Assembly: GCA_903906365.1 (NCBI GenBank)
Contig: CAIVKC010000041.1
Location: 62,001-126,000, forward strand
Reading direction: 5' to 3'
Origin: an uncultured Bacteroidota bacterium
GTDB lineage: Bacteria; Bacteroidota; Bacteroidia; Chitinophagales; Chitinophagaceae
Length of the DNA stretch: 64,000 bases
A program made the position numbers and the translations under genes. This document shows positions 1 through 64,000 of the stretch, in pieces; positions within the stretch are counted from its first letter, which is position 1, and each line of letters starts with the position of its first letter. Below the pieces are notes generated by a model, which searched no databases, was not told where the DNA came from, and worked only from the letters and a program-made list of their open reading frames with translations.

Positions 1-943
1 CCGGATTGCTGGCACTGGAAGCGACCAGACTGGTAGCCGGGTCCTTTCTGCGCTCCTGCTCATAGCTGATGAAGAAAAAGACTTTGTTGGGGATCAGGGC
101 GCCTCCGAGGTTGGCCCCCCACTGATTATAGTTATAAGTCTGGTGTGGCAGCGTATTTCCGTCCACGTTATACCCCTGCAGGCCGGGGGTCTTGATATAG
201 GTATAGACAGAACCCTTGTACTGGTTGGTACCACTGCGGGTCACCGAGTTGATGCCTGCGCCGGAGAAACCACCCTGACGCACATCGTATGGGGAGACAT
301 TGACCTGGATCTGTTCAATGGCATCCAGGCTGATGGGCTGGGAATTGGTTTGCCCGCCCAGGGTTCCTGACAGACCAAACGCGTTGTTGAAATTGGCGCC
401 GTCTACAGTCAGGTTGTTGTAGGCACTGCTTCTTCCCCCGAAGCTGAGCCCGTTGGCACTGGGGTCCAGCCGGGTGAAATCCTGCAGGGAACGGTTCAGG
501 GTGGGCAGCCTGTCAATCTGCGCCCGGTTAATGACTTCCTGGCTTCCGTTGTGGCCGTTGTTGAAGACCTTGTCCTGCCGGCTGGAAGTAACCACTACTT
601 CGGTAAGCTGCTTGGATTCTGCATTCATGGAAAAGTCCGCTTTGAAAACCTGGCCGAGCAGCAGCACGATATTTTCCTGTTTTTCTTCGGTGTACCCTAC
701 ATAGGTAACCGTAACGGTGTAGGGCCCCCCGATACGCAGGTTGGGCAGGTTGAAACGCCCGTCCTTTCGGGTGGTGGTGGTATAACGGGTACCCGTAGGT
801 ATATGCAGGGCGGCTACAGTGGCACCTGCCAGCCCTGTCTTTCCATCGGAGACGGTTCCCTGGATTTCAGAGGTGGTCTCCTGCGCAACAAGAAAACAAA
901 AACTCATCACGCACAACGATAACAATAACAGTCGCTTAATCAT
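1..943 (-). CDS. TonB-dependent receptor with N-terminal carboxypeptidase-regulatory-like domain (partial, runs off left edge)
   Basis: Reverse strand from ATG at 943 reads MIKRLLLLSLCVMSFCFLVAQETTSEIQGTVSDGKTGLAGATVAALHIPTGTRYTTTTRKDGRFNLPNLRIGGPYTVTVTYVGY..., a signal peptide plus CarboxypepD_reg-like fold, then plug-like sequence. Open to the window edge and missing from the ORF track because it is truncated. Confidence 0.85.
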   Translation of the reverse strand, partial: MIKRLLLLSLCVMSFCFLVAQETTSEIQGTVSDGKTGLAGATVAALHIPTGTRYTTTTRKDGRFNLPNLRIGGPYTVTVTYVGYTEEKQENIVLLLGQVFKADFSMNAESKQLTEVVVTSSRQDKVFNNGHNGSQEVINRAQIDRLPTLNRSLQDFTRLDPSANGLSFGGRSSAYNNLTVDGANFNNAFGLSGTLGGQTNSQPISLDAIEQIQVNVSPYDVRQGGFSGAGINSVTRSGTNQYKGSVYTYIKTPGLQGYNVDGNTLPHQTYNYNQWGANLGGALIPNKVFFFISYEQERRKDPATSLVASSASNP

Positions 944-1207
944 AATCAAAAGGTTTTTGGTTTGCAAAGAAACAATTAATCTCAAGATCAAAATCAGTGA
1001 AAATCATTATGAAATTATGAACACATGGCAGACAGCCGGTACAGACCTGTACGTTGGGAAGCAAAAGGAAATAAGGGGAAATAATTACACGAGAAAATTA
1101 TTTCTTTTATTTCAGCAGTTTAAAATTGGTACGAATAAATTATATAATTAATTACTAATGTTTATTAGTGCAAATCATCAAATCAGGGTCCTGATAAAAA
1201 ATCTCAA

Positions 1208-1717
1208 TTATTTTTTTATATCAAAGGCAGCCAGTATTTTATCCATCTTCTGGTTGCCTTCAAAGGTTGTGATTAGGTTTCCTTTGCTGTCATAGAGGGC
1301 CAGATAGGGCAGATTCCTGATCCGGTAAAATGGCTGAAGTACATATTTTTCGTCCCGGCCCATTTTTATGTTCGGATGATCGGCGATTCGGTAATAATTG
1401 TAGAACTGCTTCATCTCCAAAAAAGGCTGGTAGGTGGCCATTACTATTTCCACCTCTTTGAGTTTATCTATGGATTCAAGCATGTCCTGGGTCTGGTGTT
1501 TGCAATGATCGCATTCCGGGCTGAAATACATGATCAGGGTCCGGTGGTGCTTTTTTAGGTCCTCCTTGGTATAATAAGTTGCGCTGTCCACCTTTAGTAT
1601 CTGAAAGGGTGGTACCGTCGGAAACCGAAGGTAAGGGGCCTGGTCCGGCGGGGTCTGCTGGGCGTGCAGGAACGAACAACTCATCACAAGCAGCAAAAGG
1701 ATACTTACATTTTTCAC
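1208..1717 (-). CDS. Thioredoxin-like (TlpA/redoxin-type) secreted protein
   Basis: MYFSPECDHCKHQTQDML CxxC motif, Sec signal (VSILLLLVMSCSFLHAQ). Likely GTG start at 1717 (MKNVSILLLL...) rather than ATG at 1771. Confidence 0.75.
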   Translation of the reverse strand: MKNVSILLLLVMSCSFLHAQQTPPDQAPYLRFPTVPPFQILKVDSATYYTKEDLKKHHRTLIMYFSPECDHCKHQTQDMLESIDKLKEVEIVMATYQPFLEMKQFYNYYRIADHPNIKMGRDEKYVLQPFYRIRNLPYLALYDSKGNLITTFEGNQKMDKILAAFDIKK

Positions 1718-2076
1718 GGTTACTTTATTTTTAGTGACTGGGTGCTTTGCCGGACCGGCGAGCATGTGCAAAAATAATGAGATTTTATTTGTTTACCGGC
1801 CAACCCCTCCTGGATTGGCATAAAAAAGGCGCGGTGCTGGTGAGATGCCCGGCAAATCTGCAGCCAGGGCCGGCCCGCCCGCTGGCGGAGGGGCGGGGCC
1901 AAGGGGAAGCTATTTAGCGAAAACAGGGAAGACCCCGGCCCCTCCAAGCGGCCCAAAAGATCAGCCGGGGGCTCTAATAACGGCAATTCAGCCTTCAGGG
2001 ATTCCATTTTTGGGTTTGATCTTTGCCGGGTGCCGTTTTTCCATTAGTTTTGCCGCCTTAGAAAAAACACATATTT

Positions 2077-2640
2077 ATGGCAAATACAGCAGATATCAGT
2101 CGCGGCATGATTATAAAACTCGATGGGTCCTTATATTCTGTCATTGAATTTGGTGAAAACAAAACAGCCCGGGCTGCAGCCAAGGTCTGGGCAAAACTAA
2201 AAGGCGTGGACAATTCACGTTCCATCGAAAAAACCTGGAACAGCGGTGACACCATCTATCCGGTAAGGGTGGAGAAAAAGGCCTACCAGTTCCTCTACAA
2301 GGATGACAGCGGATATAATTTCATGGACAATGAGACTTTTGAGCAAATTGCCCTGCAGGAATCCATGGTAGATGCCCCCCAGTTCCTAAAGGATGGCCAG
2401 GAAGTCTCCGTGGCCATCAATACGGAAACCGACCTTCCGATGAGTGTGGAACTGCCCGACAAAATTGTGCTGCTGGTTACTTATTCGGAACCCGGTGTCA
2501 AAGGGGATACAGCCACCCGGACCTTAAAACAGGCTACCGTGGAAACCGGCGCCACCGTCAATGTACCCCTCTTTGTCAATGAAGGGGAAATGATCCGGGT
2601 CAATACCAAGACCGGGGAATACGTGGAAAGAGTGAAATAA
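2077..2640 (+). CDS. efp: Elongation factor P
   Basis: 187 aa MANTADISRGMIIKLDGSLYSVIEF...; full-length EF-P with C-terminal NTKTGEYVERVK. Confidence 0.96.
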   Translation: MANTADISRGMIIKLDGSLYSVIEFGENKTARAAAKVWAKLKGVDNSRSIEKTWNSGDTIYPVRVEKKAYQFLYKDDSGYNFMDNETFEQIALQESMVDAPQFLKDGQEVSVAINTETDLPMSVELPDKIVLLVTYSEPGVKGDTATRTLKQATVETGATVNVPLFVNEGEMIRVNTKTGEYVERVK

Positions 2641-2683
2641 ATGCGCCCCAAAGGGCTTTATGGAGCCAAAATGCCCAAATTAC

Positions 2684-2714
2684 CCGGGCCCGGACTTTTT
2701 CGGGCCTTTTTTTT
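2684..2714 (+). terminator. Rho-independent terminator after efp
   Basis: GGCCCG-N8-CGGGCC stem (2687-2692 / 2701-2706) followed by a run of eight T. Confidence 0.75.
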
Positions 2715-2812
2715 GGGATGCCTCTTTGTCTCAAAGAGAATAAATCTAATAAATGGCAGTTCAGGTTTTTTCTTATCTTAGCCGCCCATTCACTAACTGT
2801 AAATTCATCAAT

Positions 2813-3295
2813 ATGGATTTTAAACAGATTCAGGAACTGATCAAAATGATCAATAAGTCGAACATTGGGGAAGTGACCATTGAAGAGAAAGGTTTCAGGC
2901 TGACCATCAAACAAAAAGAAGAACCTGTTCAACAGGTCATAGCGGGGACCATGCCTACCCAGCAGGCACCCCAGTTCATACAGGCACCGGCAAGTATGCC
3001 CGCACCCGCTGCCCAGCCTGAAAAACCCAAGGCTGCAGAACCGGCCGCAAGCAACCTGGTTACCATCAAAAGCCCCATGATTGGCACATTCTACCGCAGC
3101 TCCTCTCCCGACAAACCTCCCTTCATCTCTGTGGGGGATGAGGTGGAAACCGGCAAAGTGGTCTGCATTATCGAGGCCATGAAACTTTTCAACGAAATTG
3201 AAAGTGAAATCAAGGGCAAAGTTGTAAAGGTGCTCGTTGAAGATGCCTCTCCCGTAGAATACGACCAGCCCCTGTTCCTGGTAGAACCATTTTAA
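2813..3295 (+). CDS. accB: Acetyl-CoA carboxylase biotin carboxyl carrier protein
   Basis: MDFKQIQELIKMINKSNIGEVTIEEKG... Pro/Ala linker, VVCIIEAMKLFNEIE biotinylation motif; upstream of accC. Confidence 0.95.
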   Translation: MDFKQIQELIKMINKSNIGEVTIEEKGFRLTIKQKEEPVQQVIAGTMPTQQAPQFIQAPASMPAPAAQPEKPKAAEPAASNLVTIKSPMIGTFYRSSSPDKPPFISVGDEVETGKVVCIIEAMKLFNEIESEIKGKVVKVLVEDASPVEYDQPLFLVEPF

Positions 3296-3380
3296 CCTCC
3301 AAATATGGAAATTTGAAAAATGTGAAAATGTATAAATCCTTCATTTCCACATAATAAATCATTTTATCCAGAATATTTTA

Positions 3381-4724
3381 GTGTCTATGTTCAAGAAAAT
3401 ATTAATCGCCAATCGAGGAGAAATAGCCCTTCGGGTCATTAGGACCTGTCGGGAAATGGGCATCAAAACGGTGGCCGTCTATTCCACGGCCGATAAAGAC
3501 AGCCTGCACGTAAAATTCGCCGATGAAGCGGTCTGTATTGGAAAACCGGCCAGTGCGGATTCTTACCTGAATATTCCCCATATCATGGCTGCCGTAGAAA
3601 TCACCAATGCAGATGCCGTGCATCCGGGCTATGGATTTCTGGCCGAAAATGCCCGGTTTGCTGAAATATGCGGCGAACACGGCATAAAATTCATCGGACC
3701 CACCCCCTCCATGATCAATTCCATGGGAGACAAGATCACCGCCAAGGAAACCATGATTAAGGCGGGCGTCCCTGTAGTGCCAGGGGGAGAGGGGCTCTTG
3801 GAAAGCCTGGACCATGCTAAGGGCATGGCCCGTGAAATCGGCTACCCCATCATCTTAAAAGCGACTGCAGGCGGCGGGGGCAAAGGCATGCGGGTGGTTT
3901 GGGAAGAGGCCGATATGGAAAAGGCCTTTCACAATGCCAAGGCGGAAGCAGCCGCCTCCTTCAAAAATGACGGCATCTATATTGAGAAATTTGTAGAAGA
4001 ACCCAGGCATATAGAAATTCAGATTGCCGGTGACCAGTACGGCAGGGTATCCCACCTGAGTGAAAGGGATTGCTCCATACAGCGCCGCCACCAGAAGCTC
4101 GTGGAGGAATCACCCTCTCCTTTTATGACGGATGATCTCCGGCGCCGTATGGGAGAGGCCGCTATCAAGGCCGCCTCCGCGATCAATTATGAAAGTGTGG
4201 GTACCATCGAATTCCTGGTGGATAAACACCGCAATTTCTATTTCATGGAAATGAATACACGCATCCAGGTAGAGCATTGCGTGACCGAAGAAGTCGTCAA
4301 CTTTGACCTGATTAAGGAGCAGATCAAGATTGCGGCGGGCGAACCCATCAGCGGACTGAATTACGAGCCGCAGATGTATGCCATCGAATGCCGGATCAAT
4401 GCCGAGGATCCCTACAACGATTTCCGCCCATCTCCCGGCAAAATAACCACCCTGCACCAGCCGGGTGGTCATGGCATAAGGGTGGATTCCCATGCCTACG
4501 CAGGGTATACCATTCCCCCCTATTATGATTCCCTGATTGCCAAAATAATTGCCGTGGCCCGCACCCGGGAAGAGGCAATCAATACCATGCACCGGTCCCT
4601 TACCGAATACGTGATTGAGGGCATAAAAACTACCATACCCTTCCATCTCCAGCTGATGAAGGACGAGCGTTTCCGCAGCGGGGATTTCAATACCAAGTTC
4701 CTGGAAGGGTTCACCATGATCTGA
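3381..4724 (+). CDS. accC: Acetyl-CoA carboxylase biotin carboxylase subunit
   Basis: [25 protein letters not shown]..., [11 protein letters not shown]-grasp motif, [10 protein letters not shown]; 447 aa. Confidence 0.96.
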
Positions 4725-4752
4725 TTGGGGCCACTCTAGGATTAGGCAACCA

Positions 4753-5982
4753 TCAGGGGGCAAACCGTGCCGCCATTTGCTCCATGGAAATGCTTTCGGG
4801 GAAAAAAGAGACCAGTCTTTCAATGACGCCCTCCACCAGCGCGTCGGGGCAGGAGGCCCCGGAGGTAATAAGCACCCGCAAAGGCCGGACTGAAGGGAGG
4901 AACCCTTCCGTGAGCCTTTCCTGGCGGGCATGAAAGTCATAGTGGAGCACCTCCCTGCCGGAGATTATCTTTTCGCCGGAATTTATAAAATAGGTAGGAA
5001 GCCTGGCCTCACACAATTCCACCAGGTGTGAGGTATTGGATGAATTGTACCCTCCCACCACCAGGGCAAGCGCTGCCGGAATCTCCAGTAACCCCTGAAC
5101 GGCAGTCTGGTTATCGTTGGTGGCGTAGCAGAGGGTATCCCTGGTATCAGCAAAATAGCTTTCCTCTCCCGGGCCCACTGGCCCGAAATGATCCAACATG
5201 GTCTTTTTCAGGAAATCTGCGATGGCCTGGGTTTCACTGGCCAGCATGGTCGTCTGGTTAACCACGCCGATACGCCCGAGGTCCCGCCGCGGGTCAAATC
5301 CGGGGCTAAACTGACCCTTGAACACCTCGGAAAAAGTAGCCGGGTCTTTTTGACCCCGAATATAGGCTGCCAGTTCGGCGGCCTGTTCCAGGTCACGCAC
5401 TATGATGGTCGGGGCGCCCCATGAAGCATGGGAAAAGGTGGCCCGGGTTTCCTCATGTCCCGGCTTACCGTGCACCACCACCGTATAATTTTTTTGGGCC
5501 AGTTGCTGGGAACGGTTCCACACTTTTTCCACGAAGGGGCAGGTGGTATTGTATTTTTCGGTCTGAATCCCGCGTGTTTTGAGTTTTTCCTCTATGTCCA
5601 GGGTGGTTCCAAAAGCCGGAATTATAACGATGTCCTCGGCGGTGAGCTCCTCAAAGGAAATGAGCTGCTTGCCGGATGTATCCTGCAGGAAGGTAACCCC
5701 CCTTTCCAGCAGGTCTGCATTTACCTGGGGGTTATGAATCATTTCACTGAGCAGGAAGATCCGCCTGCCAGGATTTTCCTCGATGGTACGAAAGGAAATG
5801 TCAATGGCATTTTCTACCCCGTAACAAAACCCGAAATGACGGGCCAAATAAATTTGCAAAACGCCAAAATCAAGCAGGGTGGGAGAGAAATCCTTTTTCA
5901 TTTTATCTTCCTGCCTGCGCCGGTTCTTCACGGCGCTGATCAGCGGGCTGCGATAGATGATCGGAACATTAAAGGTCTTCAT
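4753..5982 (-). CDS. ispH: 4-hydroxy-3-methylbut-2-enyl diphosphate reductase
   Basis: LARHFGFCYGVENAIDISF, NTTCPFVEKVW, GYNSSNTSHL motifs. Start chosen at MKTFNVPIIYRSPLI (5982); longer ORF to 6228 not supported. Confidence 0.93.
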   Translation of the reverse strand: MKTFNVPIIYRSPLISAVKNRRRQEDKMKKDFSPTLLDFGVLQIYLARHFGFCYGVENAIDISFRTIEENPGRRIFLLSEMIHNPQVNADLLERGVTFLQDTSGKQLISFEELTAEDIVIIPAFGTTLDIEEKLKTRGIQTEKYNTTCPFVEKVWNRSQQLAQKNYTVVVHGKPGHEETRATFSHASWGAPTIIVRDLEQAAELAAYIRGQKDPATFSEVFKGQFSPGFDPRRDLGRIGVVNQTTMLASETQAIADFLKKTMLDHFGPVGPGEESYFADTRDTLCYATNDNQTAVQGLLEIPAALALVVGGYNSSNTSHLVELCEARLPTYFINSGEKIISGREVLHYDFHARQERLTEGFLPSVRPLRVLITSGASCPDALVEGVIERLVSFFPESISMEQMAARFAP

Positions 5983-6120
5983 GTATTTATCATTAGGCCC
6001 GCGCTCCCCGGACTGCCATGGGTTGGAGACAGGACCCGGGACGGGAGGCAAAGTTAGGGCTTTGGAGGTTTTGGCAAACAGAATAAATCCTATCTTACTG
6101 CCCTTAAGTCGATACCATTT

Positions 6121-7395
6121 ATGAGTACAGCATTTACAGCCGCCCACTGGAGCAGCCAGTCCAATATTTACGAAGTCAATTTGCGTCAGTATACGCAGGA
6201 GGGCACTTTTCGGGCCTTTGAAGGGCATCTGCCCAGGTTGCGCGACATGGGCATTGAAATATTGTGGTTCATGCCGGTCACCCCCATCAGCCTGGAAAAA
6301 AGAAAGGGCTCACTCGGCAGCTATTATGCATGTTCCGATTACTGCGCCGTCAATCCAGAATTTGGAAGTATGGAGGATTTCCGGAGCCTCGTCAGCCAGG
6401 CCCACCAACTGGGTTTCCGGGTCATCATTGACTGGGTGGCCAACCATACCGGATGGGACCACCACTGGACCAGGGAACATCCGGAATATTATGCCAGGGA
6501 CCCTTGGGGTAACTTCACCGAGCGCAACGGATGGGATGATGTCATTGACCTGGATTTCGGCAATTCCGAAATGCGGACCGCCCTGATCGATGCCATGCAA
6601 TTTTGGATCACCACCTGCGATATAGATGGTTTCCGTTGCGATATGGCCCATCTGGTGCCGCTGGATTTCTGGATACAGGCAAGAAGCACCCTGCAGGCCC
6701 CCCGGGAACTGTTCTGGCTGGCAGAATGTGAGGAAATCAGCTACCACCAGGCCTTTGATGCTACCTATACCTGGAAGTGGATGCATCAGACAGAGGCATT
6801 TTGCAGGCAGCAGGCCGGCCTTGGTTCCCTCTGGGATACCTTAAAGCAATACGACAGCGCATTTCCCCCCGATGCCCTCCGGGCCTATTACACCTCCAAC
6901 CACGACGAAAACAGCTGGAACGGCACCGAGTATGAAAAATACGGCGCGCAGGCAGCCTGCCTGGCGGTCTTCAGCTGTTTGTGGAACGGGTTGCCGCTCA
7001 TTTACAGCGGTCAGGAACTGCCCAACTACAAACGCCTTCAGTTTTTTGACCGGGATCCCATCCAATGGACCGGGCACTGCGCTTTGCACGGTTTTTATAA
7101 GGGGCTGCTGGCGCTTCGAAGAAGGAATCCGGCCCTGAGGTCCGGTGATATTCAGGTGAGGACCTATCCCCTGCAGACCACTGCGCCCGAGCAAGTGTTT
7201 TCCTTCTGCAGGCAAAACGGGGAACATACCGTGATCGTCCTGCTGAATTTTTCCGCCGGACCCCTGTCTGCAGGGATCCTGGACGGGCAGTGGGGGGGTA
7301 TCTACAGCAATGCAATGAACGGCCAACAGACCCGCTGGGTGCCGGGACAGGTCGTTGAACTGGATGCCCATGGCTATCTCATACTGGAAAAATAA
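6121..7395 (+). CDS. Alpha-amylase family (GH13) glycosidase
   Basis: VIIDWVANHTGWDH, GFRCDMAHLVP, TSNHDENSW: GH13 conserved regions. Confidence 0.92.
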   Translation: MSTAFTAAHWSSQSNIYEVNLRQYTQEGTFRAFEGHLPRLRDMGIEILWFMPVTPISLEKRKGSLGSYYACSDYCAVNPEFGSMEDFRSLVSQAHQLGFRVIIDWVANHTGWDHHWTREHPEYYARDPWGNFTERNGWDDVIDLDFGNSEMRTALIDAMQFWITTCDIDGFRCDMAHLVPLDFWIQARSTLQAPRELFWLAECEEISYHQAFDATYTWKWMHQTEAFCRQQAGLGSLWDTLKQYDSAFPPDALRAYYTSNHDENSWNGTEYEKYGAQAACLAVFSCLWNGLPLIYSGQELPNYKRLQFFDRDPIQWTGHCALHGFYKGLLALRRRNPALRSGDIQVRTYPLQTTAPEQVFSFCRQNGEHTVIVLLNFSAGPLSAGILDGQWGGIYSNAMNGQQTRWVPGQVVELDAHGYLILEK

Positions 7396-7399
7396 AATA

Positions 7400-7434
7400 A
7401 GAAGCCGGCTCATTGCAACCATGAGCCGGCTTCT
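7400..7434. terminator. Bidirectional hairpin between convergent amylase and htrA-like genes
   Basis: Perfect 14-bp stem AGAAGCCGGCTCAT / ATGAGCCGGCTTCT with 7-nt loop, in the 60-bp gap between convergent genes. Confidence 0.75.
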
Positions 7435-7457
7435 ATTATATGATAAACCGGGTCTGC

Positions 7458-8966
7458 TTATTCGTTGGAGTTAAGCAGCAGCGGGTAAGTAAATGCCCCT
7501 TCATAACCGGGATATACACCTTCCAGCTTTATGGATGAGCCTGCGTTGCTTTCCAGTATTTTCTTAAATTCTTCCACAGTGGCTACGTCCTTTCCGTTGG
7601 CCTTTAGGATGATGAATCCATCCTCCATCCTGGTCTTGCTGAAGAGACCTTTTTCAGCAATGGACTTCACCACCACGCCTCCTTTTACACCCAGGGTGCC
7701 TGCATCCTTTTTGGAAAGGGTCTGCAGATCGGCACCCAGCCGGTCAATCACGGAATTTTTGACGATTTCGGTGGTACCTGTATTGTTGCGCAGGGTAACC
7801 GGTACAGTATATTCTTTTCCGTCCCTTTTATAAGTGACACTGATTTTATCACCGGGCCGGTAGGTGGCAATCTGGCCCACCATTTCAGCGGCACTGTTCA
7901 GGGTCACCCCGTTGAGTTTGGTGATGATATCCCCTCTTTTGAGGCCGGCCTGGGCCGCGGCCCCTTCGGTGGGCACATCCCTGACATATACCCCTTCCCC
8001 GTCCTTAATGCCTTCCTGTTTCTTGATGTCCTCGCTCATGTTATCGGGGGCATAATTGATCCCCAGGTAGGCCCTCTGGGCCGTTCCGTATTTCATCAGG
8101 TCACTGACGACCTTCTTGACGATATTGACCGGAATGGTGAAGGAATATCCGGCATAAGAGCCGGTGGGGGAGGCAATGGCAGAATTGATCCCGATCAGCC
8201 TGCCGTCGGTACTGATGAGGGGGCCACCGCTGTTGCCGGGATTTACCGCAGCATCAGTCTGGATAAATGATTCAATGGGGGTGGTACTCTGGCGCCGGTT
8301 GATGTCCAGGGTCCGTCCCTTGGCGCTGACGATACCTGCCGTTACGGTAGTTTCCAGGGTAAGGGGATATCCCACAGCCAGCACCCATTGGCCCACTTTT
8401 ACCTCATCTGAATTGGCATAAAGCAGGAAAGGCAGGCCCTTGGCATCAATTTTCACAACGGCCAGGTCACTGCTCGGATCGGTTCCGATGACCCTGGCTT
8501 TGAATGATTTTTTATTACTTAAAGTAACCGTGAGTTCATCGGCGCCATCCACCACATGGTTGTTGGTCACAATATATCCGTCTTCACTGATGATAACCCC
8601 TGATCCTGAAGCCATTTCCGGCATGGAGCGCGAACGGTCCCCGAAGAAATCATCGGGATCTATGCCAAAAAGGTCGGAAAAGGGATTCCTTTTTGGCAGG
8701 TTATTGCTGACCGTGCGGGCGATCTTTGTTTTAATATGCACCGTGGCCGGTATGGCAGCGCTGGCCGCATCCGTGAAATCCACCGGGCCGCCGGATCCGA
8801 ATTTCTGGCCTTCAAAGAATTTTGCGTAATTGACAGGAATGCCTTTACTGCTGTCCTGGGAATACGAGTAGGTCCCGGGAGTACCCAAATGGGTATAACC
8901 CCACATGGTAGCCAGTGCGGTAGAAGCACTGAGGAACACAACTGTTACTATTTGTTTTGCTTTCAT
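7458..8966 (-). CDS. Do/DegP-family periplasmic serine protease with PDZ domains
   Basis: GSGVIISEDGYIVTNNHVVDGA, DAAVNPGNSGGPLIS catalytic Ser motif, two PDZ-like regions. Confidence 0.93.
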   Translation of the reverse strand: MKAKQIVTVVFLSASTALATMWGYTHLGTPGTYSYSQDSSKGIPVNYAKFFEGQKFGSGGPVDFTDAASAAIPATVHIKTKIARTVSNNLPKRNPFSDLFGIDPDDFFGDRSRSMPEMASGSGVIISEDGYIVTNNHVVDGADELTVTLSNKKSFKARVIGTDPSSDLAVVKIDAKGLPFLLYANSDEVKVGQWVLAVGYPLTLETTVTAGIVSAKGRTLDINRRQSTTPIESFIQTDAAVNPGNSGGPLISTDGRLIGINSAIASPTGSYAGYSFTIPVNIVKKVVSDLMKYGTAQRAYLGINYAPDNMSEDIKKQEGIKDGEGVYVRDVPTEGAAAQAGLKRGDIITKLNGVTLNSAAEMVGQIATYRPGDKISVTYKRDGKEYTVPVTLRNNTGTTEIVKNSVIDRLGADLQTLSKKDAGTLGVKGGVVVKSIAEKGLFSKTRMEDGFIILKANGKDVATVEEFKKILESNAGSSIKLEGVYPGYEGAFTYPLLLNSNE

Positions 8967-9151
8967 GTTACATTGAAATTTAATGAATCTATACTTTCAA
9001 ATTATATGCCTAATCGACAACAAATTAACGCCAAGCCTCCCTATTTGGTTATTCAGGCCCTTGAGTTTAACAAATAATTTACTAAGGCCTTCGTAGATGG
9101 TGTTATCAAATTTACAAAAAGAAATTTTTACAGTCAACACCTGTCAAACAT

Positions 9152-10150
9152 TCATAATTCCAGTAAAAATTGCAGGGTGTCTACCCCGTCGGCATAGTCC
9201 CCCAGGGCTGGTTTTTGGGCCCCCCCGAAGGGCGTATACCCCCTTCCCACGATACACTGAAGTTCCGGATTATTTTCCAGCATCCGGGCCACAGCCTCTT
9301 GGTTACCGTAATATTCGTAATGTAAAACACTGATGGGCGAAAAAAAGGAGGGGTGCTCCATGAGCAGCACCGATCCGTTGGTCATATAGTAGCCCTTATT
9401 GAGGATGGCAAGGGATAACTGGTAATCGTAGTTGTTTTTGTACTTATTGTTATCAGCCAGGAAAGCGTACCTGTTGAAAGTGTCCAGCAGGGGAACGAAA
9501 TCATAGTTCAGGGGCACGTATATTTTGGTTACGTTCCGGCAGCCAAGCCCATAATAAAGGTATACGTCATCGGCCAGTTTTTCCAGGTCCTCCCGAGACT
9601 CCGTACCGTCCAGGACAGCTACCGAAGTCCGGTTGCTGCGGATAATATGGGGATACTTTCCGAAATAGTATTCAAAATAACGGGCAGCATTGTTGGACCC
9701 GGTGGCAATATAGGCGTCACAGCCCTTGAGCATGTCGGCAAAAGCAATCTGGTCTTCCTGTTGGGGAATCCTCGCCGACAGCCAGGCAGCCAGGTGCCTG
9801 GGCAGCACGGAGTCTTTGGAAGAGGGTTTCAGGGTCTGGCGGTGACCAGTGATGAATGCGCACAGCATGTCATGGAAACCCACCAGCGGCAGATTGCCGG
9901 CCAGTACAATGCCCAGGTTTTTAGGCCGGCTGTTTTCCAGGGGTACCAGGTATTTTTCCAACCAGGCCTCCAGCCGCTCCCGGTCCAGGAATTGGGTGGC
10001 AATGCTGGAGGCTGATTTTTCAATAAACTCAGGGATAAACCATGGATTTTCCAGAAAGGCCCGGTGCTTTGCGGCCTGCCATTCCGGGTGGTCAGACAAC
10101 ATATAATTTCCCAAATCAGTTAATAATTCAATCCGTTGTTTTAAATTCAT
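9152..10150 (-). CDS. Acyl-CoA reductase (LuxC-like)
   Basis: 332 aa; LGIVLAGNLPLVGFHDMLCAFITGHRQTLKPSSKD and SNRTSVAVLDGTES resemble LuxC/acyl-CoA reductase. Confidence 0.75.
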   Translation of the reverse strand: MNLKQRIELLTDLGNYMLSDHPEWQAAKHRAFLENPWFIPEFIEKSASSIATQFLDRERLEAWLEKYLVPLENSRPKNLGIVLAGNLPLVGFHDMLCAFITGHRQTLKPSSKDSVLPRHLAAWLSARIPQQEDQIAFADMLKGCDAYIATGSNNAARYFEYYFGKYPHIIRSNRTSVAVLDGTESREDLEKLADDVYLYYGLGCRNVTKIYVPLNYDFVPLLDTFNRYAFLADNNKYKNNYDYQLSLAILNKGYYMTNGSVLLMEHPSFFSPISVLHYEYYGNQEAVARMLENNPELQCIVGRGYTPFGGAQKPALGDYADGVDTLQFLLEL

Positions 10151-10210
10151 AAATCCATTTATATTTGGGTCACAAAAATAACTCTATTCATCCCCTAATT
10201 TTGAATTTCT

Positions 10211-10558
10211 ATGGCAATTAAAATAACAGAAGAGTGTATTAACTGCGGAGCCTGTGAGCCAGAATGTCCCAACAACGCTATTTATGAAGGTGGCGTAGAG
10301 TGGGCCATTGCTGACGGAACGACCGTAAAAGGCCAATTCACCCTGATGGACGGAACCGTGGTGGATGCCGACCATCGCAATGCTCCCATAAGCGTCGACA
10401 CCTACTATATAACACCCAATAAATGCACGGAATGTCAGGGTTTTCATGAGGAGCCCCAGTGTGCGGCGGTTTGCCCGGTTGATTGCTGCGTACCGGATGA
10501 AATGTACCGGGAAACAGTGGAAGATCTGCTGGCCAAGAAGGCAAAAATGCATATATAG
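10211..10558 (+). CDS. 2x[4Fe-4S] ferredoxin
   Basis: ITEECINCGACEPECPNNAIYEG ... NKCTECQGFHEEPQCAAVCPVDCC cysteine motifs. Confidence 0.9.
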   Translation: MAIKITEECINCGACEPECPNNAIYEGGVEWAIADGTTVKGQFTLMDGTVVDADHRNAPISVDTYYITPNKCTECQGFHEEPQCAAVCPVDCCVPDEMYRETVEDLLAKKAKMHI

Positions 10559-10654
10559 CCAAGTTTCCGCGCCCCGGATCCCTGCCGATATGTCAATCGT
10601 ATATAATAAGATCGATCTTCCTCCGTTTAATCGTTTTATCTGAGACGTTTAGTT

Positions 10655-11791
10655 ATGGAGCCAATCACAAGCAGGAGTCTTCCCAGGGAAGGTGCAGGCC
10701 AGCGTATTATTCAATTGGACGGACTGCGGGGTATCGCTGTGCTGATGGTGGTATTTTTCCATTACTTTTCCATGCAGTATGAGCCGAGAACCAACCTTTC
10801 GGGGCTCGAAAGGGTGATGAATGTCATCACCAGTAAAGGTTTCTGCGGGGTGGATCTCTTTTTTGTCCTCTCGGGTTTCTTCATTGGATCCATCCTGCTC
10901 AAAAACAGGGGGGCCAGTAAATATTTCAGTGTATTTTATATCCGCCGCTTTTTCAGGATCATTCCCATATTTTACGTGATTCTTGTCATTTATCTCCTGT
11001 TGCGGCATAGTCACCTCTATCACCCGAACTCCTTCCTGTTTGAGCCGGCCATACCCATTGGTTATTATTTTGTATTTCTGCAGAATTTCCTGATGGGATT
11101 CCGCAACTATTCGGGATCCGGGGCGATAGCCCCCTCCTGGTCATTGGCCGTGGAAGAACAGTTTTATCTGATCATGCCCCTGGTTACCTATTTTTTGAAA
11201 CCCAGGCAAATATTGTGGTTTATCCTTTTTTGCCTGGTACTGGCGCCTGTGAGCAGACTGTTCATGCACACGGAGACGGCCCAGTATACCTGGCTGATTT
11301 CCAGGATGGATACCCTTGCCCTGGGGGTTCTGCTGGCCTACATCATGCAGTTTGAAAAAGCCCGGGATTTTATCTCCAGGAACCTGGTAGCCATAAAATG
11401 GGGGTTTTTTGGGCTGATAGGTATCATCCTGCTGCAGTACGCACTGTTTAATTTCTTTTTCCTGAAATTCACCTTCTTCGGTCTTTCCTTTGCCTATATA
11501 GTACTGATAGCCCTGTTTTCGGGAAAGGGACTGATATACCAGTTTCTGACCTGGAAATTCTTCCTGAATATGGGCAAGCTTTCCTATTTTATTTACCTCT
11601 ACCACCAGCTGGTCAACGGACTGCTGCACCAGTTGCTTTTGCACCAGACAACGCCGGTATTGGAGGGCATGTATTCTTACCTGCTTACCGGGGCCGCCTT
11701 CCTGCTGACCTGGCTGATGGCCACCCTGTCCTTTACCTATTTTGAGGGGCCTTTAATCAGGTACAGTCATTCCTTTAAATACGGAGACTAG
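10655..11791 (+). CDS. Acyltransferase family 3 (OafA/NodX type) membrane protein
   Basis: IIQLDGLRGIAVLMVVFFHYF, GVDLFFVLSGFFIG, PSWSLAVEEQFYL motifs; multiple TM segments. Confidence 0.9.
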   Translation: MEPITSRSLPREGAGQRIIQLDGLRGIAVLMVVFFHYFSMQYEPRTNLSGLERVMNVITSKGFCGVDLFFVLSGFFIGSILLKNRGASKYFSVFYIRRFFRIIPIFYVILVIYLLLRHSHLYHPNSFLFEPAIPIGYYFVFLQNFLMGFRNYSGSGAIAPSWSLAVEEQFYLIMPLVTYFLKPRQILWFILFCLVLAPVSRLFMHTETAQYTWLISRMDTLALGVLLAYIMQFEKARDFISRNLVAIKWGFFGLIGIILLQYALFNFFFLKFTFFGLSFAYIVLIALFSGKGLIYQFLTWKFFLNMGKLSYFIYLYHQLVNGLLHQLLLHQTTPVLEGMYSYLLTGAAFLLTWLMATLSFTYFEGPLIRYSHSFKYGD

Positions 11792-11805
11792 TCAACAGGG
11801 CCGGG

Positions 11806-11919
11806 GTGTGGATAAAACCCATCCCGAAAATTTGGATTTTAGCCATAAAGGGTCTTACCTTAACTTTAATATTATTTCTGGTAACTGTAGCTGTCATGCT
11901 ACTTCTGATAGGCGGGTGA
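11806..11919 (+). CDS. Putative small single-TM protein (37 aa, GTG start)
   Basis: Hand translation gives (M)WIKPIPKIWILAIKGLTLTLILFLVTVAVMLLLIGG*, followed at once by a terminator hairpin. No ORF-track entry on this strand. Confidence 0.3.
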   Translation: MWIKPIPKIWILAIKGLTLTLILFLVTVAVMLLLIGG

Positions 11920-11934
11920 TATTTCCCGTCGTAA

Positions 11935-11966
11935 AAGGGTGAAGGAGAATATGCCTTCACCTTTCT
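11935..11966 (+). terminator. Terminator hairpin
   Basis: GGTGAAGG-AGAATATG-CCTTCACC then TTTCTT. Confidence 0.65.
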
Positions 11967-12059
11967 TATTGGCAGGATATTAACAAACCCTGTACAATAA
12001 TACGGTCAAGGTTAACTCAATTCCTTTTCGTTTATTTGCCTTAAATTTAATAGCCGAGC

Positions 12060-13058
12060 ATGAAACCCTCCATTGCCTTCGTTACTGGTGGTTATTCCGG
12101 TGAATCTGTCATCTCCTACAAGAGTGCCCTGACCATCCTTTCCAATGTGGACAGGGAGGCCTATGATATCTACAAGATTGATATTACACCCAAGGGCTGG
12201 TGGTATGAGACCCTGCAGGGAAACAGGTCCCCGGTGGACAGGGAGGATTTCAGCATCACCGATGAAGGGAAAAAAATCCATTTTGACGCGGTGCTGATCG
12301 GTATCCACGGAACCCCGGGAGAAGACGGGAAACTGCAGGGATACTTTGACCTGGTCGGACTTCCTTACACTTCCTGCGATGCAGCCACTTCCGCCCTGAC
12401 CTTCAACAAAAGGTATACCGTGGCCGTGGCCTCCTTTTCGGGCATCCATGTCTCCAAATCGGTCTTGCTCATTGAAGGAAAAATGGGGGATGCCGGAGAA
12501 GTCGCTTCCCAGCTGAAATTCCCTGTATTTGTAAAACCAAACAACGGAGGGTCGAGCATTGGCATGTCCAAAGTGCTGTTCCCCGATGACCTGGAATCAG
12601 CCATTGCAAAGGCTTTCAGGGAAGACAGCCAGGTGCTGGTGGAGGAATTCATCAGCGGACGGGAGTTTACCATTGGCGTATTTCGTTCTGAGGGACAAAT
12701 TATTACCCTGCCCATCACGGAGATAAAGACCAACAAGGAATTCTTTGACTTCGAAGCCAAATATACACCTGGATTTACCGATGAAATCACCCCGGCGCTA
12801 CTGGACAGGGAAATGGAATCCAGTATCCGGGCCGCTGCCAGGAAAGTCTATCAGGTATTCAATTGCAGCGGGGTAGTGAGAATTGATTTTATATTTGATG
12901 AAAAAAGAGGGGAGCCCTGTATGTTGGAGATCAACACGGTCCCCGGGCAAAGTGAGGCCAGCATTGTTCCCCAGCAGGTCAGGGCCATGGGCTGGACGCT
13001 GAAACAGTTTTATTCGGCGCTCATCGAAGAGGCGCTGTCCCGCAGGCAGCCAGTGTAA
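12060..13058 (+). CDS. ddl: D-alanine--D-alanine ligase
   Basis: FVTGGYSGESVISYKSA, IGIHGTPGEDGKLQGYFDLVGLPYTSCDAATSALTFNK, LEINTVPGQSEASIVPQQ. Confidence 0.93.
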   Translation: MKPSIAFVTGGYSGESVISYKSALTILSNVDREAYDIYKIDITPKGWWYETLQGNRSPVDREDFSITDEGKKIHFDAVLIGIHGTPGEDGKLQGYFDLVGLPYTSCDAATSALTFNKRYTVAVASFSGIHVSKSVLLIEGKMGDAGEVASQLKFPVFVKPNNGGSSIGMSKVLFPDDLESAIAKAFREDSQVLVEEFISGREFTIGVFRSEGQIITLPITEIKTNKEFFDFEAKYTPGFTDEITPALLDREMESSIRAAARKVYQVFNCSGVVRIDFIFDEKRGEPCMLEINTVPGQSEASIVPQQVRAMGWTLKQFYSALIEEALSRRQPV

Positions 13059-13155
13059 AGTCAAAGTCCCCCGGGCGGCTGGACAAAAAACGGTAGGGCG
13101 GTCTGGGAAGACGCACCTTTGCCGGTACAGCAGCCCTTGAGCTAAATAGAATCGC

Positions 13156-13587
13156 ATGAAAAAATCATTATTGTTTTTATTACTGGCTTTGCTGGCCCTG
13201 GCCCCCCGGGCCCAACAGTTCTTTTATATCCAGCCGGGTACTGCAGCTGAGCCGACCCTTCGGCAGCAATTGCTGGGGCGCGCCCAGTTTATTTCGGAGG
13301 TGCCCTGCTCCTCTGATTATACGATACTCTCGGCCTCTGAAGCGGGAACCAGCCCCGGGGTGACCACCCTGAGCATCCTGGTGGTGGATACCGCAACCCG
13401 GCGCACGCTGTTTGAAACCCGGGAAGATTATCCTGCAGCGTGGTTGGGGGTTCGCCCCCCTGTCCGCCTGGTCCTGGCCTTCAGCACCCTGGTTGAAAAA
13501 AATATGGATCAGATACTGCTCCGGATCCGGCAGGCCCGGTTTGGAGGTATGGCAACGCCCCATTGGATTAAAAAGGACAAGACATGA
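13156..13587 (+). CDS. Secreted hypothetical protein
   Basis: Sec signal MKKSLLFLLLALLALAPRAQQ; lies between ddl and the PASTA gene on the same strand. Confidence 0.65.
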   Translation: MKKSLLFLLLALLALAPRAQQFFYIQPGTAAEPTLRQQLLGRAQFISEVPCSSDYTILSASEAGTSPGVTTLSILVVDTATRRTLFETREDYPAAWLGVRPPVRLVLAFSTLVEKNMDQILLRIRQARFGGMATPHWIKKDKT

Positions 13588-13669
13588 GGCCTGGCCAGGG
13601 TACCCCTGGGCGCAATGGGGATATAGGGGTATTATTTTGTATCTTTCTCGTCATCATAAAAACTGATAT

Positions 13670-14491
13670 GTGTTTAAATTCATAACAGGCAGGCCGCTTT
13701 GGGTAAATATATTGGCAGGAATGGTCATCGTATTGCTGTTGTTGCTGGTCTTTCTGGGATCACTGGACCTGCTGACCCGTCATGGAAAGGTCCTGAAGAT
13801 ACCATCGGTAACTGGCCAGTCCTTTGCCGAAGCCAAAAAAACCCTGGAATCCCAGGGTTTCGACGTGCAGATCCAGGATTCAACCTATAATGATACCGTT
13901 CCCCCCCTGCAGGTGGTCAAGCAGTTTCCCGAGGCGGACAACCTGGTGAAAGTAAACCGCACGGTGTATGTCACCATCAACCGCTCGGTGGCCCCGATGA
14001 TTGAAATGCCCAATCTGATCAGCATGACCTTCCGGAATGCGGAAATGGTGATTCACCATTACGGGCTTCAGTTGGAGGATACCATCTTTAAGCCGGATTT
14101 TGCCAAAAATTCGGTACTTGACCAGTTGTACAACGGACAAAGCATCAAACCAGGCACTAAGATCCAGCAGGGCAATAAAATCACCCTGGTCCTGGGCAGC
14201 GGTATCGGGGGCAGTCAGTTCATGGTGCCTGGACTGATCGGACTCACCTATCGGGAGGCCTTGGTGGAACTGGAAGCAGGGCGGCTGGTGCCGGGAGCTA
14301 TCGTCCCGGACAATGATGTGAGGGACACACTCGATGCCTTTGTTTACCGGCAGAATCCGGGAAGATATGGTGAGGACAGGAGTCCCAACCGGATCCGGCA
14401 GGGCCAGAGCATCGATCTTTGGCTGAGTGTGAAAAAACCGGTATTGCCGGTGGATTCATCCCTGGACAGACAGCCGGCGATTAACCAGTAA
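13670..14491 (+). CDS. PASTA-domain membrane protein without kinase domain
   Basis: Single N-terminal TM then three PASTA-like units (IPSVTGQSFAEAKKTLESQGF; MPNLISMTFRNAEMVIHHYGL; VPGLIGLTYREALVELEAGRL). Confidence 0.9.
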   Translation: MFKFITGRPLWVNILAGMVIVLLLLLVFLGSLDLLTRHGKVLKIPSVTGQSFAEAKKTLESQGFDVQIQDSTYNDTVPPLQVVKQFPEADNLVKVNRTVYVTINRSVAPMIEMPNLISMTFRNAEMVIHHYGLQLEDTIFKPDFAKNSVLDQLYNGQSIKPGTKIQQGNKITLVLGSGIGGSQFMVPGLIGLTYREALVELEAGRLVPGAIVPDNDVRDTLDAFVYRQNPGRYGEDRSPNRIRQGQSIDLWLSVKKPVLPVDSSLDRQPAINQ

Positions 14492-14515
14492 TCACATATA
14501 GAAAATAAAAAACGT

Positions 14516-14830
14516 ATGCAAACCATTACCGTAGAGGCTTTAAAGGCGAGACTGGATGCCGGGGAACAACTCCATGTCGTGGATGTAAGGGAACCCCATG
14601 AACACGCAGAATTCAACATCGGGGGCCAACTCATTCCCCTGGGCAAAATACAGACCATGCAGGTCGATGAACTCGAAGACCTGAAGGATAAGGAACTCAT
14701 TGTATACTGCAGAAGCGGCAACAGGAGTGGACAGGCCTGCCTGATACTGGATACGCTTGGTTTTAAAAATACGGTGAATGTGGTAGGCGGCATGCTGGCC
14801 TGGCAGGAAAAATATGGTTCTGCCCGATAG
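14516..14830 (+). CDS. Rhodanese-like domain protein
   Basis: HVVDVREPHEHAEFNIGGQLIPLG ... LIVYCRSGNRSGQACLIL active-site Cys loop. Confidence 0.92.
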   Translation: MQTITVEALKARLDAGEQLHVVDVREPHEHAEFNIGGQLIPLGKIQTMQVDELEDLKDKELIVYCRSGNRSGQACLILDTLGFKNTVNVVGGMLAWQEKYGSAR

Positions 14831-14878
14831 CAGGCAGTTATCCACGGGGACAAACAGGACGGGTATCCGTCTATAGTC

Positions 14879-15487
14879 CTAGGGATTGCTGATCCGGACC
14901 AGCCGGACATTGATATTCTCACTGGCTGATTTCAATATAAAAGGATAAAGGGGGTCATTGAGTATCCAGAACTTTTTCCTCCCATTGGTCGACACGATGT
15001 AAATAGCATCCAGTTCCCTGCCATCCAGCAGGACAGCCTGGCCGGGCGGGGGATCGGTCAGCGTATAGGTGATTCCTCCATAGGAAGCCGATTTTCGTTC
15101 TTTCAATGTCCTGATGAACTGTCTGGAAAAGCAGTGGTCCGTCTTGTCATCCGACAATACATATAACAGGGAGCCGTCTGACTTGGAGGTCGGCTGTTCA
15201 TTGGGGGTCTTCATCCTGCTGCCGGATTCCATCCCTTTTTTGGTGATGACGGTCCTGACCAATTGAATTTTACCTTTAAAAGGGATGGAATCGACCAGGG
15301 ATAGTCCGCCATGGTCGGTCGACAGAATCTCTCCTGCGACATTGAGGTCATCACCTGCCTTGCCGGAAAAGTTAAATTCAAACTGGGTTCCGGCCTTTAT
15401 TTCAGGAAGGTATTTTTCACTGGAGTCCTGGGCATAAAGCACCGCTACGGGAGAGGCACATAGCAGGCAGATCAATAACTTTTTCAT
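14879..15487 (-). CDS. Secreted hypothetical protein
   Basis: Signal peptide MKKLLICLLCASPVAVLYAQ; no recognised domain. Confidence 0.65.
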   Translation of the reverse strand: MKKLLICLLCASPVAVLYAQDSSEKYLPEIKAGTQFEFNFSGKAGDDLNVAGEILSTDHGGLSLVDSIPFKGKIQLVRTVITKKGMESGSRMKTPNEQPTSKSDGSLLYVLSDDKTDHCFSRQFIRTLKERKSASYGGITYTLTDPPPGQAVLLDGRELDAIYIVSTNGRKKFWILNDPLYPFILKSASENINVRLVRISNP

Positions 15488-15575
15488 TCCCTGTAAACGA
15501 AAATCCGGTCGCCAGCGTATATGTATGGCTCCACAATTCTTGCCTGCTCCCGTTATTTTCTGCCTAAAGCAAAGA

Positions 15576-17561
15576 CTATTTCAGGTACTTATCATACCAT
15601 GCCAGGTACCTTTCCAGCCTGTCGTTCAGGTAGGAGGGCGTAGTAAGGCCGTGGAACTGACCCGGGTATACAATCAGTTCACAGGGGATACCCAGGGTTC
15701 GGAGGGCCTGGTACATCTGTTCCGAGCCTGCAGTAGGTACGTTAAAGTCCTTTTCCCCGCTCATAAAAAGGGTGGGGGTTTTGATCTTATCGGCTGTAAG
15801 GAGGGGGTAGGAGATTTTCAGGTAGCCCTGGATGTTTTTCCAGGGAGCTCCTATTTCATGGTTATACTGGTTGATATACTGATCTACCCCATAGAGGGAC
15901 AGGGTAAAGCCGGTGCCGGCACCGCTGCAGGCGGCCTTGAACCGGTTATCTGAAGCAATCAGGTAGTCGGTCAGAATGCCGCCATAACTCCAGCCGCCCA
16001 CCCCCAGGGCCGCCGGGTTCGCGATACCCTGTTTAACCAGGTAATCCACGGCACCGTGCAGGTCAATGACCTCCTTGTGTCCCCAGTCGGCGGAAATGGT
16101 TTTACAAAATTCAAGTCCCCGGCCATTGCTTCCCCGGTAATTTACTGCTGCCACCGCATATCCGCCCGAAGCCAGTACCTGGCGGGTAAAATCAAATCCA
16201 TAGTCATCCTGTCCAACCGGTCCGCCATGGATAAAAAGAATCAGCGGAAGACGGGCGCCGGGCTGGGACAGGGCTGGCCGGTATAGTATTCCGGAAACAG
16301 CCGTACCGTCCGCACTCCGGGAAGTGAAGCCTTCCACCGTGGCCAGGGTGACCCGGCTTAAAAAAGCATCGGAATGGCTGGTCAGTTTCCTGGTTTTGCC
16401 GTTTTCCAGCATATATATTTCCGAAGGGGTATGCGGGTCGCTCATGATTACCAGCCAGCTCCCGGCGGAGGCGGCCTCCAGGGTGCTGAAACTGCGCTGC
16501 CCGTCTGCCACCCGGCTGATTTCACCTCCCGGAATCCGGAAACTTCCTACATACCGCTGCCTGTCATCGGTGATAAGGGCTGTAATGGACATGCCATCCT
16601 TTGACCAGCGGGGATTGGAAACCGGCCGGTCCAATCCCAGGGAAAGCAGCCTGGGCTCTCCGCCGCTGGCGGGGAGGAGGGCGAGCACCGGCTGATCATA
16701 CATGATATAATCCTCACTGCTGGTGGACCGGGTATAGGCGATCCATTTACCATCCGGGCTCCATTGCGGGGAATTATCTGATCCTGTCCAGCTGGTGAGC
16801 CGCATGATGGGTGCTCCCGGCCTGGGCTCCACCAGGAAGATATCCGAATTCTGGTTTTTGTCCGGGTCTTCTGTCCGGTTGCTTACAAAAGCAATCTGTG
16901 TACCCTGGGGGTTCCAGACCGCTGAACCATCGTCGTAATTGCCCCGGGTAAGGGTATCGATTTTTTTGGTTTCCACATCCAGCAGATACAGATGGGTAAA
17001 CAGTTTCTGGAAACGATACCCGGAAACATCCTCCTTAAAATGATACCGGTCTATGACATAGGGTTTGGTGGTCTTGATCTTGGAACTGTCTTCCCGCTCC
17101 TGGTCCGTCAGGGTTAACAGCAGCTTTTTGGCATCCGGGCTCCAGGCATAATCATTGACTCCTCCCTTGATATCGGTGAGTTTTTTGCCTTCCCCTCCGC
17201 GCCTGTCCATCAGCCACACCTGACTGCCTTTGGCATCCTGCCTGCCGGACAGAAAGGCCAGGTATTTCCCATCCGGACTCCACCGGGGCCTGCTCTCCCC
17301 TTCGGGGCTCGAAGTCATCTGTATGTCCTGGGAACCATCCCGGCTGACCATCCAAATGGACGCATGGCGCCTGTCTTTAATGGAATCGATGGTGCTTACC
17401 GTATAGGCGATCCAGTTACCATCCGGGGAAATCTGCGCGTCGCCGACGGAGGGCAGGGCGTAGAGATCGGAAGGCTTCAATGGACGCGGAGGGGCGGGCT
17501 GGGCTGTTAATTGGAGGCAAAGCAGCAAGGCGGGCAACAGGGATATACAAGCAGATTTCAT
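15576..17561 (-). CDS. S9 family peptidase (acylaminoacyl-peptidase-like)
   Basis: Beta-propeller SPDGNWIAYT repeats plus GVGGWSYGGILTDYLI nucleophile elbow and GQFHGL. Confidence 0.92.
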   Translation of the reverse strand: MKSACISLLPALLLCLQLTAQPAPPRPLKPSDLYALPSVGDAQISPDGNWIAYTVSTIDSIKDRRHASIWMVSRDGSQDIQMTSSPEGESRPRWSPDGKYLAFLSGRQDAKGSQVWLMDRRGGEGKKLTDIKGGVNDYAWSPDAKKLLLTLTDQEREDSSKIKTTKPYVIDRYHFKEDVSGYRFQKLFTHLYLLDVETKKIDTLTRGNYDDGSAVWNPQGTQIAFVSNRTEDPDKNQNSDIFLVEPRPGAPIMRLTSWTGSDNSPQWSPDGKWIAYTRSTSSEDYIMYDQPVLALLPASGGEPRLLSLGLDRPVSNPRWSKDGMSITALITDDRQRYVGSFRIPGGEISRVADGQRSFSTLEAASAGSWLVIMSDPHTPSEIYMLENGKTRKLTSHSDAFLSRVTLATVEGFTSRSADGTAVSGILYRPALSQPGARLPLILFIHGGPVGQDDYGFDFTRQVLASGGYAVAAVNYRGSNGRGLEFCKTISADWGHKEVIDLHGAVDYLVKQGIANPAALGVGGWSYGGILTDYLIASDNRFKAACSGAGTGFTLSLYGVDQYINQYNHEIGAPWKNIQGYLKISYPLLTADKIKTPTLFMSGEKDFNVPTAGSEQMYQALRTLGIPCELIVYPGQFHGLTTPSYLNDRLERYLAWYDKYLK

Positions 17562-17683
17562 AAACTATATAGGTATGTTCTTAAAAATAGGGAAAATTCA
17601 GCAAGGAGGGACTTTTGTGGAAGGCTTGTTTTAGCGCCTGTTCAAATACCACTGGCCGGAGCTCAAAAAAAAAGGAGGCTAAT

Positions 17684-17705
17684 AATTTGTTCGTACGAAA
17701 AAATT
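17684..17705. promoter_or_regulatory. Palindromic operator candidate upstream of blaI-like gene
   Basis: AATTTGTTCGT|ACGAAAAAATT: 22-nt inverted repeat, 10 of 11 positions matching, with core TTCGTACGAA, 14 nt upstream of the ATG. Confidence 0.5.
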
Positions 17706-17719
17706 CCTACCTTTAATCC

Positions 17720-18121
17720 ATGAAACAGGAAAAAAAGGAAAACCAGGGTAAACCCGAACCCACCAGGTCGGAACTGGAAATTCTCCAGGTATTATGGCAA
17801 TACGGTCCTTCTACGGTAAGGTTTGTCAATGATAAACTCAATGAACAAAAAAGGACCGTGCAGTATACATCCACCCTCAAGCTCATGCAGATCATGGCTG
17901 AAAAGAAAATACTCAAAAGGGATGAGACCAACATGAAGCATATTTATATGCCGGCTGTGGAGGAACAAAAAACCAAGGGCCTGTTGCTGGACCGTTTTGT
18001 AGAATCCATGTACAACGGCTCTGCAGGATCCCTGGTCCTGCAGCTGCTCGGGAACGGGAAAACCTCCAAAAAGGAATTAGAGGCCATCAAGAAACTGCTT
18101 GACAGCCTGGACAAGAAATAA
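17720..18121 (+). CDS. BlaI/MecI/CopY-family transcriptional repressor
   Basis: PTRSELEILQVLWQYGPSTVRFVNDKLNEQKRTVQYTSTLKLMQIMAEKKILKRDE winged-helix. Confidence 0.92.
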   Translation: MKQEKKENQGKPEPTRSELEILQVLWQYGPSTVRFVNDKLNEQKRTVQYTSTLKLMQIMAEKKILKRDETNMKHIYMPAVEEQKTKGLLLDRFVESMYNGSAGSLVLQLLGNGKTSKKELEAIKKLLDSLDKK

Positions 18122-18140
18122 TACCGATAAAACCATTCAT

Positions 18141-20303
18141 ATGTATTTCATCAATGACCAAACAGCGCAGGCGATCAGCCGGACCCTGCTTCATTCCATC
18201 TGGCAGGGGTTGTTGCTTTCCCTGGGCAGCGCCCTGGTAATTCTCCTTACGCGCAGATCCACTGCCGCATTGAGGTATAATCTGCTCGCGGGGCTTTTCC
18301 TGCTTTTCCTGCTCTCGGTTGGCATCACCTTTTCGGTAGAGTATGAAACCTCTTTCCCTGATTCGGGATGGTCCGCCGGGCCTCAGGCTGTTTTGGCTAG
18401 TCCCCAGGCAGCTGTCCCCCTGGATATGGTTATTCAGCAGGGGCCCTTCCTGCAGGGGCAAATTCAGTGGTTGACCGATATATGTAACAGGCATGCCTAC
18501 CTGATCGTAATGATCTGGCTCCTCATCCTGGGAGTCCACAGCTTCAGGCTGCTGGCCAGTGCCCTCTACATTCACCGGCTCAGGAATCACAGGATACAGG
18601 CGCCTTCCGGCCATTGGAAGCAAAAAATAAGAGATCTTGCCCAAAGGCTTCATATTACCCGGGAAGTAAACCTGTTTTCCTCCGGACTCGTGAAGGTGCC
18701 CATGATGGTTGGCATCATCAAACCGGTGATTTTATTTCCTGCCAGCCTGCTTTCGCAACTGCCAGCCGCCCAGGTGGAGGCGGTATTGCTTCATGAGCTT
18801 GCCCATGTCAGGCGCCAGGATTACGTGGTCAACCTGCTTCAGAATCTGGCAGAAATCATTTTCTTTTTTAATCCCGGGCTGCTGTGGGTTTCCTCACTGA
18901 TCAGGGAGGAAAGGGAGAATTGCTGCGATGATATTGCCATCGGACAGTCCGGCAATAAGAAGGATTTTATAGAGGCCCTGGTATCCTTCCAGCAATATCA
19001 CCTGGCGGCCCCCAGCATGGCCATTGCCTTTCCCGGGAAAAAGAACCACCTGCTTAACCGCGTCCACCGAATTATAACAAGTCATAACAAAACACTCAAT
19101 AACATGGAAAAAATATCAATTGCTGCAGGTGTGTTAACCATCTGCCTGCTCACCCTGGCCTTCCGGCAGACCTCCGGCATCCCGGAGGTCAAAGCGCCCC
19201 AGGGGCAAACTCCCAAATCACCTGCCACCCTTACCCGTGATACACTGCCCGAGGAAGCATCATCCCGGGCACAGGCACCCCAAACCATCCGCGGACTCAT
19301 TAATGGCAAACAATACGAGGCGATCCTCCAGGATCATAACCTGACGGCGCTTTGGGTCAATGGTAAAAATATCCCCGAAAAAAAATGGGGTTCCCATGTG
19401 CGGGCCATCAGTACCCTGCTGGCTTCCTCCTATGAAGACCAGTCGCAGAGACTGGCTCAAAAAATAGACATGGAAATGGCCCAGACAGATTTAGCCCACC
19501 AGGAGGAAGCGCTCAACCATGAAATGGAGGCCTTCAAACTCCAACAGGAAGCCATGGCAGACTCCCGGCAGGCGGACCAGCTCAGAAAGAAGGAGGATGA
19601 ATGGATGCAGGAGCGGCAGAAAATGGAACGGCAGCAACTCGCTGACCTGGATCAGGGGACTCCAACCGACCGGCTCAGGCTGGAAATGGAATCCCACCTG
19701 CTAGCCATCAAAGAACTGCAAAAGGCCATAGAGGTGCAATCCAGGTCCCTTAATGATAAGGACCTCAAAAATCGTTTACTCGCGCTGCAGAAAAAGCAGG
19801 CGGAACTCACGGCCCTGCAGGGCAGTTTGATGCATGCAAAAATGTCGCAGGACCAAATGTCCCGGGCGGAGCTCCTGAAAATAAAAGCCGAAATGGCCGA
19901 AATGGGGAGATTAGCCGACATGGATGCCAGGAGGGCCGATGATTTCCGGGTTGGGCATCCCATCCCTCCCCAGGTGGTCGTATCACCGGGGTATCCCTTT
20001 CCAGCAACTCCGTCTGCAGATATAGATGCGGTTATACCCCCGCCGCCGGCACCCCTCATCGAACAGAGCAAACCCATTGCCGACATCATCGGGGACCTGA
20101 AAGCTGAACACATCATCAGCAATGGGGAGGACCTTTCTTTTACATTGAACAACGATAAACTGGAAGTAAACGGCATTGTCCAGCCGGCAGCCATTTTTTC
20201 CAGGCTGAAATCCAAATATATAAAAGGGTCCAAAGACCATGTGATCTATTCTTCCCACAACGGATCCACCAGCGCAGATGTATACGTGAATAATGACAAA
20301 TAG
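18141..20303 (+). CDS. BlaR1-like M56 family metallopeptidase with long coiled-coil C-terminus
   Basis: LLHELAHVRRQDYVVNLLQ zinc site with four TM segments; C-terminal half rich in Gln/Glu/Lys. Start MYFINDQTAQ at 18141. Confidence 0.9.
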   Translation: MYFINDQTAQAISRTLLHSIWQGLLLSLGSALVILLTRRSTAALRYNLLAGLFLLFLLSVGITFSVEYETSFPDSGWSAGPQAVLASPQAAVPLDMVIQQGPFLQGQIQWLTDICNRHAYLIVMIWLLILGVHSFRLLASALYIHRLRNHRIQAPSGHWKQKIRDLAQRLHITREVNLFSSGLVKVPMMVGIIKPVILFPASLLSQLPAAQVEAVLLHELAHVRRQDYVVNLLQNLAEIIFFFNPGLLWVSSLIREERENCCDDIAIGQSGNKKDFIEALVSFQQYHLAAPSMAIAFPGKKNHLLNRVHRIITSHNKTLNNMEKISIAAGVLTICLLTLAFRQTSGIPEVKAPQGQTPKSPATLTRDTLPEEASSRAQAPQTIRGLINGKQYEAILQDHNLTALWVNGKNIPEKKWGSHVRAISTLLASSYEDQSQRLAQKIDMEMAQTDLAHQEEALNHEMEAFKLQQEAMADSRQADQLRKKEDEWMQERQKMERQQLADLDQGTPTDRLRLEMESHLLAIKELQKAIEVQSRSLNDKDLKNRLLALQKKQAELTALQGSLMHAKMSQDQMSRAELLKIKAEMAEMGRLADMDARRADDFRVGHPIPPQVVVSPGYPFPATPSADIDAVIPPPPAPLIEQSKPIADIIGDLKAEHIISNGEDLSFTLNNDKLEVNGIVQPAAIFSRLKSKYIKGSKDHVIYSSHNGSTSADVYVNNDK

Positions 20304-20377
20304 CGCTTCGGTATCCTACACGACGCAGGCGCCCTGTAACCCGCCGGCCTGGCTGGTCAGGGCGCCTGCTCTTTTAA

Positions 20378-22816
20378 TTATAACCTGATATTTACCGCAA
20401 TTAGGAAATTGGTACTTGCCATCGGGAACAGGAAGTTCTCTGTAACCAGCCTGCCACCATATAGGTAACTGTAGGTATATCCGTTGGGGGCATATTTTTT
20501 GTCAAACAGGTTATTGACCTGCAGGACCAAACGCATGTCCTTCCATGACTTGCCCGTGAGGGTATAGGATAACCTTAGGTTTTCCACGTAGTAGCCATCC
20601 AGCTTCCGGTCCTCATGCTGGGCATTGTCCAAGTATTCCTTGCTGACATATTTACCCATCAGGCTGACCTCCGCATGGCGGAAGGGCAGGATATTAAGGG
20701 TACTCGCGCTCACCAGTTCCGGTGAAAAGGCAATATCCGTCTGGTGGTAGGAATAGGACTTTTGTCCTCCGTTGTCATAATCATCAATATATTCAGTGTA
20801 GTTTTTCACTTTGTTGGAACTGAGGGAGAGATTGGCCCCTGCACTGAGCCAGTCGGTCAACTGAACACTGCCTTGCAGCTCAGCACCCAGCCGGTAGCTG
20901 TCGGGTATATTGATGCGGGTATATTCCCCGACATCATTGATCTTGCCATTCAGTACCAGCTGGTTGCGGTAGATCATATAATAACCCGTGATGCTCCAGG
21001 AATAACGGTGGTTTTTTTGCTCCAGGTTCAATTCGATGTCATGCAGTGTCTCAGCCCTGGGTTGCTGCTGCTGGCTCGCTTCAAAATCCCCCCGGTTGGG
21101 CTCATGGTTGGACTGTGCATAGGAAAGCCCTGCCTGCCAGGACGCTTTTGAATAGCTGATCCCTGCCTTGGGATTAAAGAAAAGGTATTGCCTGGAAATA
21201 TACAGGGAAGGGTTGTCTTCAAATCCGTTGATGTGGTAATGTATAGCACGCAACTGCAGATCTGCGTAGGCCGTCCAGTATTCACCCAGCTGCTGCTGGA
21301 TTTTTCCGTAAACATTGAAATCCGTTTTATCTGCCGGTGTGTGGTAATACTGATAATGGTCTGCCACCCCGCCGTTGGAAGCCCAGTTGATGATGCCATA
21401 GTGCTTGCCATCGTAGCGGTCCCAGCCTCCTCCCAGCGTGAACTGGGTACCCTTATTACGGTATTGTAGAGAATATATGCCGCCATAGAAATAATTACTC
21501 AGCCAGCGCTGCCGGATGAAATCGGAGCTGAGCAAAGTATCCTTTCCCCGTATCACCGGCGCAAGGTTATAGGAGGCGTAGCTATCCTGGTTCCTGAATT
21601 CTTCATAATAACCATAGCCGCGGGTGAGGAAGCCGGCCAGGTTCAGCGAAATGTGGGGGTTGACCTGGTGATTGAAAAAAAGCTGGTAATGATTCTGCCA
21701 GTAGTTATCCGTCTGGTTAGAATAGGTGAAATAATTGTAGGTCCTGTTCCCTGAGTTATACAGGTTCAGCGAATCAGCCTGGGTGAAATACAGGGAACCC
21801 ACATTATCGGAATAATGCTGGTCAAGCCCCTGGCGGTCCCCGTTGAGTTTGGCTTCGGGTATGCCATTCCAGGCCTGGTATGTTTTTTCAGTGCCTGCAA
21901 TCAGATTAAAGCGCAGGGACGACTTTTTGGAGTAATAGGCGGCACTCAAAAAACAGGATTTCAGGTCACTGGTGGCGCGGTCAATATAGCCGTCGCTGCT
22001 TATCCGGGACAGGCGGGCATCCACGGTAAAATGACCATTGAGCAGGCCGGACCCTACCTTGATGGTATTTTTCCAGGTATTGAATGACCCATAGCTGTTG
22101 TTGAATTCCGCATAAGGCTTTTCATTGAATTCATTGGTGGAAAAATTAATGCTGGCTCCGAAGGCCCCCGCCCCATTGGAGGAAGTGCCCACGCCCCGCT
22201 GGATCTGAACACTGCTGACCGAAGAAGCGAAATCGGGGAGATCTACAAAATAAATGGACTGGTCCTCGGCATCGTTGTAGGGAATTCCGTTGAGGGTCAT
22301 ATTGACGCGGGTGGCATCGGTCCCCCGGATATAGAACCCTGTATAACCCACGCCGTTGCCCGCATCGGAATTAATGACTACCGAGGGTGTCTGGTTCAGC
22401 AGGAAAGGCAGGTCCTGACCCAGGTTCATCTTTTCAATTTCTTCCCGGCTGAGATTGGTTTTGGTGAAGGGCGCTTTTTCACCGGCCCGCAGGGCCTTTA
22501 CCTCGATGGGCTGCAGAAATAGTTCCATTTCCTCCAGTAATATCGTCAAAGGCCCCCTCTCTAAGCTGACCCGGGTTTCAAAGGGCTTGTAGCCGATACA
22601 GGTAACCTTCATCCGGTAAAGCCCCGGCAAGGTTTTTTTTAGCTGGAAAAACCCGGAGGAATTGGTAAGGGTGGATTCGATGCCGGGTACTTCAATGGTG
22701 GCACCCGCTACCGGCAGGCCGGACCGGGCTTCCCGCACAGTCCCGCTGGCGGGTTGCTGGGCGATGGAAAACAAACACATGGCGAAAAAGCAGATCCCCA
22801 AAAGCAATTTTTTCAT
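20378..22816 (-). CDS. TonB-dependent outer-membrane receptor (putative thiamine/precursor uptake, from the riboswitch)
   Basis: Signal peptide, CarboxypepD_reg domain, plug (DLPFLLNQTPSVVINSDAGNGVGYTGFYIRGTDATRVNMTLNGIPYNDAEDQ), beta-barrel ending in NIRL. Confidence 0.92.
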   Translation of the reverse strand: MKKLLLGICFFAMCLFSIAQQPASGTVREARSGLPVAGATIEVPGIESTLTNSSGFFQLKKTLPGLYRMKVTCIGYKPFETRVSLERGPLTILLEEMELFLQPIEVKALRAGEKAPFTKTNLSREEIEKMNLGQDLPFLLNQTPSVVINSDAGNGVGYTGFYIRGTDATRVNMTLNGIPYNDAEDQSIYFVDLPDFASSVSSVQIQRGVGTSSNGAGAFGASINFSTNEFNEKPYAEFNNSYGSFNTWKNTIKVGSGLLNGHFTVDARLSRISSDGYIDRATSDLKSCFLSAAYYSKKSSLRFNLIAGTEKTYQAWNGIPEAKLNGDRQGLDQHYSDNVGSLYFTQADSLNLYNSGNRTYNYFTYSNQTDNYWQNHYQLFFNHQVNPHISLNLAGFLTRGYGYYEEFRNQDSYASYNLAPVIRGKDTLLSSDFIRQRWLSNYFYGGIYSLQYRNKGTQFTLGGGWDRYDGKHYGIINWASNGGVADHYQYYHTPADKTDFNVYGKIQQQLGEYWTAYADLQLRAIHYHINGFEDNPSLYISRQYLFFNPKAGISYSKASWQAGLSYAQSNHEPNRGDFEASQQQQPRAETLHDIELNLEQKNHRYSWSITGYYMIYRNQLVLNGKINDVGEYTRINIPDSYRLGAELQGSVQLTDWLSAGANLSLSSNKVKNYTEYIDDYDNGGQKSYSYHQTDIAFSPELVSASTLNILPFRHAEVSLMGKYVSKEYLDNAQHEDRKLDGYYVENLRLSYTLTGKSWKDMRLVLQVNNLFDKKYAPNGYTYSYLYGGRLVTENFLFPMASTNFLIAVNIRL

Positions 22817-22954
22817 TTACTGAAATTTTAAATGGTTTCCGGCTGAAGCCGCTGCCCGTTTTCCGGCTGTTCATGCCGAAGGTTCCGGGGTCAGAAGGAG
22901 CCGGTATAAAATTGATTTTTAAGGAAATGCTGCGGAAGTGAGGAGGAATTATAA

Positions 22955-23055
22955 TGCTTTGACCACCTTCCCTGCGCAGGCATTACCCTGATCAGGTTCT
23001 ACGGGTATTATCTCAGCCTCCCGCCAACAGGCGGGAAAGCACCCCGAGGAATCTG
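22955..23055 (-). ncRNA. TPP riboswitch (THI element)
   Basis: Reverse complement reads TCGGGGTGCTTTCCCGCCTGTTGGCGGGAGGCTGAGATAATACCCGTAGAACCTGATCAGGGTAATGCCTGCGCAGGGAAGGTGG. It contains thi-box hallmarks GGGGTGC, CTGAGA, ACCC, GAACCTGATC-GG-TAATGCC-GCG-AGGGAA and a P3a CCCGCC/GGCGGG stem, upstream of the TonB receptor. Confidence 0.95.
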
Positions 23056-23226
23056 AGAACGGCCAGCTGCGATTGCTAGATTTGGCAGCTGACGGGTACA
23101 AAGATACTATAAAAGGTATTTGGCCTGTAACATTTTGCGGCCTGATTCGTCTAAGTAAGGCTGGCTGTGTTAAACAGGGGATGCAACATGTCTTTTATTA
23201 AACCGTCTTTTCAAAAATTAGATTTT

Positions 23227-23943
23227 ATGAAACAAATATCATTCATGTCCTTTTTGCTTCTGTTAGGTTTCTTCACTTTCTCCCAGGATGGCAGGGTGAT
23301 CAATGATCCCCATGCCGAAAAACGAAATGTCCAGGGATTTCACGCCATTCGCATATCCAGCGGTATTGACCTTTACCTGAGCCAGGGTGAGGAAGCCGTT
23401 GCGGTAAGTGCCTCGGATCCCGACACTAAGAACCGCATCCGCACTGAAGTGGTGGATGGCGTGCTCAAAATATATATGGAAAACAGCGGGTTGCACTGGA
23501 GTTGGGGTAATAAAAAACTCAGGGCCTATGTTTCAGCCAGGAATCTTGACCAGCTGACCGCCTCCGGCGGTTCTGACGTGTTTTTGCAGGGTACCATTAA
23601 GTTGGAAACCCTGGCGGTCTCCCTGTCCGGGGGCAGTGATTTTAAGGGCCAGGTGGATATCAGGACCCTGTCCCTGCACCAAAGCGGCGGCTCAGATGTG
23701 AACATCAGCGGTGTGGCAGGCAGCCTGAAAGTGGATGCCAGCGGAGGCAGCGACCTGCACGGATATGATTTGTCCACGGAAACCTGCGACATTGAGGCCA
23801 GCGGAGGCAGCGATGCCCGCATCACCGTCAACAAGGAACTTTCAGTCAGCGCCAGTGGAGGCAGTGATGTCCATTACAAGGGTTCCGGCGTTATCAGAAA
23901 TATGCATACCAGCGGATCCAGCAGCATTACCAGGAAAGGATAA
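23227..23943 (+). CDS. Head-GIN domain (DUF2807) secreted protein, paralog 1
   Basis: VQGFHAIRISSGIDLYLSQGEEAVAVSASD with repeated SGGSD turns. Confidence 0.88.
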   Translation: MKQISFMSFLLLLGFFTFSQDGRVINDPHAEKRNVQGFHAIRISSGIDLYLSQGEEAVAVSASDPDTKNRIRTEVVDGVLKIYMENSGLHWSWGNKKLRAYVSARNLDQLTASGGSDVFLQGTIKLETLAVSLSGGSDFKGQVDIRTLSLHQSGGSDVNISGVAGSLKVDASGGSDLHGYDLSTETCDIEASGGSDARITVNKELSVSASGGSDVHYKGSGVIRNMHTSGSSSITRKG

Positions 23944-23982
23944 TAAAATTTACCCAAACCAAGGTCTTTACAAACTCAGCTC

Positions 23983-24702
23983 ATGAAAAAAATTATTTTT
24001 GCCATTACAGTCCTTTTATCCGTTCTTTCCCTGGCCGCCCAGAACAAAGTCATTAACGACCCCAACGCGGAGGTCCGCCCTGTCAGGGATTTCCACGCCA
24101 TCAGCGTAGCCACCGGAATAAAATTGCTGCTTACACAGGGCACGGAAGACAAAATCGTAGTGAGCGCGGAAAAAACAGCCTACCGTGACCGGATAAAAAC
24201 CGAAATTGTGGACGGGGTATTAAAGATTTATTACGAAAACGACCATGACTGGTTTTCAGGAGACAATAGCAACAAGAATTTAAAAGTCTACGTATCCTGC
24301 AAAACGCTGGATGCCCTGCATGCATCATCGGGTGCCAGGGTAGTAGTGGATGGAACCATCAAATCATCCAGACTTGACCTTTCTTTTTCCAGCGGAGCCG
24401 GATTTAAGGGAGATATTGCAGTAAATGACCTGACCCTTTCGCAAAGCAGCGGAGCAAGTTCAGAAATCAGCGGGACCGCCCTTAATGTGAGCGCCGCGTC
24501 GAGCAGCGGTAGTGAAATAAAGGCCTTTGGGCTTCATTCAGACCATTGCGATGCCCATGTCAGCAGCGGGGGCAGCATCCAGGTATCCGTGGACAAGGAT
24601 CTGAAGGCGCATGCCAGCAGCGGGGGCCATATACGCTACAAAGGAAACGGGATGATCAGCAGCGTTAGCACCAGCAGCGGTGGAAAGGTTTCCAAAGAGT
24701 GA
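23983..24702 (+). CDS. Head-GIN domain (DUF2807) secreted protein, paralog 2
   Basis: VRDFHAISVATGIKLLLTQGTEDKIVVSAEK with repeated SSGA/SSGG turns. Confidence 0.88.
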   Translation: MKKIIFAITVLLSVLSLAAQNKVINDPNAEVRPVRDFHAISVATGIKLLLTQGTEDKIVVSAEKTAYRDRIKTEIVDGVLKIYYENDHDWFSGDNSNKNLKVYVSCKTLDALHASSGARVVVDGTIKSSRLDLSFSSGAGFKGDIAVNDLTLSQSSGASSEISGTALNVSAASSSGSEIKAFGLHSDHCDAHVSSGGSIQVSVDKDLKAHASSGGHIRYKGNGMISSVSTSSGGKVSKE

Positions 24703-24725
24703 TTACAAATAATAAAATACCTAAC

Positions 24726-25445
24726 ATGAAAAGTCTCATAGTTTGGATATGCGCTCTGATGCTGCTCGGCGGTGCATCAGCCCAAAAAAGGATCATACAG
24801 GACCCCCATGCCCAGGTGCGCAGTGTGACGGGATTTCACGCCATTGAAGTGTCGAGCGCGGTTGACCTTTACCTCAGCCAGGGTGAGGAAGAGGCGTTGG
24901 CTGTTAGTGCGTCCGATGCCAGTGACCTGGAGCATATGGAGACCATTGTGGAAAGCGGGGTCCTCAAAATCAGGATCGTCCATACGGGCGGCATCCGGTT
25001 TAATATTGGAAACAAGCACTTCAAAGCCTATGTATCCTTCAAGTCCCTTGACAGGCTTTCTGCCTCAGGATCCAGTGATGTATACGTAGACGGGGCCATC
25101 ACAGGCGGCGCACTGGAGATTCATTTGTCAGGATCCAGTGATTTTAAAGGCGCGGTGAAGGTCCAGGACCTGACCATGCACCAGAGCGGTTCTTCCGATG
25201 CCTCCATCACCGGGGAAGCAACCAATATCCATATCGAATTGAGCGGCGCCAGTGATCTGAAAGGCTACGGGCTGGTAGTGGAAAACTGTACAGCCCGGGC
25301 ATCGGGATCCTCCGATATCCGCCTGACGGTCAACAAAGAACTCAACGCCCAAGTCAGCGGTTCCAGCGACTTTTATTACAAAGGAACGGCAGTCATCAAG
25401 GACCTGCATTCCAGCGGGTCCAGCAGTGTTTCCAGGAAAGACTAG
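24726..25445 (+). CDS. Head-GIN domain (DUF2807) secreted protein, paralog 3
   Basis: VTGFHAIEVSSAVDLYLSQGEEEALAVSASD with repeated SGSSD turns. Confidence 0.88.
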   Translation: MKSLIVWICALMLLGGASAQKRIIQDPHAQVRSVTGFHAIEVSSAVDLYLSQGEEEALAVSASDASDLEHMETIVESGVLKIRIVHTGGIRFNIGNKHFKAYVSFKSLDRLSASGSSDVYVDGAITGGALEIHLSGSSDFKGAVKVQDLTMHQSGSSDASITGEATNIHIELSGASDLKGYGLVVENCTARASGSSDIRLTVNKELNAQVSGSSDFYYKGTAVIKDLHSSGSSSVSRKD

Positions 25446-25661
25446 GGCAAAAAAAGGTATTCATCACCTGGTGTCCAGCCGGGGATGGGGGGCCAGCAGG
25501 GGCGTCAGCTCCTCATTGCCGGAAGTTTTCCCCGGATGGGACCAAACACGACTAATTGACTGCATATCAAAGGGTAATTGTGGGATTTCAGGTTTTTTTA
25601 GCTGTGATTTAATCATTTATTTGGACCATACCGTGATTCATGTTACTTTTGCCACCCACAT

Positions 25662-25733
<72 letters not shown>

Positions 25734-25738
25734 CTCAA

Positions 25739-25766
25739 AGGGCCTCATGGAGGCCTTTTTTATTTT
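25739..25766 (+). terminator. Hairpin terminator after tRNA-fMet
   Basis: GGCCTC-ATG-GAGGCC followed by TTTTTTATTTT, upstream of era. Confidence 0.65.
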
Positions 25767-25786
25767 ATACCTTTGCCAAGAATTTT

Positions 25787-26656
25787 ATGAAAGTTGGTTT
25801 TGTAAGCATATTTGGGAAACCCAACGCGGGTAAAAGCACCCTCCTGAACACCCTCATGGGGGAAAAGCTGGCTATTGTTTCCCCCAAAGTGCAGACTACC
25901 CGTCACCGGATCAAGGGGATTCTGACAGAAAAGGACTACCAGATCATTTTTTCGGATACCCCGGGCATCATAGAACCCAGGTACAAACTCCATGAGAAAA
26001 TGATGCAGGTAGTCAAAAATTCCCTGGAAGATGCCGACGTGGCCCTGCTGATGGTGGATATATCAGAGGACTGGCAGGAAAATGATGCCTTATTCAGTGC
26101 ACTCCATCTCAAATCGCCGGCCCTGGTGGTAATCAATAAGGTAGAGGGTAAATACCAGGACAAAGCCCAGGAAGCCATCCGGTTTTTCAGCGAAAAGAAA
26201 TACTGCCGCAAAGCCATTTGTATCTCCGCTTTAAAAAAACAGCACATTGATGTGCTGATGGAAACCCTGCTTTCCATGCTTGCCGAAGGGGAGCCGTTCT
26301 TCGATGGGGACGACCTGACGGACCTTCCCACCAAATTTTTTGTGGGGGAAATGATTCGGGAAAAAATCTTTTATCTCTACGAGGAAGAAATTCCCTATCA
26401 TACTACGGTACTGGTGCAGGAATTCAAGGAGAAAACGACACTCATTAAAATCAGGGCCGATATCATCGTACACCGGGAAACCCAGAAGGGAATTATCCTG
26501 GGGGAGCGGGGTCAGATGATCAAGAAACTGGGTACCGAAGCCAGAAAGGACATCGAGGCCTTTCTCGGCCAAAAGGTCTTCTTGGAGCTGTTCGTGAAAG
26601 TGAGGCCAAAATGGAGGGACAACGATGTGCATTTGAAAGAATACGGTTATAATTAA
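25787..26656 (+). CDS. era: GTPase Era
   Basis: MKVGFVSIFGKPNAGKSTLLNTLMGEKLAIVSPKVQTTRHRIKGI; KH domain KGIILGERGQMIKKLGTEARKDIE. Confidence 0.96.
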   Translation: MKVGFVSIFGKPNAGKSTLLNTLMGEKLAIVSPKVQTTRHRIKGILTEKDYQIIFSDTPGIIEPRYKLHEKMMQVVKNSLEDADVALLMVDISEDWQENDALFSALHLKSPALVVINKVEGKYQDKAQEAIRFFSEKKYCRKAICISALKKQHIDVLMETLLSMLAEGEPFFDGDDLTDLPTKFFVGEMIREKIFYLYEEEIPYHTTVLVQEFKEKTTLIKIRADIIVHRETQKGIILGERGQMIKKLGTEARKDIEAFLGQKVFLELFVKVRPKWRDNDVHLKEYGYN

Positions 26657-26677
26657 TATAAAGTCAACCAATTTATT

Positions 26678-27991
26678 ATGTCAGGATTTACAGTAGCCAT
26701 CGTGGGAAGGCCCAATGTGGGGAAGAGTACCTTTTTCAACAGGATGCTCGAGCAGCGCAAGGCCATTGTCGATGATGAAAGCGGGGTGACCAGGGATCGC
26801 CAGTATGGGATTACCGACTGGAACGGGAAGTCCTTCAACGTGGTCGATACCGGAGGCTTTGTACCGCAGAGCGAGGATATATTTGAAAGAGAGATCAAAA
26901 AGCAGGTGCTCATTGCCCTGGAAGAAGCGGATGCCATCATTTTCATGGTTGATACGGCTACCGGGATAACGGATCTGGATGAGGCCATGGCCGATGTGTT
27001 GCGGCGCTCCACCAAGCCGGTTTTCCTGGCGGTCAATAAGGTCGACAACGGGGAAAGGCTTCTGGAGGCCACCGAATTTTACAGCCTGGGATTTGACAAT
27101 ATATTTTTCATCTCCTCGATGACCGGAAGTGGCACCGGGGAATTGCTGGATGCGGTGGCAGAGCTGATCAAAGAGGAGGATAAGGCCGTGGCTGACGGGG
27201 CCGAACTCCCCAAATTTGCCATCATCGGCCAGCCCAATGTCGGAAAATCTTCCCTGCTCAATGCCCTGGTAGGGCAGGAGCGTACCATTGTCAGTGAAAT
27301 TGCCGGAACCACCCGAGACACCATTCACACCCATTATAATTTATTCCAGAAGGAATTTATTCTGATCGATACAGCCGGAATTCGCCGAAAGACCAAGGTG
27401 CATGAAGACCTTGAATTCTATTCGGTCATCCGCGCCATCAATGCGATGGATGAAGCCGATGTCTGCCTGCTGGTCCTGGATGCCTCCAAGGGAATTACGG
27501 CTCAGGATCTCAACATCTTCAGCCTGGCGGTCAAAAAAGGCAAGGGCATCGTGGTGCTTGTCAATAAATGGGATCTCATGGCCAAAGAAACCAATACCTC
27601 CCGGGACTATGAAAAGGAGCTCAAAAAGCGGTTTGCCCCCTTCAATGACCTGCCTATCCTGTTTATTTCAGCTACCGAGAAAACGCGCATTTTCAAAGTC
27701 ATTGAAGTAGCACTTGAAGTTTATGAAAACCGGCATCGCAGGATACCTACCTCCCAACTGAACGAAGTGATGCTCAAAGCGGTGGAATCTTACCATGCAC
27801 CGGTGGTCAGGGGAAATGCCGTCAAAATAAAGTTTGTTACACAGCTGCCCACTGCCGTGCCCAGCTTTGCCTTCTTTTGCAATTACCCCGACGATGTCAA
27901 GCAGCCTTATAAAAACTATCTGGAAAATAAACTCAGGGAGCATTTTACATTCAAGGGGGTGCCCATCAGGATCTTTTTCCGCAAGAAATAG
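26678..27991 (+). CDS. der: Ribosome biogenesis GTPase Der (tandem GTPase)
   Basis: Two G domains: VAIVGRPNVGKSTFFNRML and FAIIGQPNVGKSSLLNALVG; KH-like C-terminus. Confidence 0.97.
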   Translation: MSGFTVAIVGRPNVGKSTFFNRMLEQRKAIVDDESGVTRDRQYGITDWNGKSFNVVDTGGFVPQSEDIFEREIKKQVLIALEEADAIIFMVDTATGITDLDEAMADVLRRSTKPVFLAVNKVDNGERLLEATEFYSLGFDNIFFISSMTGSGTGELLDAVAELIKEEDKAVADGAELPKFAIIGQPNVGKSSLLNALVGQERTIVSEIAGTTRDTIHTHYNLFQKEFILIDTAGIRRKTKVHEDLEFYSVIRAINAMDEADVCLLVLDASKGITAQDLNIFSLAVKKGKGIVVLVNKWDLMAKETNTSRDYEKELKKRFAPFNDLPILFISATEKTRIFKVIEVALEVYENRHRRIPTSQLNEVMLKAVESYHAPVVRGNAVKIKFVTQLPTAVPSFAFFCNYPDDVKQPYKNYLENKLREHFTFKGVPIRIFFRKK

Positions 27992-28088
27992 AAGCTCCTG
28001 AGGCAGCTGACCGGTGAAAGGCAATGCATGGCTTCCGGGAGTTTTTTTGGCCGCTGCGCCCCATAAAAAACTGCAAACAAATAGTCTG

Positions 28089-28346
28089 ATGAAAAAGCTC
28101 CTTACCGTCCTGCTCGTTACCGGCACCATGACCGCCTGCGGCAATTCCACTGATTCTGCCGCCAGCAAAATCGATTCAACGGCCAAAACAGTGGATTCCG
28201 CGGTCAAGGCAACCCTGGATAGTGTAAAGTCAACCGTTGACAGCACCGTTCAGAAAATGGATTCAGCCGCCAAAGCCCTGAGGGATACCCTGAAATCAAA
28301 GGCTGCTGCATTAAAGGAGAAAGCCGAACAGGCTATAAAGAAGTAA
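28089..28346 (+). CDS. Small Ser/Asp/Lys-rich lipoprotein
   Basis: MKKLLTVLLVTGTMTACGNSTDS lipobox (TMTAC) followed by degenerate heptad-like SxxKxDSxxK repeats. Confidence 0.75.
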   Translation: MKKLLTVLLVTGTMTACGNSTDSAASKIDSTAKTVDSAVKATLDSVKSTVDSTVQKMDSAAKALRDTLKSKAAALKEKAEQAIKK

Positions 28347-28421
28347 TCCTTATTTGAAAGTGATATAAGACAGTTCCCTGCCGGGAAAAGTCATGACCTG
28401 CTGGGATCTGCTCCAATCCCT

Positions 28422-30632
28422 TTACCTGATTTTCTGCAGAAGGCTGTCAGCCATTTTTCTGAATTGCCTGAGTGATTCGATTTCCTGTTTAATGAAGCCA
28501 TTATCCTGCAGGGAACCGGTGACCGCATTCATTTCCTCCTGGTTCTGGTAAACCATACGACGAAACGGATTGGTATAATCCTTTGCCCTGGAGTCGTATA
28601 TACCCTTTGTCATCCATTCCCTGGTGGTGATCGCCTGGCGGACCAGGCTCCGAAATTGATTGAGATCCGTTTTTTTCAGTGTGATGCCATGCACTTCCTT
28701 CAATGCCTGTAACCCATGATACAGCTTGTTGTCCGGGTAACTGGCTGACTGCTTTACATAGAACCGGTGTACACCTTCCCAGTCCCTCACGCTGCCGGAA
28801 TGTATTTGCTGAACCAGCCTGTCAACAGCCGGCTTTGGTATCAACTGCCCGCCGGCATTGATCCATTGCCTTGGAGCAGTTTTTGGGGGAAGGGCAGACT
28901 GCAGGGCCGCCAGTGTGCTGATTTTGTTGGATTGCATGAATTGTAGCAGCTGACTGACCGAATAATACAGGATGATTTCCTTGAGCAAACTATAGGCCTG
29001 CGGAACCTTAATCATTCTGACCGGGCGCTCGCTGTTCTCAAATCCCTCACATAATATATCCAGCGATTGGAGGATATCCTCGTTACTGCAGAGCAGTTTT
29101 TTTCCCACTGCCTGGTATTGGCTCTCCGTATACACTTTGTTTTTCTCATATTTCCCCACATAGGCTTTGCCGGTGAACTTTTCCATCAGGGAAAGGGCTG
29201 CCAGGATTTCCTGCACGCTGTCAGGGGCCAGAAAATCGTAATCAATCAGCTGAGTCTTATCCGTCCGCCTGTCGCGGTCAACATATTTCCAGGAGTTGCG
29301 GGCCAGTGCGTACATGTTATACTGGAACCAGTAGGCAGGCATCACAACCAGTTCATCCCGGCTGGCATCATTGCTGACCAGGGCAAATGGAATGGGAATA
29401 TTCAGCTCGGCCGGATAATCCCCTTTTGCCAGGATGATGAAGGAAGCAAACATGGAATTATGTTTCAGGCTTACGCAGAGTCCCGGCCAGAATCCCCTGC
29501 CCGCAATGATCTCCCCGTCCGCACTGCGGGAATTATGATTGGATCCAATGGTTGCCCCGGCCGCCATATTGCTCTGCCCCATTACCAGTGCCGCACACAG
29601 AAAGGAGTTGTTGTGGTGTTGCTCATGGGCAGGGAAAATCAGTGAATTCAGCACTTCACAGCAGGAAATGGTGGAATTGTTTCCCAGATAGGAATTTATC
29701 AGTCTGGCTCCGTACTTTAACTGGGAATGGGAGGCCATGATGAAACGAACCGCCTTTACCCCGTAGAAAATCCGGCAGCCTATACCAACAATGCCATTGA
29801 CCAGTTCACAGCCTTCCCCAATTTGAGTCTTGCCTTCCCGTGAAGAATTGATGGTGAGGTTTTTTAGTTTGTTCGCCCCTTTGAGGTAGGCATCCGTTCC
29901 GACCAGCACGTCTTTGACGATGCGGCAGTTCTTTATGACCGTCCTGTCTCCGATCCTGCCATAGTACCCCCGGCGGTTGTCGAATTTTTTTTCCGTGAAA
30001 TCCCGGAATTTTTCCTGCAACAGGCTGTCATCACGAAACCTGCTCCATAGATAGGCATCTCCCGGCAGCATGCCATCAAAGGGAATGATGCTCCTTCCGC
30101 CGTTTTCATTGCATACTTCCAGGACAATACGCCTGGATTCGGGTTCTCCCTGTTTGAGGATGCCGTTGCCGAATTTGGCGTTGTCGGTGGTGGCCATTTC
30201 ATTGACATTGACTACCATGACGTCATGGCCGATGATATAATGGGAAAGATAATTTACATTGTCAATAGCCACATTATCCCCAAAATCCGAGGAGATGATG
30301 GTGCTGTTGTATAGACCCACCGGGCGGCGCAGGTTGTGGAATTCCAGGTAAAAGGGTTCCAGCCTGCCCAGCCGAACAAGACCAAAGAATTTGCAGTTCT
30401 GAACCAGTTCAGCAGTAAAGGGATCAGATACAAGCAGGTTGTTCCAGTTATCTGATATATTCCGGTTTCTTACCAGGGCTTCAATTTCAGAAGCATTGAG
30501 TTGCCTGTATTTGCCATTTTGCTTATTCTCTTCATTTCGCAGGTAATACTCGTCCCTCCCTTTTGGTAAATAGGGAGTTGGTATAAAATCATAACCCAGG
30601 GAATCGATGGGGCTTTTCCTTATTTCATTCAT
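28422..30632 (-). CDS. DUF4954-like (left-handed beta-helix) protein
   Basis: MNEIRKSPIDSLGYDFIPTPYLPKGRDEYYLRNEENKQNGKYRQLNASEIEALVRNRN; hexapeptide-like repeats in the middle. Confidence 0.75.
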   Translation of the reverse strand: MNEIRKSPIDSLGYDFIPTPYLPKGRDEYYLRNEENKQNGKYRQLNASEIEALVRNRNISDNWNNLLVSDPFTAELVQNCKFFGLVRLGRLEPFYLEFHNLRRPVGLYNSTIISSDFGDNVAIDNVNYLSHYIIGHDVMVVNVNEMATTDNAKFGNGILKQGEPESRRIVLEVCNENGGRSIIPFDGMLPGDAYLWSRFRDDSLLQEKFRDFTEKKFDNRRGYYGRIGDRTVIKNCRIVKDVLVGTDAYLKGANKLKNLTINSSREGKTQIGEGCELVNGIVGIGCRIFYGVKAVRFIMASHSQLKYGARLINSYLGNNSTISCCEVLNSLIFPAHEQHHNNSFLCAALVMGQSNMAAGATIGSNHNSRSADGEIIAGRGFWPGLCVSLKHNSMFASFIILAKGDYPAELNIPIPFALVSNDASRDELVVMPAYWFQYNMYALARNSWKYVDRDRRTDKTQLIDYDFLAPDSVQEILAALSLMEKFTGKAYVGKYEKNKVYTESQYQAVGKKLLCSNEDILQSLDILCEGFENSERPVRMIKVPQAYSLLKEIILYYSVSQLLQFMQSNKISTLAALQSALPPKTAPRQWINAGGQLIPKPAVDRLVQQIHSGSVRDWEGVHRFYVKQSASYPDNKLYHGLQALKEVHGITLKKTDLNQFRSLVRQAITTREWMTKGIYDSRAKDYTNPFRRMVYQNQEEMNAVTGSLQDNGFIKQEIESLRQFRKMADSLLQKIR

Positions 30633-30911
30633 AGAAAAAATAATTTCGAAAGTTAAATAAAATAGTCCAAGGCCTGCTGAAAGGGCCTTCATTGGTTTTA
30701 CACATGCATAGCATTGCCAATATGTTTTCCGGACAGCGGTTTCAGCCTCCCGGCAAAGCGGTCATTGACCCCATGAGTTCAGACTTGTTTTCCGGGTTCT
30801 TTCGGCATTCAGTCAAGCCTGGGCCCCCGGCCGCCCGGTATAATTTTTACGCAAACACCGGGATTTGTCAGATATTGCAGCGCATTATCCATCTTCATTT
30901 CAAAAATTAAT

Positions 30912-31343
30912 ATGTCACAAAATTTTAACAACCACGCCAGGTTTGTTCCTTTGTATCACTATTTCCTGGCATTGCTGGTACTGCTCGTTTTTATCGGTTC
31001 ATGCGTCAACCTTTATCACAGTTGGGGTGACAGCAACCGGTTTTATTCCGCCTCTCTGCTGGTGGCCGTTTCTGTCATTATGATCCTGACCGCCTATTTT
31101 GCCAGATCCTTTCCCCTCAAGGCACAGGACAGGGCCATCCGGGCCGAAGAGAACCTTCGGCATTTTGTGCTGACCGGTAAGCTACTGGACCCCCGGTTGC
31201 AGATAGGCCAGATCATTGCACTCCGTTTTGCCGGCGACGCTGAATTCCCCAAACTGGCTAAAGAGGCTGCCGAAAAGAATTTGGACAGCAAGACCATCAA
31301 AAAAGCAATCACCCAGTGGCGCGAAGACAATGACCGGGTATGA
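30912..31343 (+). CDS. DUF6526-like two-TM membrane protein
   Basis: MSQNFNNHARFVPLYHYFLALLVLLVFIGSCVNLY..., two TM segments and a soluble C-terminus. Confidence 0.72.
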   Translation: MSQNFNNHARFVPLYHYFLALLVLLVFIGSCVNLYHSWGDSNRFYSASLLVAVSVIMILTAYFARSFPLKAQDRAIRAEENLRHFVLTGKLLDPRLQIGQIIALRFAGDAEFPKLAKEAAEKNLDSKTIKKAITQWREDNDRV

Positions 31344-31689
31344 CCCTGTTTAGTGGGGTCTGGTAATGTGATATTTATCTCCGACAGCAGGTTTTCCGGC
31401 TTTCTTTTTTGCCCCGAATTCCTCTTCATCCGGTCCCCTCTGCCACCCGGCCCGTTCAGCCAAAGCAGCGCAGGGGCTGACCTCCCATCCATTGCGGCTC
31501 CCCGGGAGCAGCGATCGGGGCCCTGTGTCTGGCTGGTTTGTACACTTCCCGGCCGGCCTGTGAAGCACCTGATATTGCTTTGATGCAGGCATAACAGCGG
31601 GGGGGCATCACGGATTTTCTGCAGTGAAACAGTTGCAATTAATTTAGTACGGGGTTGCCAAAAAACGGTCCCCTTGTAAATTCCTTTCC

Positions 31690-32772
31690 ATGAAAAAACT
31701 ATCGGTGTTTATTTTTTATCTGCTGATAGCTTGTCTCCATTCCCAGGCGCAGTCTCCGTCATTCAGGCCCTACCACCGGGGTAAAATCATCACCAGGTAT
31801 ATGGTCTCCAAATCCATACAGGGCAACCACGCCGGCGAAGCTGCCCGCAGAAGGCTGACCATCTATTTGCCCCCGGATTATGGGCAGGAAAAGAAACGGT
31901 ACCCTGTTATTTACCTGCTCCATGGTTATGGAGGGGATGATCGGCTTACCTGTGAGGGAATCGGGCTGCGGAGGGTAGCTGACTACTCCATACTAAGGGG
32001 ACATACCCGTGCTGCCATCATCGTATTACCGGACAGCCACACTGCCTATGGGGGAAGTTTTTATACCAATTCCACCTATACGGGGAAATGGGCAGATTTC
32101 ATTGCAGTGGATGTGGTGGACTATGTAGACAAACATTTCAGGACCATTCCTGCAAAGGATATGCGTGGCCTGTCTGGTATTTCGATGGGAGGAAACGGCG
32201 CTTTGAAGATTGCCATGCTCTACCCCGGCCGATTTGGCGCTGTTTATGCGATGACACCGGCGGTATTGAACTGGTCGGATGGAAACAATGTGTACAGACC
32301 GCCGTTTAAAACGATTTCCCGTTCAAAATCGATGCAGGATATCGAAGATGATTACGGCTCCATGCTAATGATTGATCTGGGTTTGGTTTATTCTCCCAAT
32401 GAGAAAAAGCCTCCATTTTTCGTGGACCTGCCTGCATCCTATATAAACGACAGCCTGGTCATTGATTCTGCGGTAAAAAGGCGATGGGAGGAAAATTTCC
32501 CGACACGAATGATCGATCAGCATCTGGATGCCCTCAAAGGACTGCATGCCATCAAACTGGACTGGGGCAGAAACGACGAAGGTAAACACGTTCCCCAAAC
32601 CTGCCTGGAGTTCAGTCGTAAATTGGAGGCATATGGCATCAGGCATTTCGCCGAAGAATACCTTGGTGGGCATGCCGGGAACCTGGAAGGACTGGAGGGG
32701 CGGTTTTGTACGGAAGTATTGCCATTTTTTGACACCTATCTGAGAAGGCATCAACCAAAGCATCCAAAATAA
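31690..32772 (+). CDS. Secreted esterase family alpha/beta hydrolase
   Basis: YPVIYLLHGYGGDD, LSGISMGGNGALKIAMLYPGRF nucleophile elbow; signal peptide. Confidence 0.87.
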   Translation: MKKLSVFIFYLLIACLHSQAQSPSFRPYHRGKIITRYMVSKSIQGNHAGEAARRRLTIYLPPDYGQEKKRYPVIYLLHGYGGDDRLTCEGIGLRRVADYSILRGHTRAAIIVLPDSHTAYGGSFYTNSTYTGKWADFIAVDVVDYVDKHFRTIPAKDMRGLSGISMGGNGALKIAMLYPGRFGAVYAMTPAVLNWSDGNNVYRPPFKTISRSKSMQDIEDDYGSMLMIDLGLVYSPNEKKPPFFVDLPASYINDSLVIDSAVKRRWEENFPTRMIDQHLDALKGLHAIKLDWGRNDEGKHVPQTCLEFSRKLEAYGIRHFAEEYLGGHAGNLEGLEGRFCTEVLPFFDTYLRRHQPKHPK

Positions 32773-32781
32773 CGCATTGGC

Positions 32782-34617
32782 CTATTCCACCGTAACACTT
32801 TTGGCCAGGTTTCTGGGTTTGTCCACATCGCAACCCTTGGCCACCCCAATATGATAGCTCAGCAATTGCAGTGGAATTACACTGAGAAGGGGTGCCAGTA
32901 TTTCATCCGCCTCCGGGATACCAATGGTGTCATCGGCCATCCCCGTGATGGTTTGATCACCGGCGGTGATCACCGCGATGACTTTGCCTTTACGGGCTTT
33001 TATTTCCTGGATATTGCTGACAATTTTTTCATGGTAAGAGTCCCGGGTCGCCACAAAGACGACTGGTAAATGTTCATCCACCAGGGCAATAGGTCCGTGT
33101 TTCATTTCGGCGGCCGGATATCCCTCCGCATGGATATAGGAAATTTCTTTGAGCTTAAGGGCACCCTCCAGGGCAATGGGGAAATTGTACCCCCTGCCCA
33201 AGTAGAGGGCATCTGTTGCACCCTGGTATTTTTTGGCCAGTTGTTCAATCTGTCGGTTCAACAGCAAAACCTCCCTTACCTTTTCCGGAATGGCATATAG
33301 TTCATGGAGCAGGTGAGTATACCGCTCCTGGTCCACACTGCCCTTTTCCCAGGCAACTTTCAGGGCGATGAGGGTAAGCACCACCAGTTGTGCGGTAAAG
33401 GCCTTGGTACTGGCCACCCCTATTTCATGGCCGGCATGGGTATAGGCACCGGCATGGGAAATTCTGGCAATAGAGGAGCCAACGACGTTGACCACCCCAA
33501 AAATAAAGGCGCCCTGTTCCTTGGCTCTTTCAATGGCAACCATGGTGTCTGCGGTTTCCCCGCTTTGGGAAATGGCAATGATGACATCCCCTGGATGTAC
33601 CACCGGGTTCCGGTAACGGAATTCGGAAGCATACTCCACTTCCACCGGAATGCGGCAGAGCTCCTCAATGATGTATTCTGCCGTCAGCCCGGCATGCCAG
33701 CTGGTGCCACAGGCAATGATGATGATGCGATTGGCAGATTTGAGTTGATCTATGTTTTGGAGAACACCTGCCATCGTGATGGTGTTGTTGGTGATATCCA
33801 GCCTTCCACGGAGGCAATCAAATATAGTATCGGGCTGCTCAAAGATTTCTTTCAGCATGAAATGATCATAGCCCCCTTTTTCAATGGCGGCCAGTTCCAT
33901 ATCCAGTTTCTGTACAAAGGGGGTTATTTTTTCATTGCCGAGATTTTTCAACACCAGTTCGTCGGCCTTTAGTATGGCCAGTTCATAATCATTTACATAG
34001 ACCACTTCTTTGGTATATTCAATAATGGGCGACGCATCGGAGGCCAGGAAATGTTCACCCCTTCCCACACCAATGACCAGAGGACTTCCCTTCCTGGCTG
34101 CAATCAGGGTATCTGGGTTATCCTTGTCCAGCAATACGATTACATAAGCCCCCACCACCCTTTTGAGGGCTATGCGGACGGCTTCCTCCAGGATGCACTG
34201 GTTGTTCCGCTGGATGTCTTCGATGAAATTGAGCAATACTTCGGTATCGGTATCGCTTTTGAATTGATATCCTTTTCGGATCAGCTCGTTTTTTAACTGG
34301 GTATAATTTTCAATGATGCCATTGTGAATCATGGCCAGTTTGCCATTGGACGACTGGTGAGGATGCGCATTGCGGTCACTGGGTTCGCCATGGGTTGCCC
34401 AACGGGTGTGTCCTATACCGGCATGGGCGTGGAGGTTCTGTCCGACAAGGCTTTCTTCCAGTTCTGCCACCTTTCCTTTTTTCTTATAGACCTTCAGGCC
34501 ATCGTGCAGCAGGGCCACACCCGAGCTGTCATAACCCCTGTATTCGAGGCGTTTGAGTCCTTTGAGAATTACCGGATAGGCTTCCCTTGGCCCGATATAG
34601 GCAACTATTCCACACAT
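32782..34617 (-). CDS. glmS: Glutamine--fructose-6-phosphate aminotransferase (isomerizing)
   Basis: MCGIVAYIGPREAYPVILKGLKRLEYRGYDSSGVAL...; C-terminal DKPRNLAKSVTVE. Confidence 0.98.
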   Translation of the reverse strand: MCGIVAYIGPREAYPVILKGLKRLEYRGYDSSGVALLHDGLKVYKKKGKVAELEESLVGQNLHAHAGIGHTRWATHGEPSDRNAHPHQSSNGKLAMIHNGIIENYTQLKNELIRKGYQFKSDTDTEVLLNFIEDIQRNNQCILEEAVRIALKRVVGAYVIVLLDKDNPDTLIAARKGSPLVIGVGRGEHFLASDASPIIEYTKEVVYVNDYELAILKADELVLKNLGNEKITPFVQKLDMELAAIEKGGYDHFMLKEIFEQPDTIFDCLRGRLDITNNTITMAGVLQNIDQLKSANRIIIIACGTSWHAGLTAEYIIEELCRIPVEVEYASEFRYRNPVVHPGDVIIAISQSGETADTMVAIERAKEQGAFIFGVVNVVGSSIARISHAGAYTHAGHEIGVASTKAFTAQLVVLTLIALKVAWEKGSVDQERYTHLLHELYAIPEKVREVLLLNRQIEQLAKKYQGATDALYLGRGYNFPIALEGALKLKEISYIHAEGYPAAEMKHGPIALVDEHLPVVFVATRDSYHEKIVSNIQEIKARKGKVIAVITAGDQTITGMADDTIGIPEADEILAPLLSVIPLQLLSYHIGVAKGCDVDKPRNLAKSVTVE

Positions 34618-34814
34618 AAGTCTACAGATTTATAATCAGGCGCAATAATATCAAAAATAATTCCAGGTTCTTATTTTTGACAGGATTTTAACGGGCTTCA
34701 CCCGGCATTAGCGATCTGGCTGCGGTCCGGCAATAAAGGGATTCACCTATACAAATACCAGGAGAGGACGCCCATCCCCTTGGAGGTTACGATGCAAGGC
34801 TGATATAAAATATC

Positions 34815-35525
34815 TTAATAATATTTAGGTTGGGTCTTCCAATAGCCTTCAAACCACATCCATCCATATTGGGGTGAATATTTCCAGTGCGGGGCTACCC
34901 AAACCCTTTGCTTTCCGGGAATATTTTCCTGTCCGCCCGCAGGAGGCGCGGTGCCGTCGCCCGGGGGAGCATAAGCATTTTCATTGTTATTATAATTTCC
35001 CTGGTTACTCCCCGGTGAATTCACCGAGTCGAGCTGGGAGGGTGGAGGGGGAGGCGGATTGGTGTTGTCATTATATCCGGGATCTCTTTGCTCGTAGTTT
35101 GGATAATAATAGGGATCGTTGTAATAATCAGGATAGTAATAGGGATAGTAATTGTAATAGGGATTGTAATAAAGACCCAGTCCCAGGCCGAAATAACCAT
35201 AGCCGCCCCAGTATCGGTTGCCATAATAACCATAGCCATAGCCTCTGCCATAACCGTAATGATTACCTCCGTAATAGGACCGGCCTCGGTAATTTCCATA
35301 ACCGCCGCGGTAACCCAAATTGCCTCTGTAACCATTGGCGGTTCCGGACCGGAATCCAAAGCTGCGCGTTGCGCCTGAACCGGAACGAAAAGCGCCGCCA
35401 CCGCGGAAGCCGGATGTTCCGCCGCGGGCACTGCCACCACCACCCCGGAAACCGCCGCCTCTTTGTGAATAACCGGTAATGGAAAGACACAGCAGGATGG
35501 AGAATATACAATATGCCTGTTTCAT
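34815..35525 (-). CDS. Secreted Gly/Tyr/Arg-rich low-complexity protein
   Basis: Signal MKQAYCIFSILLCLSITGYSQ, RGGGFRGGGGS, YGNYRGRSYYGGNHYGYGRGYGYG, and C-terminal VWVAPHWKYSPQYGWMWFEGYWK. Confidence 0.75.
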   Translation of the reverse strand: MKQAYCIFSILLCLSITGYSQRGGGFRGGGGSARGGTSGFRGGGAFRSGSGATRSFGFRSGTANGYRGNLGYRGGYGNYRGRSYYGGNHYGYGRGYGYGYYGNRYWGGYGYFGLGLGLYYNPYYNYYPYYYPDYYNDPYYYPNYEQRDPGYNDNTNPPPPPPSQLDSVNSPGSNQGNYNNNENAYAPPGDGTAPPAGGQENIPGKQRVWVAPHWKYSPQYGWMWFEGYWKTQPKYY

Positions 35526-35696
35526 GGTATTCAATTTTGGGTGATGGATAAAATTCGCAACCCCTTCAAGCGGGTTGTAATTTATGGACATCTAAAATTA
35601 ATACCCAAGGCTGTTAAATTCTGTTAATTCCGCCGGGATTGCAAGTCTTTAACAATTCGGCCGGGATTCCCCCCCGGTCAGGCCGGCTATTTCCCC

Positions 35697-38114
35697 TCAT
35701 TTTAAGGTGGTTTCAAAAAGATGCAGTATGCGTTTATACTCATCTGTCCAGCTGCTTGGTTCCACAAAACCATGGTCCTCCATGGGGTAAACGGCCAGTT
35801 CCCAGTTGTTTTTACCCAGTTCAATCAGCCGCTGGGACAATTGAACGATGTCCTGGAAATGAACATTGAGATCCAGCATGCCATGGCACATCAGTAAATG
35901 CCCGCGTAGCCCCGCGGCAAAATAAATGGGTGAACTCTGTTTATAGGCCAGGGAGTCATTAAAGGGTTCATTCAATATATTGGAGGTATATCCATGGTTG
36001 TAATTGGCCCAGTCGGTCACACAGCGCAGGCCGGCGCCTGCAGCAAATACCTCCGGCCTGGTGAACATGGCCATCAGGGTGATGAAACCACCGTAGGAGC
36101 CTCCGTAAATTCCAATATGTGCGGGATTGACACCCATTTTTTCTGTCAGGTATTTAACGCCGTCCACCTGGTCAGTGAGGTCTTTACCCCCCATATGGCG
36201 GTAGATGCCCGTGCGCCAGTCCCTGCCGTAACCTGCACTGCCGCGGTAATCGATGTCAAGCACGGTATATCCCTGGTCAGCGAGCAGGTTATTGAACATG
36301 TATTCCCGGAAATAGCTGCTCCACCATTTGTGTACGTTCTGCAGGTAGCCTGCCCCATGTACGAAAATGACCGCAGGATGTGCAGGATGGGGAACCGCCG
36401 GACGATACAGCCTTGCATAGACCGTAGCGCCATCAGCGGCTGTGAAGGTCACGATCTGCGGATCTCTCCACGGGTAGGATCTGAATTCCTCACTCATGGC
36501 CTGGAAGGTTATCTGCGCTGCAACGGAACCTTCCCTGTTATCCTGAACATAAAGCTCCCAGGGACGGTTGCTGTAAGAATATAGTATGGCCATTTTTTTT
36601 TCGTCCGGGGAGAGGACCACTTGGTTAGATCCGGTCATGGTGGTCATCCGAAGAGGCGTACCGCCGCCTGCGGCCAGCCTGTAAAACTGTTGTTCTCCCG
36701 GATTCGCCTGATTGGTGATGAGGTAGAAATATTTCTTATCGGACGACAACTGGACCTGCTGCACTTCGAATGTACCCCTGGTGAGCGCGGTTTTCAGACC
36801 GGTATTAACATCGGTCTTGTATAAATGTGAATATCCCTCCGCTTCGCTTTGGTACCAAAAGGTATGCTCATCGATCCACCCGGAACTGGCGCCACCTGTG
36901 TTGTACCCAATGCCAGGTCCCCCAATCCAGGCTTCATCCCGCTGCCGGTCCAATAGGGACAGCCTGCCCGTGGCGGCATCCAGCAACATCAGCCAGCGGT
37001 CCTTGTTGTCCATGGACCGGATGTCCACCACCGCATGGGACCCTTTGGGTGACCAGTAGGGTCCGTTAAAAACGACGCTGCGTATGGTTTTCTTCCTGTT
37101 ACCCGTATCCCCGCCGGCATTCTGTTTTGCGTAGTCAGGCAAATCCGTAATGCCCGGAATCTGCTGGGGTTTGACTTCCAGAAGGGTATCCTGCTGCGTA
37201 TCATAGACAAAAAACTCATAGCTCCCCTGCGGACTGCCAACCTTACTTCTGCCGGGAAGATCCTGCGTATACCCGCTCTCGGTGACATAGCTGGGAACCA
37301 GGGTAGCCTTTGCGTCGGGAGCGGATTTCATCAGCCTGTAACTGATGAAGCGGCCATCCGGGCTGATGCTAAGGGCTCCGGGTATTTTGTCCTCCAGGTA
37401 AATGGACCTGGGCTCTTTGGCTTTTGGAAGGAGGTTGTTCATAGAATCTGCGAGCTCCCTTTTTTGCTTGCGGTAGCGCAGGACATCGAAAAGCTCCAGT
37501 CGGTCGTGCTGGAGCCATTTTTCCTCCGGACTCAGCGCTTCTTTAGCCATTACCGGGTTCCGGCGGCTAGCGGACAGCCTGGATTCCTGGGGAGGGGCTG
37601 CTCCTTTTTGAAAATTGGTCAGCTGGCTGGTAAGACCGGAGACCATATCCCAGGAAAACAAATTCTGGTTTCTGGTATAGACAATGCGGGCGCCTGAAAA
37701 GGAAAATACAGGGTTGCTTTCCATATCAGTGGTCTGGGTAATTCTTTTTATTATACCGGTTTTCACATCAGCCAGGAAAATATCTCCGTCCCGGCTGAAG
37801 GTGTAGGACGTCCTTGCCAGGTTATATTCGACCGAGTAGGCAGCCGGGCTGTTATGACTCAGCTGGTAATCAGCCTTGCGGGGAACCGGATTATCTCCCG
37901 TAATAAAATACAGCGAGTCACTGATCGCTTTTTCCGGGTTCCATCGGAAGAAAAGGTATTTTCCATCGGCACTCCAGTAGGGTCCGGAGGGGGAATTTCC
38001 GATCCATTGAGGGTCCCGCATTATTTTTTCCACGCTTAGTTTTTCCGGGCCCTGCCAGGCCCACAGGGGAGCTACACTGAGCAGTAGGAAGGCCAACCAT
38101 ATGCATTTTCTCAT
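35697..38114 (-). CDS. S9 family peptidase (dipeptidyl-peptidase IV-like)
   Basis: GIYGGSYGGFITLMAMF nucleophile elbow, VLDIDYRGSAGYGRDWRTG, C-terminal His YPMEDHGF. Confidence 0.93.
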   Translation of the reverse strand: MRKCIWLAFLLLSVAPLWAWQGPEKLSVEKIMRDPQWIGNSPSGPYWSADGKYLFFRWNPEKAISDSLYFITGDNPVPRKADYQLSHNSPAAYSVEYNLARTSYTFSRDGDIFLADVKTGIIKRITQTTDMESNPVFSFSGARIVYTRNQNLFSWDMVSGLTSQLTNFQKGAAPPQESRLSASRRNPVMAKEALSPEEKWLQHDRLELFDVLRYRKQKRELADSMNNLLPKAKEPRSIYLEDKIPGALSISPDGRFISYRLMKSAPDAKATLVPSYVTESGYTQDLPGRSKVGSPQGSYEFFVYDTQQDTLLEVKPQQIPGITDLPDYAKQNAGGDTGNRKKTIRSVVFNGPYWSPKGSHAVVDIRSMDNKDRWLMLLDAATGRLSLLDRQRDEAWIGGPGIGYNTGGASSGWIDEHTFWYQSEAEGYSHLYKTDVNTGLKTALTRGTFEVQQVQLSSDKKYFYLITNQANPGEQQFYRLAAGGGTPLRMTTMTGSNQVVLSPDEKKMAILYSYSNRPWELYVQDNREGSVAAQITFQAMSEEFRSYPWRDPQIVTFTAADGATVYARLYRPAVPHPAHPAVIFVHGAGYLQNVHKWWSSYFREYMFNNLLADQGYTVLDIDYRGSAGYGRDWRTGIYRHMGGKDLTDQVDGVKYLTEKMGVNPAHIGIYGGSYGGFITLMAMFTRPEVFAAGAGLRCVTDWANYNHGYTSNILNEPFNDSLAYKQSSPIYFAAGLRGHLLMCHGMLDLNVHFQDIVQLSQRLIELGKNNWELAVYPMEDHGFVEPSSWTDEYKRILHLFETTLK

Positions 38115-38224
38115 GACAGCTGTATTGGTTTATTAGGTTTGTTTCAGGAAGGCATCGGTCCGCTCAGATTGCTTTGACCGGTGGGCGAAAAAAAATGAAT
38201 CCTTTGCACGTCGCTTTCAACCCG

Positions 38225-39637
38225 TTATTTTAACAGGGTATCGCTCAGGAACAAAAATGCAACGGTGAAATAAATGACCAGTCCCGTCACGTCGACAAGG
38301 GTCGCTACAAAGGGAGCGGAGGATACGGCCGGGTCAGCCCCCAGTTTTTTGAGCAAAATAGGCAGCATGGATCCGCTCAGGGTTCCCCACAATACCACCC
38401 CGATCAGGGAAAACCCCACTGTCAGGGCAATAAGCATCCAGTGTACACCATACAAATCGTGGATGATTCCGTGCTGCATCATGATATGCCAGAGTACAAT
38501 CCGGAAAAATCCAATCAACCCCAGGATGGATCCCAGGGTAAGGCCCGAAAACAGTTCCCGCCTGATCACCCGCCACCAGTCCTCCAGTGTGACTTCACCG
38601 ACAGCCATCGCCTGGATAATCAGGGTGGAGGCCTGGGAGCCGCTGTTGCCCCCGGAGGACATGATCAGGGGAACAAAGATGGATAGCACCACGGCCTTTG
38701 CTATTTCATCGGAGAAATAGGCCATGGCCGTGGCCGTAAGCATTTCACTGAGGAATAGGACAATCAGCCATCCGGCCCTTTTTTTGATGAGACTGAAAAA
38801 AGGAATCTCCAGATAGGGTTCATTGAGGGCTTCCGTACCCCCGATCTTCTGGATATCTTCGCTGAATTCCTCGCTCGCCACCCACAGTACGTCATCAATG
38901 GTTACGATGCCCAGTAATTTATTGGAGTTGCTGACCACCGGGAGGGCCACGCGGTTATTCATTTTAAAGGCCTGATAGGCTTTTTCCTGGTCATCGTAGG
39001 CATTCAGCGCAATGACCCTTCTTTCATCCATGAGTTCGGAAACTTTTTTATCCAGGGGGTTGAGGATGAATTCACGGATCCGAATATCGTCAAGCAGTTC
39101 CCCTTTTTCGTTGATCACATAGATCACGTCAATGGTTTCTGAATTCTTCCCGATTTTCCGGATGGTTTCCAGTACTTCGGCCACCGTATTGTTCTCAAAT
39201 ACATAGACATAGTCCGGGGTCATCAGTCGGCCCACACTGTTTTCGGGATAACCCATCAGCGACAGGGTAATCTTACGTTCATCCGGATTTAGCAGCTTTA
39301 TAAGCTCGCGCACTATGCTGCTGGGCAATTCTTCGAAAAAATCCGTTCGGTCATCGGCAGGAAGTTCATTGAGCAGTTCTGCGATCTTGGCCGGAGGCAG
39401 ATCTCTCATGACACGCTTCTGGGCCGGCAGGTCAAGGATTTTGAAGGTGCTGGCCGCCCGGTGAATATTCAGGTGGTCAATGATCTGGTGTTCGTACTCG
39501 GGATATTCATCCACGAGTTTGGCCACATCGCTGATATTTTGCTCATCCAGGAAATCACTCAGCCTGGAGTTATCCCCGGCTTCCATGATTTCAAGGAACT
39601 GCTCAAGCATTATATTGTTCTCATATTCAACTTGCAT
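38225..39637 (-). CDS. mgtE: Magnesium transporter MgtE
   Basis: N-domain plus CBS pair (GRLMTPDYVYVFENNTVAEVLETIRK) and C-terminal TM domain SSGGNSGSQASTLIIQAMAVGEV. Confidence 0.95.
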   Translation of the reverse strand: MQVEYENNIMLEQFLEIMEAGDNSRLSDFLDEQNISDVAKLVDEYPEYEHQIIDHLNIHRAASTFKILDLPAQKRVMRDLPPAKIAELLNELPADDRTDFFEELPSSIVRELIKLLNPDERKITLSLMGYPENSVGRLMTPDYVYVFENNTVAEVLETIRKIGKNSETIDVIYVINEKGELLDDIRIREFILNPLDKKVSELMDERRVIALNAYDDQEKAYQAFKMNNRVALPVVSNSNKLLGIVTIDDVLWVASEEFSEDIQKIGGTEALNEPYLEIPFFSLIKKRAGWLIVLFLSEMLTATAMAYFSDEIAKAVVLSIFVPLIMSSGGNSGSQASTLIIQAMAVGEVTLEDWWRVIRRELFSGLTLGSILGLIGFFRIVLWHIMMQHGIIHDLYGVHWMLIALTVGFSLIGVVLWGTLSGSMLPILLKKLGADPAVSSAPFVATLVDVTGLVIYFTVAFLFLSDTLLK

Positions 39638-40476
39638 CTGTCAAATTTACTACTTACTCTTTAGCAACAAAGTTTTTAGTCCCGAATTGGGCCCCCCTTT
39701 CGGTTAATTAATTGTGGTGTTTTGATTCCTTCCCCGCAGTGGTCAACGAAGTGCCAGGAAGCCCGCAGCGGTTATGGTCTGATGGGATGTGTATGGTGCC
39801 CTCTCCTGGCCCAGGGGCTGACTGATTTTTGTGGAAACCGGATGCCGCGCGGAGCCCTTTGCCCAGCTGGCAGTTAGCCGGCTTTTAACCAGCGGGAGTG
39901 AGGGTACAATCGCTGGCTGGTTGACCACCTACCCTGGCAAATGGCCTATGGACCTGCATTATCCAAAGCGCCTAACCGTGCAAGGGGACCAACAATTCGC
40001 AATTACCACGTCCAGGACGCAAAGCTTACGAGGTAAGGTTTACGGGGATAAACCCCCAGGCAAATGGTTTTGCCTGGCCAACACCTTCCCGTGGCTTTGC
40101 CGGATGCAGATGCAGGGGGGTAAAGGATTTTTTGTAACCACGCTTAAGTTTCGCAGATACCTAAATGAAAGGCATCCCCACTGCTCCGTACTTTATAAAA
40201 CCGGCAGATAAGAAAGGTTACCTTCCCTATTCATAGAAGGGTTCAAACCGGCGGATGGTGTTGGGGCAAAAGGGGAAGGGGGCACGGCACTATAAGTATA
40301 CCACCCCCGGAAAACCCCATATCCTCCTGATGATTCGGCGTGTAACCACGAATTACCGGGCCTCTAAGGGGGGACCTGCGGGTAGCTCCCTGGAGTGAGC
40401 TGCAGTTTGGAGGGAAAGGGTTATTTTAGGCAAACCATTGGATCCGCGTCGGTTCCTGCTAAAATGTAGCGCATAC

Positions 40477-40860
40477 ATGATTTTACCTTTTTTGACTTTT
40501 GCCGGCTCCCACAACAAGGGGCGCGGTGTATACACCAGCGAGGATATTGACAAGGGGACCATTATTGAAATATCCCCGGTGATAGTAATGAGTGGTCTGG
40601 AACGAAAACTCATCGACCAGACCCTGTTGCATGATTACATATTTGAATGGGGGCCAGAAAAAAAACAATGCTGCCTCGCGCTGGGATATATTTCCCTGTA
40701 TAACCATTCCTACAGGTCCAATTGCGAATACATCATGGATTATGATGAAAATCTGATTTGTATCAAGACGGTGCGTTTTATCCTTGCAGGGGAGGAGTTG
40801 TCCATCAATTATAATGGGGACTGGGACAATGAACAGCCTGTCTGGTTTGAAGTAAAGTAA
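40477..40860 (+). CDS. SET-domain protein (putative lysine methyltransferase)
   Basis: NKGRGVYTSEDIDKGTIIEISPVIV ... YISLYNHSYRSNCEYIMDYDENLICIKTVRFILAGEELSINYNGDW: SET NHS and GEEL..Y motifs. Confidence 0.85.
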   Translation: MILPFLTFAGSHNKGRGVYTSEDIDKGTIIEISPVIVMSGLERKLIDQTLLHDYIFEWGPEKKQCCLALGYISLYNHSYRSNCEYIMDYDENLICIKTVRFILAGEELSINYNGDWDNEQPVWFEVK

Positions 40861-40883
40861 TAATTTCTTTACCGGTTGTTTCC

Positions 40884-42551
40884 TTAATGCCTGGAACGCT
40901 TTAAAACCGGAGAAAACCGCAGGGCTGCATTTATCCCGTAACTGCTCAGATCCACCCTGCCCAGCCCAATTCCCCGCAGCGGGATCTTCATGTAGGGTTC
41001 CAGTTGAAGGGAAAAACTCCTGCTGATGCTGGTTTCAAAGCCGGCCGACAGATTGAGTACTGAAAACAGGTAATTGTGGCGGTTGTCATAATCCTCATCC
41101 CGTATCCCGGCAAAACCGGCATTATAATCGTGGTAATAGAATTTATAGTCTTCGTGCCGCATCAGGTAGGATGACAAACCTGAACTGACAAAAAAGGAAG
41201 TGTTTCCGGTGCGGTTGAAATCATACCGAAGATTGAGCGGGATTTCCGTCATGGTGCATTCACCCCTTACAAAATCAAGATGCAGCCGGTTGATCCAATA
41301 ATCGGGCGGGGCGTGGAAGTCTTCCCCAAAAGCTCCGTAGTGTTTAGCGGTGAAGATCAGGCCGCTGTTCAGGGAAAGCCGGCCGGTAAGCTGGTAACCC
41401 AGGGTAATTCCCCAGTTGTAGCCAACTTTGTTTTCGAAGTTATAGCGGACTTCAGAGAAATCCGGGGAATATATTAGACCGATGTGAAGGGATCTGTCTA
41501 TGTTAAGAGAGGGATGCTTTATGGCAGGCCCCTGGCTGACTGCCAGGCTGGTTTGCAGGGGTATGCGGGCAGCCAGGGTATTGGCAGGCCTGAAATCAGC
41601 ATGGTCCGGGATGGGCATGAGGACTCCCGATGGGATGGCAGCTTTCAGGGATTGGTCTGCGGAAGGCTGCTTTGCCCTTTCATCCGCTGCCTGTTTACTG
41701 GTTACGCCTACTTTGGCATATTCCCTTTCAGCGGAAGTCACCTGCCGCTGGTGGATGGATGACTTTTTATAGGCCTTGCCCCTGGACCGGAATATGTTAG
41801 ATCCGGATGCCCCAACCGGACCGCGCAGCGCAGACAGGTTACCAGCAGGTCCCGCTTTATTGGAACCGATGCCTGACAGGGAGGTTCTGTCCCTTGTTTC
41901 CGCCGGTGCCGTTTCTGGCCCTGCTGGCGCTTCATTCAGGTAGGTCCCGGTTTTTGGCGGGTGTTTCACCCTGTTATTTTTTCCAGGGATGGCTTCTGCC
42001 GGATCCGGCCCCGGTTCACTGTCCGTCCGCTCTTTTGCGTGATCCGCTGATACATTCCGGCTTATGGCCGGGGGTGTTTTCAAACCCTGGCTGACTGAAC
42101 CGGTGAGGTTTTCAGCCCCCGTCCCCTGAGCGGCTCCGGAATGGGATGAGCTGCTTTGGAGAGGGGAAGACAATGGTTCCAGCCCGGCTGCGGAGGCCGG
42201 TGAAGAGGGTTCTTTTCCAACCACGGCCCGGGTCCCCTTGAGCGGGGAGGGAGGGGCGGCAGCGGGACTCAAAGACTGGCTGAGGGAAGTATTTTTGTTT
42301 AGTGTAGAGTTAGAAGTATGTTTTGAGGGTTTAAGTATGAAATAAATGGAACCAATCACCACCGCCAGCGCCGGCACATACAGGAAGGGTTTGCCGCGTA
42401 CGGAAAACTTGGGAAGGGGTGAAGGCCTTCCGAGTTCCTTATCCAGCAGCTGCTCCATTTTTTGCCAGCCCATGGGATCCTGCTCAGCCTCAAACTGCTC
42501 AGCTGCCTCCCGGCTCAAACGATCCAGGTCTTTATCTGACAGGTTCAACAT
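40884..42551 (-). CDS. Putative anti-sigma / outer-membrane beta-barrel fusion protein
   Basis: N-terminal soluble segment, one TM (FLYVPALAVVIGSIYFIL), long Ser/Pro/Ala linker, C-terminal beta-barrel (HIGLIYSPDFSEVRYNFENKVGYNWGITLGYQLTGRLSLNSGLIFTAKHYG...); overlaps the sigma-factor gene by 20 nt. Confidence 0.75.
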   Translation of the reverse strand: MLNLSDKDLDRLSREAAEQFEAEQDPMGWQKMEQLLDKELGRPSPLPKFSVRGKPFLYVPALAVVIGSIYFILKPSKHTSNSTLNKNTSLSQSLSPAAAPPSPLKGTRAVVGKEPSSPASAAGLEPLSSPLQSSSSHSGAAQGTGAENLTGSVSQGLKTPPAISRNVSADHAKERTDSEPGPDPAEAIPGKNNRVKHPPKTGTYLNEAPAGPETAPAETRDRTSLSGIGSNKAGPAGNLSALRGPVGASGSNIFRSRGKAYKKSSIHQRQVTSAEREYAKVGVTSKQAADERAKQPSADQSLKAAIPSGVLMPIPDHADFRPANTLAARIPLQTSLAVSQGPAIKHPSLNIDRSLHIGLIYSPDFSEVRYNFENKVGYNWGITLGYQLTGRLSLNSGLIFTAKHYGAFGEDFHAPPDYWINRLHLDFVRGECTMTEIPLNLRYDFNRTGNTSFFVSSGLSSYLMRHEDYKFYYHDYNAGFAGIRDEDYDNRHNYLFSVLNLSAGFETSISRSFSLQLEPYMKIPLRGIGLGRVDLSSYGINAALRFSPVLKRSRH

Positions 42552-43128
42552 ATGCTTTATGATCCATTTTTTTTACAAGAATTTTTCTGAGATTCTCCCG
42601 GGCTTTTGACAGATTGGATTTGGAAGCGCCTACAGAAATTCCCAGCTGTTCGCTGATTTCTTCATGGCTCATCCCTTCGATCACAAAAAGATTGAAAACT
42701 GTGCGGTAGGCAGGTGACAATTGACGGATGGCCTGAAGGATTTCCTTATAGGATAAAATATCGAGACCATTTTCCGTATGATCGGCTACTTTTTCGGTTT
42801 CATCGGTCAGCATCCTGCTTCCATTGATGGTGGAAGCATGCTTGCGGTAATGATCAATACAGGTATTGATCAGGATCCTTTTAAACCATCCTTTTAGGGC
42901 CACTTCCATATTATCATGCCTGGCCTGCTCAAACTGGTGTATATTCTTGAACAGTTTCACAAATCCCTCGTTGACGATTTCTTCTGCTTCCTCCGTATGG
43001 TTCTGGTAGCGATAGCATATTTTCATGGCAAAACCCTTAAGCAGTTGATACAACTCTTTTTGGCTGCTGCGTTGGTTTTCAATGCAGCCCGCTATCATTG
43101 CGCTTATCTGTTGATTGCCTGTGATCAA
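42532..43128 (-). CDS. ECF-type RNA polymerase sigma factor
   Basis: EEAEEIVNEGFVKLFKNIHQFE (region 2) and LSPAYRTVFNLFVIEGMSHEEISEQLGISVGASKSNLSKARENLRKIL (region 4). Confidence 0.94.
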   Translation of the reverse strand: MITGNQQISAMIAGCIENQRSSQKELYQLLKGFAMKICYRYQNHTEEAEEIVNEGFVKLFKNIHQFEQARHDNMEVALKGWFKRILINTCIDHYRKHASTINGSRMLTDETEKVADHTENGLDILSYKEILQAIRQLSPAYRTVFNLFVIEGMSHEEISEQLGISVGASKSNLSKARENLRKILVKKMDHKAYVEPVR

Positions 43129-43264
43129 ACTTACAGCCCAGGTTTATGTTGTCCTAAAAGATAACGAGCGCAAACTACCTTACCTGACAAAAAATTACGT
43201 CAATGAATTGTTAAAGGTTGCCTGCCTCAGATTCTTTTGCCAAATAAACCTGAAACCGGCCCAA

Positions 43265-44686
43265 TCAGTGGATATTCTCTGCATCCACCAGTGAGATGGT
43301 GGCATTGGTATAAATCTGAACCTGCATCAGGTCATTTTGGGCCATTAAACCAATGAGCCTGAGCTGGTTGATTTTACCTGTGGAAATCAGGGTGGCTGAC
43401 AGTTTCCGGTTCAGGACGGAATCAAGCATCGGCAGGTTGCTTTTTACCAGTGCCCCGACATCCAGGTAGCTTTTCCCGTTTAGGGTTTGCCGGATCTTAT
43501 TGCGGAATAGGCTTTTGGCAATCTTCAGGATCAGGTCCCCGCTCTCCAGGCTATAGGAGATATCAGGTATGGTCAGGATTTGCTTAGCGGTGTCCAGCAC
43601 GGGCGTTCCGCGCAAATAGACCCTCCCTTTATTGCTGCCTTCGAAATCAATTTTGAATTCCACCTGGTGGTTGCCAGCGCCACGCATACTTACCTCCCGG
43701 ATTACGATGGTTCTTCCTTTGAACTCGAAAACCCGGTTGCGCAGGGTATCATTGAGCAATTTGGACAGGAAGGCATAATCATATCGCGCATTCAGGTAGA
43801 GTGACACTCCGTTCCCGTTTTCAGTGGATTTCAGCATGGGAAGACCCGGGATGCTGGCAGGGGCCGTACTGTCAGAGGTCAGTTCAGGTCTGCAGGTCAG
43901 GCCAACCGAAATACTGAAACTGTCCCGCAGGTAGTTCAGTCTGCCTACCCGCAGGCTGCTGGGATTGATGGACAGATAACCATATTTGCTGATGGGAGTT
44001 TTGCCGTAGCTTTTTTCCAGCATGGGTTTGGCCATCGTCCTGAAGTCCATGCCAGCAATCGTTTCGTCCAGCGTGCTGCAGAAAGCACTTAAGGAGGACC
44101 GGATGCTGTCCAGCACCTGCTGGGTGACATCGGATGAAAACAGGGAGACCGAACAACGGTCGAGGGCCTCCAGTTTATCTGTTCGGGTGGCGGTCCTGAT
44201 GTGGTAGTCCGGCAGAAAGGACAACTGGGAGCTTACGGTGATGTTCACACGCCGCATTGGTTCATTCCCAAAGCCGCAACTTCCGGACACCCAGGGTGAG
44301 ACCGGTTTGTCGGTAGCGCAAAGGCAGCGACCGCCTGAGATCTGGTAATTTCCGGTGAGCCTGACTCCAATATGGTTGTTAAGGCAGCTCACCATCAGAC
44401 CGGAGCGGAGAAACCGGTATTTGTACCTGAAATCACAGCTAGGCTGGGTGTAATTGGGCCACCCTTCCGAAGTAAATTGCCTGGGCACCAGGGAATCTGC
44501 TTTGGCCAGTACAAAACGGGCATCCACCTTCAGGGGCAGGTCGATTTCACTGGCCGGAAGCTCCGGAAGGGACTCGGGGGTATTGACCCTGGCAAGCGGG
44601 GCAGTCGTCTTGCGGGAGGTGGAGCAGGAGAGGGCCAGGCAGCAGACCAGGACCATGGAAGAGGACATCAGATATTTCATAATCAA
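43265..44686 (-). CDS. DUF4403-like lipoprotein
   Basis: Lipobox MVLVCCLALSCSTSRKT; 473 aa with TULIP/DUF4403-like organisation. Confidence 0.7.
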   Translation of the reverse strand: MIMKYLMSSSMVLVCCLALSCSTSRKTTAPLARVNTPESLPELPASEIDLPLKVDARFVLAKADSLVPRQFTSEGWPNYTQPSCDFRYKYRFLRSGLMVSCLNNHIGVRLTGNYQISGGRCLCATDKPVSPWVSGSCGFGNEPMRRVNITVSSQLSFLPDYHIRTATRTDKLEALDRCSVSLFSSDVTQQVLDSIRSSLSAFCSTLDETIAGMDFRTMAKPMLEKSYGKTPISKYGYLSINPSSLRVGRLNYLRDSFSISVGLTCRPELTSDSTAPASIPGLPMLKSTENGNGVSLYLNARYDYAFLSKLLNDTLRNRVFEFKGRTIVIREVSMRGAGNHQVEFKIDFEGSNKGRVYLRGTPVLDTAKQILTIPDISYSLESGDLILKIAKSLFRNKIRQTLNGKSYLDVGALVKSNLPMLDSVLNRKLSATLISTGKINQLRLIGLMAQNDLMQVQIYTNATISLVDAENIH

Positions 44687-44788
44687 ACCGGTGACTGAAC
44701 ATTTAAAGCTAGGCGAATATAAAGCAGCTGGCTATAGGACCCTTCAACGAAAAGTTATTTTTTGGAAACGGACCTGAATTGGCTGGGT

Positions 44789-45727
44789 TCAAAGGAGTTT
44801 CCTGTCTCGCAGCCAGCCTTCCATTTCCCGGTCCCATTGTTCCACGTGCCCATGGTTTTGTTTTTTGAGGGCGAAGCCATGGCCTCCCTTTTCGTAAATA
44901 TGTAATTCAGAAGGGACGCCATTTTTTTGCAGCGCCAGAAAAAAATCTATACAGCCCTCCGGCCGGAGGATATAATCATCTGCGGCAAGTACCATCAGGG
45001 TGGGCGGGGTATCATGGGTGACGTAGAGCAGGTTGCTGAAAAAATGTTTCAGGGAATCGCTGGCATTGTTTCCCCCAAGCACCCGGTCAAAAAGGTTCTT
45101 CACCGGCGGAAGCCTGAAATAGTTTGGGCTGGGATACATCCCCGGGTAGACCAGGATCATAAAATCAGGGCGCAGGCTGACCGTGGTATCAGGATTTTCC
45201 CCTACGGGATAATCATAGTGAGTGCCCGCGGTGACAGCCAGGTGCCCGCCGGCAGAAAACCCCACCAGGCCAATCCGGGCGGCATCCAGTTTCCATTTGG
45301 AAGCCTGCGTGCGCACCAGCCGAATGGCCTGTTGAACATCCTGCAGGGGCCGGATGGCTTTGTGTGTCATGAGTTCGTCTTTGGGCAGCCTGCTTTTCAA
45401 CACGAAGGCCGTAATACCCCTTTCCGTAAACCACCTGGCCACGGCCTGTCCTTCGTATTCCATGCCCAGCGAAACATAACCGCCCCCCGGGCAGATGATG
45501 ACCGAAGTGCCGTTGGGCTTATTGGGAAGGTAGCTGTAAAGAACAGGGATCTGCACATCGCTTACAGAAACAAGGATTCCCCCTTTATTGAATTTATGCT
45601 TTTCAGGGATCCTGTTCGGGATGGCCCCCGGTACTCCCCCGGGATACAACAGGATAGAATCGGTTTGTGCCTGCAGTCCCTCCAGCGCCAACAGGGCGCA
45701 AATAAGGGTCCATAGCCTAATTGTCAT
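44789..45727 (-). CDS. Secreted alpha/beta hydrolase (acetyl-esterase-like)
   Basis: VIICPGGGYVSLGMEYEGQAVARWF, IGLVGFSAGGHLAVTAGTHYD, HGFALKKQ. Confidence 0.9.
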   Translation of the reverse strand: MTIRLWTLICALLALEGLQAQTDSILLYPGGVPGAIPNRIPEKHKFNKGGILVSVSDVQIPVLYSYLPNKPNGTSVIICPGGGYVSLGMEYEGQAVARWFTERGITAFVLKSRLPKDELMTHKAIRPLQDVQQAIRLVRTQASKWKLDAARIGLVGFSAGGHLAVTAGTHYDYPVGENPDTTVSLRPDFMILVYPGMYPSPNYFRLPPVKNLFDRVLGGNNASDSLKHFFSNLLYVTHDTPPTLMVLAADDYILRPEGCIDFFLALQKNGVPSELHIYEKGGHGFALKKQNHGHVEQWDREMEGWLRDRKLL

Positions 45728-46137
45728 GAGGGTTATTTATTTGTATATAATGTTGATTAACAATAAATTTTGTTGATTTGATCCATTGTCAGGCCCATAA
45801 AATGGTCCAGGCGCGTTTGAAAAGCATGACAACAACCCGGCCAACGGATGGTTTGAAAATAGCCAAAAACCCTCTTTATTTAACAGTGCTTCCTTAGGAA
45901 CTGGCCAGAAAATTTTCAATTCCTGGATACACTCCACGCTTTTATCCTGATTTGGCGCCTTTTATATAGGATATGGGCCATTCAATGTATTATGTATTGC
46001 ATAGTAGTGGTTTAAGACATTATCTTTGTTATGTAAATGAGCGGTGAAATTGAACGGATATGTAACCTGAAATCAATAAACCGCTTCCCATAAGAAGGCA
46101 ACAACTTAAAAAAAATTCACATAAAAATCTACAGATC

Positions 46138-46584
46138 ATGAAAAAGACAATTTTAATCTGCGCATTGGTCCTGGTGGCCGGTATCAGCAGCAGTTTTGCA
46201 GAAAATGGAGCAGGCATAAACTCCGCCGTAAAGACAGCATTCCAGCGCGATTTTGCCAATGCCCGGGAAGTGAATTGGGAAACCCGATACGCTTTTGTAA
46301 AAGTCACTTTCTCCATTGAAAACCAGGTTGCCTACGCCTACTATACCATGGACGGGGACCTGATGGCTGTGACCAGAAACATCCTTTCCAACCAGCTTCC
46401 CGTCAACAGGTTGGTTTATTTGAGCAAGCACTTTAAGGACTACTGGATTTCAGACCTCTTTGAAATGAATTCAAATGGGGAGACCTCCTACTACATCACC
46501 CTAGAAAATGCAGATAACAGGATGGTACTGAGGTCTGTCGGAAACGGGGAATGGGAGCTTTATAAAAAGGAATCAAAACCCTGA
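46138..46584 (+). CDS. Secreted PepSY-like/hypothetical protein
   Basis: Signal MKKTILICALVLVAGISSSFAENG; AVKTAFQRDFANAREVNWE motif common in small Bacteroidota secreted proteins. Confidence 0.7.
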   Translation: MKKTILICALVLVAGISSSFAENGAGINSAVKTAFQRDFANAREVNWETRYAFVKVTFSIENQVAYAYYTMDGDLMAVTRNILSNQLPVNRLVYLSKHFKDYWISDLFEMNSNGETSYYITLENADNRMVLRSVGNGEWELYKKESKP

Positions 46585-46602
46585 GTCATCCTTTCAGGTA
46601 AT

Positions 46603-46641
46603 CAGAAGCCCGTGTCCGGATCCCTGGGGGGATTGGATACG
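46603..46641 (+). terminator. Hairpin terminator
   Basis: CCCGTGTCC...GGATACGGG followed by TTTTTTC. Confidence 0.65.
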
Positions 46642-47001
46642 GGTTTTTTCATTTCCTATGGTGAATCATCCTTTCCATCAGTAAGCTGGCACCCGGGCAT
46701 AACAGGCAGCCGGCTTTTCTCCAACTAAAGGTTCCAGGCCGTTGGCCGGAAGGGCAAAAAATATTTTGAGGGACAGCCTCTTCCGGGTAATTGGCCCCTA
46801 ACTGCGCCGCATTGCTTTTACCCCATGTGTTGGCTGCTGGTTAAAGCAAAACTTCATTTGCGCCCCAGGGAGCCTTTGGAGAGGGATCTGCCTTCCGGAA
46901 GGCAAGGCGCGGGGACCAGGCCGGTCAGGATGGCTATTGAAAGGAGAGTCATCCGGTAGGCCAATGGCCACCGATCTGAACCCATTTTTTTTCCGGAGGG
47001 C

Positions 47002-48594
47002 TTATTCCAGAGAAATTTTGGTCAGGTAATAAGTGTTCGGATCTATCAGGGGAAGGCTGCTGCTTTTCAGCAATATTCCCTTTTTATCAACCAGGAAGCG
47101 TTGGGTACCCTGACTGGTGGTAATCTCCAGGGGCAGGGTCATATCCAGGTTCATCAGGCTGATGCGGTAATCCTCCTGCGATAATTTTGTAACGGCTATT
47201 TCCAGTTTGGAGGTCGTTTTCAGATACAGGTTGAAAAGCGGGTGCAGGTCCATGGACGAACTATCGCAGAAATAGGATTCCACATCGGCAGTCGTAACCA
47301 GGTTATCATAGGTGAAGCCGGGAGAAGTGGCAAAGGACTTCAGGATGGAGAAAAAAAGAGGGTCACCCATGACAAATCGCAGGGTATGCATGAAAAAGGC
47401 CCCCTTGCCGTAAATATCTCCCTGGTAGGCGGATTCTTCATCAAGGTCTTTTCCAAAAACCAGGGGGATCTTATTTTTGAAATGCGGGGCCATTTCCTGG
47501 AAATGGCGGATATAGCCATTTTCCCCCTCCAGTTCCCGTATATCGAGGGCATCCCCAAAGGAGTTGATGCCTTCATGGATCCAGTAATCTGCCCAGTCTT
47601 TCACGGTGATCTTATTGCCCCACCATTCATGACCGAATTCATGATCCATCAGCCAGTCAAAATCCTGCCCGCCTATTTTTTTATACCTGAACTGGTTTCC
47701 ATACGCATTCATGGTCTGGTGTTCCATTCCCAGGTGCGGGGTTTCGGCAATGCCGATTTTTTCCTTTGCCCAGGGGTATTCCCCGAAATATTTCTCTCTC
47801 GACCTCACTGTCTGCTCAAGCACATCAAGATGATGGCCCGCTTTTGCGGAGTCCTCTTCCAGCACATAAAACTGCATGGGAACTTTATTGCCCAGCACGG
47901 TGGTATATTCCCGGCTTACCACCCGGTACCTGGCCACATTGAAGACAAGGCTGTAATTGTTGATGGTATAATTGGTTTTCCAGTCATAGGTTACTTTTCC
48001 CTTTTTATGGCTGACACGCTGCAGTAGACCCGGTCCCGCCACGACCAGACCTTCCGGCACCGTGATCCGCAGTTCGGCCCCTTCATTTGGCTCATCGGAA
48101 GGATGGTCCTTACAGGGAAAATAGAGTTTTCCGCCTGTGCCTTCTGCCGTAACTGCCACCCAGGGGTGGCCTGTGGAATCATGGGTCCAGATAAAGCCGT
48201 CATCCCAGGGAGGCCGCCTGGCCACATGGGGTTTGCCGCTGTAATTTACCTGAACGGAGGCCCGTCCGGCCGGTAAATCAACCGGCAGATGAATTGCTAT
48301 CAGGTTGTTATGGTATTCAAAAGGCAGGCTCCGGTGGTTGACCAGGACAGTGCTGATATGAAAGGAATCAAGCAGGTCAAAAAGCAGCACACGGGTTGGC
48401 TGCAGCAGGATGAATTCGATGAGGGTATAGCCCTCAATACCCTTACTGGCCGGATCCACATCCAGGGCGATGGTATAATGGCGGATATCCATAATGGCCT
48501 GTTCGGGCCTGAGTTTGCCTCCGGAAGTAAAGGATTGCTGTGCGTATATACTTTGGCAAATGACAATGGATGCGACACATAATAAAAGTCTCAT
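47002..48594 (-). CDS. M1 family metallopeptidase
   Basis: WLMDHEFGHEWWGNKITVKDWADYWIHEGINSF (HEFGH-x18-E type zinc motif). Start MRLLLCVASIVICQSIYAQ at 48594. Confidence 0.92.
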   Translation of the reverse strand: MRLLLCVASIVICQSIYAQQSFTSGGKLRPEQAIMDIRHYTIALDVDPASKGIEGYTLIEFILLQPTRVLLFDLLDSFHISTVLVNHRSLPFEYHNNLIAIHLPVDLPAGRASVQVNYSGKPHVARRPPWDDGFIWTHDSTGHPWVAVTAEGTGGKLYFPCKDHPSDEPNEGAELRITVPEGLVVAGPGLLQRVSHKKGKVTYDWKTNYTINNYSLVFNVARYRVVSREYTTVLGNKVPMQFYVLEEDSAKAGHHLDVLEQTVRSREKYFGEYPWAKEKIGIAETPHLGMEHQTMNAYGNQFRYKKIGGQDFDWLMDHEFGHEWWGNKITVKDWADYWIHEGINSFGDALDIRELEGENGYIRHFQEMAPHFKNKIPLVFGKDLDEESAYQGDIYGKGAFFMHTLRFVMGDPLFFSILKSFATSPGFTYDNLVTTADVESYFCDSSSMDLHPLFNLYLKTTSKLEIAVTKLSQEDYRISLMNLDMTLPLEITTSQGTQRFLVDKKGILLKSSSLPLIDPNTYYLTKISLE

Positions 48595-48791
48595 GGATTC
48601 CCTTTGGCTAAAAATAGATAATATCACCGGTTTACCAATACCGTCTGTGAAATACAACCATGGCTCCGTTATTGCCGGTCCGTTACAGGAATGGTTAGAT
48701 ATCTTAAAAATTTTATCTTTGACCAGTCAACTGAAAGGTCCTTGCCCGGGCAATAGACCCATGTATATTATCACCCATTCAAACCAGTAAT

Positions 48792-49313
48792 ATGTTTAAA
48801 ACCATCCTGCCTGCCATCCTTTTTTCCCTGCTGGTAGAGGCCTCCGTGGCCCAGCCGCTTTCCCAGAGCAATTACCAATCTGCTGTTGGAATGAGGGTAT
48901 CAGGGGGTTATTATGATCTTTTTTCCGCGTCTTATAAGACTTTTATCACAGAACCCGGCGCCATAGAACTCAATGCCGGTTTTCGCAACTACAGTATTCC
49001 CGGATTCAGCTGGTTCAACCTTAGTGCATCGGCCAGTTACCAGCATCATTTTAACATTGAACCCGTAGAAGGGCTTCGATGGTTCATAGGCGGAGGCCTG
49101 GTTGCTGTCAATTCATTTTCCAGCTATTCCAGCTATTCGGGATTCGGGCTCGGAATTTTTCCGACCGGCGGGGTAGACTATAAGTTTGCAGGGATTCCGC
49201 TGAACCTTTCCGCGGACCTCCGGCCAACCATATCATTGATCAAGCCCAATGGCTATTATAGCGGGTTTTACCTGGGCAATGCCGGCCTTTCGGCGAGGTA
49301 TACCATCCGGTAA
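48792..49313 (+). CDS. Outer-membrane beta-barrel hypothetical protein
   Basis: Signal peptide then alternating amphipathic strands; ends SARYTIR. Confidence 0.7.
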   Translation: MFKTILPAILFSLLVEASVAQPLSQSNYQSAVGMRVSGGYYDLFSASYKTFITEPGAIELNAGFRNYSIPGFSWFNLSASASYQHHFNIEPVEGLRWFIGGGLVAVNSFSSYSSYSGFGLGIFPTGGVDYKFAGIPLNLSADLRPTISLIKPNGYYSGFYLGNAGLSARYTIR

Positions 49314-49342
49314 CAAAGGGGTGGGTGGGTGTTGACAGGGAA

Positions 49343-51478
49343 TTATTTTGCCTTCAGCAGCTTTTGGGTATATATGGCTGAACCTGCGCGCACCTTTACC
49401 AGGTACATACCGGCGGCCAGATAGGCTGTTTCGGGGATCAGCATGAAATTGCGCCCGCGCTGGGTATCAAAACTTTTATGGATGAGTGGCTTGCCCGCAT
49501 TGTCAATGACCTGCACATCAATTTGCTGGTCTTTGTCGGAGGTAAACTGCAGGGTTACCTGGTTGGGGGACGGATTCGGATATAGCTGCAGGGCCGCAAC
49601 CGGGTTTTCCCTCAGGTTGATCAGCAGTATATTGGTATAGATATATTTCCCGTTGTCATCCACCATCCTGATGCGGTAATAGTTCAGGCCTGCCTGTGGA
49701 TTGGTATGGACATATTTGTAATCAGTGGTCCCTGGGGTAAAACCCATAGTGCCCAGATCTGAAAAATGGGTGCCGTCCGTACTGTACTCGATACTAAAGA
49801 AGCTGAAGTTTTCAGCGCTCTCCACGCCCCAGTTCAGGTATACAGCGCCTCCCTGCAGGGTCGCAGAAAAAAACCTGAGTATGATCGGCAAAACCCCGCA
49901 GCTGAAGATGGGCGCCCCTGAAAGGGTTACCAGCCTGCCATTGCTTCCGGGCCTTGCATTGTAGTAATTGGTCAGCGCCCCGCCGGTGCTTCCTACCCGG
50001 GTAAAGCCATTGGACCCTCCGGTAACATTGCTGCTGGACAGGGTGCCATTGGTATATATAATGCCGCCCCCTCCGCCGCCACCCGGTCCGTGGTTATAAT
50101 AAGTGGACATATTGCCACCCGTTCCCCCTTTGGCTGAAGCCGTGATGGTTCCCAGGCCAGTGGTTCCGTTGCCCACGGTGACCAGGACGATGGTCCCGCC
50201 AGCCCCGCCGCCGCCGGCGGCATCTGTCTGGGCAGTGGCATAAGTAGTGGTCACACCCGGCCCGTCGCCACCGTCGGCATTGACCGATCCGGAGCCCGCA
50301 TACAGGTTGGCTCTTGATACAATAATGCCTCCTCCCGTTCCGCCACTGACGTTGACTTCGTTGGTGGCGTCGCTGTTATTGGCCGTACCGGCACCAGCTC
50401 CTCCGCCCATGATGATTCTTTGCAGGCTCGCCTGGGTAAATACAGCTCCGCCATATCCCCCAAATGGGTAGGTGGAAGAGTCCTGTGTGCCATTACCTGC
50501 AGGCCAGCCGCTGCCGCCCTGACCTCCCGCCCCGCCATTGCCGCCCCCGCCGCCGCCTGTATTGGACTGGTTTTGGTTGACAGGCTGACCATCGGTGCCA
50601 CCTCCGCCCGCATTGCCAGGAGCCCCGCGTCCCATCGATCCGCTCAGGTATCCCTCCACCGCTGCGGTGGCCGTTGTCGTGGCGCCGTTGACATAAAGAT
50701 AGGCGGGTGTGCCCGCTATCCCTTCCCCTTTTGCGCCCCCTGCCGTGTTGTTGGCATTGGTAATCGGTGAATTGTATCGGTAATCGGTATTGACCAGGGT
50801 GGTCGTTCCATTGCTGCTCAGTGTGGCACTGGCCCCTGCCAGTTGCTTTCCTCCACCACCCCGGAAACCCAGGGCTGCTACAGTGACCGATCCGTTGAGG
50901 GTAAATGTGCCGGCTGCATCAATAACAACCACTCCGCCGGTGCTGCCATTCCAGGCGGGGGCGGTGATGGAGGCTCCGGAATTGACCGTTAGATTGAAAT
51001 AACGGGGTACACGGATCACCTGGTAGGCCTGAATGGCATTACTGGAGGTATACGCCCGGGTATAATAATTTTTTGCCAGTGAAGAGGTCAGGGTGACCAC
51101 ACTGCCAACGACTGTGGATACAGTAGCGTATTCATAATATCCTGCAACCAGGTTGGTCGACAGGTAACCGCTGGTGGGTGGGCCGGCCACACCGCTGCCA
51201 TAGACATTGGTGTTATTTGTGTTGATGTCTGCACCCTGCATTTGCATGATGACTATGAAATCACCGCCGGCTATGGGATTGGAGGCACCTCTGGCATCCC
51301 GTGTGCCCAGGGTCAGGCTGGTGGTACCCGCCGTCGGATTGCCGGTTCCATTATAATAGGAGTTGATGACAAATCCTGCCGAGGAAATGGTAACAAGCCC
51401 GCTGCTGGGAATGCTTCCGCACTGCGCCAGGGAGGGATTTCTTGCTATGAAACAAGTAATGACTAGTACGGCCCATTT
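49343..51478 (-). CDS. Gly-rich surface protein with T9SS type A sorting domain (start codon disrupted or unclear)
   Basis: C-terminal LQLYPNPSPNQVTLQF...GMYLVKVRAGSAIYTQKLLKAK sorting domain; GGGGGGNGGAGGQGG tracts. The frame continues 77 codons upstream of the ORF-track ATG (51247) through an N-terminus with signal peptide KWAVLVITCFIARNPSLAQ. Confidence 0.8.
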   Translation of the reverse strand, partial: KWAVLVITCFIARNPSLAQCGSIPSSGLVTISSAGFVINSYYNGTGNPTAGTTSLTLGTRDARGASNPIAGGDFIVIMQMQGADINTNNTNVYGSGVAGPPTSGYLSTNLVAGYYEYATVSTVVGSVVTLTSSLAKNYYTRAYTSSNAIQAYQVIRVPRYFNLTVNSGASITAPAWNGSTGGVVVIDAAGTFTLNGSVTVAALGFRGGGGKQLAGASATLSSNGTTTLVNTDYRYNSPITNANNTAGGAKGEGIAGTPAYLYVNGATTTATAAVEGYLSGSMGRGAPGNAGGGGTDGQPVNQNQSNTGGGGGGNGGAGGQGGSGWPAGNGTQDSSTYPFGGYGGAVFTQASLQRIIMGGGAGAGTANNSDATNEVNVSGGTGGGIIVSRANLYAGSGSVNADGGDGPGVTTTYATAQTDAAGGGGAGGTIVLVTVGNGTTGLGTITASAKGGTGGNMSTYYNHGPGGGGGGGIIYTNGTLSSSNVTGGSNGFTRVGSTGGALTNYYNARPGSNGRLVTLSGAPIFSCGVLPIILRFFSATLQGGAVYLNWGVESAENFSFFSIEYSTDGTHFSDLGTMGFTPGTTDYKYVHTNPQAGLNYYRIRMVDDNGKYIYTNILLINLRENPVAALQLYPNPSPNQVTLQFTSDKDQQIDVQVIDNAGKPLIHKSFDTQRGRNFMLIPETAYLAAGMYLVKVRAGSAIYTQKLLKAK

Positions 51479-51923
51479 ACATTAGGTAGAAATCTTCATA
51501 GAGTCGTTCAAAATTTGCATTATAGCCAACTTTTTATCCAGTCACCTCCCTATAAACAGGGCGTGAATAGGATGACAGGCTGCTGCAATGGTTAATGTGG
51601 GGAGTTTGCTGTCTCCCGGGTACTTTGCTCAATAATAGTTAAGCTGGAAAACGCTGTTTTTTTAAAAATATTTCATTTCTAATAGAATGTACTTATAGAA
51701 ATGTCAAGATTTTTTGTTTCGAAACTGTATAATCAGGCAGATATCAGCCTCCATGGAGAAGAACCAACCAGATTTTAGCCTGTCGGGCAGAGAGGAGAAA
51801 ATAAATCCTTAATCCTGGAATGGAAGGGGGAAATGGGAAAGGCTGCCACAGGGCAGGGGCCTTGCCTGGCATCAACAAACAACATAACGGGCAGCACCAA
51901 TGGAAAGGCTGCCGGTATTTGAG

Positions 51924-52373
51924 TTACTGGAATTTCAGTGATTGCAGCAATTTAAGCTGGGTAAAACTGCAGAGGATCCCGTTGAGCTGGTACCGTATCA
52001 TTTTCCGCAATCCCTCATACAGGAAGGATTCGTTCAAAATGTCCCGGTAGGCGCTGACCATTTTTTTCTCATTGAGCTGGCAAAAGCTCAGTATATCCTC
52101 TTCATTGGCAAAGGCACCAGGCCCTGCAGTATCCTGGTTTACCGGGGCGGTCTGTTGATCCATCCCGCCAAGCGTTTCAATCTGCGAGAGCAGTTCGGTG
52201 GCATATTGGTTACTTTCCTGGGCAAGGGTAAGTATGGTCCGGCGAAACTGCTGATCGGCTATGCCGGCACCCACTGTTTCATATTTCTTTTTATCCTGCA
52301 AAAGCATGCTGCAGAGTGCCTGCATTTTCTGAAGCAGGAAGGGGGGGGCTTTGTAGAGGTGTTTTTCCATCAT
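51924..52373 (-). CDS. Helical bundle (ferritin-like / DUF2383-like) hypothetical protein
   Basis: 149 aa, all-helical composition, MMEKHLYKAPPFLLQKMQALCSMLLQDKKKYETVG... Confidence 0.6.
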   Translation of the reverse strand: MMEKHLYKAPPFLLQKMQALCSMLLQDKKKYETVGAGIADQQFRRTILTLAQESNQYATELLSQIETLGGMDQQTAPVNQDTAGPGAFANEEDILSFCQLNEKKMVSAYRDILNESFLYEGLRKMIRYQLNGILCSFTQLKLLQSLKFQ

Positions 52374-52650
52374 GGCTAAAAGGTTTAATGTAGGAAGTAT
52401 TAATATAACCTTCCAATAACCCTGCCAATCACGATATCAATCAGGGAATCCGGGGCGAATTTTCACCAATTGTTCCAAATGGTCCCCCTTGGGGGGCATC
52501 CTCGGCTTCCAGGGCTTATTATCCGCTGTTTACAAGCCCCCCAAAAGCCCCCGGGCAGACCTCTGCCAAAGGACCGTCGAGCTTACAATGGCGGCCTGGC
52601 CGGTTAACATGGGTTATAATAACCATTCCGTATCCTCTTGGAGGATTATG

Positions 52651-52686
52651 AAAAAAAATCCCGTTCAATTGAACGGGATTTTTTTT
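52651..52686. terminator. Perfect 36-nt palindromic bidirectional terminator
   Basis: AAAAAAAATCCCGTTCAATTGAACGGGATTTTTTTT, 40 nt downstream of the aconitase stop. Confidence 0.85.
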
Positions 52687-52726
52687 GCCATGGGCTCCGA
52701 TTGAGTTTGCGGATGACTGAGAGCGG

Positions 52727-54994
52727 CTATTTTTTGGCAAATTCTGACCTGATCACATTGAGCGCACCGCCAGCCCTGAACCACTCAATCTGCTGTTCGT
52801 TGTAGGTGTGGTTAACCGGAAAACTATCCACGGTTCCGTCTTTATGATGCAGCACGACTGAAAGGGGTTTACCCGCCTCAAAACTGGTAAGCCCGGTTAT
52901 GTCTACGCTGTCATCTTCCTGGACCTTATCATAATCCTCCTTATTGGAAAAGGTGAGCGCGAGCATTCCCTGTTTTTTTAGATTGGTTTCGTGGATACGG
53001 GCAAAACTGCGCACCAAAATGGCCCGAACCCCCAGGTGCCTGGGCTCCATAGCCGCGTGCTCCCGGCTGCTTCCTTCCCCGTAATTTTCATCTCCTACCA
53101 CGATGCTGCCGATATGGGCAGCTTTGTAAGCCCTGGCAGTGGCCGGAACGGGTCCGTAGGCACCGGTAAGCTGGTTTTTGACCGTGTCTGTCTTGTCATT
53201 GAAAAAATTGACCGCACCGATGAGCATGTTATTGGAGATATTATCCAGATGCCCCCTGAATTTCAGCCAGGGTCCGGCCATGGAAATGTGGTCTGTGGTG
53301 CATTTACCCTTTGCCTTAATGAGCAGTTTAAGCCCCTTGATATCCGTTCCTTCCCAACCATCAAAGGGGGCCAGTAATTGCAGTCGTTGTGAATCAGGAC
53401 GTACCGCGATGGTCACCCCGCTTCCGTCTTCAGCCGGAGCCTGGTAACCCGGATCATCCACGCTGAAGCCTTTGGGCGGAAGCTCGATACCGGTGGGTTC
53501 ATCCAGCTTTACATCCACCCCCGCCTCGTTTTTCAGCGTGTCAGTCAGGGGGTTAAAAGTCAGGTCGCCGGCTATGGCAAAGGCTGTCACTATTTCGGGA
53601 GACGCTACAAAAGCGTGGGTGCTCGCCAGGCCGTCGTTGCGTTTGGCAAAATTCCTGTTAAAGGAGGTTATGATGGAATTTTTCCGGTTGGGATCATCTA
53701 TGTGCCTGGCCCATTGTCCGATGCAGGGACCGCAGGCATTGGCCAGCACCACCCCGCCGATCCGGTCAAATGTTTTGAGGAATCCGTCCTTTTCGATGGT
53801 AAACCTTACCTGCTCACTGCCAGGGGTAATCGTAAACTCAGCTTTGGCCTTCAGGTTTTTATCAATGGCCTGCTGGGCAAGGGAGGCCGAACGGCTGATA
53901 TCTTCGTAGGAGGAGTTGGTGCAGGAACCGATCAGGGCCACTTCCAGCTTTTCAGGCCAGTTGTTTGCCCGGACAGCATCCGCAAATTTGCTGATGGGCC
54001 ATGCCAGATCCGGGGTGAAAGGGCCGTTGACATAAGGCTCCAGTTCATCCAGGTTGATCTCAATGACCTGATCATAATATTTTTTCGGATCGGCATATAC
54101 CTCCGGATCGGGACGCAGGTAGCCCTTAATGCCATCGGCCAGTGCGGCCACTTCCTTCCGGCCTGTTGCCTTCAGGTAATCGGCCATCTTTTTGTCGTAG
54201 GCAAAAATAGAACAGGTGGCACCGATCTCAGCACCCATATTACAGATCGTACCCTTGCCGGTGGCGCTCAGGCTGTCAGCCCCTTCGCCAAAGTATTCCA
54301 CGATGGCCCCGGTGCCCCCCTTGACGGTCAGGATACCGGCTACTTTCAGGATCACATCCTTCGATGAAGTCCATCCGCTCAGTTTTCCGGTCAGCTTAAC
54401 GCCAATGAGTTTTGGCATTTTCAGTTCCCATGGCAGTCCGGCCATGACATCCACGGCGTCAGCCCCGCCCACGCCGATAGCAACCATTCCCAGGCCGCCC
54501 GCATTGGGTGTGTGTGAATCTGTTCCGATCATCATGCCACCCGGGAAAGCGTAGTTTTCCAGTACTACCTGGTGAATGATACCGGCACCCGGTTTCCAAA
54601 ATCCGATACCGTATTTATTGGAGATGGAGGCCAGAAAATCATATACTTCCTTATTGACATCGATGGCAGTGGCAAGATCGGCCACGGCACCGGTTTTAGC
54701 CTGAATCAGGTGGTCGCAGTGCACGGTGGAAGGAACGGCCACCGTTGAACGCCCGCAGGTCATGAACTGAAGCAGCGCCATTTGAGCGGTAGCATCCTGC
54801 ATGGCCACGCGGTCCGGGGCAAAATCCACATAATCCTTTCCCCTTCCGTAAACGGCCGTGGGCGGCTGGTATAAGTGCGAATAGAGTATCTTTTCTGCCA
54901 GGGTCAGGGGAGTACCTACCAGTTTGCGGGCTGCATCCACTTTAGCCGGCATGGCATCGTATAATTTTTTAATGAGATCAAGATCAAAAACCAT
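52727..54994 (-). CDS. Aconitate hydratase (mitochondrial-type)
   Basis: 755 aa; [81 protein letters not shown]. Confidence 0.96.
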
Positions 54995-55132
54995 GTTGAA
55001 TGTATTTAATTGATGTTAAAGACTGATTCTGAGGGTAAATTACCCGCCGGAGACGCGAATTTACCTAAAAATGCGTTATTCCATTAACATTAACTTAAAG
55101 AGGTTTCATGAATTTATCTTTAATTTTAGGGT

Positions 55133-55354
55133 ATGAATAAAATGAAGCATTTCATCGAATGGCATGCATTTGGTGTTTGCACGGCCATTGGCGAAAAAAT
55201 GGGTATTGCCACCTCCCGGATTCGCACCTGGTTTGTTTATATTTCCTTTTTGACCATGGGCTCCCCGCTCATTGTTTATTTTGTGCTGGCCTTCTGGATG
55301 AATATAAAAAGGTATATCCTCTCGGCCAGGAGAAATCCGCTGAGGAATCTCTGA
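55133..55354 (+). CDS. PspC-domain small membrane protein
   Basis: FGVCTAIGEKMGIATSRIRTWFVYISFLTMGSPLIVYFVLAFWMNIKRY. Confidence 0.82.
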   Translation: MNKMKHFIEWHAFGVCTAIGEKMGIATSRIRTWFVYISFLTMGSPLIVYFVLAFWMNIKRYILSARRNPLRNL

Positions 55355-55360
55355 TCAGAT

Positions 55361-56527
55361 TTATACCGCCAAATCAGGTTGACCCCGCCGGCTTTGTTTG
55401 CGCAACCTGGCAGAAATCCACTGTCTCAATGGCTTTTCCACCAGGTAGTAGGAACCTATTGAAGCCAGTGCGACCAGCCAAATATAGGCCAGGCCTAACA
55501 GTATCTTGATCCAGCCCGGATAAAGGACCGGCTGGTCCCCGGCCAGGCCCCTTACACGAAGAAACTTAAAAAATAAAAGCAGGATTAGCAGGTGCATCAT
55601 ATACACCGAATAGGAGATTTCCCCCAGAAACTGCAGCGCTGGTAAAGAAGCGGTGCGGGCCATCCGGCCGCCATTGCAGCCTATCGATAAAATAAACAGG
55701 CCCATGAGGGCAAGGCAGGCTATATCATTACAGTCTGATTGGACCGAGATAAAAAGGGCCATCAGCATACAGCAGCAAACCCAGTCCCTGGCAAATAATT
55801 TCCTGGCGCGCGGATACTCGTAAAGCAGGTATAGGAGGTTGCCTCCCCAAAAACCGGCCAACCCCCTCAGGTAACCATAATCGTAGGTGGAATCCAGGTT
55901 ATGGGGTGCCGCCAAGCCGGGCCGGAAAAGGTCGGTGCGGGGGAGCAGGTACATGACGGCGAGGTATCCTGTCAATACGGCCAGCAGCAAAGCCACCAGG
56001 GCTTTTCTTTTGCCCGCGCCAAGCAGCCAGGCAGTGAAGGGCAGGGTCAGGTAGGCCCACCATTCCGCACTTACACTCCAGGAAGGAATATTCCAGGTAT
56101 AGTTGGGGTAGATGTTGAAGGACTGAAGCAGCCCGATATTGATCAGGATGGCCCGCGGGTTGGCTACCGTATTATCCGGGGATCCCGGAATATAAAAAGG
56201 GCCGCCGTGCATCACATACATGCCTACAAACAACAGGAGCGTAAATACATGCATGGGGTAGATACGGGCAAACCTGGCTGCCAAAAAGCGTTTGTAATCA
56301 TCCCCTCGGATGCTCCCGCTGAATTGACGGCCGTACACATGAAAGAGGATAAACCCGCTCATGATGAAAAAACCGTCTACGATCAGGTAGTAGGGGTGGC
56401 GCACCCAATGGGGATTCCGCTCAAAGTGCAGCCCAACAAAAACCTGGTAGTGCCCAAAGGCAACCAGCAGGGATCCCAGGCCGCGCAGGGCCGTAAAACC
56501 GCTCAGATAAGGTGTGTTTGTATTCAT
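55361..56527 (-). CDS. Acyltransferase family 3 membrane protein
   Basis: LSGFTALRGLGSLLVAFGHY, VDGFFIMSGFILFHVYG, PSWSVSAEWWAYL. Confidence 0.9.
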   Translation of the reverse strand: MNTNTPYLSGFTALRGLGSLLVAFGHYQVFVGLHFERNPHWVRHPYYLIVDGFFIMSGFILFHVYGRQFSGSIRGDDYKRFLAARFARIYPMHVFTLLLFVGMYVMHGGPFYIPGSPDNTVANPRAILINIGLLQSFNIYPNYTWNIPSWSVSAEWWAYLTLPFTAWLLGAGKRKALVALLLAVLTGYLAVMYLLPRTDLFRPGLAAPHNLDSTYDYGYLRGLAGFWGGNLLYLLYEYPRARKLFARDWVCCCMLMALFISVQSDCNDIACLALMGLFILSIGCNGGRMARTASLPALQFLGEISYSVYMMHLLILLLFFKFLRVRGLAGDQPVLYPGWIKILLGLAYIWLVALASIGSYYLVEKPLRQWISARLRKQSRRGQPDLAV

Positions 56528-56680
56528 GGGGGGTTGGTGTATTAAGGTAATACAGGCAGCTTACTATTCAAAGCAAGCCCGCTTGAAAACGGCCTGAATT
56601 TGCCCGTTCTAACCGTAAACCACTAGGTGCTGACGCACCATCTGTACAGATACAGTACTTTTAGTTAGAAAATATCCCGC

Positions 56681-57949
56681 ATGAACCCATTCATATTGAT
56701 AATATATAATATATTTCTGCTGATATACCGGGCAGCCATACGCTGTGCTGCCTTATTTACTGAAAAGGCCGGTCAATGGATTTCGGGCAGGAAAGACTGG
56801 CCCAGCAATATGGCTTCCCACCTCCGTCCGGGTGAAAAAAGGATATGGATTCATTGTGCCTCCCTGGGGGAATTTGAGCAGGGAAGACCATTGATAGAAT
56901 CATTGCGTGAAAAATACCCAGGCTATGGCATCCTGCTTACTTTTTTTTCCCCATCAGGCTATGAGGTCCGGAAAAATTACCCGGGTGCGGACTATGTTTA
57001 TTATCTGCCTTTGGATGGATGGAGCAATGCCCGCCGGTTCATCGCGCTGGTAAATCCCGCCCTGGTTATTTTCGTGAAATACGAATTCTGGTACTATTAT
57101 CTGCGCATATTAAGGGAACACCGGGTTCCCACACTGCTGATTTCGGCGGCCTTTCGGCGGGAACAGGCTTTTTTCAGGTGGTACGGCGCCTTTTTCAGGC
57201 AGTTGCTGGGTTGTTTCACCTGGATCTTTGTACAGGATCAAAATTCCGCCGCTTTATTGGCCCAAATCGGTCTGGATCGACGGGTTTCGCTAGCGGGGGA
57301 TACCCGCTATGACCGGGTGCTCAGCATTGCGGCCGAGCGCAAACCCCTTGCGGTGGCGGCTCAATTCCGGGATAATGCCAAAGTCCTCATCGCAGGAAGT
57401 ACCTGGCCCGGGGATGAGCAGATCCTTCAGGATGCTTTTCCCCGACTTCCCGCTGACTGGAAAATGATCATTGCTCCCCATGAAACCGACCCCGGGCATA
57501 TTGGTGCCATCCAGGCTCTTTTCAAAAGGCAGCATGTACTGTATTCTGAACTGGCCGCCGGCCGGGGGGATGCCGGAAGCCGGGTGCTGATCATTGACAA
57601 TATTGGCTTGCTCTCAGCCCTGTTTGCCTATGGAGATATTGCCTATATCGGCGGCGGATTCCAGCCCGGGGGCATTCACAACGTACTGGAGCCCGCCGTT
57701 TTCGGGCTGCCGGTCCTCTTTGGCCCTACTTACCGCAAATTCGTGGAGGCTGTGCAGCTTGTCAACCTGAAATTTGCCTTTCCCGTCCACAACTCCACAG
57801 AAACCAGTCAGGTCCTGGGCCGCCTGATTTCAGAGGACCTGCTCAGAAAGCAAATTAGGGAAGGACTGGGTGCATTCATGGGCCAGCAGGCAGGGTCTAC
57901 CCGCCGTATTATGCAATGCATCGCGAATCAGGGCTGGCTGAAGGACTGA
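56681..57949 (+). CDS. waaA: 3-deoxy-D-manno-octulosonic acid transferase
   Basis: IWIHCASLGEFEQGRPLIESLR, LLTFFSPSGYEVRKNYPGADYVYYLPLDG, YIGGGFQPGGIHNVLEPAVFGLPVLFGP. Confidence 0.94.
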   Translation: MNPFILIIYNIFLLIYRAAIRCAALFTEKAGQWISGRKDWPSNMASHLRPGEKRIWIHCASLGEFEQGRPLIESLREKYPGYGILLTFFSPSGYEVRKNYPGADYVYYLPLDGWSNARRFIALVNPALVIFVKYEFWYYYLRILREHRVPTLLISAAFRREQAFFRWYGAFFRQLLGCFTWIFVQDQNSAALLAQIGLDRRVSLAGDTRYDRVLSIAAERKPLAVAAQFRDNAKVLIAGSTWPGDEQILQDAFPRLPADWKMIIAPHETDPGHIGAIQALFKRQHVLYSELAAGRGDAGSRVLIIDNIGLLSALFAYGDIAYIGGGFQPGGIHNVLEPAVFGLPVLFGPTYRKFVEAVQLVNLKFAFPVHNSTETSQVLGRLISEDLLRKQIREGLGAFMGQQAGSTRRIMQCIANQGWLKD

Positions 57950-58106
57950 GCAGGCCGGGTTCCGCTTTTAATCCGTCCGGCCAGGGAATGGATAGCCCGC
58001 CGCGGGCCAGGTCTTTTTACCGCTGTTGCCGGTCAACCTTCGTATATGTTTATGGCCTCATTTTGAGCTATAAAGCCTATTTTTGCATCTTCAAAAATGC
58101 AATGCT

Positions 58107-59318
58107 ATGCCAGGAACAGAATTGTTTGGCGCAGAAGAGCGCAAGGAAATTATGGATGTTTTGGAAACAGGAGTCCTTTTCCGCTTCAACCATGACCAGC
58201 AGAGAAAGGGGATATGGAAAGCCCTGGAATTTGAGGCCGAAGTCAAAAAGCTTACAGGGGCCAGGTATGCCCATGCTGTTTCCAGCGGTTCCACTGCTGT
58301 TGCCACGGCGCTGGCAGCTGCCGGCATCGGGGCAGGAGACGAGGTCATTGTCCCTCCCTTTACCTATGTGGCTACCGTTGAAGCCGTTTTGTTTGTGGGC
58401 GCCAAACCGGTATTTGCAGAAATCGATGAAACGCTCTGCCTGAGTGCGGAAGGCATTGAAAAGGCCATCACTCCGTCCACCAGGGCGGTCTGCCTGGTGC
58501 ATATGTGCGGAGGCATGGCTGATATGGATGCTGTCATGGCGGTGGTCAATAAGCACCGTCTCATTTTGGTGGAGGATGCCGGCCAGGCATTTGCTGCCTC
58601 CTATAAAGGCGTCTATACCGGCCTGTTTGGTAAAACTGGCTGTTATTCCTTTGATTTTTTCAAAATTGCCACGGCCGGGGAAGGTGGGGTTGTCGTCACC
58701 AACGACGAGCAGGCTTATCACTATGCCGACTCCTACTCCGATCATGGCCATGACCATATTGGCAGCAACCGGGGTATGGAAAAGCACCCCATCCTGGGAT
58801 TCAATTACCGGATCAGCGAACTGCATGCGGCTGTCGGACTGGCCCAGACCCGGAAGGTACCCCAGATCCTGGAAGCCAACCGCCGCCATAAAAAGACCCT
58901 TACCGGGCTGCTATCCAATACCCCGGAAATTTCATTTGCCAGGATCGCAGATCCCCAGGGGGATTCGGCGACCTTCCTGAACCTTTTGCTGCCCGACACG
59001 GAAACGGCCGCCCGTACGGTGGAGGAATTCAATCGGGCAGGGGTAAGCGGGTTTAATTACTGGTACACCAACATGTATCATTTCATCAATCAGTGGGATC
59101 ACCTCAAAGAAATGCGGACTGCTTCCAAACTGGCCGTTGAGGTATTGGGCGTTCCACAGAACTACGCGCAGCTGGATATCCCCAAAACCCAGGAAGTAGT
59201 GGGAAGACTCATCTCTTTTGGTATCAGGTGTACCTGGAGCGAAGAGGAAGTGGTGGCCCTGGCCGGCCGGATTGCCGCCTGCGTAAGGCAGGCCACAGCC
59301 GCAGCACTGGTTTCCTGA
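58107..59318 (+). CDS. kdnA: DegT/DnrJ/EryC1-type aminotransferase, putative 8-amino-3,8-dideoxy-Kdo transaminase
   Basis: GTELFGAEERKEIMDVLETG, ILVEDAGQAFAASYKG, YSFDFFKIATAGEGGVV (PLP Lys); adjacent to kdnB-like gene and kdsA. Confidence 0.82.
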   Translation: MPGTELFGAEERKEIMDVLETGVLFRFNHDQQRKGIWKALEFEAEVKKLTGARYAHAVSSGSTAVATALAAAGIGAGDEVIVPPFTYVATVEAVLFVGAKPVFAEIDETLCLSAEGIEKAITPSTRAVCLVHMCGGMADMDAVMAVVNKHRLILVEDAGQAFAASYKGVYTGLFGKTGCYSFDFFKIATAGEGGVVVTNDEQAYHYADSYSDHGHDHIGSNRGMEKHPILGFNYRISELHAAVGLAQTRKVPQILEANRRHKKTLTGLLSNTPEISFARIADPQGDSATFLNLLLPDTETAARTVEEFNRAGVSGFNYWYTNMYHFINQWDHLKEMRTASKLAVEVLGVPQNYAQLDIPKTQEVVGRLISFGIRCTWSEEEVVALAGRIAACVRQATAAALVS

Positions 59319-59320
59319 AA

Positions 59321-60460
59321 ATGACTATGGCCGGGGACCCTCAACCGCTTTGTTCATTACCTATTACAATATTCAACAACTTGCACAAGAATTTCAAGAA
59401 CATAGATAAAATCGTTTTCGGCAGGGGAAGCTTTGATATGCTGGGCGGTATTCTGGATGGCAGAAGAAATGAAAACGATGGATTTTTCCTGTTTGTAGTG
59501 GACCATTATTTCAAGGATAAGCCGCTGGCCGGCCGGTTGCCGGCCCGGCCGGGTGACATTGTACGATTCATTGATGTGGATCCCGAAGAGCCTACCACGG
59601 CCCAGGTCGATGCGCTCAGAGACGAAGTCCTTTCCACCCGGGGCTTACCGGCAGGTATGGTCGGCATCGGGGGCGGAAGCATCATGGATATTGCCAAAGC
59701 CACTTCCCTGATGTTCACCAACGAAGGGTCCTCGGTGCAATACCAGGGGCTTGACCTCATCAAAAAACCGGGCATCTATCACCTGGGAGTTCCCACCATT
59801 TCCGGCACGGGAGCAGAAGTGGCCATGACGGCGGTGCTTACCGGACCTGAAAAAAAACTCGGGCTGAAATGCGAGTTCACCCCCTTCAACCAGGTGATTT
59901 TGGACCCTGAACTCATCAGTACCGTGCCGCGGGAAAGATGGTTTTATACCGGAATGGATACGTACATTCATTGTATTGAATCGGAAACCGGCTTCCTGAA
60001 CAATGCCTTCAGCCATGCTTACGGGGACCAGGCCCTTAAATTGTGCCGGGAAATTTATCTGGGCGAGCATTCCGGACAGACACCCGAAAACGATGACAAA
60101 CTGATGGTGGCCTCCATGATGGGCACCCTGAGTTTGACCTATTCAGAAGTGGGGATATGTCACGCCCTTTCCTATGGACTGGCCATGGTCTTTCATGAAA
60201 AACACTGTTACGCCAACTGCCTTGCCTTCCAGCACCTTGAGGATTACTATCCGGAGGGGGTTCGGGAGTTCCGGCAAATGCTCAAACGGAACAACATCGT
60301 GCTGCCCACCGGGCTCAGCAGGAATTGGACCGATGAACAGATCACAGCCATGGCTCATGTAGCCTATAACCTGTCCCACATGTGGAATCATGCCATCGGG
60401 CCGGACTGGAAGGAAAAGATAACCATAGAAACCATAAAAGCGCTTTTTAAACGATTATAA
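59321..60460 (+). CDS. kdnB: Fe-dependent alcohol dehydrogenase family, putative Kdo 8-oxidase
   Basis: VGIGGGSIMDIAKATSLM, GVPTISGTGAEVAMTAVLTG, GICHALSYGLAMVFHEKHCYANC; 2 nt after the kdnA stop. Confidence 0.82.
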   Translation: MTMAGDPQPLCSLPITIFNNLHKNFKNIDKIVFGRGSFDMLGGILDGRRNENDGFFLFVVDHYFKDKPLAGRLPARPGDIVRFIDVDPEEPTTAQVDALRDEVLSTRGLPAGMVGIGGGSIMDIAKATSLMFTNEGSSVQYQGLDLIKKPGIYHLGVPTISGTGAEVAMTAVLTGPEKKLGLKCEFTPFNQVILDPELISTVPRERWFYTGMDTYIHCIESETGFLNNAFSHAYGDQALKLCREIYLGEHSGQTPENDDKLMVASMMGTLSLTYSEVGICHALSYGLAMVFHEKHCYANCLAFQHLEDYYPEGVREFRQMLKRNNIVLPTGLSRNWTDEQITAMAHVAYNLSHMWNHAIGPDWKEKITIETIKALFKRL

Positions 60461-60462
60461 TT

Positions 60463-61299
60463 ATGAGTCACAAGAAAATAAAAGTAGGCAATATCGACTG
60501 CGGGGCAGACCAGCTCTTTGTAATTTCAGGTCCCTGTGTCATCGAAGACGAGCTGGTCATGATGCAGACGGCAGAAAAGCTGAAGGAGGTCTCAGAGAGG
60601 CTGTCCATCCCCATCATCTATAAGTCTTCGTTTTCCAAAGATAACCGCAGCAGCCTGAAATATTACAATGGTCCCGGACTCGATAAGGGAGTCAGGATGC
60701 TGGCCAAGATCAAAGAGCAGTTCGGTTTTCCCGTACTCACCGATATCCACTATCCCGACCAGGCCGCAGCCGCCGGTGAGGTCTGCGATGTGCTCCAGAT
60801 ACCCGCTTACCTGTGCATGCAGACAGGGCTGATGGTGGCCGCCGCCAAGACAGGGCGGGTCATCAACATCAAACATGGTCAGTTCCTGGCCCCAGACAAC
60901 ATGAAGCATCCGGTGAATAAATGTGTGGAAGCAGGCAATGACCAGATCATCCTGACAGAAAGGGGCTATACCATGGGGTACAATGACCTGGTGGTGGATC
61001 CCAGAAGTTTTTTTCACATGGGACGCCTGGGTTACCCGGTAGTATTTGACATCACCCACTCAATCCGCAAATACGGTATTCCCAGTGCGGATGCCAAGGG
61101 AGGTGCCCGCGAGTTCCTGCCGGTCCTAAGCAGGGCGGGGGTCGCCTCCGGGGTGGATGGGGTATTTATCGAAACCCATCCTGAACCTGAAAAAGCACTC
61201 TGTGATGCCGCCAGCCAGTTATGCGTCTATGACCTGGAAGAGTTTTTAAAACCCCTCATAGAAATCCATCACATTGAGGTGAAATACCGGGGCCACTGA
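60463..61299 (+). CDS. kdsA: 3-deoxy-8-phosphooctulonate synthase
   Basis: FVISGPCVIEDELVMMQTAEKLKEVSERLSIPIIYKSSFSKDNRSS, LTDIHYPDQA, IFIETHPEPEKALCDAASQL. Confidence 0.96.
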   Translation: MSHKKIKVGNIDCGADQLFVISGPCVIEDELVMMQTAEKLKEVSERLSIPIIYKSSFSKDNRSSLKYYNGPGLDKGVRMLAKIKEQFGFPVLTDIHYPDQAAAAGEVCDVLQIPAYLCMQTGLMVAAAKTGRVINIKHGQFLAPDNMKHPVNKCVEAGNDQIILTERGYTMGYNDLVVDPRSFFHMGRLGYPVVFDITHSIRKYGIPSADAKGGAREFLPVLSRAGVASGVDGVFIETHPEPEKALCDAASQLCVYDLEEFLKPLIEIHHIEVKYRGH

Positions 61300-61356
61300 T
61301 CTTAATAATCCTTTTTTTAGCATACAAATCATATTACTCATCAAAAATTAATTTAA

Positions 61357-62370
61357 GTGGAATTATATCTTGATTCGGCCAACATGAAGGAAATCGAAGA
61401 AGGCTTTAAACTGGGCTTTCTGGACGGTCTGACTACCACACCTACCTTTATGCAGCGGGAAGGGGTAACCGATATTGACGGTACCATCCTGAAACTCTCC
61501 AAAATAGTTCCGGTGCTTCAGATTGAAGCCCTGGGTAATACAGCAGAGGAAGTAGTAAAGGAAGCCCACCGGCAGCTGGATCTCGGTCTGGATCCGAAGA
61601 AGACGGTTTTCAAAGTTCCCGTTTCCCTGGAAGCGGTTCGCGCCTGTTACCTTCTTCGTAAGGAAGGACTGCTGGTAAATGTCCATCTGGTGTATACCCT
61701 GCAGCAGGCCTACATGGCCATGCATGCCGGGGCAACCTATGTTTGCCCGCTGGTTGGCCGCCTGCAGGACCAGGGCCATGATGCACTGGCCCTGGTAGAA
61801 CAGTGTGTGGAAGCTGTTGATCATTATGGCTACAACACCAAGGTGATGTTCAGTTCCGTGCGCCACAATGAACATGTGCGTAATGCCATCAATATGGGGG
61901 TCCATACCATCACCCTTCCGCTGAAGGTCCTCAAATCCCTGACCGATAATAATTTCACGACCGTAGGCACCGAGCAGTTCCTCCGGGATACCAGGCTGAT
62001 GACGGTAAGAGTAAAGGAGGCTGTAAACGGAATCAACCCGCTGGTATCGGTGGATGCCATCCTGCGCGATGCCATCGTGAAAATGACTGAATACGGTTTT
62101 GGCTCGGTCAGCGTGGTGCATGGGGACGGTACCGTCAAAGGGGTATTTACCGACGGGGATCTACGCCGCCTCCTGCAAAAGGAAGGGGAGCATATCCTGG
62201 GAAAGAAAATGGGAGACCTTGAATATAAAACCCCGGTAAGCATAGAGGCCGGTACCCTGCTCAATGATGCCGCCGGACTGTTTAAGAAAACCAATGTGGA
62301 TACCATACTGGTTACCGAGAACGGAAAGCCCATCGGGATGCTGGACATACAGGATCTTAAGAACGATTAA
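61357..62370 (+). CDS. FSA/TalC-like transaldolase domain fused to a KdsD-type tandem CBS domain
   Basis: GTG start; MELYLDSANMKEIEEGF...DGLTTTPTFM, VFKVPVSLEA Schiff-base Lys motif, HAGATYVCPLVGRLQDQGHDA, MGVHTITLPLKVLKSL; then SVVHGDGTVKGVFTDGDLRRLLQ ... KPIGMLDIQDL CBS pair. Confidence 0.9.
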   Translation: MELYLDSANMKEIEEGFKLGFLDGLTTTPTFMQREGVTDIDGTILKLSKIVPVLQIEALGNTAEEVVKEAHRQLDLGLDPKKTVFKVPVSLEAVRACYLLRKEGLLVNVHLVYTLQQAYMAMHAGATYVCPLVGRLQDQGHDALALVEQCVEAVDHYGYNTKVMFSSVRHNEHVRNAINMGVHTITLPLKVLKSLTDNNFTTVGTEQFLRDTRLMTVRVKEAVNGINPLVSVDAILRDAIVKMTEYGFGSVSVVHGDGTVKGVFTDGDLRRLLQKEGEHILGKKMGDLEYKTPVSIEAGTLLNDAAGLFKKTNVDTILVTENGKPIGMLDIQDLKND

Positions 62371-62385
62371 CCTCAATGATTTGAT

Positions 62386-62413
62386 AAAGGGGACTGGCAG
62401 GTCCCTTTTTTTT
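62386..62413 (+). terminator. Hairpin terminator/attenuator between transaldolase-CBS and kdsC-like genes
   Basis: GGGAC-TGGCAG-GTCCC followed by TTTTTTTT. Confidence 0.65.
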
Positions 62414-62424
62414 AACCATCATAC

Positions 62425-63135
62425 ATGTCAACCGAATCCAGGAAGATCGCCGATTTATTTAAGGGGAAGTTTTTGGCAAGCCCTTCGCAGATTGCCCAGA
62501 AACTCCCGGCCATCAAGGCCTTTGTATTTGACTGGGACGGTGTTTTCAACGACGGGCAAAAGGATCAGGACGGTTCGAGTTCTTTCAGTGAAATAGATGC
62601 CATGGGAACCAACCTGCTCAGGTTCAACCATTACCTGCGAACCGGAATTCCGCCCCGGGTGGCTGTTTTTTCCGGGGAACAGAACAAGGCTGCTTTCAGG
62701 CTGGCAGGCAGGGAGCATTTTGATGCCGTTTATTATAAGATGTCCGATAAAATCAGGGCCCTGCATCATTTCTGCCGCTGGCATGAATTGGAGCCATCGG
62801 AAGTGGCCTTCTTTTTTGACGATGTCCTTGATTTTTCCCTGGCTGCCCTATGCGGTTTGCGCATCATGGTATCCCGGGATTGTAATCCTTTGCTGAGAGA
62901 TTTTGCAGAAAACAGGCGGCTGGCTGATTATATCACTTTTGCCGACGGGGGCAATCACGCTGTCCGCGAATCCGTGGAACTGCTCACGGGGCTAAGCGGA
63001 AAATATAGTGAAACCATCGAACACCGCATGCACTATGCCCCGCTTTACCAGCAGTACCTGGCACTCCGTAACCGCCCCAAGCCCTTGTTTTATACCCTCA
63101 TTGATTCTGAAATAACCGAACAAACACCCATATGA
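62425..63135 (+). CDS. HAD-superfamily phosphatase, divergent KdsC-like (Kdo-8-P phosphatase candidate)
   Basis: IKAFVFDWDGVFNDGQ, RVAVFSGEQNKAAFRL, VAFFFDDVLDFSLAALCGLRIMVSRDCNPLL, GGNHAVRESVELL follow the KdsC motif order. Confidence 0.75.
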   Translation: MSTESRKIADLFKGKFLASPSQIAQKLPAIKAFVFDWDGVFNDGQKDQDGSSSFSEIDAMGTNLLRFNHYLRTGIPPRVAVFSGEQNKAAFRLAGREHFDAVYYKMSDKIRALHHFCRWHELEPSEVAFFFDDVLDFSLAALCGLRIMVSRDCNPLLRDFAENRRLADYITFADGGNHAVRESVELLTGLSGKYSETIEHRMHYAPLYQQYLALRNRPKPLFYTLIDSEITEQTPI

Positions 63136-63884
63136 TAGCAGGCATTATTCCGGCGCGTTATGCATCCTCCCGTTTTCCGGGTAAGTCATTGCTCGATATA
63201 GGAGGCAAGACCATGATCCAGCGGGTATACGAGCAGGCGAAAAAAAGCAAATCCCTGCAGAAACTGGTGGTGGCCACCGATGACCAGCGGATTTTGGACC
63301 ATGTTCTGTCCTTTGGCGGGGAAGCCGTCATGACCTCTCCGGAACACCCCAGCGGCACCGACCGGTGCTGGGATGCCTTCCGCCAGCTAAAGGAGGCCTA
63401 CCAGTATGTCATCAATATTCAGGGAGATGAGCCCTTTATTGACCCTTCCCAGATTGATACGCTTTCCGCGTTGCTGCAGGACGGCACCACTGAACTGGCC
63501 ACCCTGATGATTCCGGTTTCCAAGGCAGAGGACCTCTTTGACACAGGGGAGGTTAAAATTGTGCTCAATGACAAGATGGAGGCGCTCTATTTCAGCCGAA
63601 TGGCCATTCCATACCTCAAAGGGGTGGAGCAGGCCTTCTGGCATGAACACCATGCCTATTACCGGCATGTCGGCATGTACGCTTACCGCTCGGACGTACT
63701 CAAGAAGATTACCAAGCTTCCGGTATCCTCACTGGAGCGGGCCGAATCCCTGGAACAGCTTCGATGGCTGGAGAACGGATACCGCATCAAATGCGGGGTT
63801 ACCCATTTTGAGAGCCATTGCATCGACACTCCCGAAGATGTTGAGAAGGTAATGAAATGGATGGGAAAGACCCATTTTGAATAA
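63132..63884 (+). CDS. kdsB: CMP-Kdo synthetase (3-deoxy-manno-octulosonate cytidylyltransferase)
   Basis: MIAGIIPARYASSRFPGKSLLDIGGKTMIQRVYEQA, TSPEHPSGTDRCWDAF, VINIQGDEPFID; ATGA overlap with previous gene. Confidence 0.95.
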   Translation: MIAGIIPARYASSRFPGKSLLDIGGKTMIQRVYEQAKKSKSLQKLVVATDDQRILDHVLSFGGEAVMTSPEHPSGTDRCWDAFRQLKEAYQYVINIQGDEPFIDPSQIDTLSALLQDGTTELATLMIPVSKAEDLFDTGEVKIVLNDKMEALYFSRMAIPYLKGVEQAFWHEHHAYYRHVGMYAYRSDVLKKITKLPVSSLERAESLEQLRWLENGYRIKCGVTHFESHCIDTPEDVEKVMKWMGKTHFE

Positions 63885-63980
63885 AGACCGGAAACCCCCA
63901 CACCGGATTGGGAACGGAAAATAGCCATCATGCACTTCAATTGGGCTTTTTCCGGGATCAGGCCGGCCAAACCAATAAAT

Positions 63981-64000
63981 ATGTCAAAGGAAAAGATACT
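63981..64000 (+). CDS. 5' end of next gene, truncated by window edge
   Basis: ATGTCAAAGGAAAAGATACT (MSKEKI...); too short to assign. Confidence 0.3.

Follow-up and report, generated by a model that had tools for sequence, protein, structure and literature searches.

The window analysed here is a 64,000-nucleotide stretch from an uncultured Bacteroidota bacterium, and it contains a Kdo cluster with the gene order waaA-kdnA-kdnB-kdsA-fusion-kdsC-kdsB (Table 1). The gene of interest, which begins at a GTG start codon, joins a transaldolase/fructose-6-phosphate aldolase (TAL/FSA) barrel to a pair of CBS domains of the KdsD type. Its placement directly after kdsA and before kdsC/kdsB-like genes, as the first-pass annotation described it, agrees with the profile matches of the neighbours. 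The upstream kdsA is the only one in the genome and has intact catalytic motifs, and its product is likely to be the consumer of whatever the fusion makes. The proteins best matching kdnA and kdnB in the PDB, 5k8b and 5k8c, are the Shewanella Kdo8N enzymes; the window cluster contains clear homologues of both, although the fusion itself is not tied to these genes, and the real start of kdnB is probably near 59384. The HAD protein downstream of the fusion (236 aa) has no Pfam match but keeps its position next to the fusion in relatives, and probably represents a new KdsC subfamily.

Table 1 Features of the Kdo cluster in the window and of related loci
Feature	Position	Strand	Basis
waaA/kdtA, Kdo transferase	56681..57949	+	PF04413 160 bits; NCBIfam waaA models, below cut-off
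kdnA, Kdo8N transaminase	58083..59318	+	best PDB match 5k8b, 436 bits
kdnB, Kdo 8-oxidase (iron ADH)	59228..60460	+	best PDB match 5k8c, 412 bits over query 53-410
kdsA, 3-deoxy-8-phosphooctulonate synthase	60463..61299	+	TIGR01362 (KDO8P_synth) 333 bits, above cut-off
Fusion gene, TAL/FSA barrel and KdsD-type CBS pair, 337 aa	61357..62370	+	ORF, Pfam, NCBIfam, PDB, Foldseek
Barrel domain, residues 1-213	61357..61995	+	PF00923 at 3-201; Foldseek; phage orthologues span 1-213
Schiff-base Lys86 codon	61612-61614	+	within barrel domain
KdsD-type CBS pair, residues 225-334	62029..62358	+	phmmer to 4o9k covers 225-334; Foldseek 3k2v/4o9k
Divergent KdsC-like HAD phosphatase	62425..63135	+	NF007019 52.6 bits, far under cut-off of 208
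kdsB, CMP-Kdo(8N) synthetase	63132..63884	+	TIGR00466 210 bits, above cut-off
Phage barrel and overlapping kdsA	L158 5001-6385; L159 5001-6373
Phage kdsB, kdsA and barrel on one contig	L220 3980-18187
PIN-like small genes in relatives	L018 5120-5533; L021 7563-7976; L037 6734-7117; L055 6173-6556
Four-helix-like (S23-type) ORF in relatives, examples	L011 7504-7866; L019 7535-7900

A genome scan found 174 relatives of the fusion, and among the best 80 of these, which were kept and are 76-86% identical over their full length, the order kdsA-fusion-kdsC(-kdsB) is conserved in most loci of sufficient length, and kdnA-kdnB usually lie upstream. Many relatives have single PIN-like small genes inside the kdn/kds operon, close to kdnB or in the gap that separates kdsA from the fusion, and in four relatives this gap contains a small four-helix-like (S23-type) ORF; such insertions, among them a membrane type, occur in some relatives and are not constant. 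One contig labelled Azovibrio restrictus (L011, JANLJF010000062.1) encodes a fusion 84% identical to that of the window amid neighbours matching Chitinophagales-type loci, and is probably a mislabelled or contaminated bin.

In the Pfam search residues 3-201 of the fusion matched TAL_FSA (PF00923) at 116 bits against a gathering cut-off of 27 and two CBS domains were found at 57 bits, in line with the FSA-like barrel and CBS pair originally read from the ORF. Since both halves are present in 42 of 42 aligned homologues, the fusion is no accident of assembly. In NCBIfam the CBS half scored 52.9 bits for KdsD and 52.8 for KpsF, with the next CBS family at 27.9, and searched alone against PDB sequences it retrieved the CBS pairs of the arabinose-5-phosphate (A5P) isomerases 4o9k (68 bits), 3k2v and 3fna, the next match reaching 39. 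Predicted structures gave the same picture when compared by Foldseek, a check of the two halves that the first-pass annotation had proposed together with the profile searches: the model of the full protein (mean pLDDT 88, pTM 0.66) was closest over its barrel to the short transaldolases 1vpx, 3r8r and 3s1u, with 32-35% identity to the TalC-type set, and the two top matches of the CBS-half model (mean pLDDT 86) were 3k2v and 4o9k. The tail is KdsD-like and not a generic CBS pair, as had been suspected. No SIS isomerase domain was found in the fusion, TIGR00393 aligning over its CBS part only (153-267 of 268), and the protein falls below the NCBIfam cut-offs both for fructose-6-phosphate aldolase (TIGR00875, 160.8 against 245.95 bits) and for transaldolase. 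Compared with KdsD/KpsF/GutQ the fusion has a C-terminal CBS pair closest to theirs in sequence and fold and the same place in the pathway before KdsA, whereas its catalytic half is a transaldolase barrel and its chemistry must differ.

The fusions of the carriers and the phage proteins described below group together to the exclusion of the ordinary transaldolases of Bacteroidota (support 100/100), and their clade is separate from the source genome's own transaldolase. Lys86 is invariant in 85 homologues and three phage proteins. The fusion shares with the TalC-type transaldolases (T. maritima 1vpx, B. subtilis 3r8r, T. acidophilum TAL 3s0c) the fold and, in comparison with the T. acidophilum enzyme, residues D6, E60 (here E57), K86, N108, R135, S167 and R169. 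The Schiff-base lysine and early aspartate are thus retained as claimed, but the claimed retention of a glutamine near LQIEA did not hold: FSA Gln59 aligns with Glu57, the residue type of transaldolases, and Gln55 lies two positions earlier. Nine pocket positions are fixed in carriers as T28, Q55, H110, Y113, C130, L132, Q137, Q139 and S166; the corresponding residues in 26 ordinary transaldolases are N, S, T, F, S, F, D, I/V (with S in one) and A respectively. At transaldolase pocket positions Asn28, Thr110, Ser130 and Phe132 (T. acidophilum numbers) all 26 ordinary enzymes have N, T, S, F and all carriers have T, H, C, L. The two substitutions noticed at first, of Asn by Thr (T28) and of the active-site aromatic by Leu (L132), are confirmed and are accompanied by T110H, S130C and D137Q among others, and with A166S, the CBS tail and the operon they set the fusion apart from the TalC-type enzymes. 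From E. coli FsaA (1l6w), with which it has the fold and the Schiff-base lysine in common, it differs in sequence (26-28% identity, score under the family cut-off); the catalytic residues Tyr131 and Gln59 of FSA correspond to Leu132 and Glu57 by alignment to transaldolases. By the roles that these positions have in transaldolases, the residues that are kept are the imine-forming and phosphate-binding set, and those that are changed surround the donor. Such a pocket fits an imine-forming enzyme that takes a phosphorylated acceptor but uses another donor, and an inactive barrel was rejected given the invariance of the catalytic Lys, Glu and Asp.

The first-pass annotation saw the fusion as a candidate replacement for KdsD in supplying A5P and regarded a canonical KdsD elsewhere in the genome as evidence against this. 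Our genome-wide search did find one, a SIS+CBS protein of 321 aa, in a recQ-kdsD-manC-like locus ordered as in relatives; this recQ-kdsD context is the ancestral KdsD locus, and its presence rules out a simple replacement in the source genome. In the other three genomes sampled from its genus KdsD is present and the fusion absent, and a recent gain of the fusion operon in the source genome, with KdsD not yet lost, is therefore suggested.

Across relatives the replacement claim fared better. KdsD and the fusion are mutually exclusive in most genomes: among 200 genomes of the source organism's own family KdsD is absent from 16 of 18 carriers against 12 of 182 non-carriers (p 2e-14, Fisher, relatedness ignored), and in the high-quality genomes from 15 of 17 against 3 of 155 (p 8e-17, Fisher, relatedness ignored). 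A sample of the Bacteroidota phylum, overlapping in part with the family sample, comprised 297 genomes, 220 of them with kdsA; the KdsD profile search is sensitive, scoring above cut-off in 211 of the 297. Here KdsD was absent from 4 of 5 carriers that have kdsA against 3 of 215 non-carriers (p 1.8e-6, relatedness ignored). Among 36 carrier records KdsD was found in only three (G000, G311 and G323) and, as G091 and G314 are the same assembly, it is absent from 32 of 35 distinct carrier genomes, including the complete chromosome CP075895 (L017, G302). A hidden SIS-only A5P isomerase in carriers was rejected, since, apart from a few SIS fragments of 24 bits or less, the TIGR00393 search yielded matches to CBS domains alone, most of them in the fusion. 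The two enzymes occur together in the source genome, in G408/G323 and in G311, and each of the two double-positive genomes of the family sample, G000 and G408, has congeners that carry KdsD alone. Four genera (g5, g152, g163 and g227) each include a genome with the fusion and no KdsD and a congener with KdsD and no fusion, so the swap either occurred or was inherited in several places. As a counterpoint, G023, G200 and G273 have kdsA and neither enzyme was found in them; a further source of A5P may exist there, or assembly gaps are possible.

Two comparisons bear on what the fusion supplies. The complete 7.0 Mb genome G250, which belongs to the family of carrier G190, keeps the gene order kdnA-kdnB-kdsA-kdsC-kdsB but lacks the fusion; it has a recQ-kdsD locus, and its KdsA is 75% identical to that of the window. 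Its operon works on A5P made by KdsD, and A5P is accordingly the likeliest product of the fusion elsewhere. In addition, kdnB is absent from the carriers G293, G302 and G317, at least two of the carriers without it being near-complete genomes, and is present without the fusion in 18 genomes of the phylum sample. We therefore rejected a role specific to Kdo8N; the fusion serves Kdo synthesis proper.

On three IMG/VR contigs the barrel occurs as a 213-aa protein of its own that lacks CBS domains; it is 59-61% identical to the fusion barrel and has the same altered pocket. In two of them (L158 and L159) the barrel gene and a KDO8P synthase gene overlap by one base, with which the former ends and the start codon of the latter begins, and in the third (L220/L221) kdsA lies about 7 kb upstream of the barrel, with a kdsB homologue on the same contig and a baseplate wedge gene nearby. 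The phage KdsA proteins keep their catalytic motifs but are only about 34-44% identical to the KdsA of the window, and simple shared ancestry of one operon is consequently an unlikely explanation of the pairing. That a barrel with no regulatory tail adjoins kdsA suggests that it is catalytic and provides KdsA with its substrate, and a purely regulatory fusion is unlikely as the phage versions lack the tail. Among the matches listed for plasmids and INPHARED phages there were only ordinary FSA/transaldolases, at about 39% identity or less.

Judged from sequence comparison, the fusion is probably an A5P-forming enzyme that acts independently of KdsD and replaces it, the transaldolase-type barrel forming A5P for the neighbouring KdsA through a catalytic domain unrelated to that of KdsD. 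A two-carbon unit, glycolaldehyde, would be bound to Lys86 as an imine, and the resulting enamine would add to glyceraldehyde-3-phosphate (G3P) held by Arg135 and Arg169 to give D-arabinose-5-phosphate. Aldol chemistry with glycolaldehyde or DHA, the donors named in the first-pass annotation, is possible. FSA itself adds glycolaldehyde to G3P, and for both FSA and TalB F178Y the product was taken to be A5P (PMC8208507), so the fold is capable of an A5P-type condensation. The two-carbon unit could be free glycolaldehyde or could come from cleavage on the enzyme of an abundant aldose phosphate such as ribose-5-phosphate, which would make the fusion in effect a 2-epimerase. Free glycolaldehyde is disfavoured because no gene for its formation travels with the barrel in the bacterial operons or phage contigs examined; for a unit drawn from ribose-5-phosphate, or for direct epimerisation or isomerisation of a pentose phosphate, central metabolites would suffice. 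Granted that A5P is formed, we give aldol chemistry of this C2-plus-G3P type an even chance. By analogy with the proposal for KdsD, the CBS pair is most likely a sensor of the end product, CMP-Kdo or CMP-Kdo8N. Carriers would have gained the fusion with a Kdo/Kdo8N operon and most would then have lost KdsD, the source genome retaining both. An A5P-forming stand-in for KdsD, with operon gain followed in most carriers by KdsD loss, is the overall explanation we consider best and probable; the domain make-up, the operon, the pattern of KdsD replacement, the retained lysine, the altered pocket and the pairing with phage kdsA are shown by the comparisons, and A5P as product, the substrates and the CBS ligand are the parts that we infer.

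The strongest competitor, plausible but clearly less probable, is that the barrel is an isomerase or epimerase turning Ru5P or R5P into A5P with no net aldol chemistry, His110, Cys130 and the Gln residues acting as acid/base. It would account for the replacement throughout of the transaldolase residues that bind and protonate DHA and, with no glycolaldehyde-forming enzyme at hand, would draw on a central metabolite as the simplest substrate; however, the invariance of Lys86, Glu57 and Asp6 suggests that imine chemistry is still in use, and on mechanistic grounds a C2-linked imine on Ru5P gives no direct path to an aldose.

That the barrel does not form A5P at all, the fusion being a regulator or the maker of another sugar phosphate for a Kdo-like product with A5P coming from an unrecognised enzyme, appears unlikely. 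The CBS tail does suggest regulation, and in a small number of genomes with kdsA both KdsD and the fusion are missing, but the tail-less phage versions keep both the pocket and the kdsA partner, G250 runs the same operon on KdsD and the KdsA catalytic motifs are kept. We know of no supply of octulose-8-phosphate in bacteria, and this together with the change of all the DHA-site residues N28, T110, S130 and F132 renders quite improbable a transaldolase-like conversion of octulose-8-phosphate into DHA or F6P and A5P, of the kind put forward for the L-type pentose phosphate pathway. The transaldolase fold and the Lys, Glu and phosphate Arg residues are nonetheless retained, and A5P and octulose phosphates are on record for that proposed pathway (review PMC4470864). 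An ordinary transaldolase or FSA placed in the cluster by chance would share the TAL_FSA fold but is highly improbable in view of the sub-threshold NCBIfam scores, the clade distinct from the genome's own transaldolase, the nine fixed pocket changes and the KdsD replacement pattern.

KdsD normally starts the synthesis of Kdo for the bacterial outer membrane, and it is from isomerases of its family that the A5P used for Kdo is known to come; these isomerases have also been proposed as an antibacterial target. We found no description of a protein like the fusion in the open literature searched, coverage of which was incomplete, and it is probable that a second enzyme, as yet undescribed, exists for what textbooks give as the first step of lipopolysaccharide synthesis. 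The full proposal, to which we attach about equal odds either way, is of a second, non-homologous route to A5P in which a Schiff-base enzyme of the aldolase fold uses a C2 unit and G3P, or epimerises ribose-5-phosphate, and is subject to feedback by CMP-Kdo through the tail captured from KdsD; this enzyme would have taken the place of KdsD in several lineages of Bacteroidota and would stand alone beside kdsA in phages. From the phage versions it seems that viruses bring Kdo synthesis with them. If the proposal is true, this would be a native A5P-forming enzyme of the aldolase fold, for a reaction so far reported for FSA/transaldolase variants in synthetic pathways, and a clear example of an enzyme displacing a non-orthologous one while capturing its regulatory domain; for a whole group of Bacteroidota, a second A5P enzyme of unrelated fold would close a gap in the pathway.
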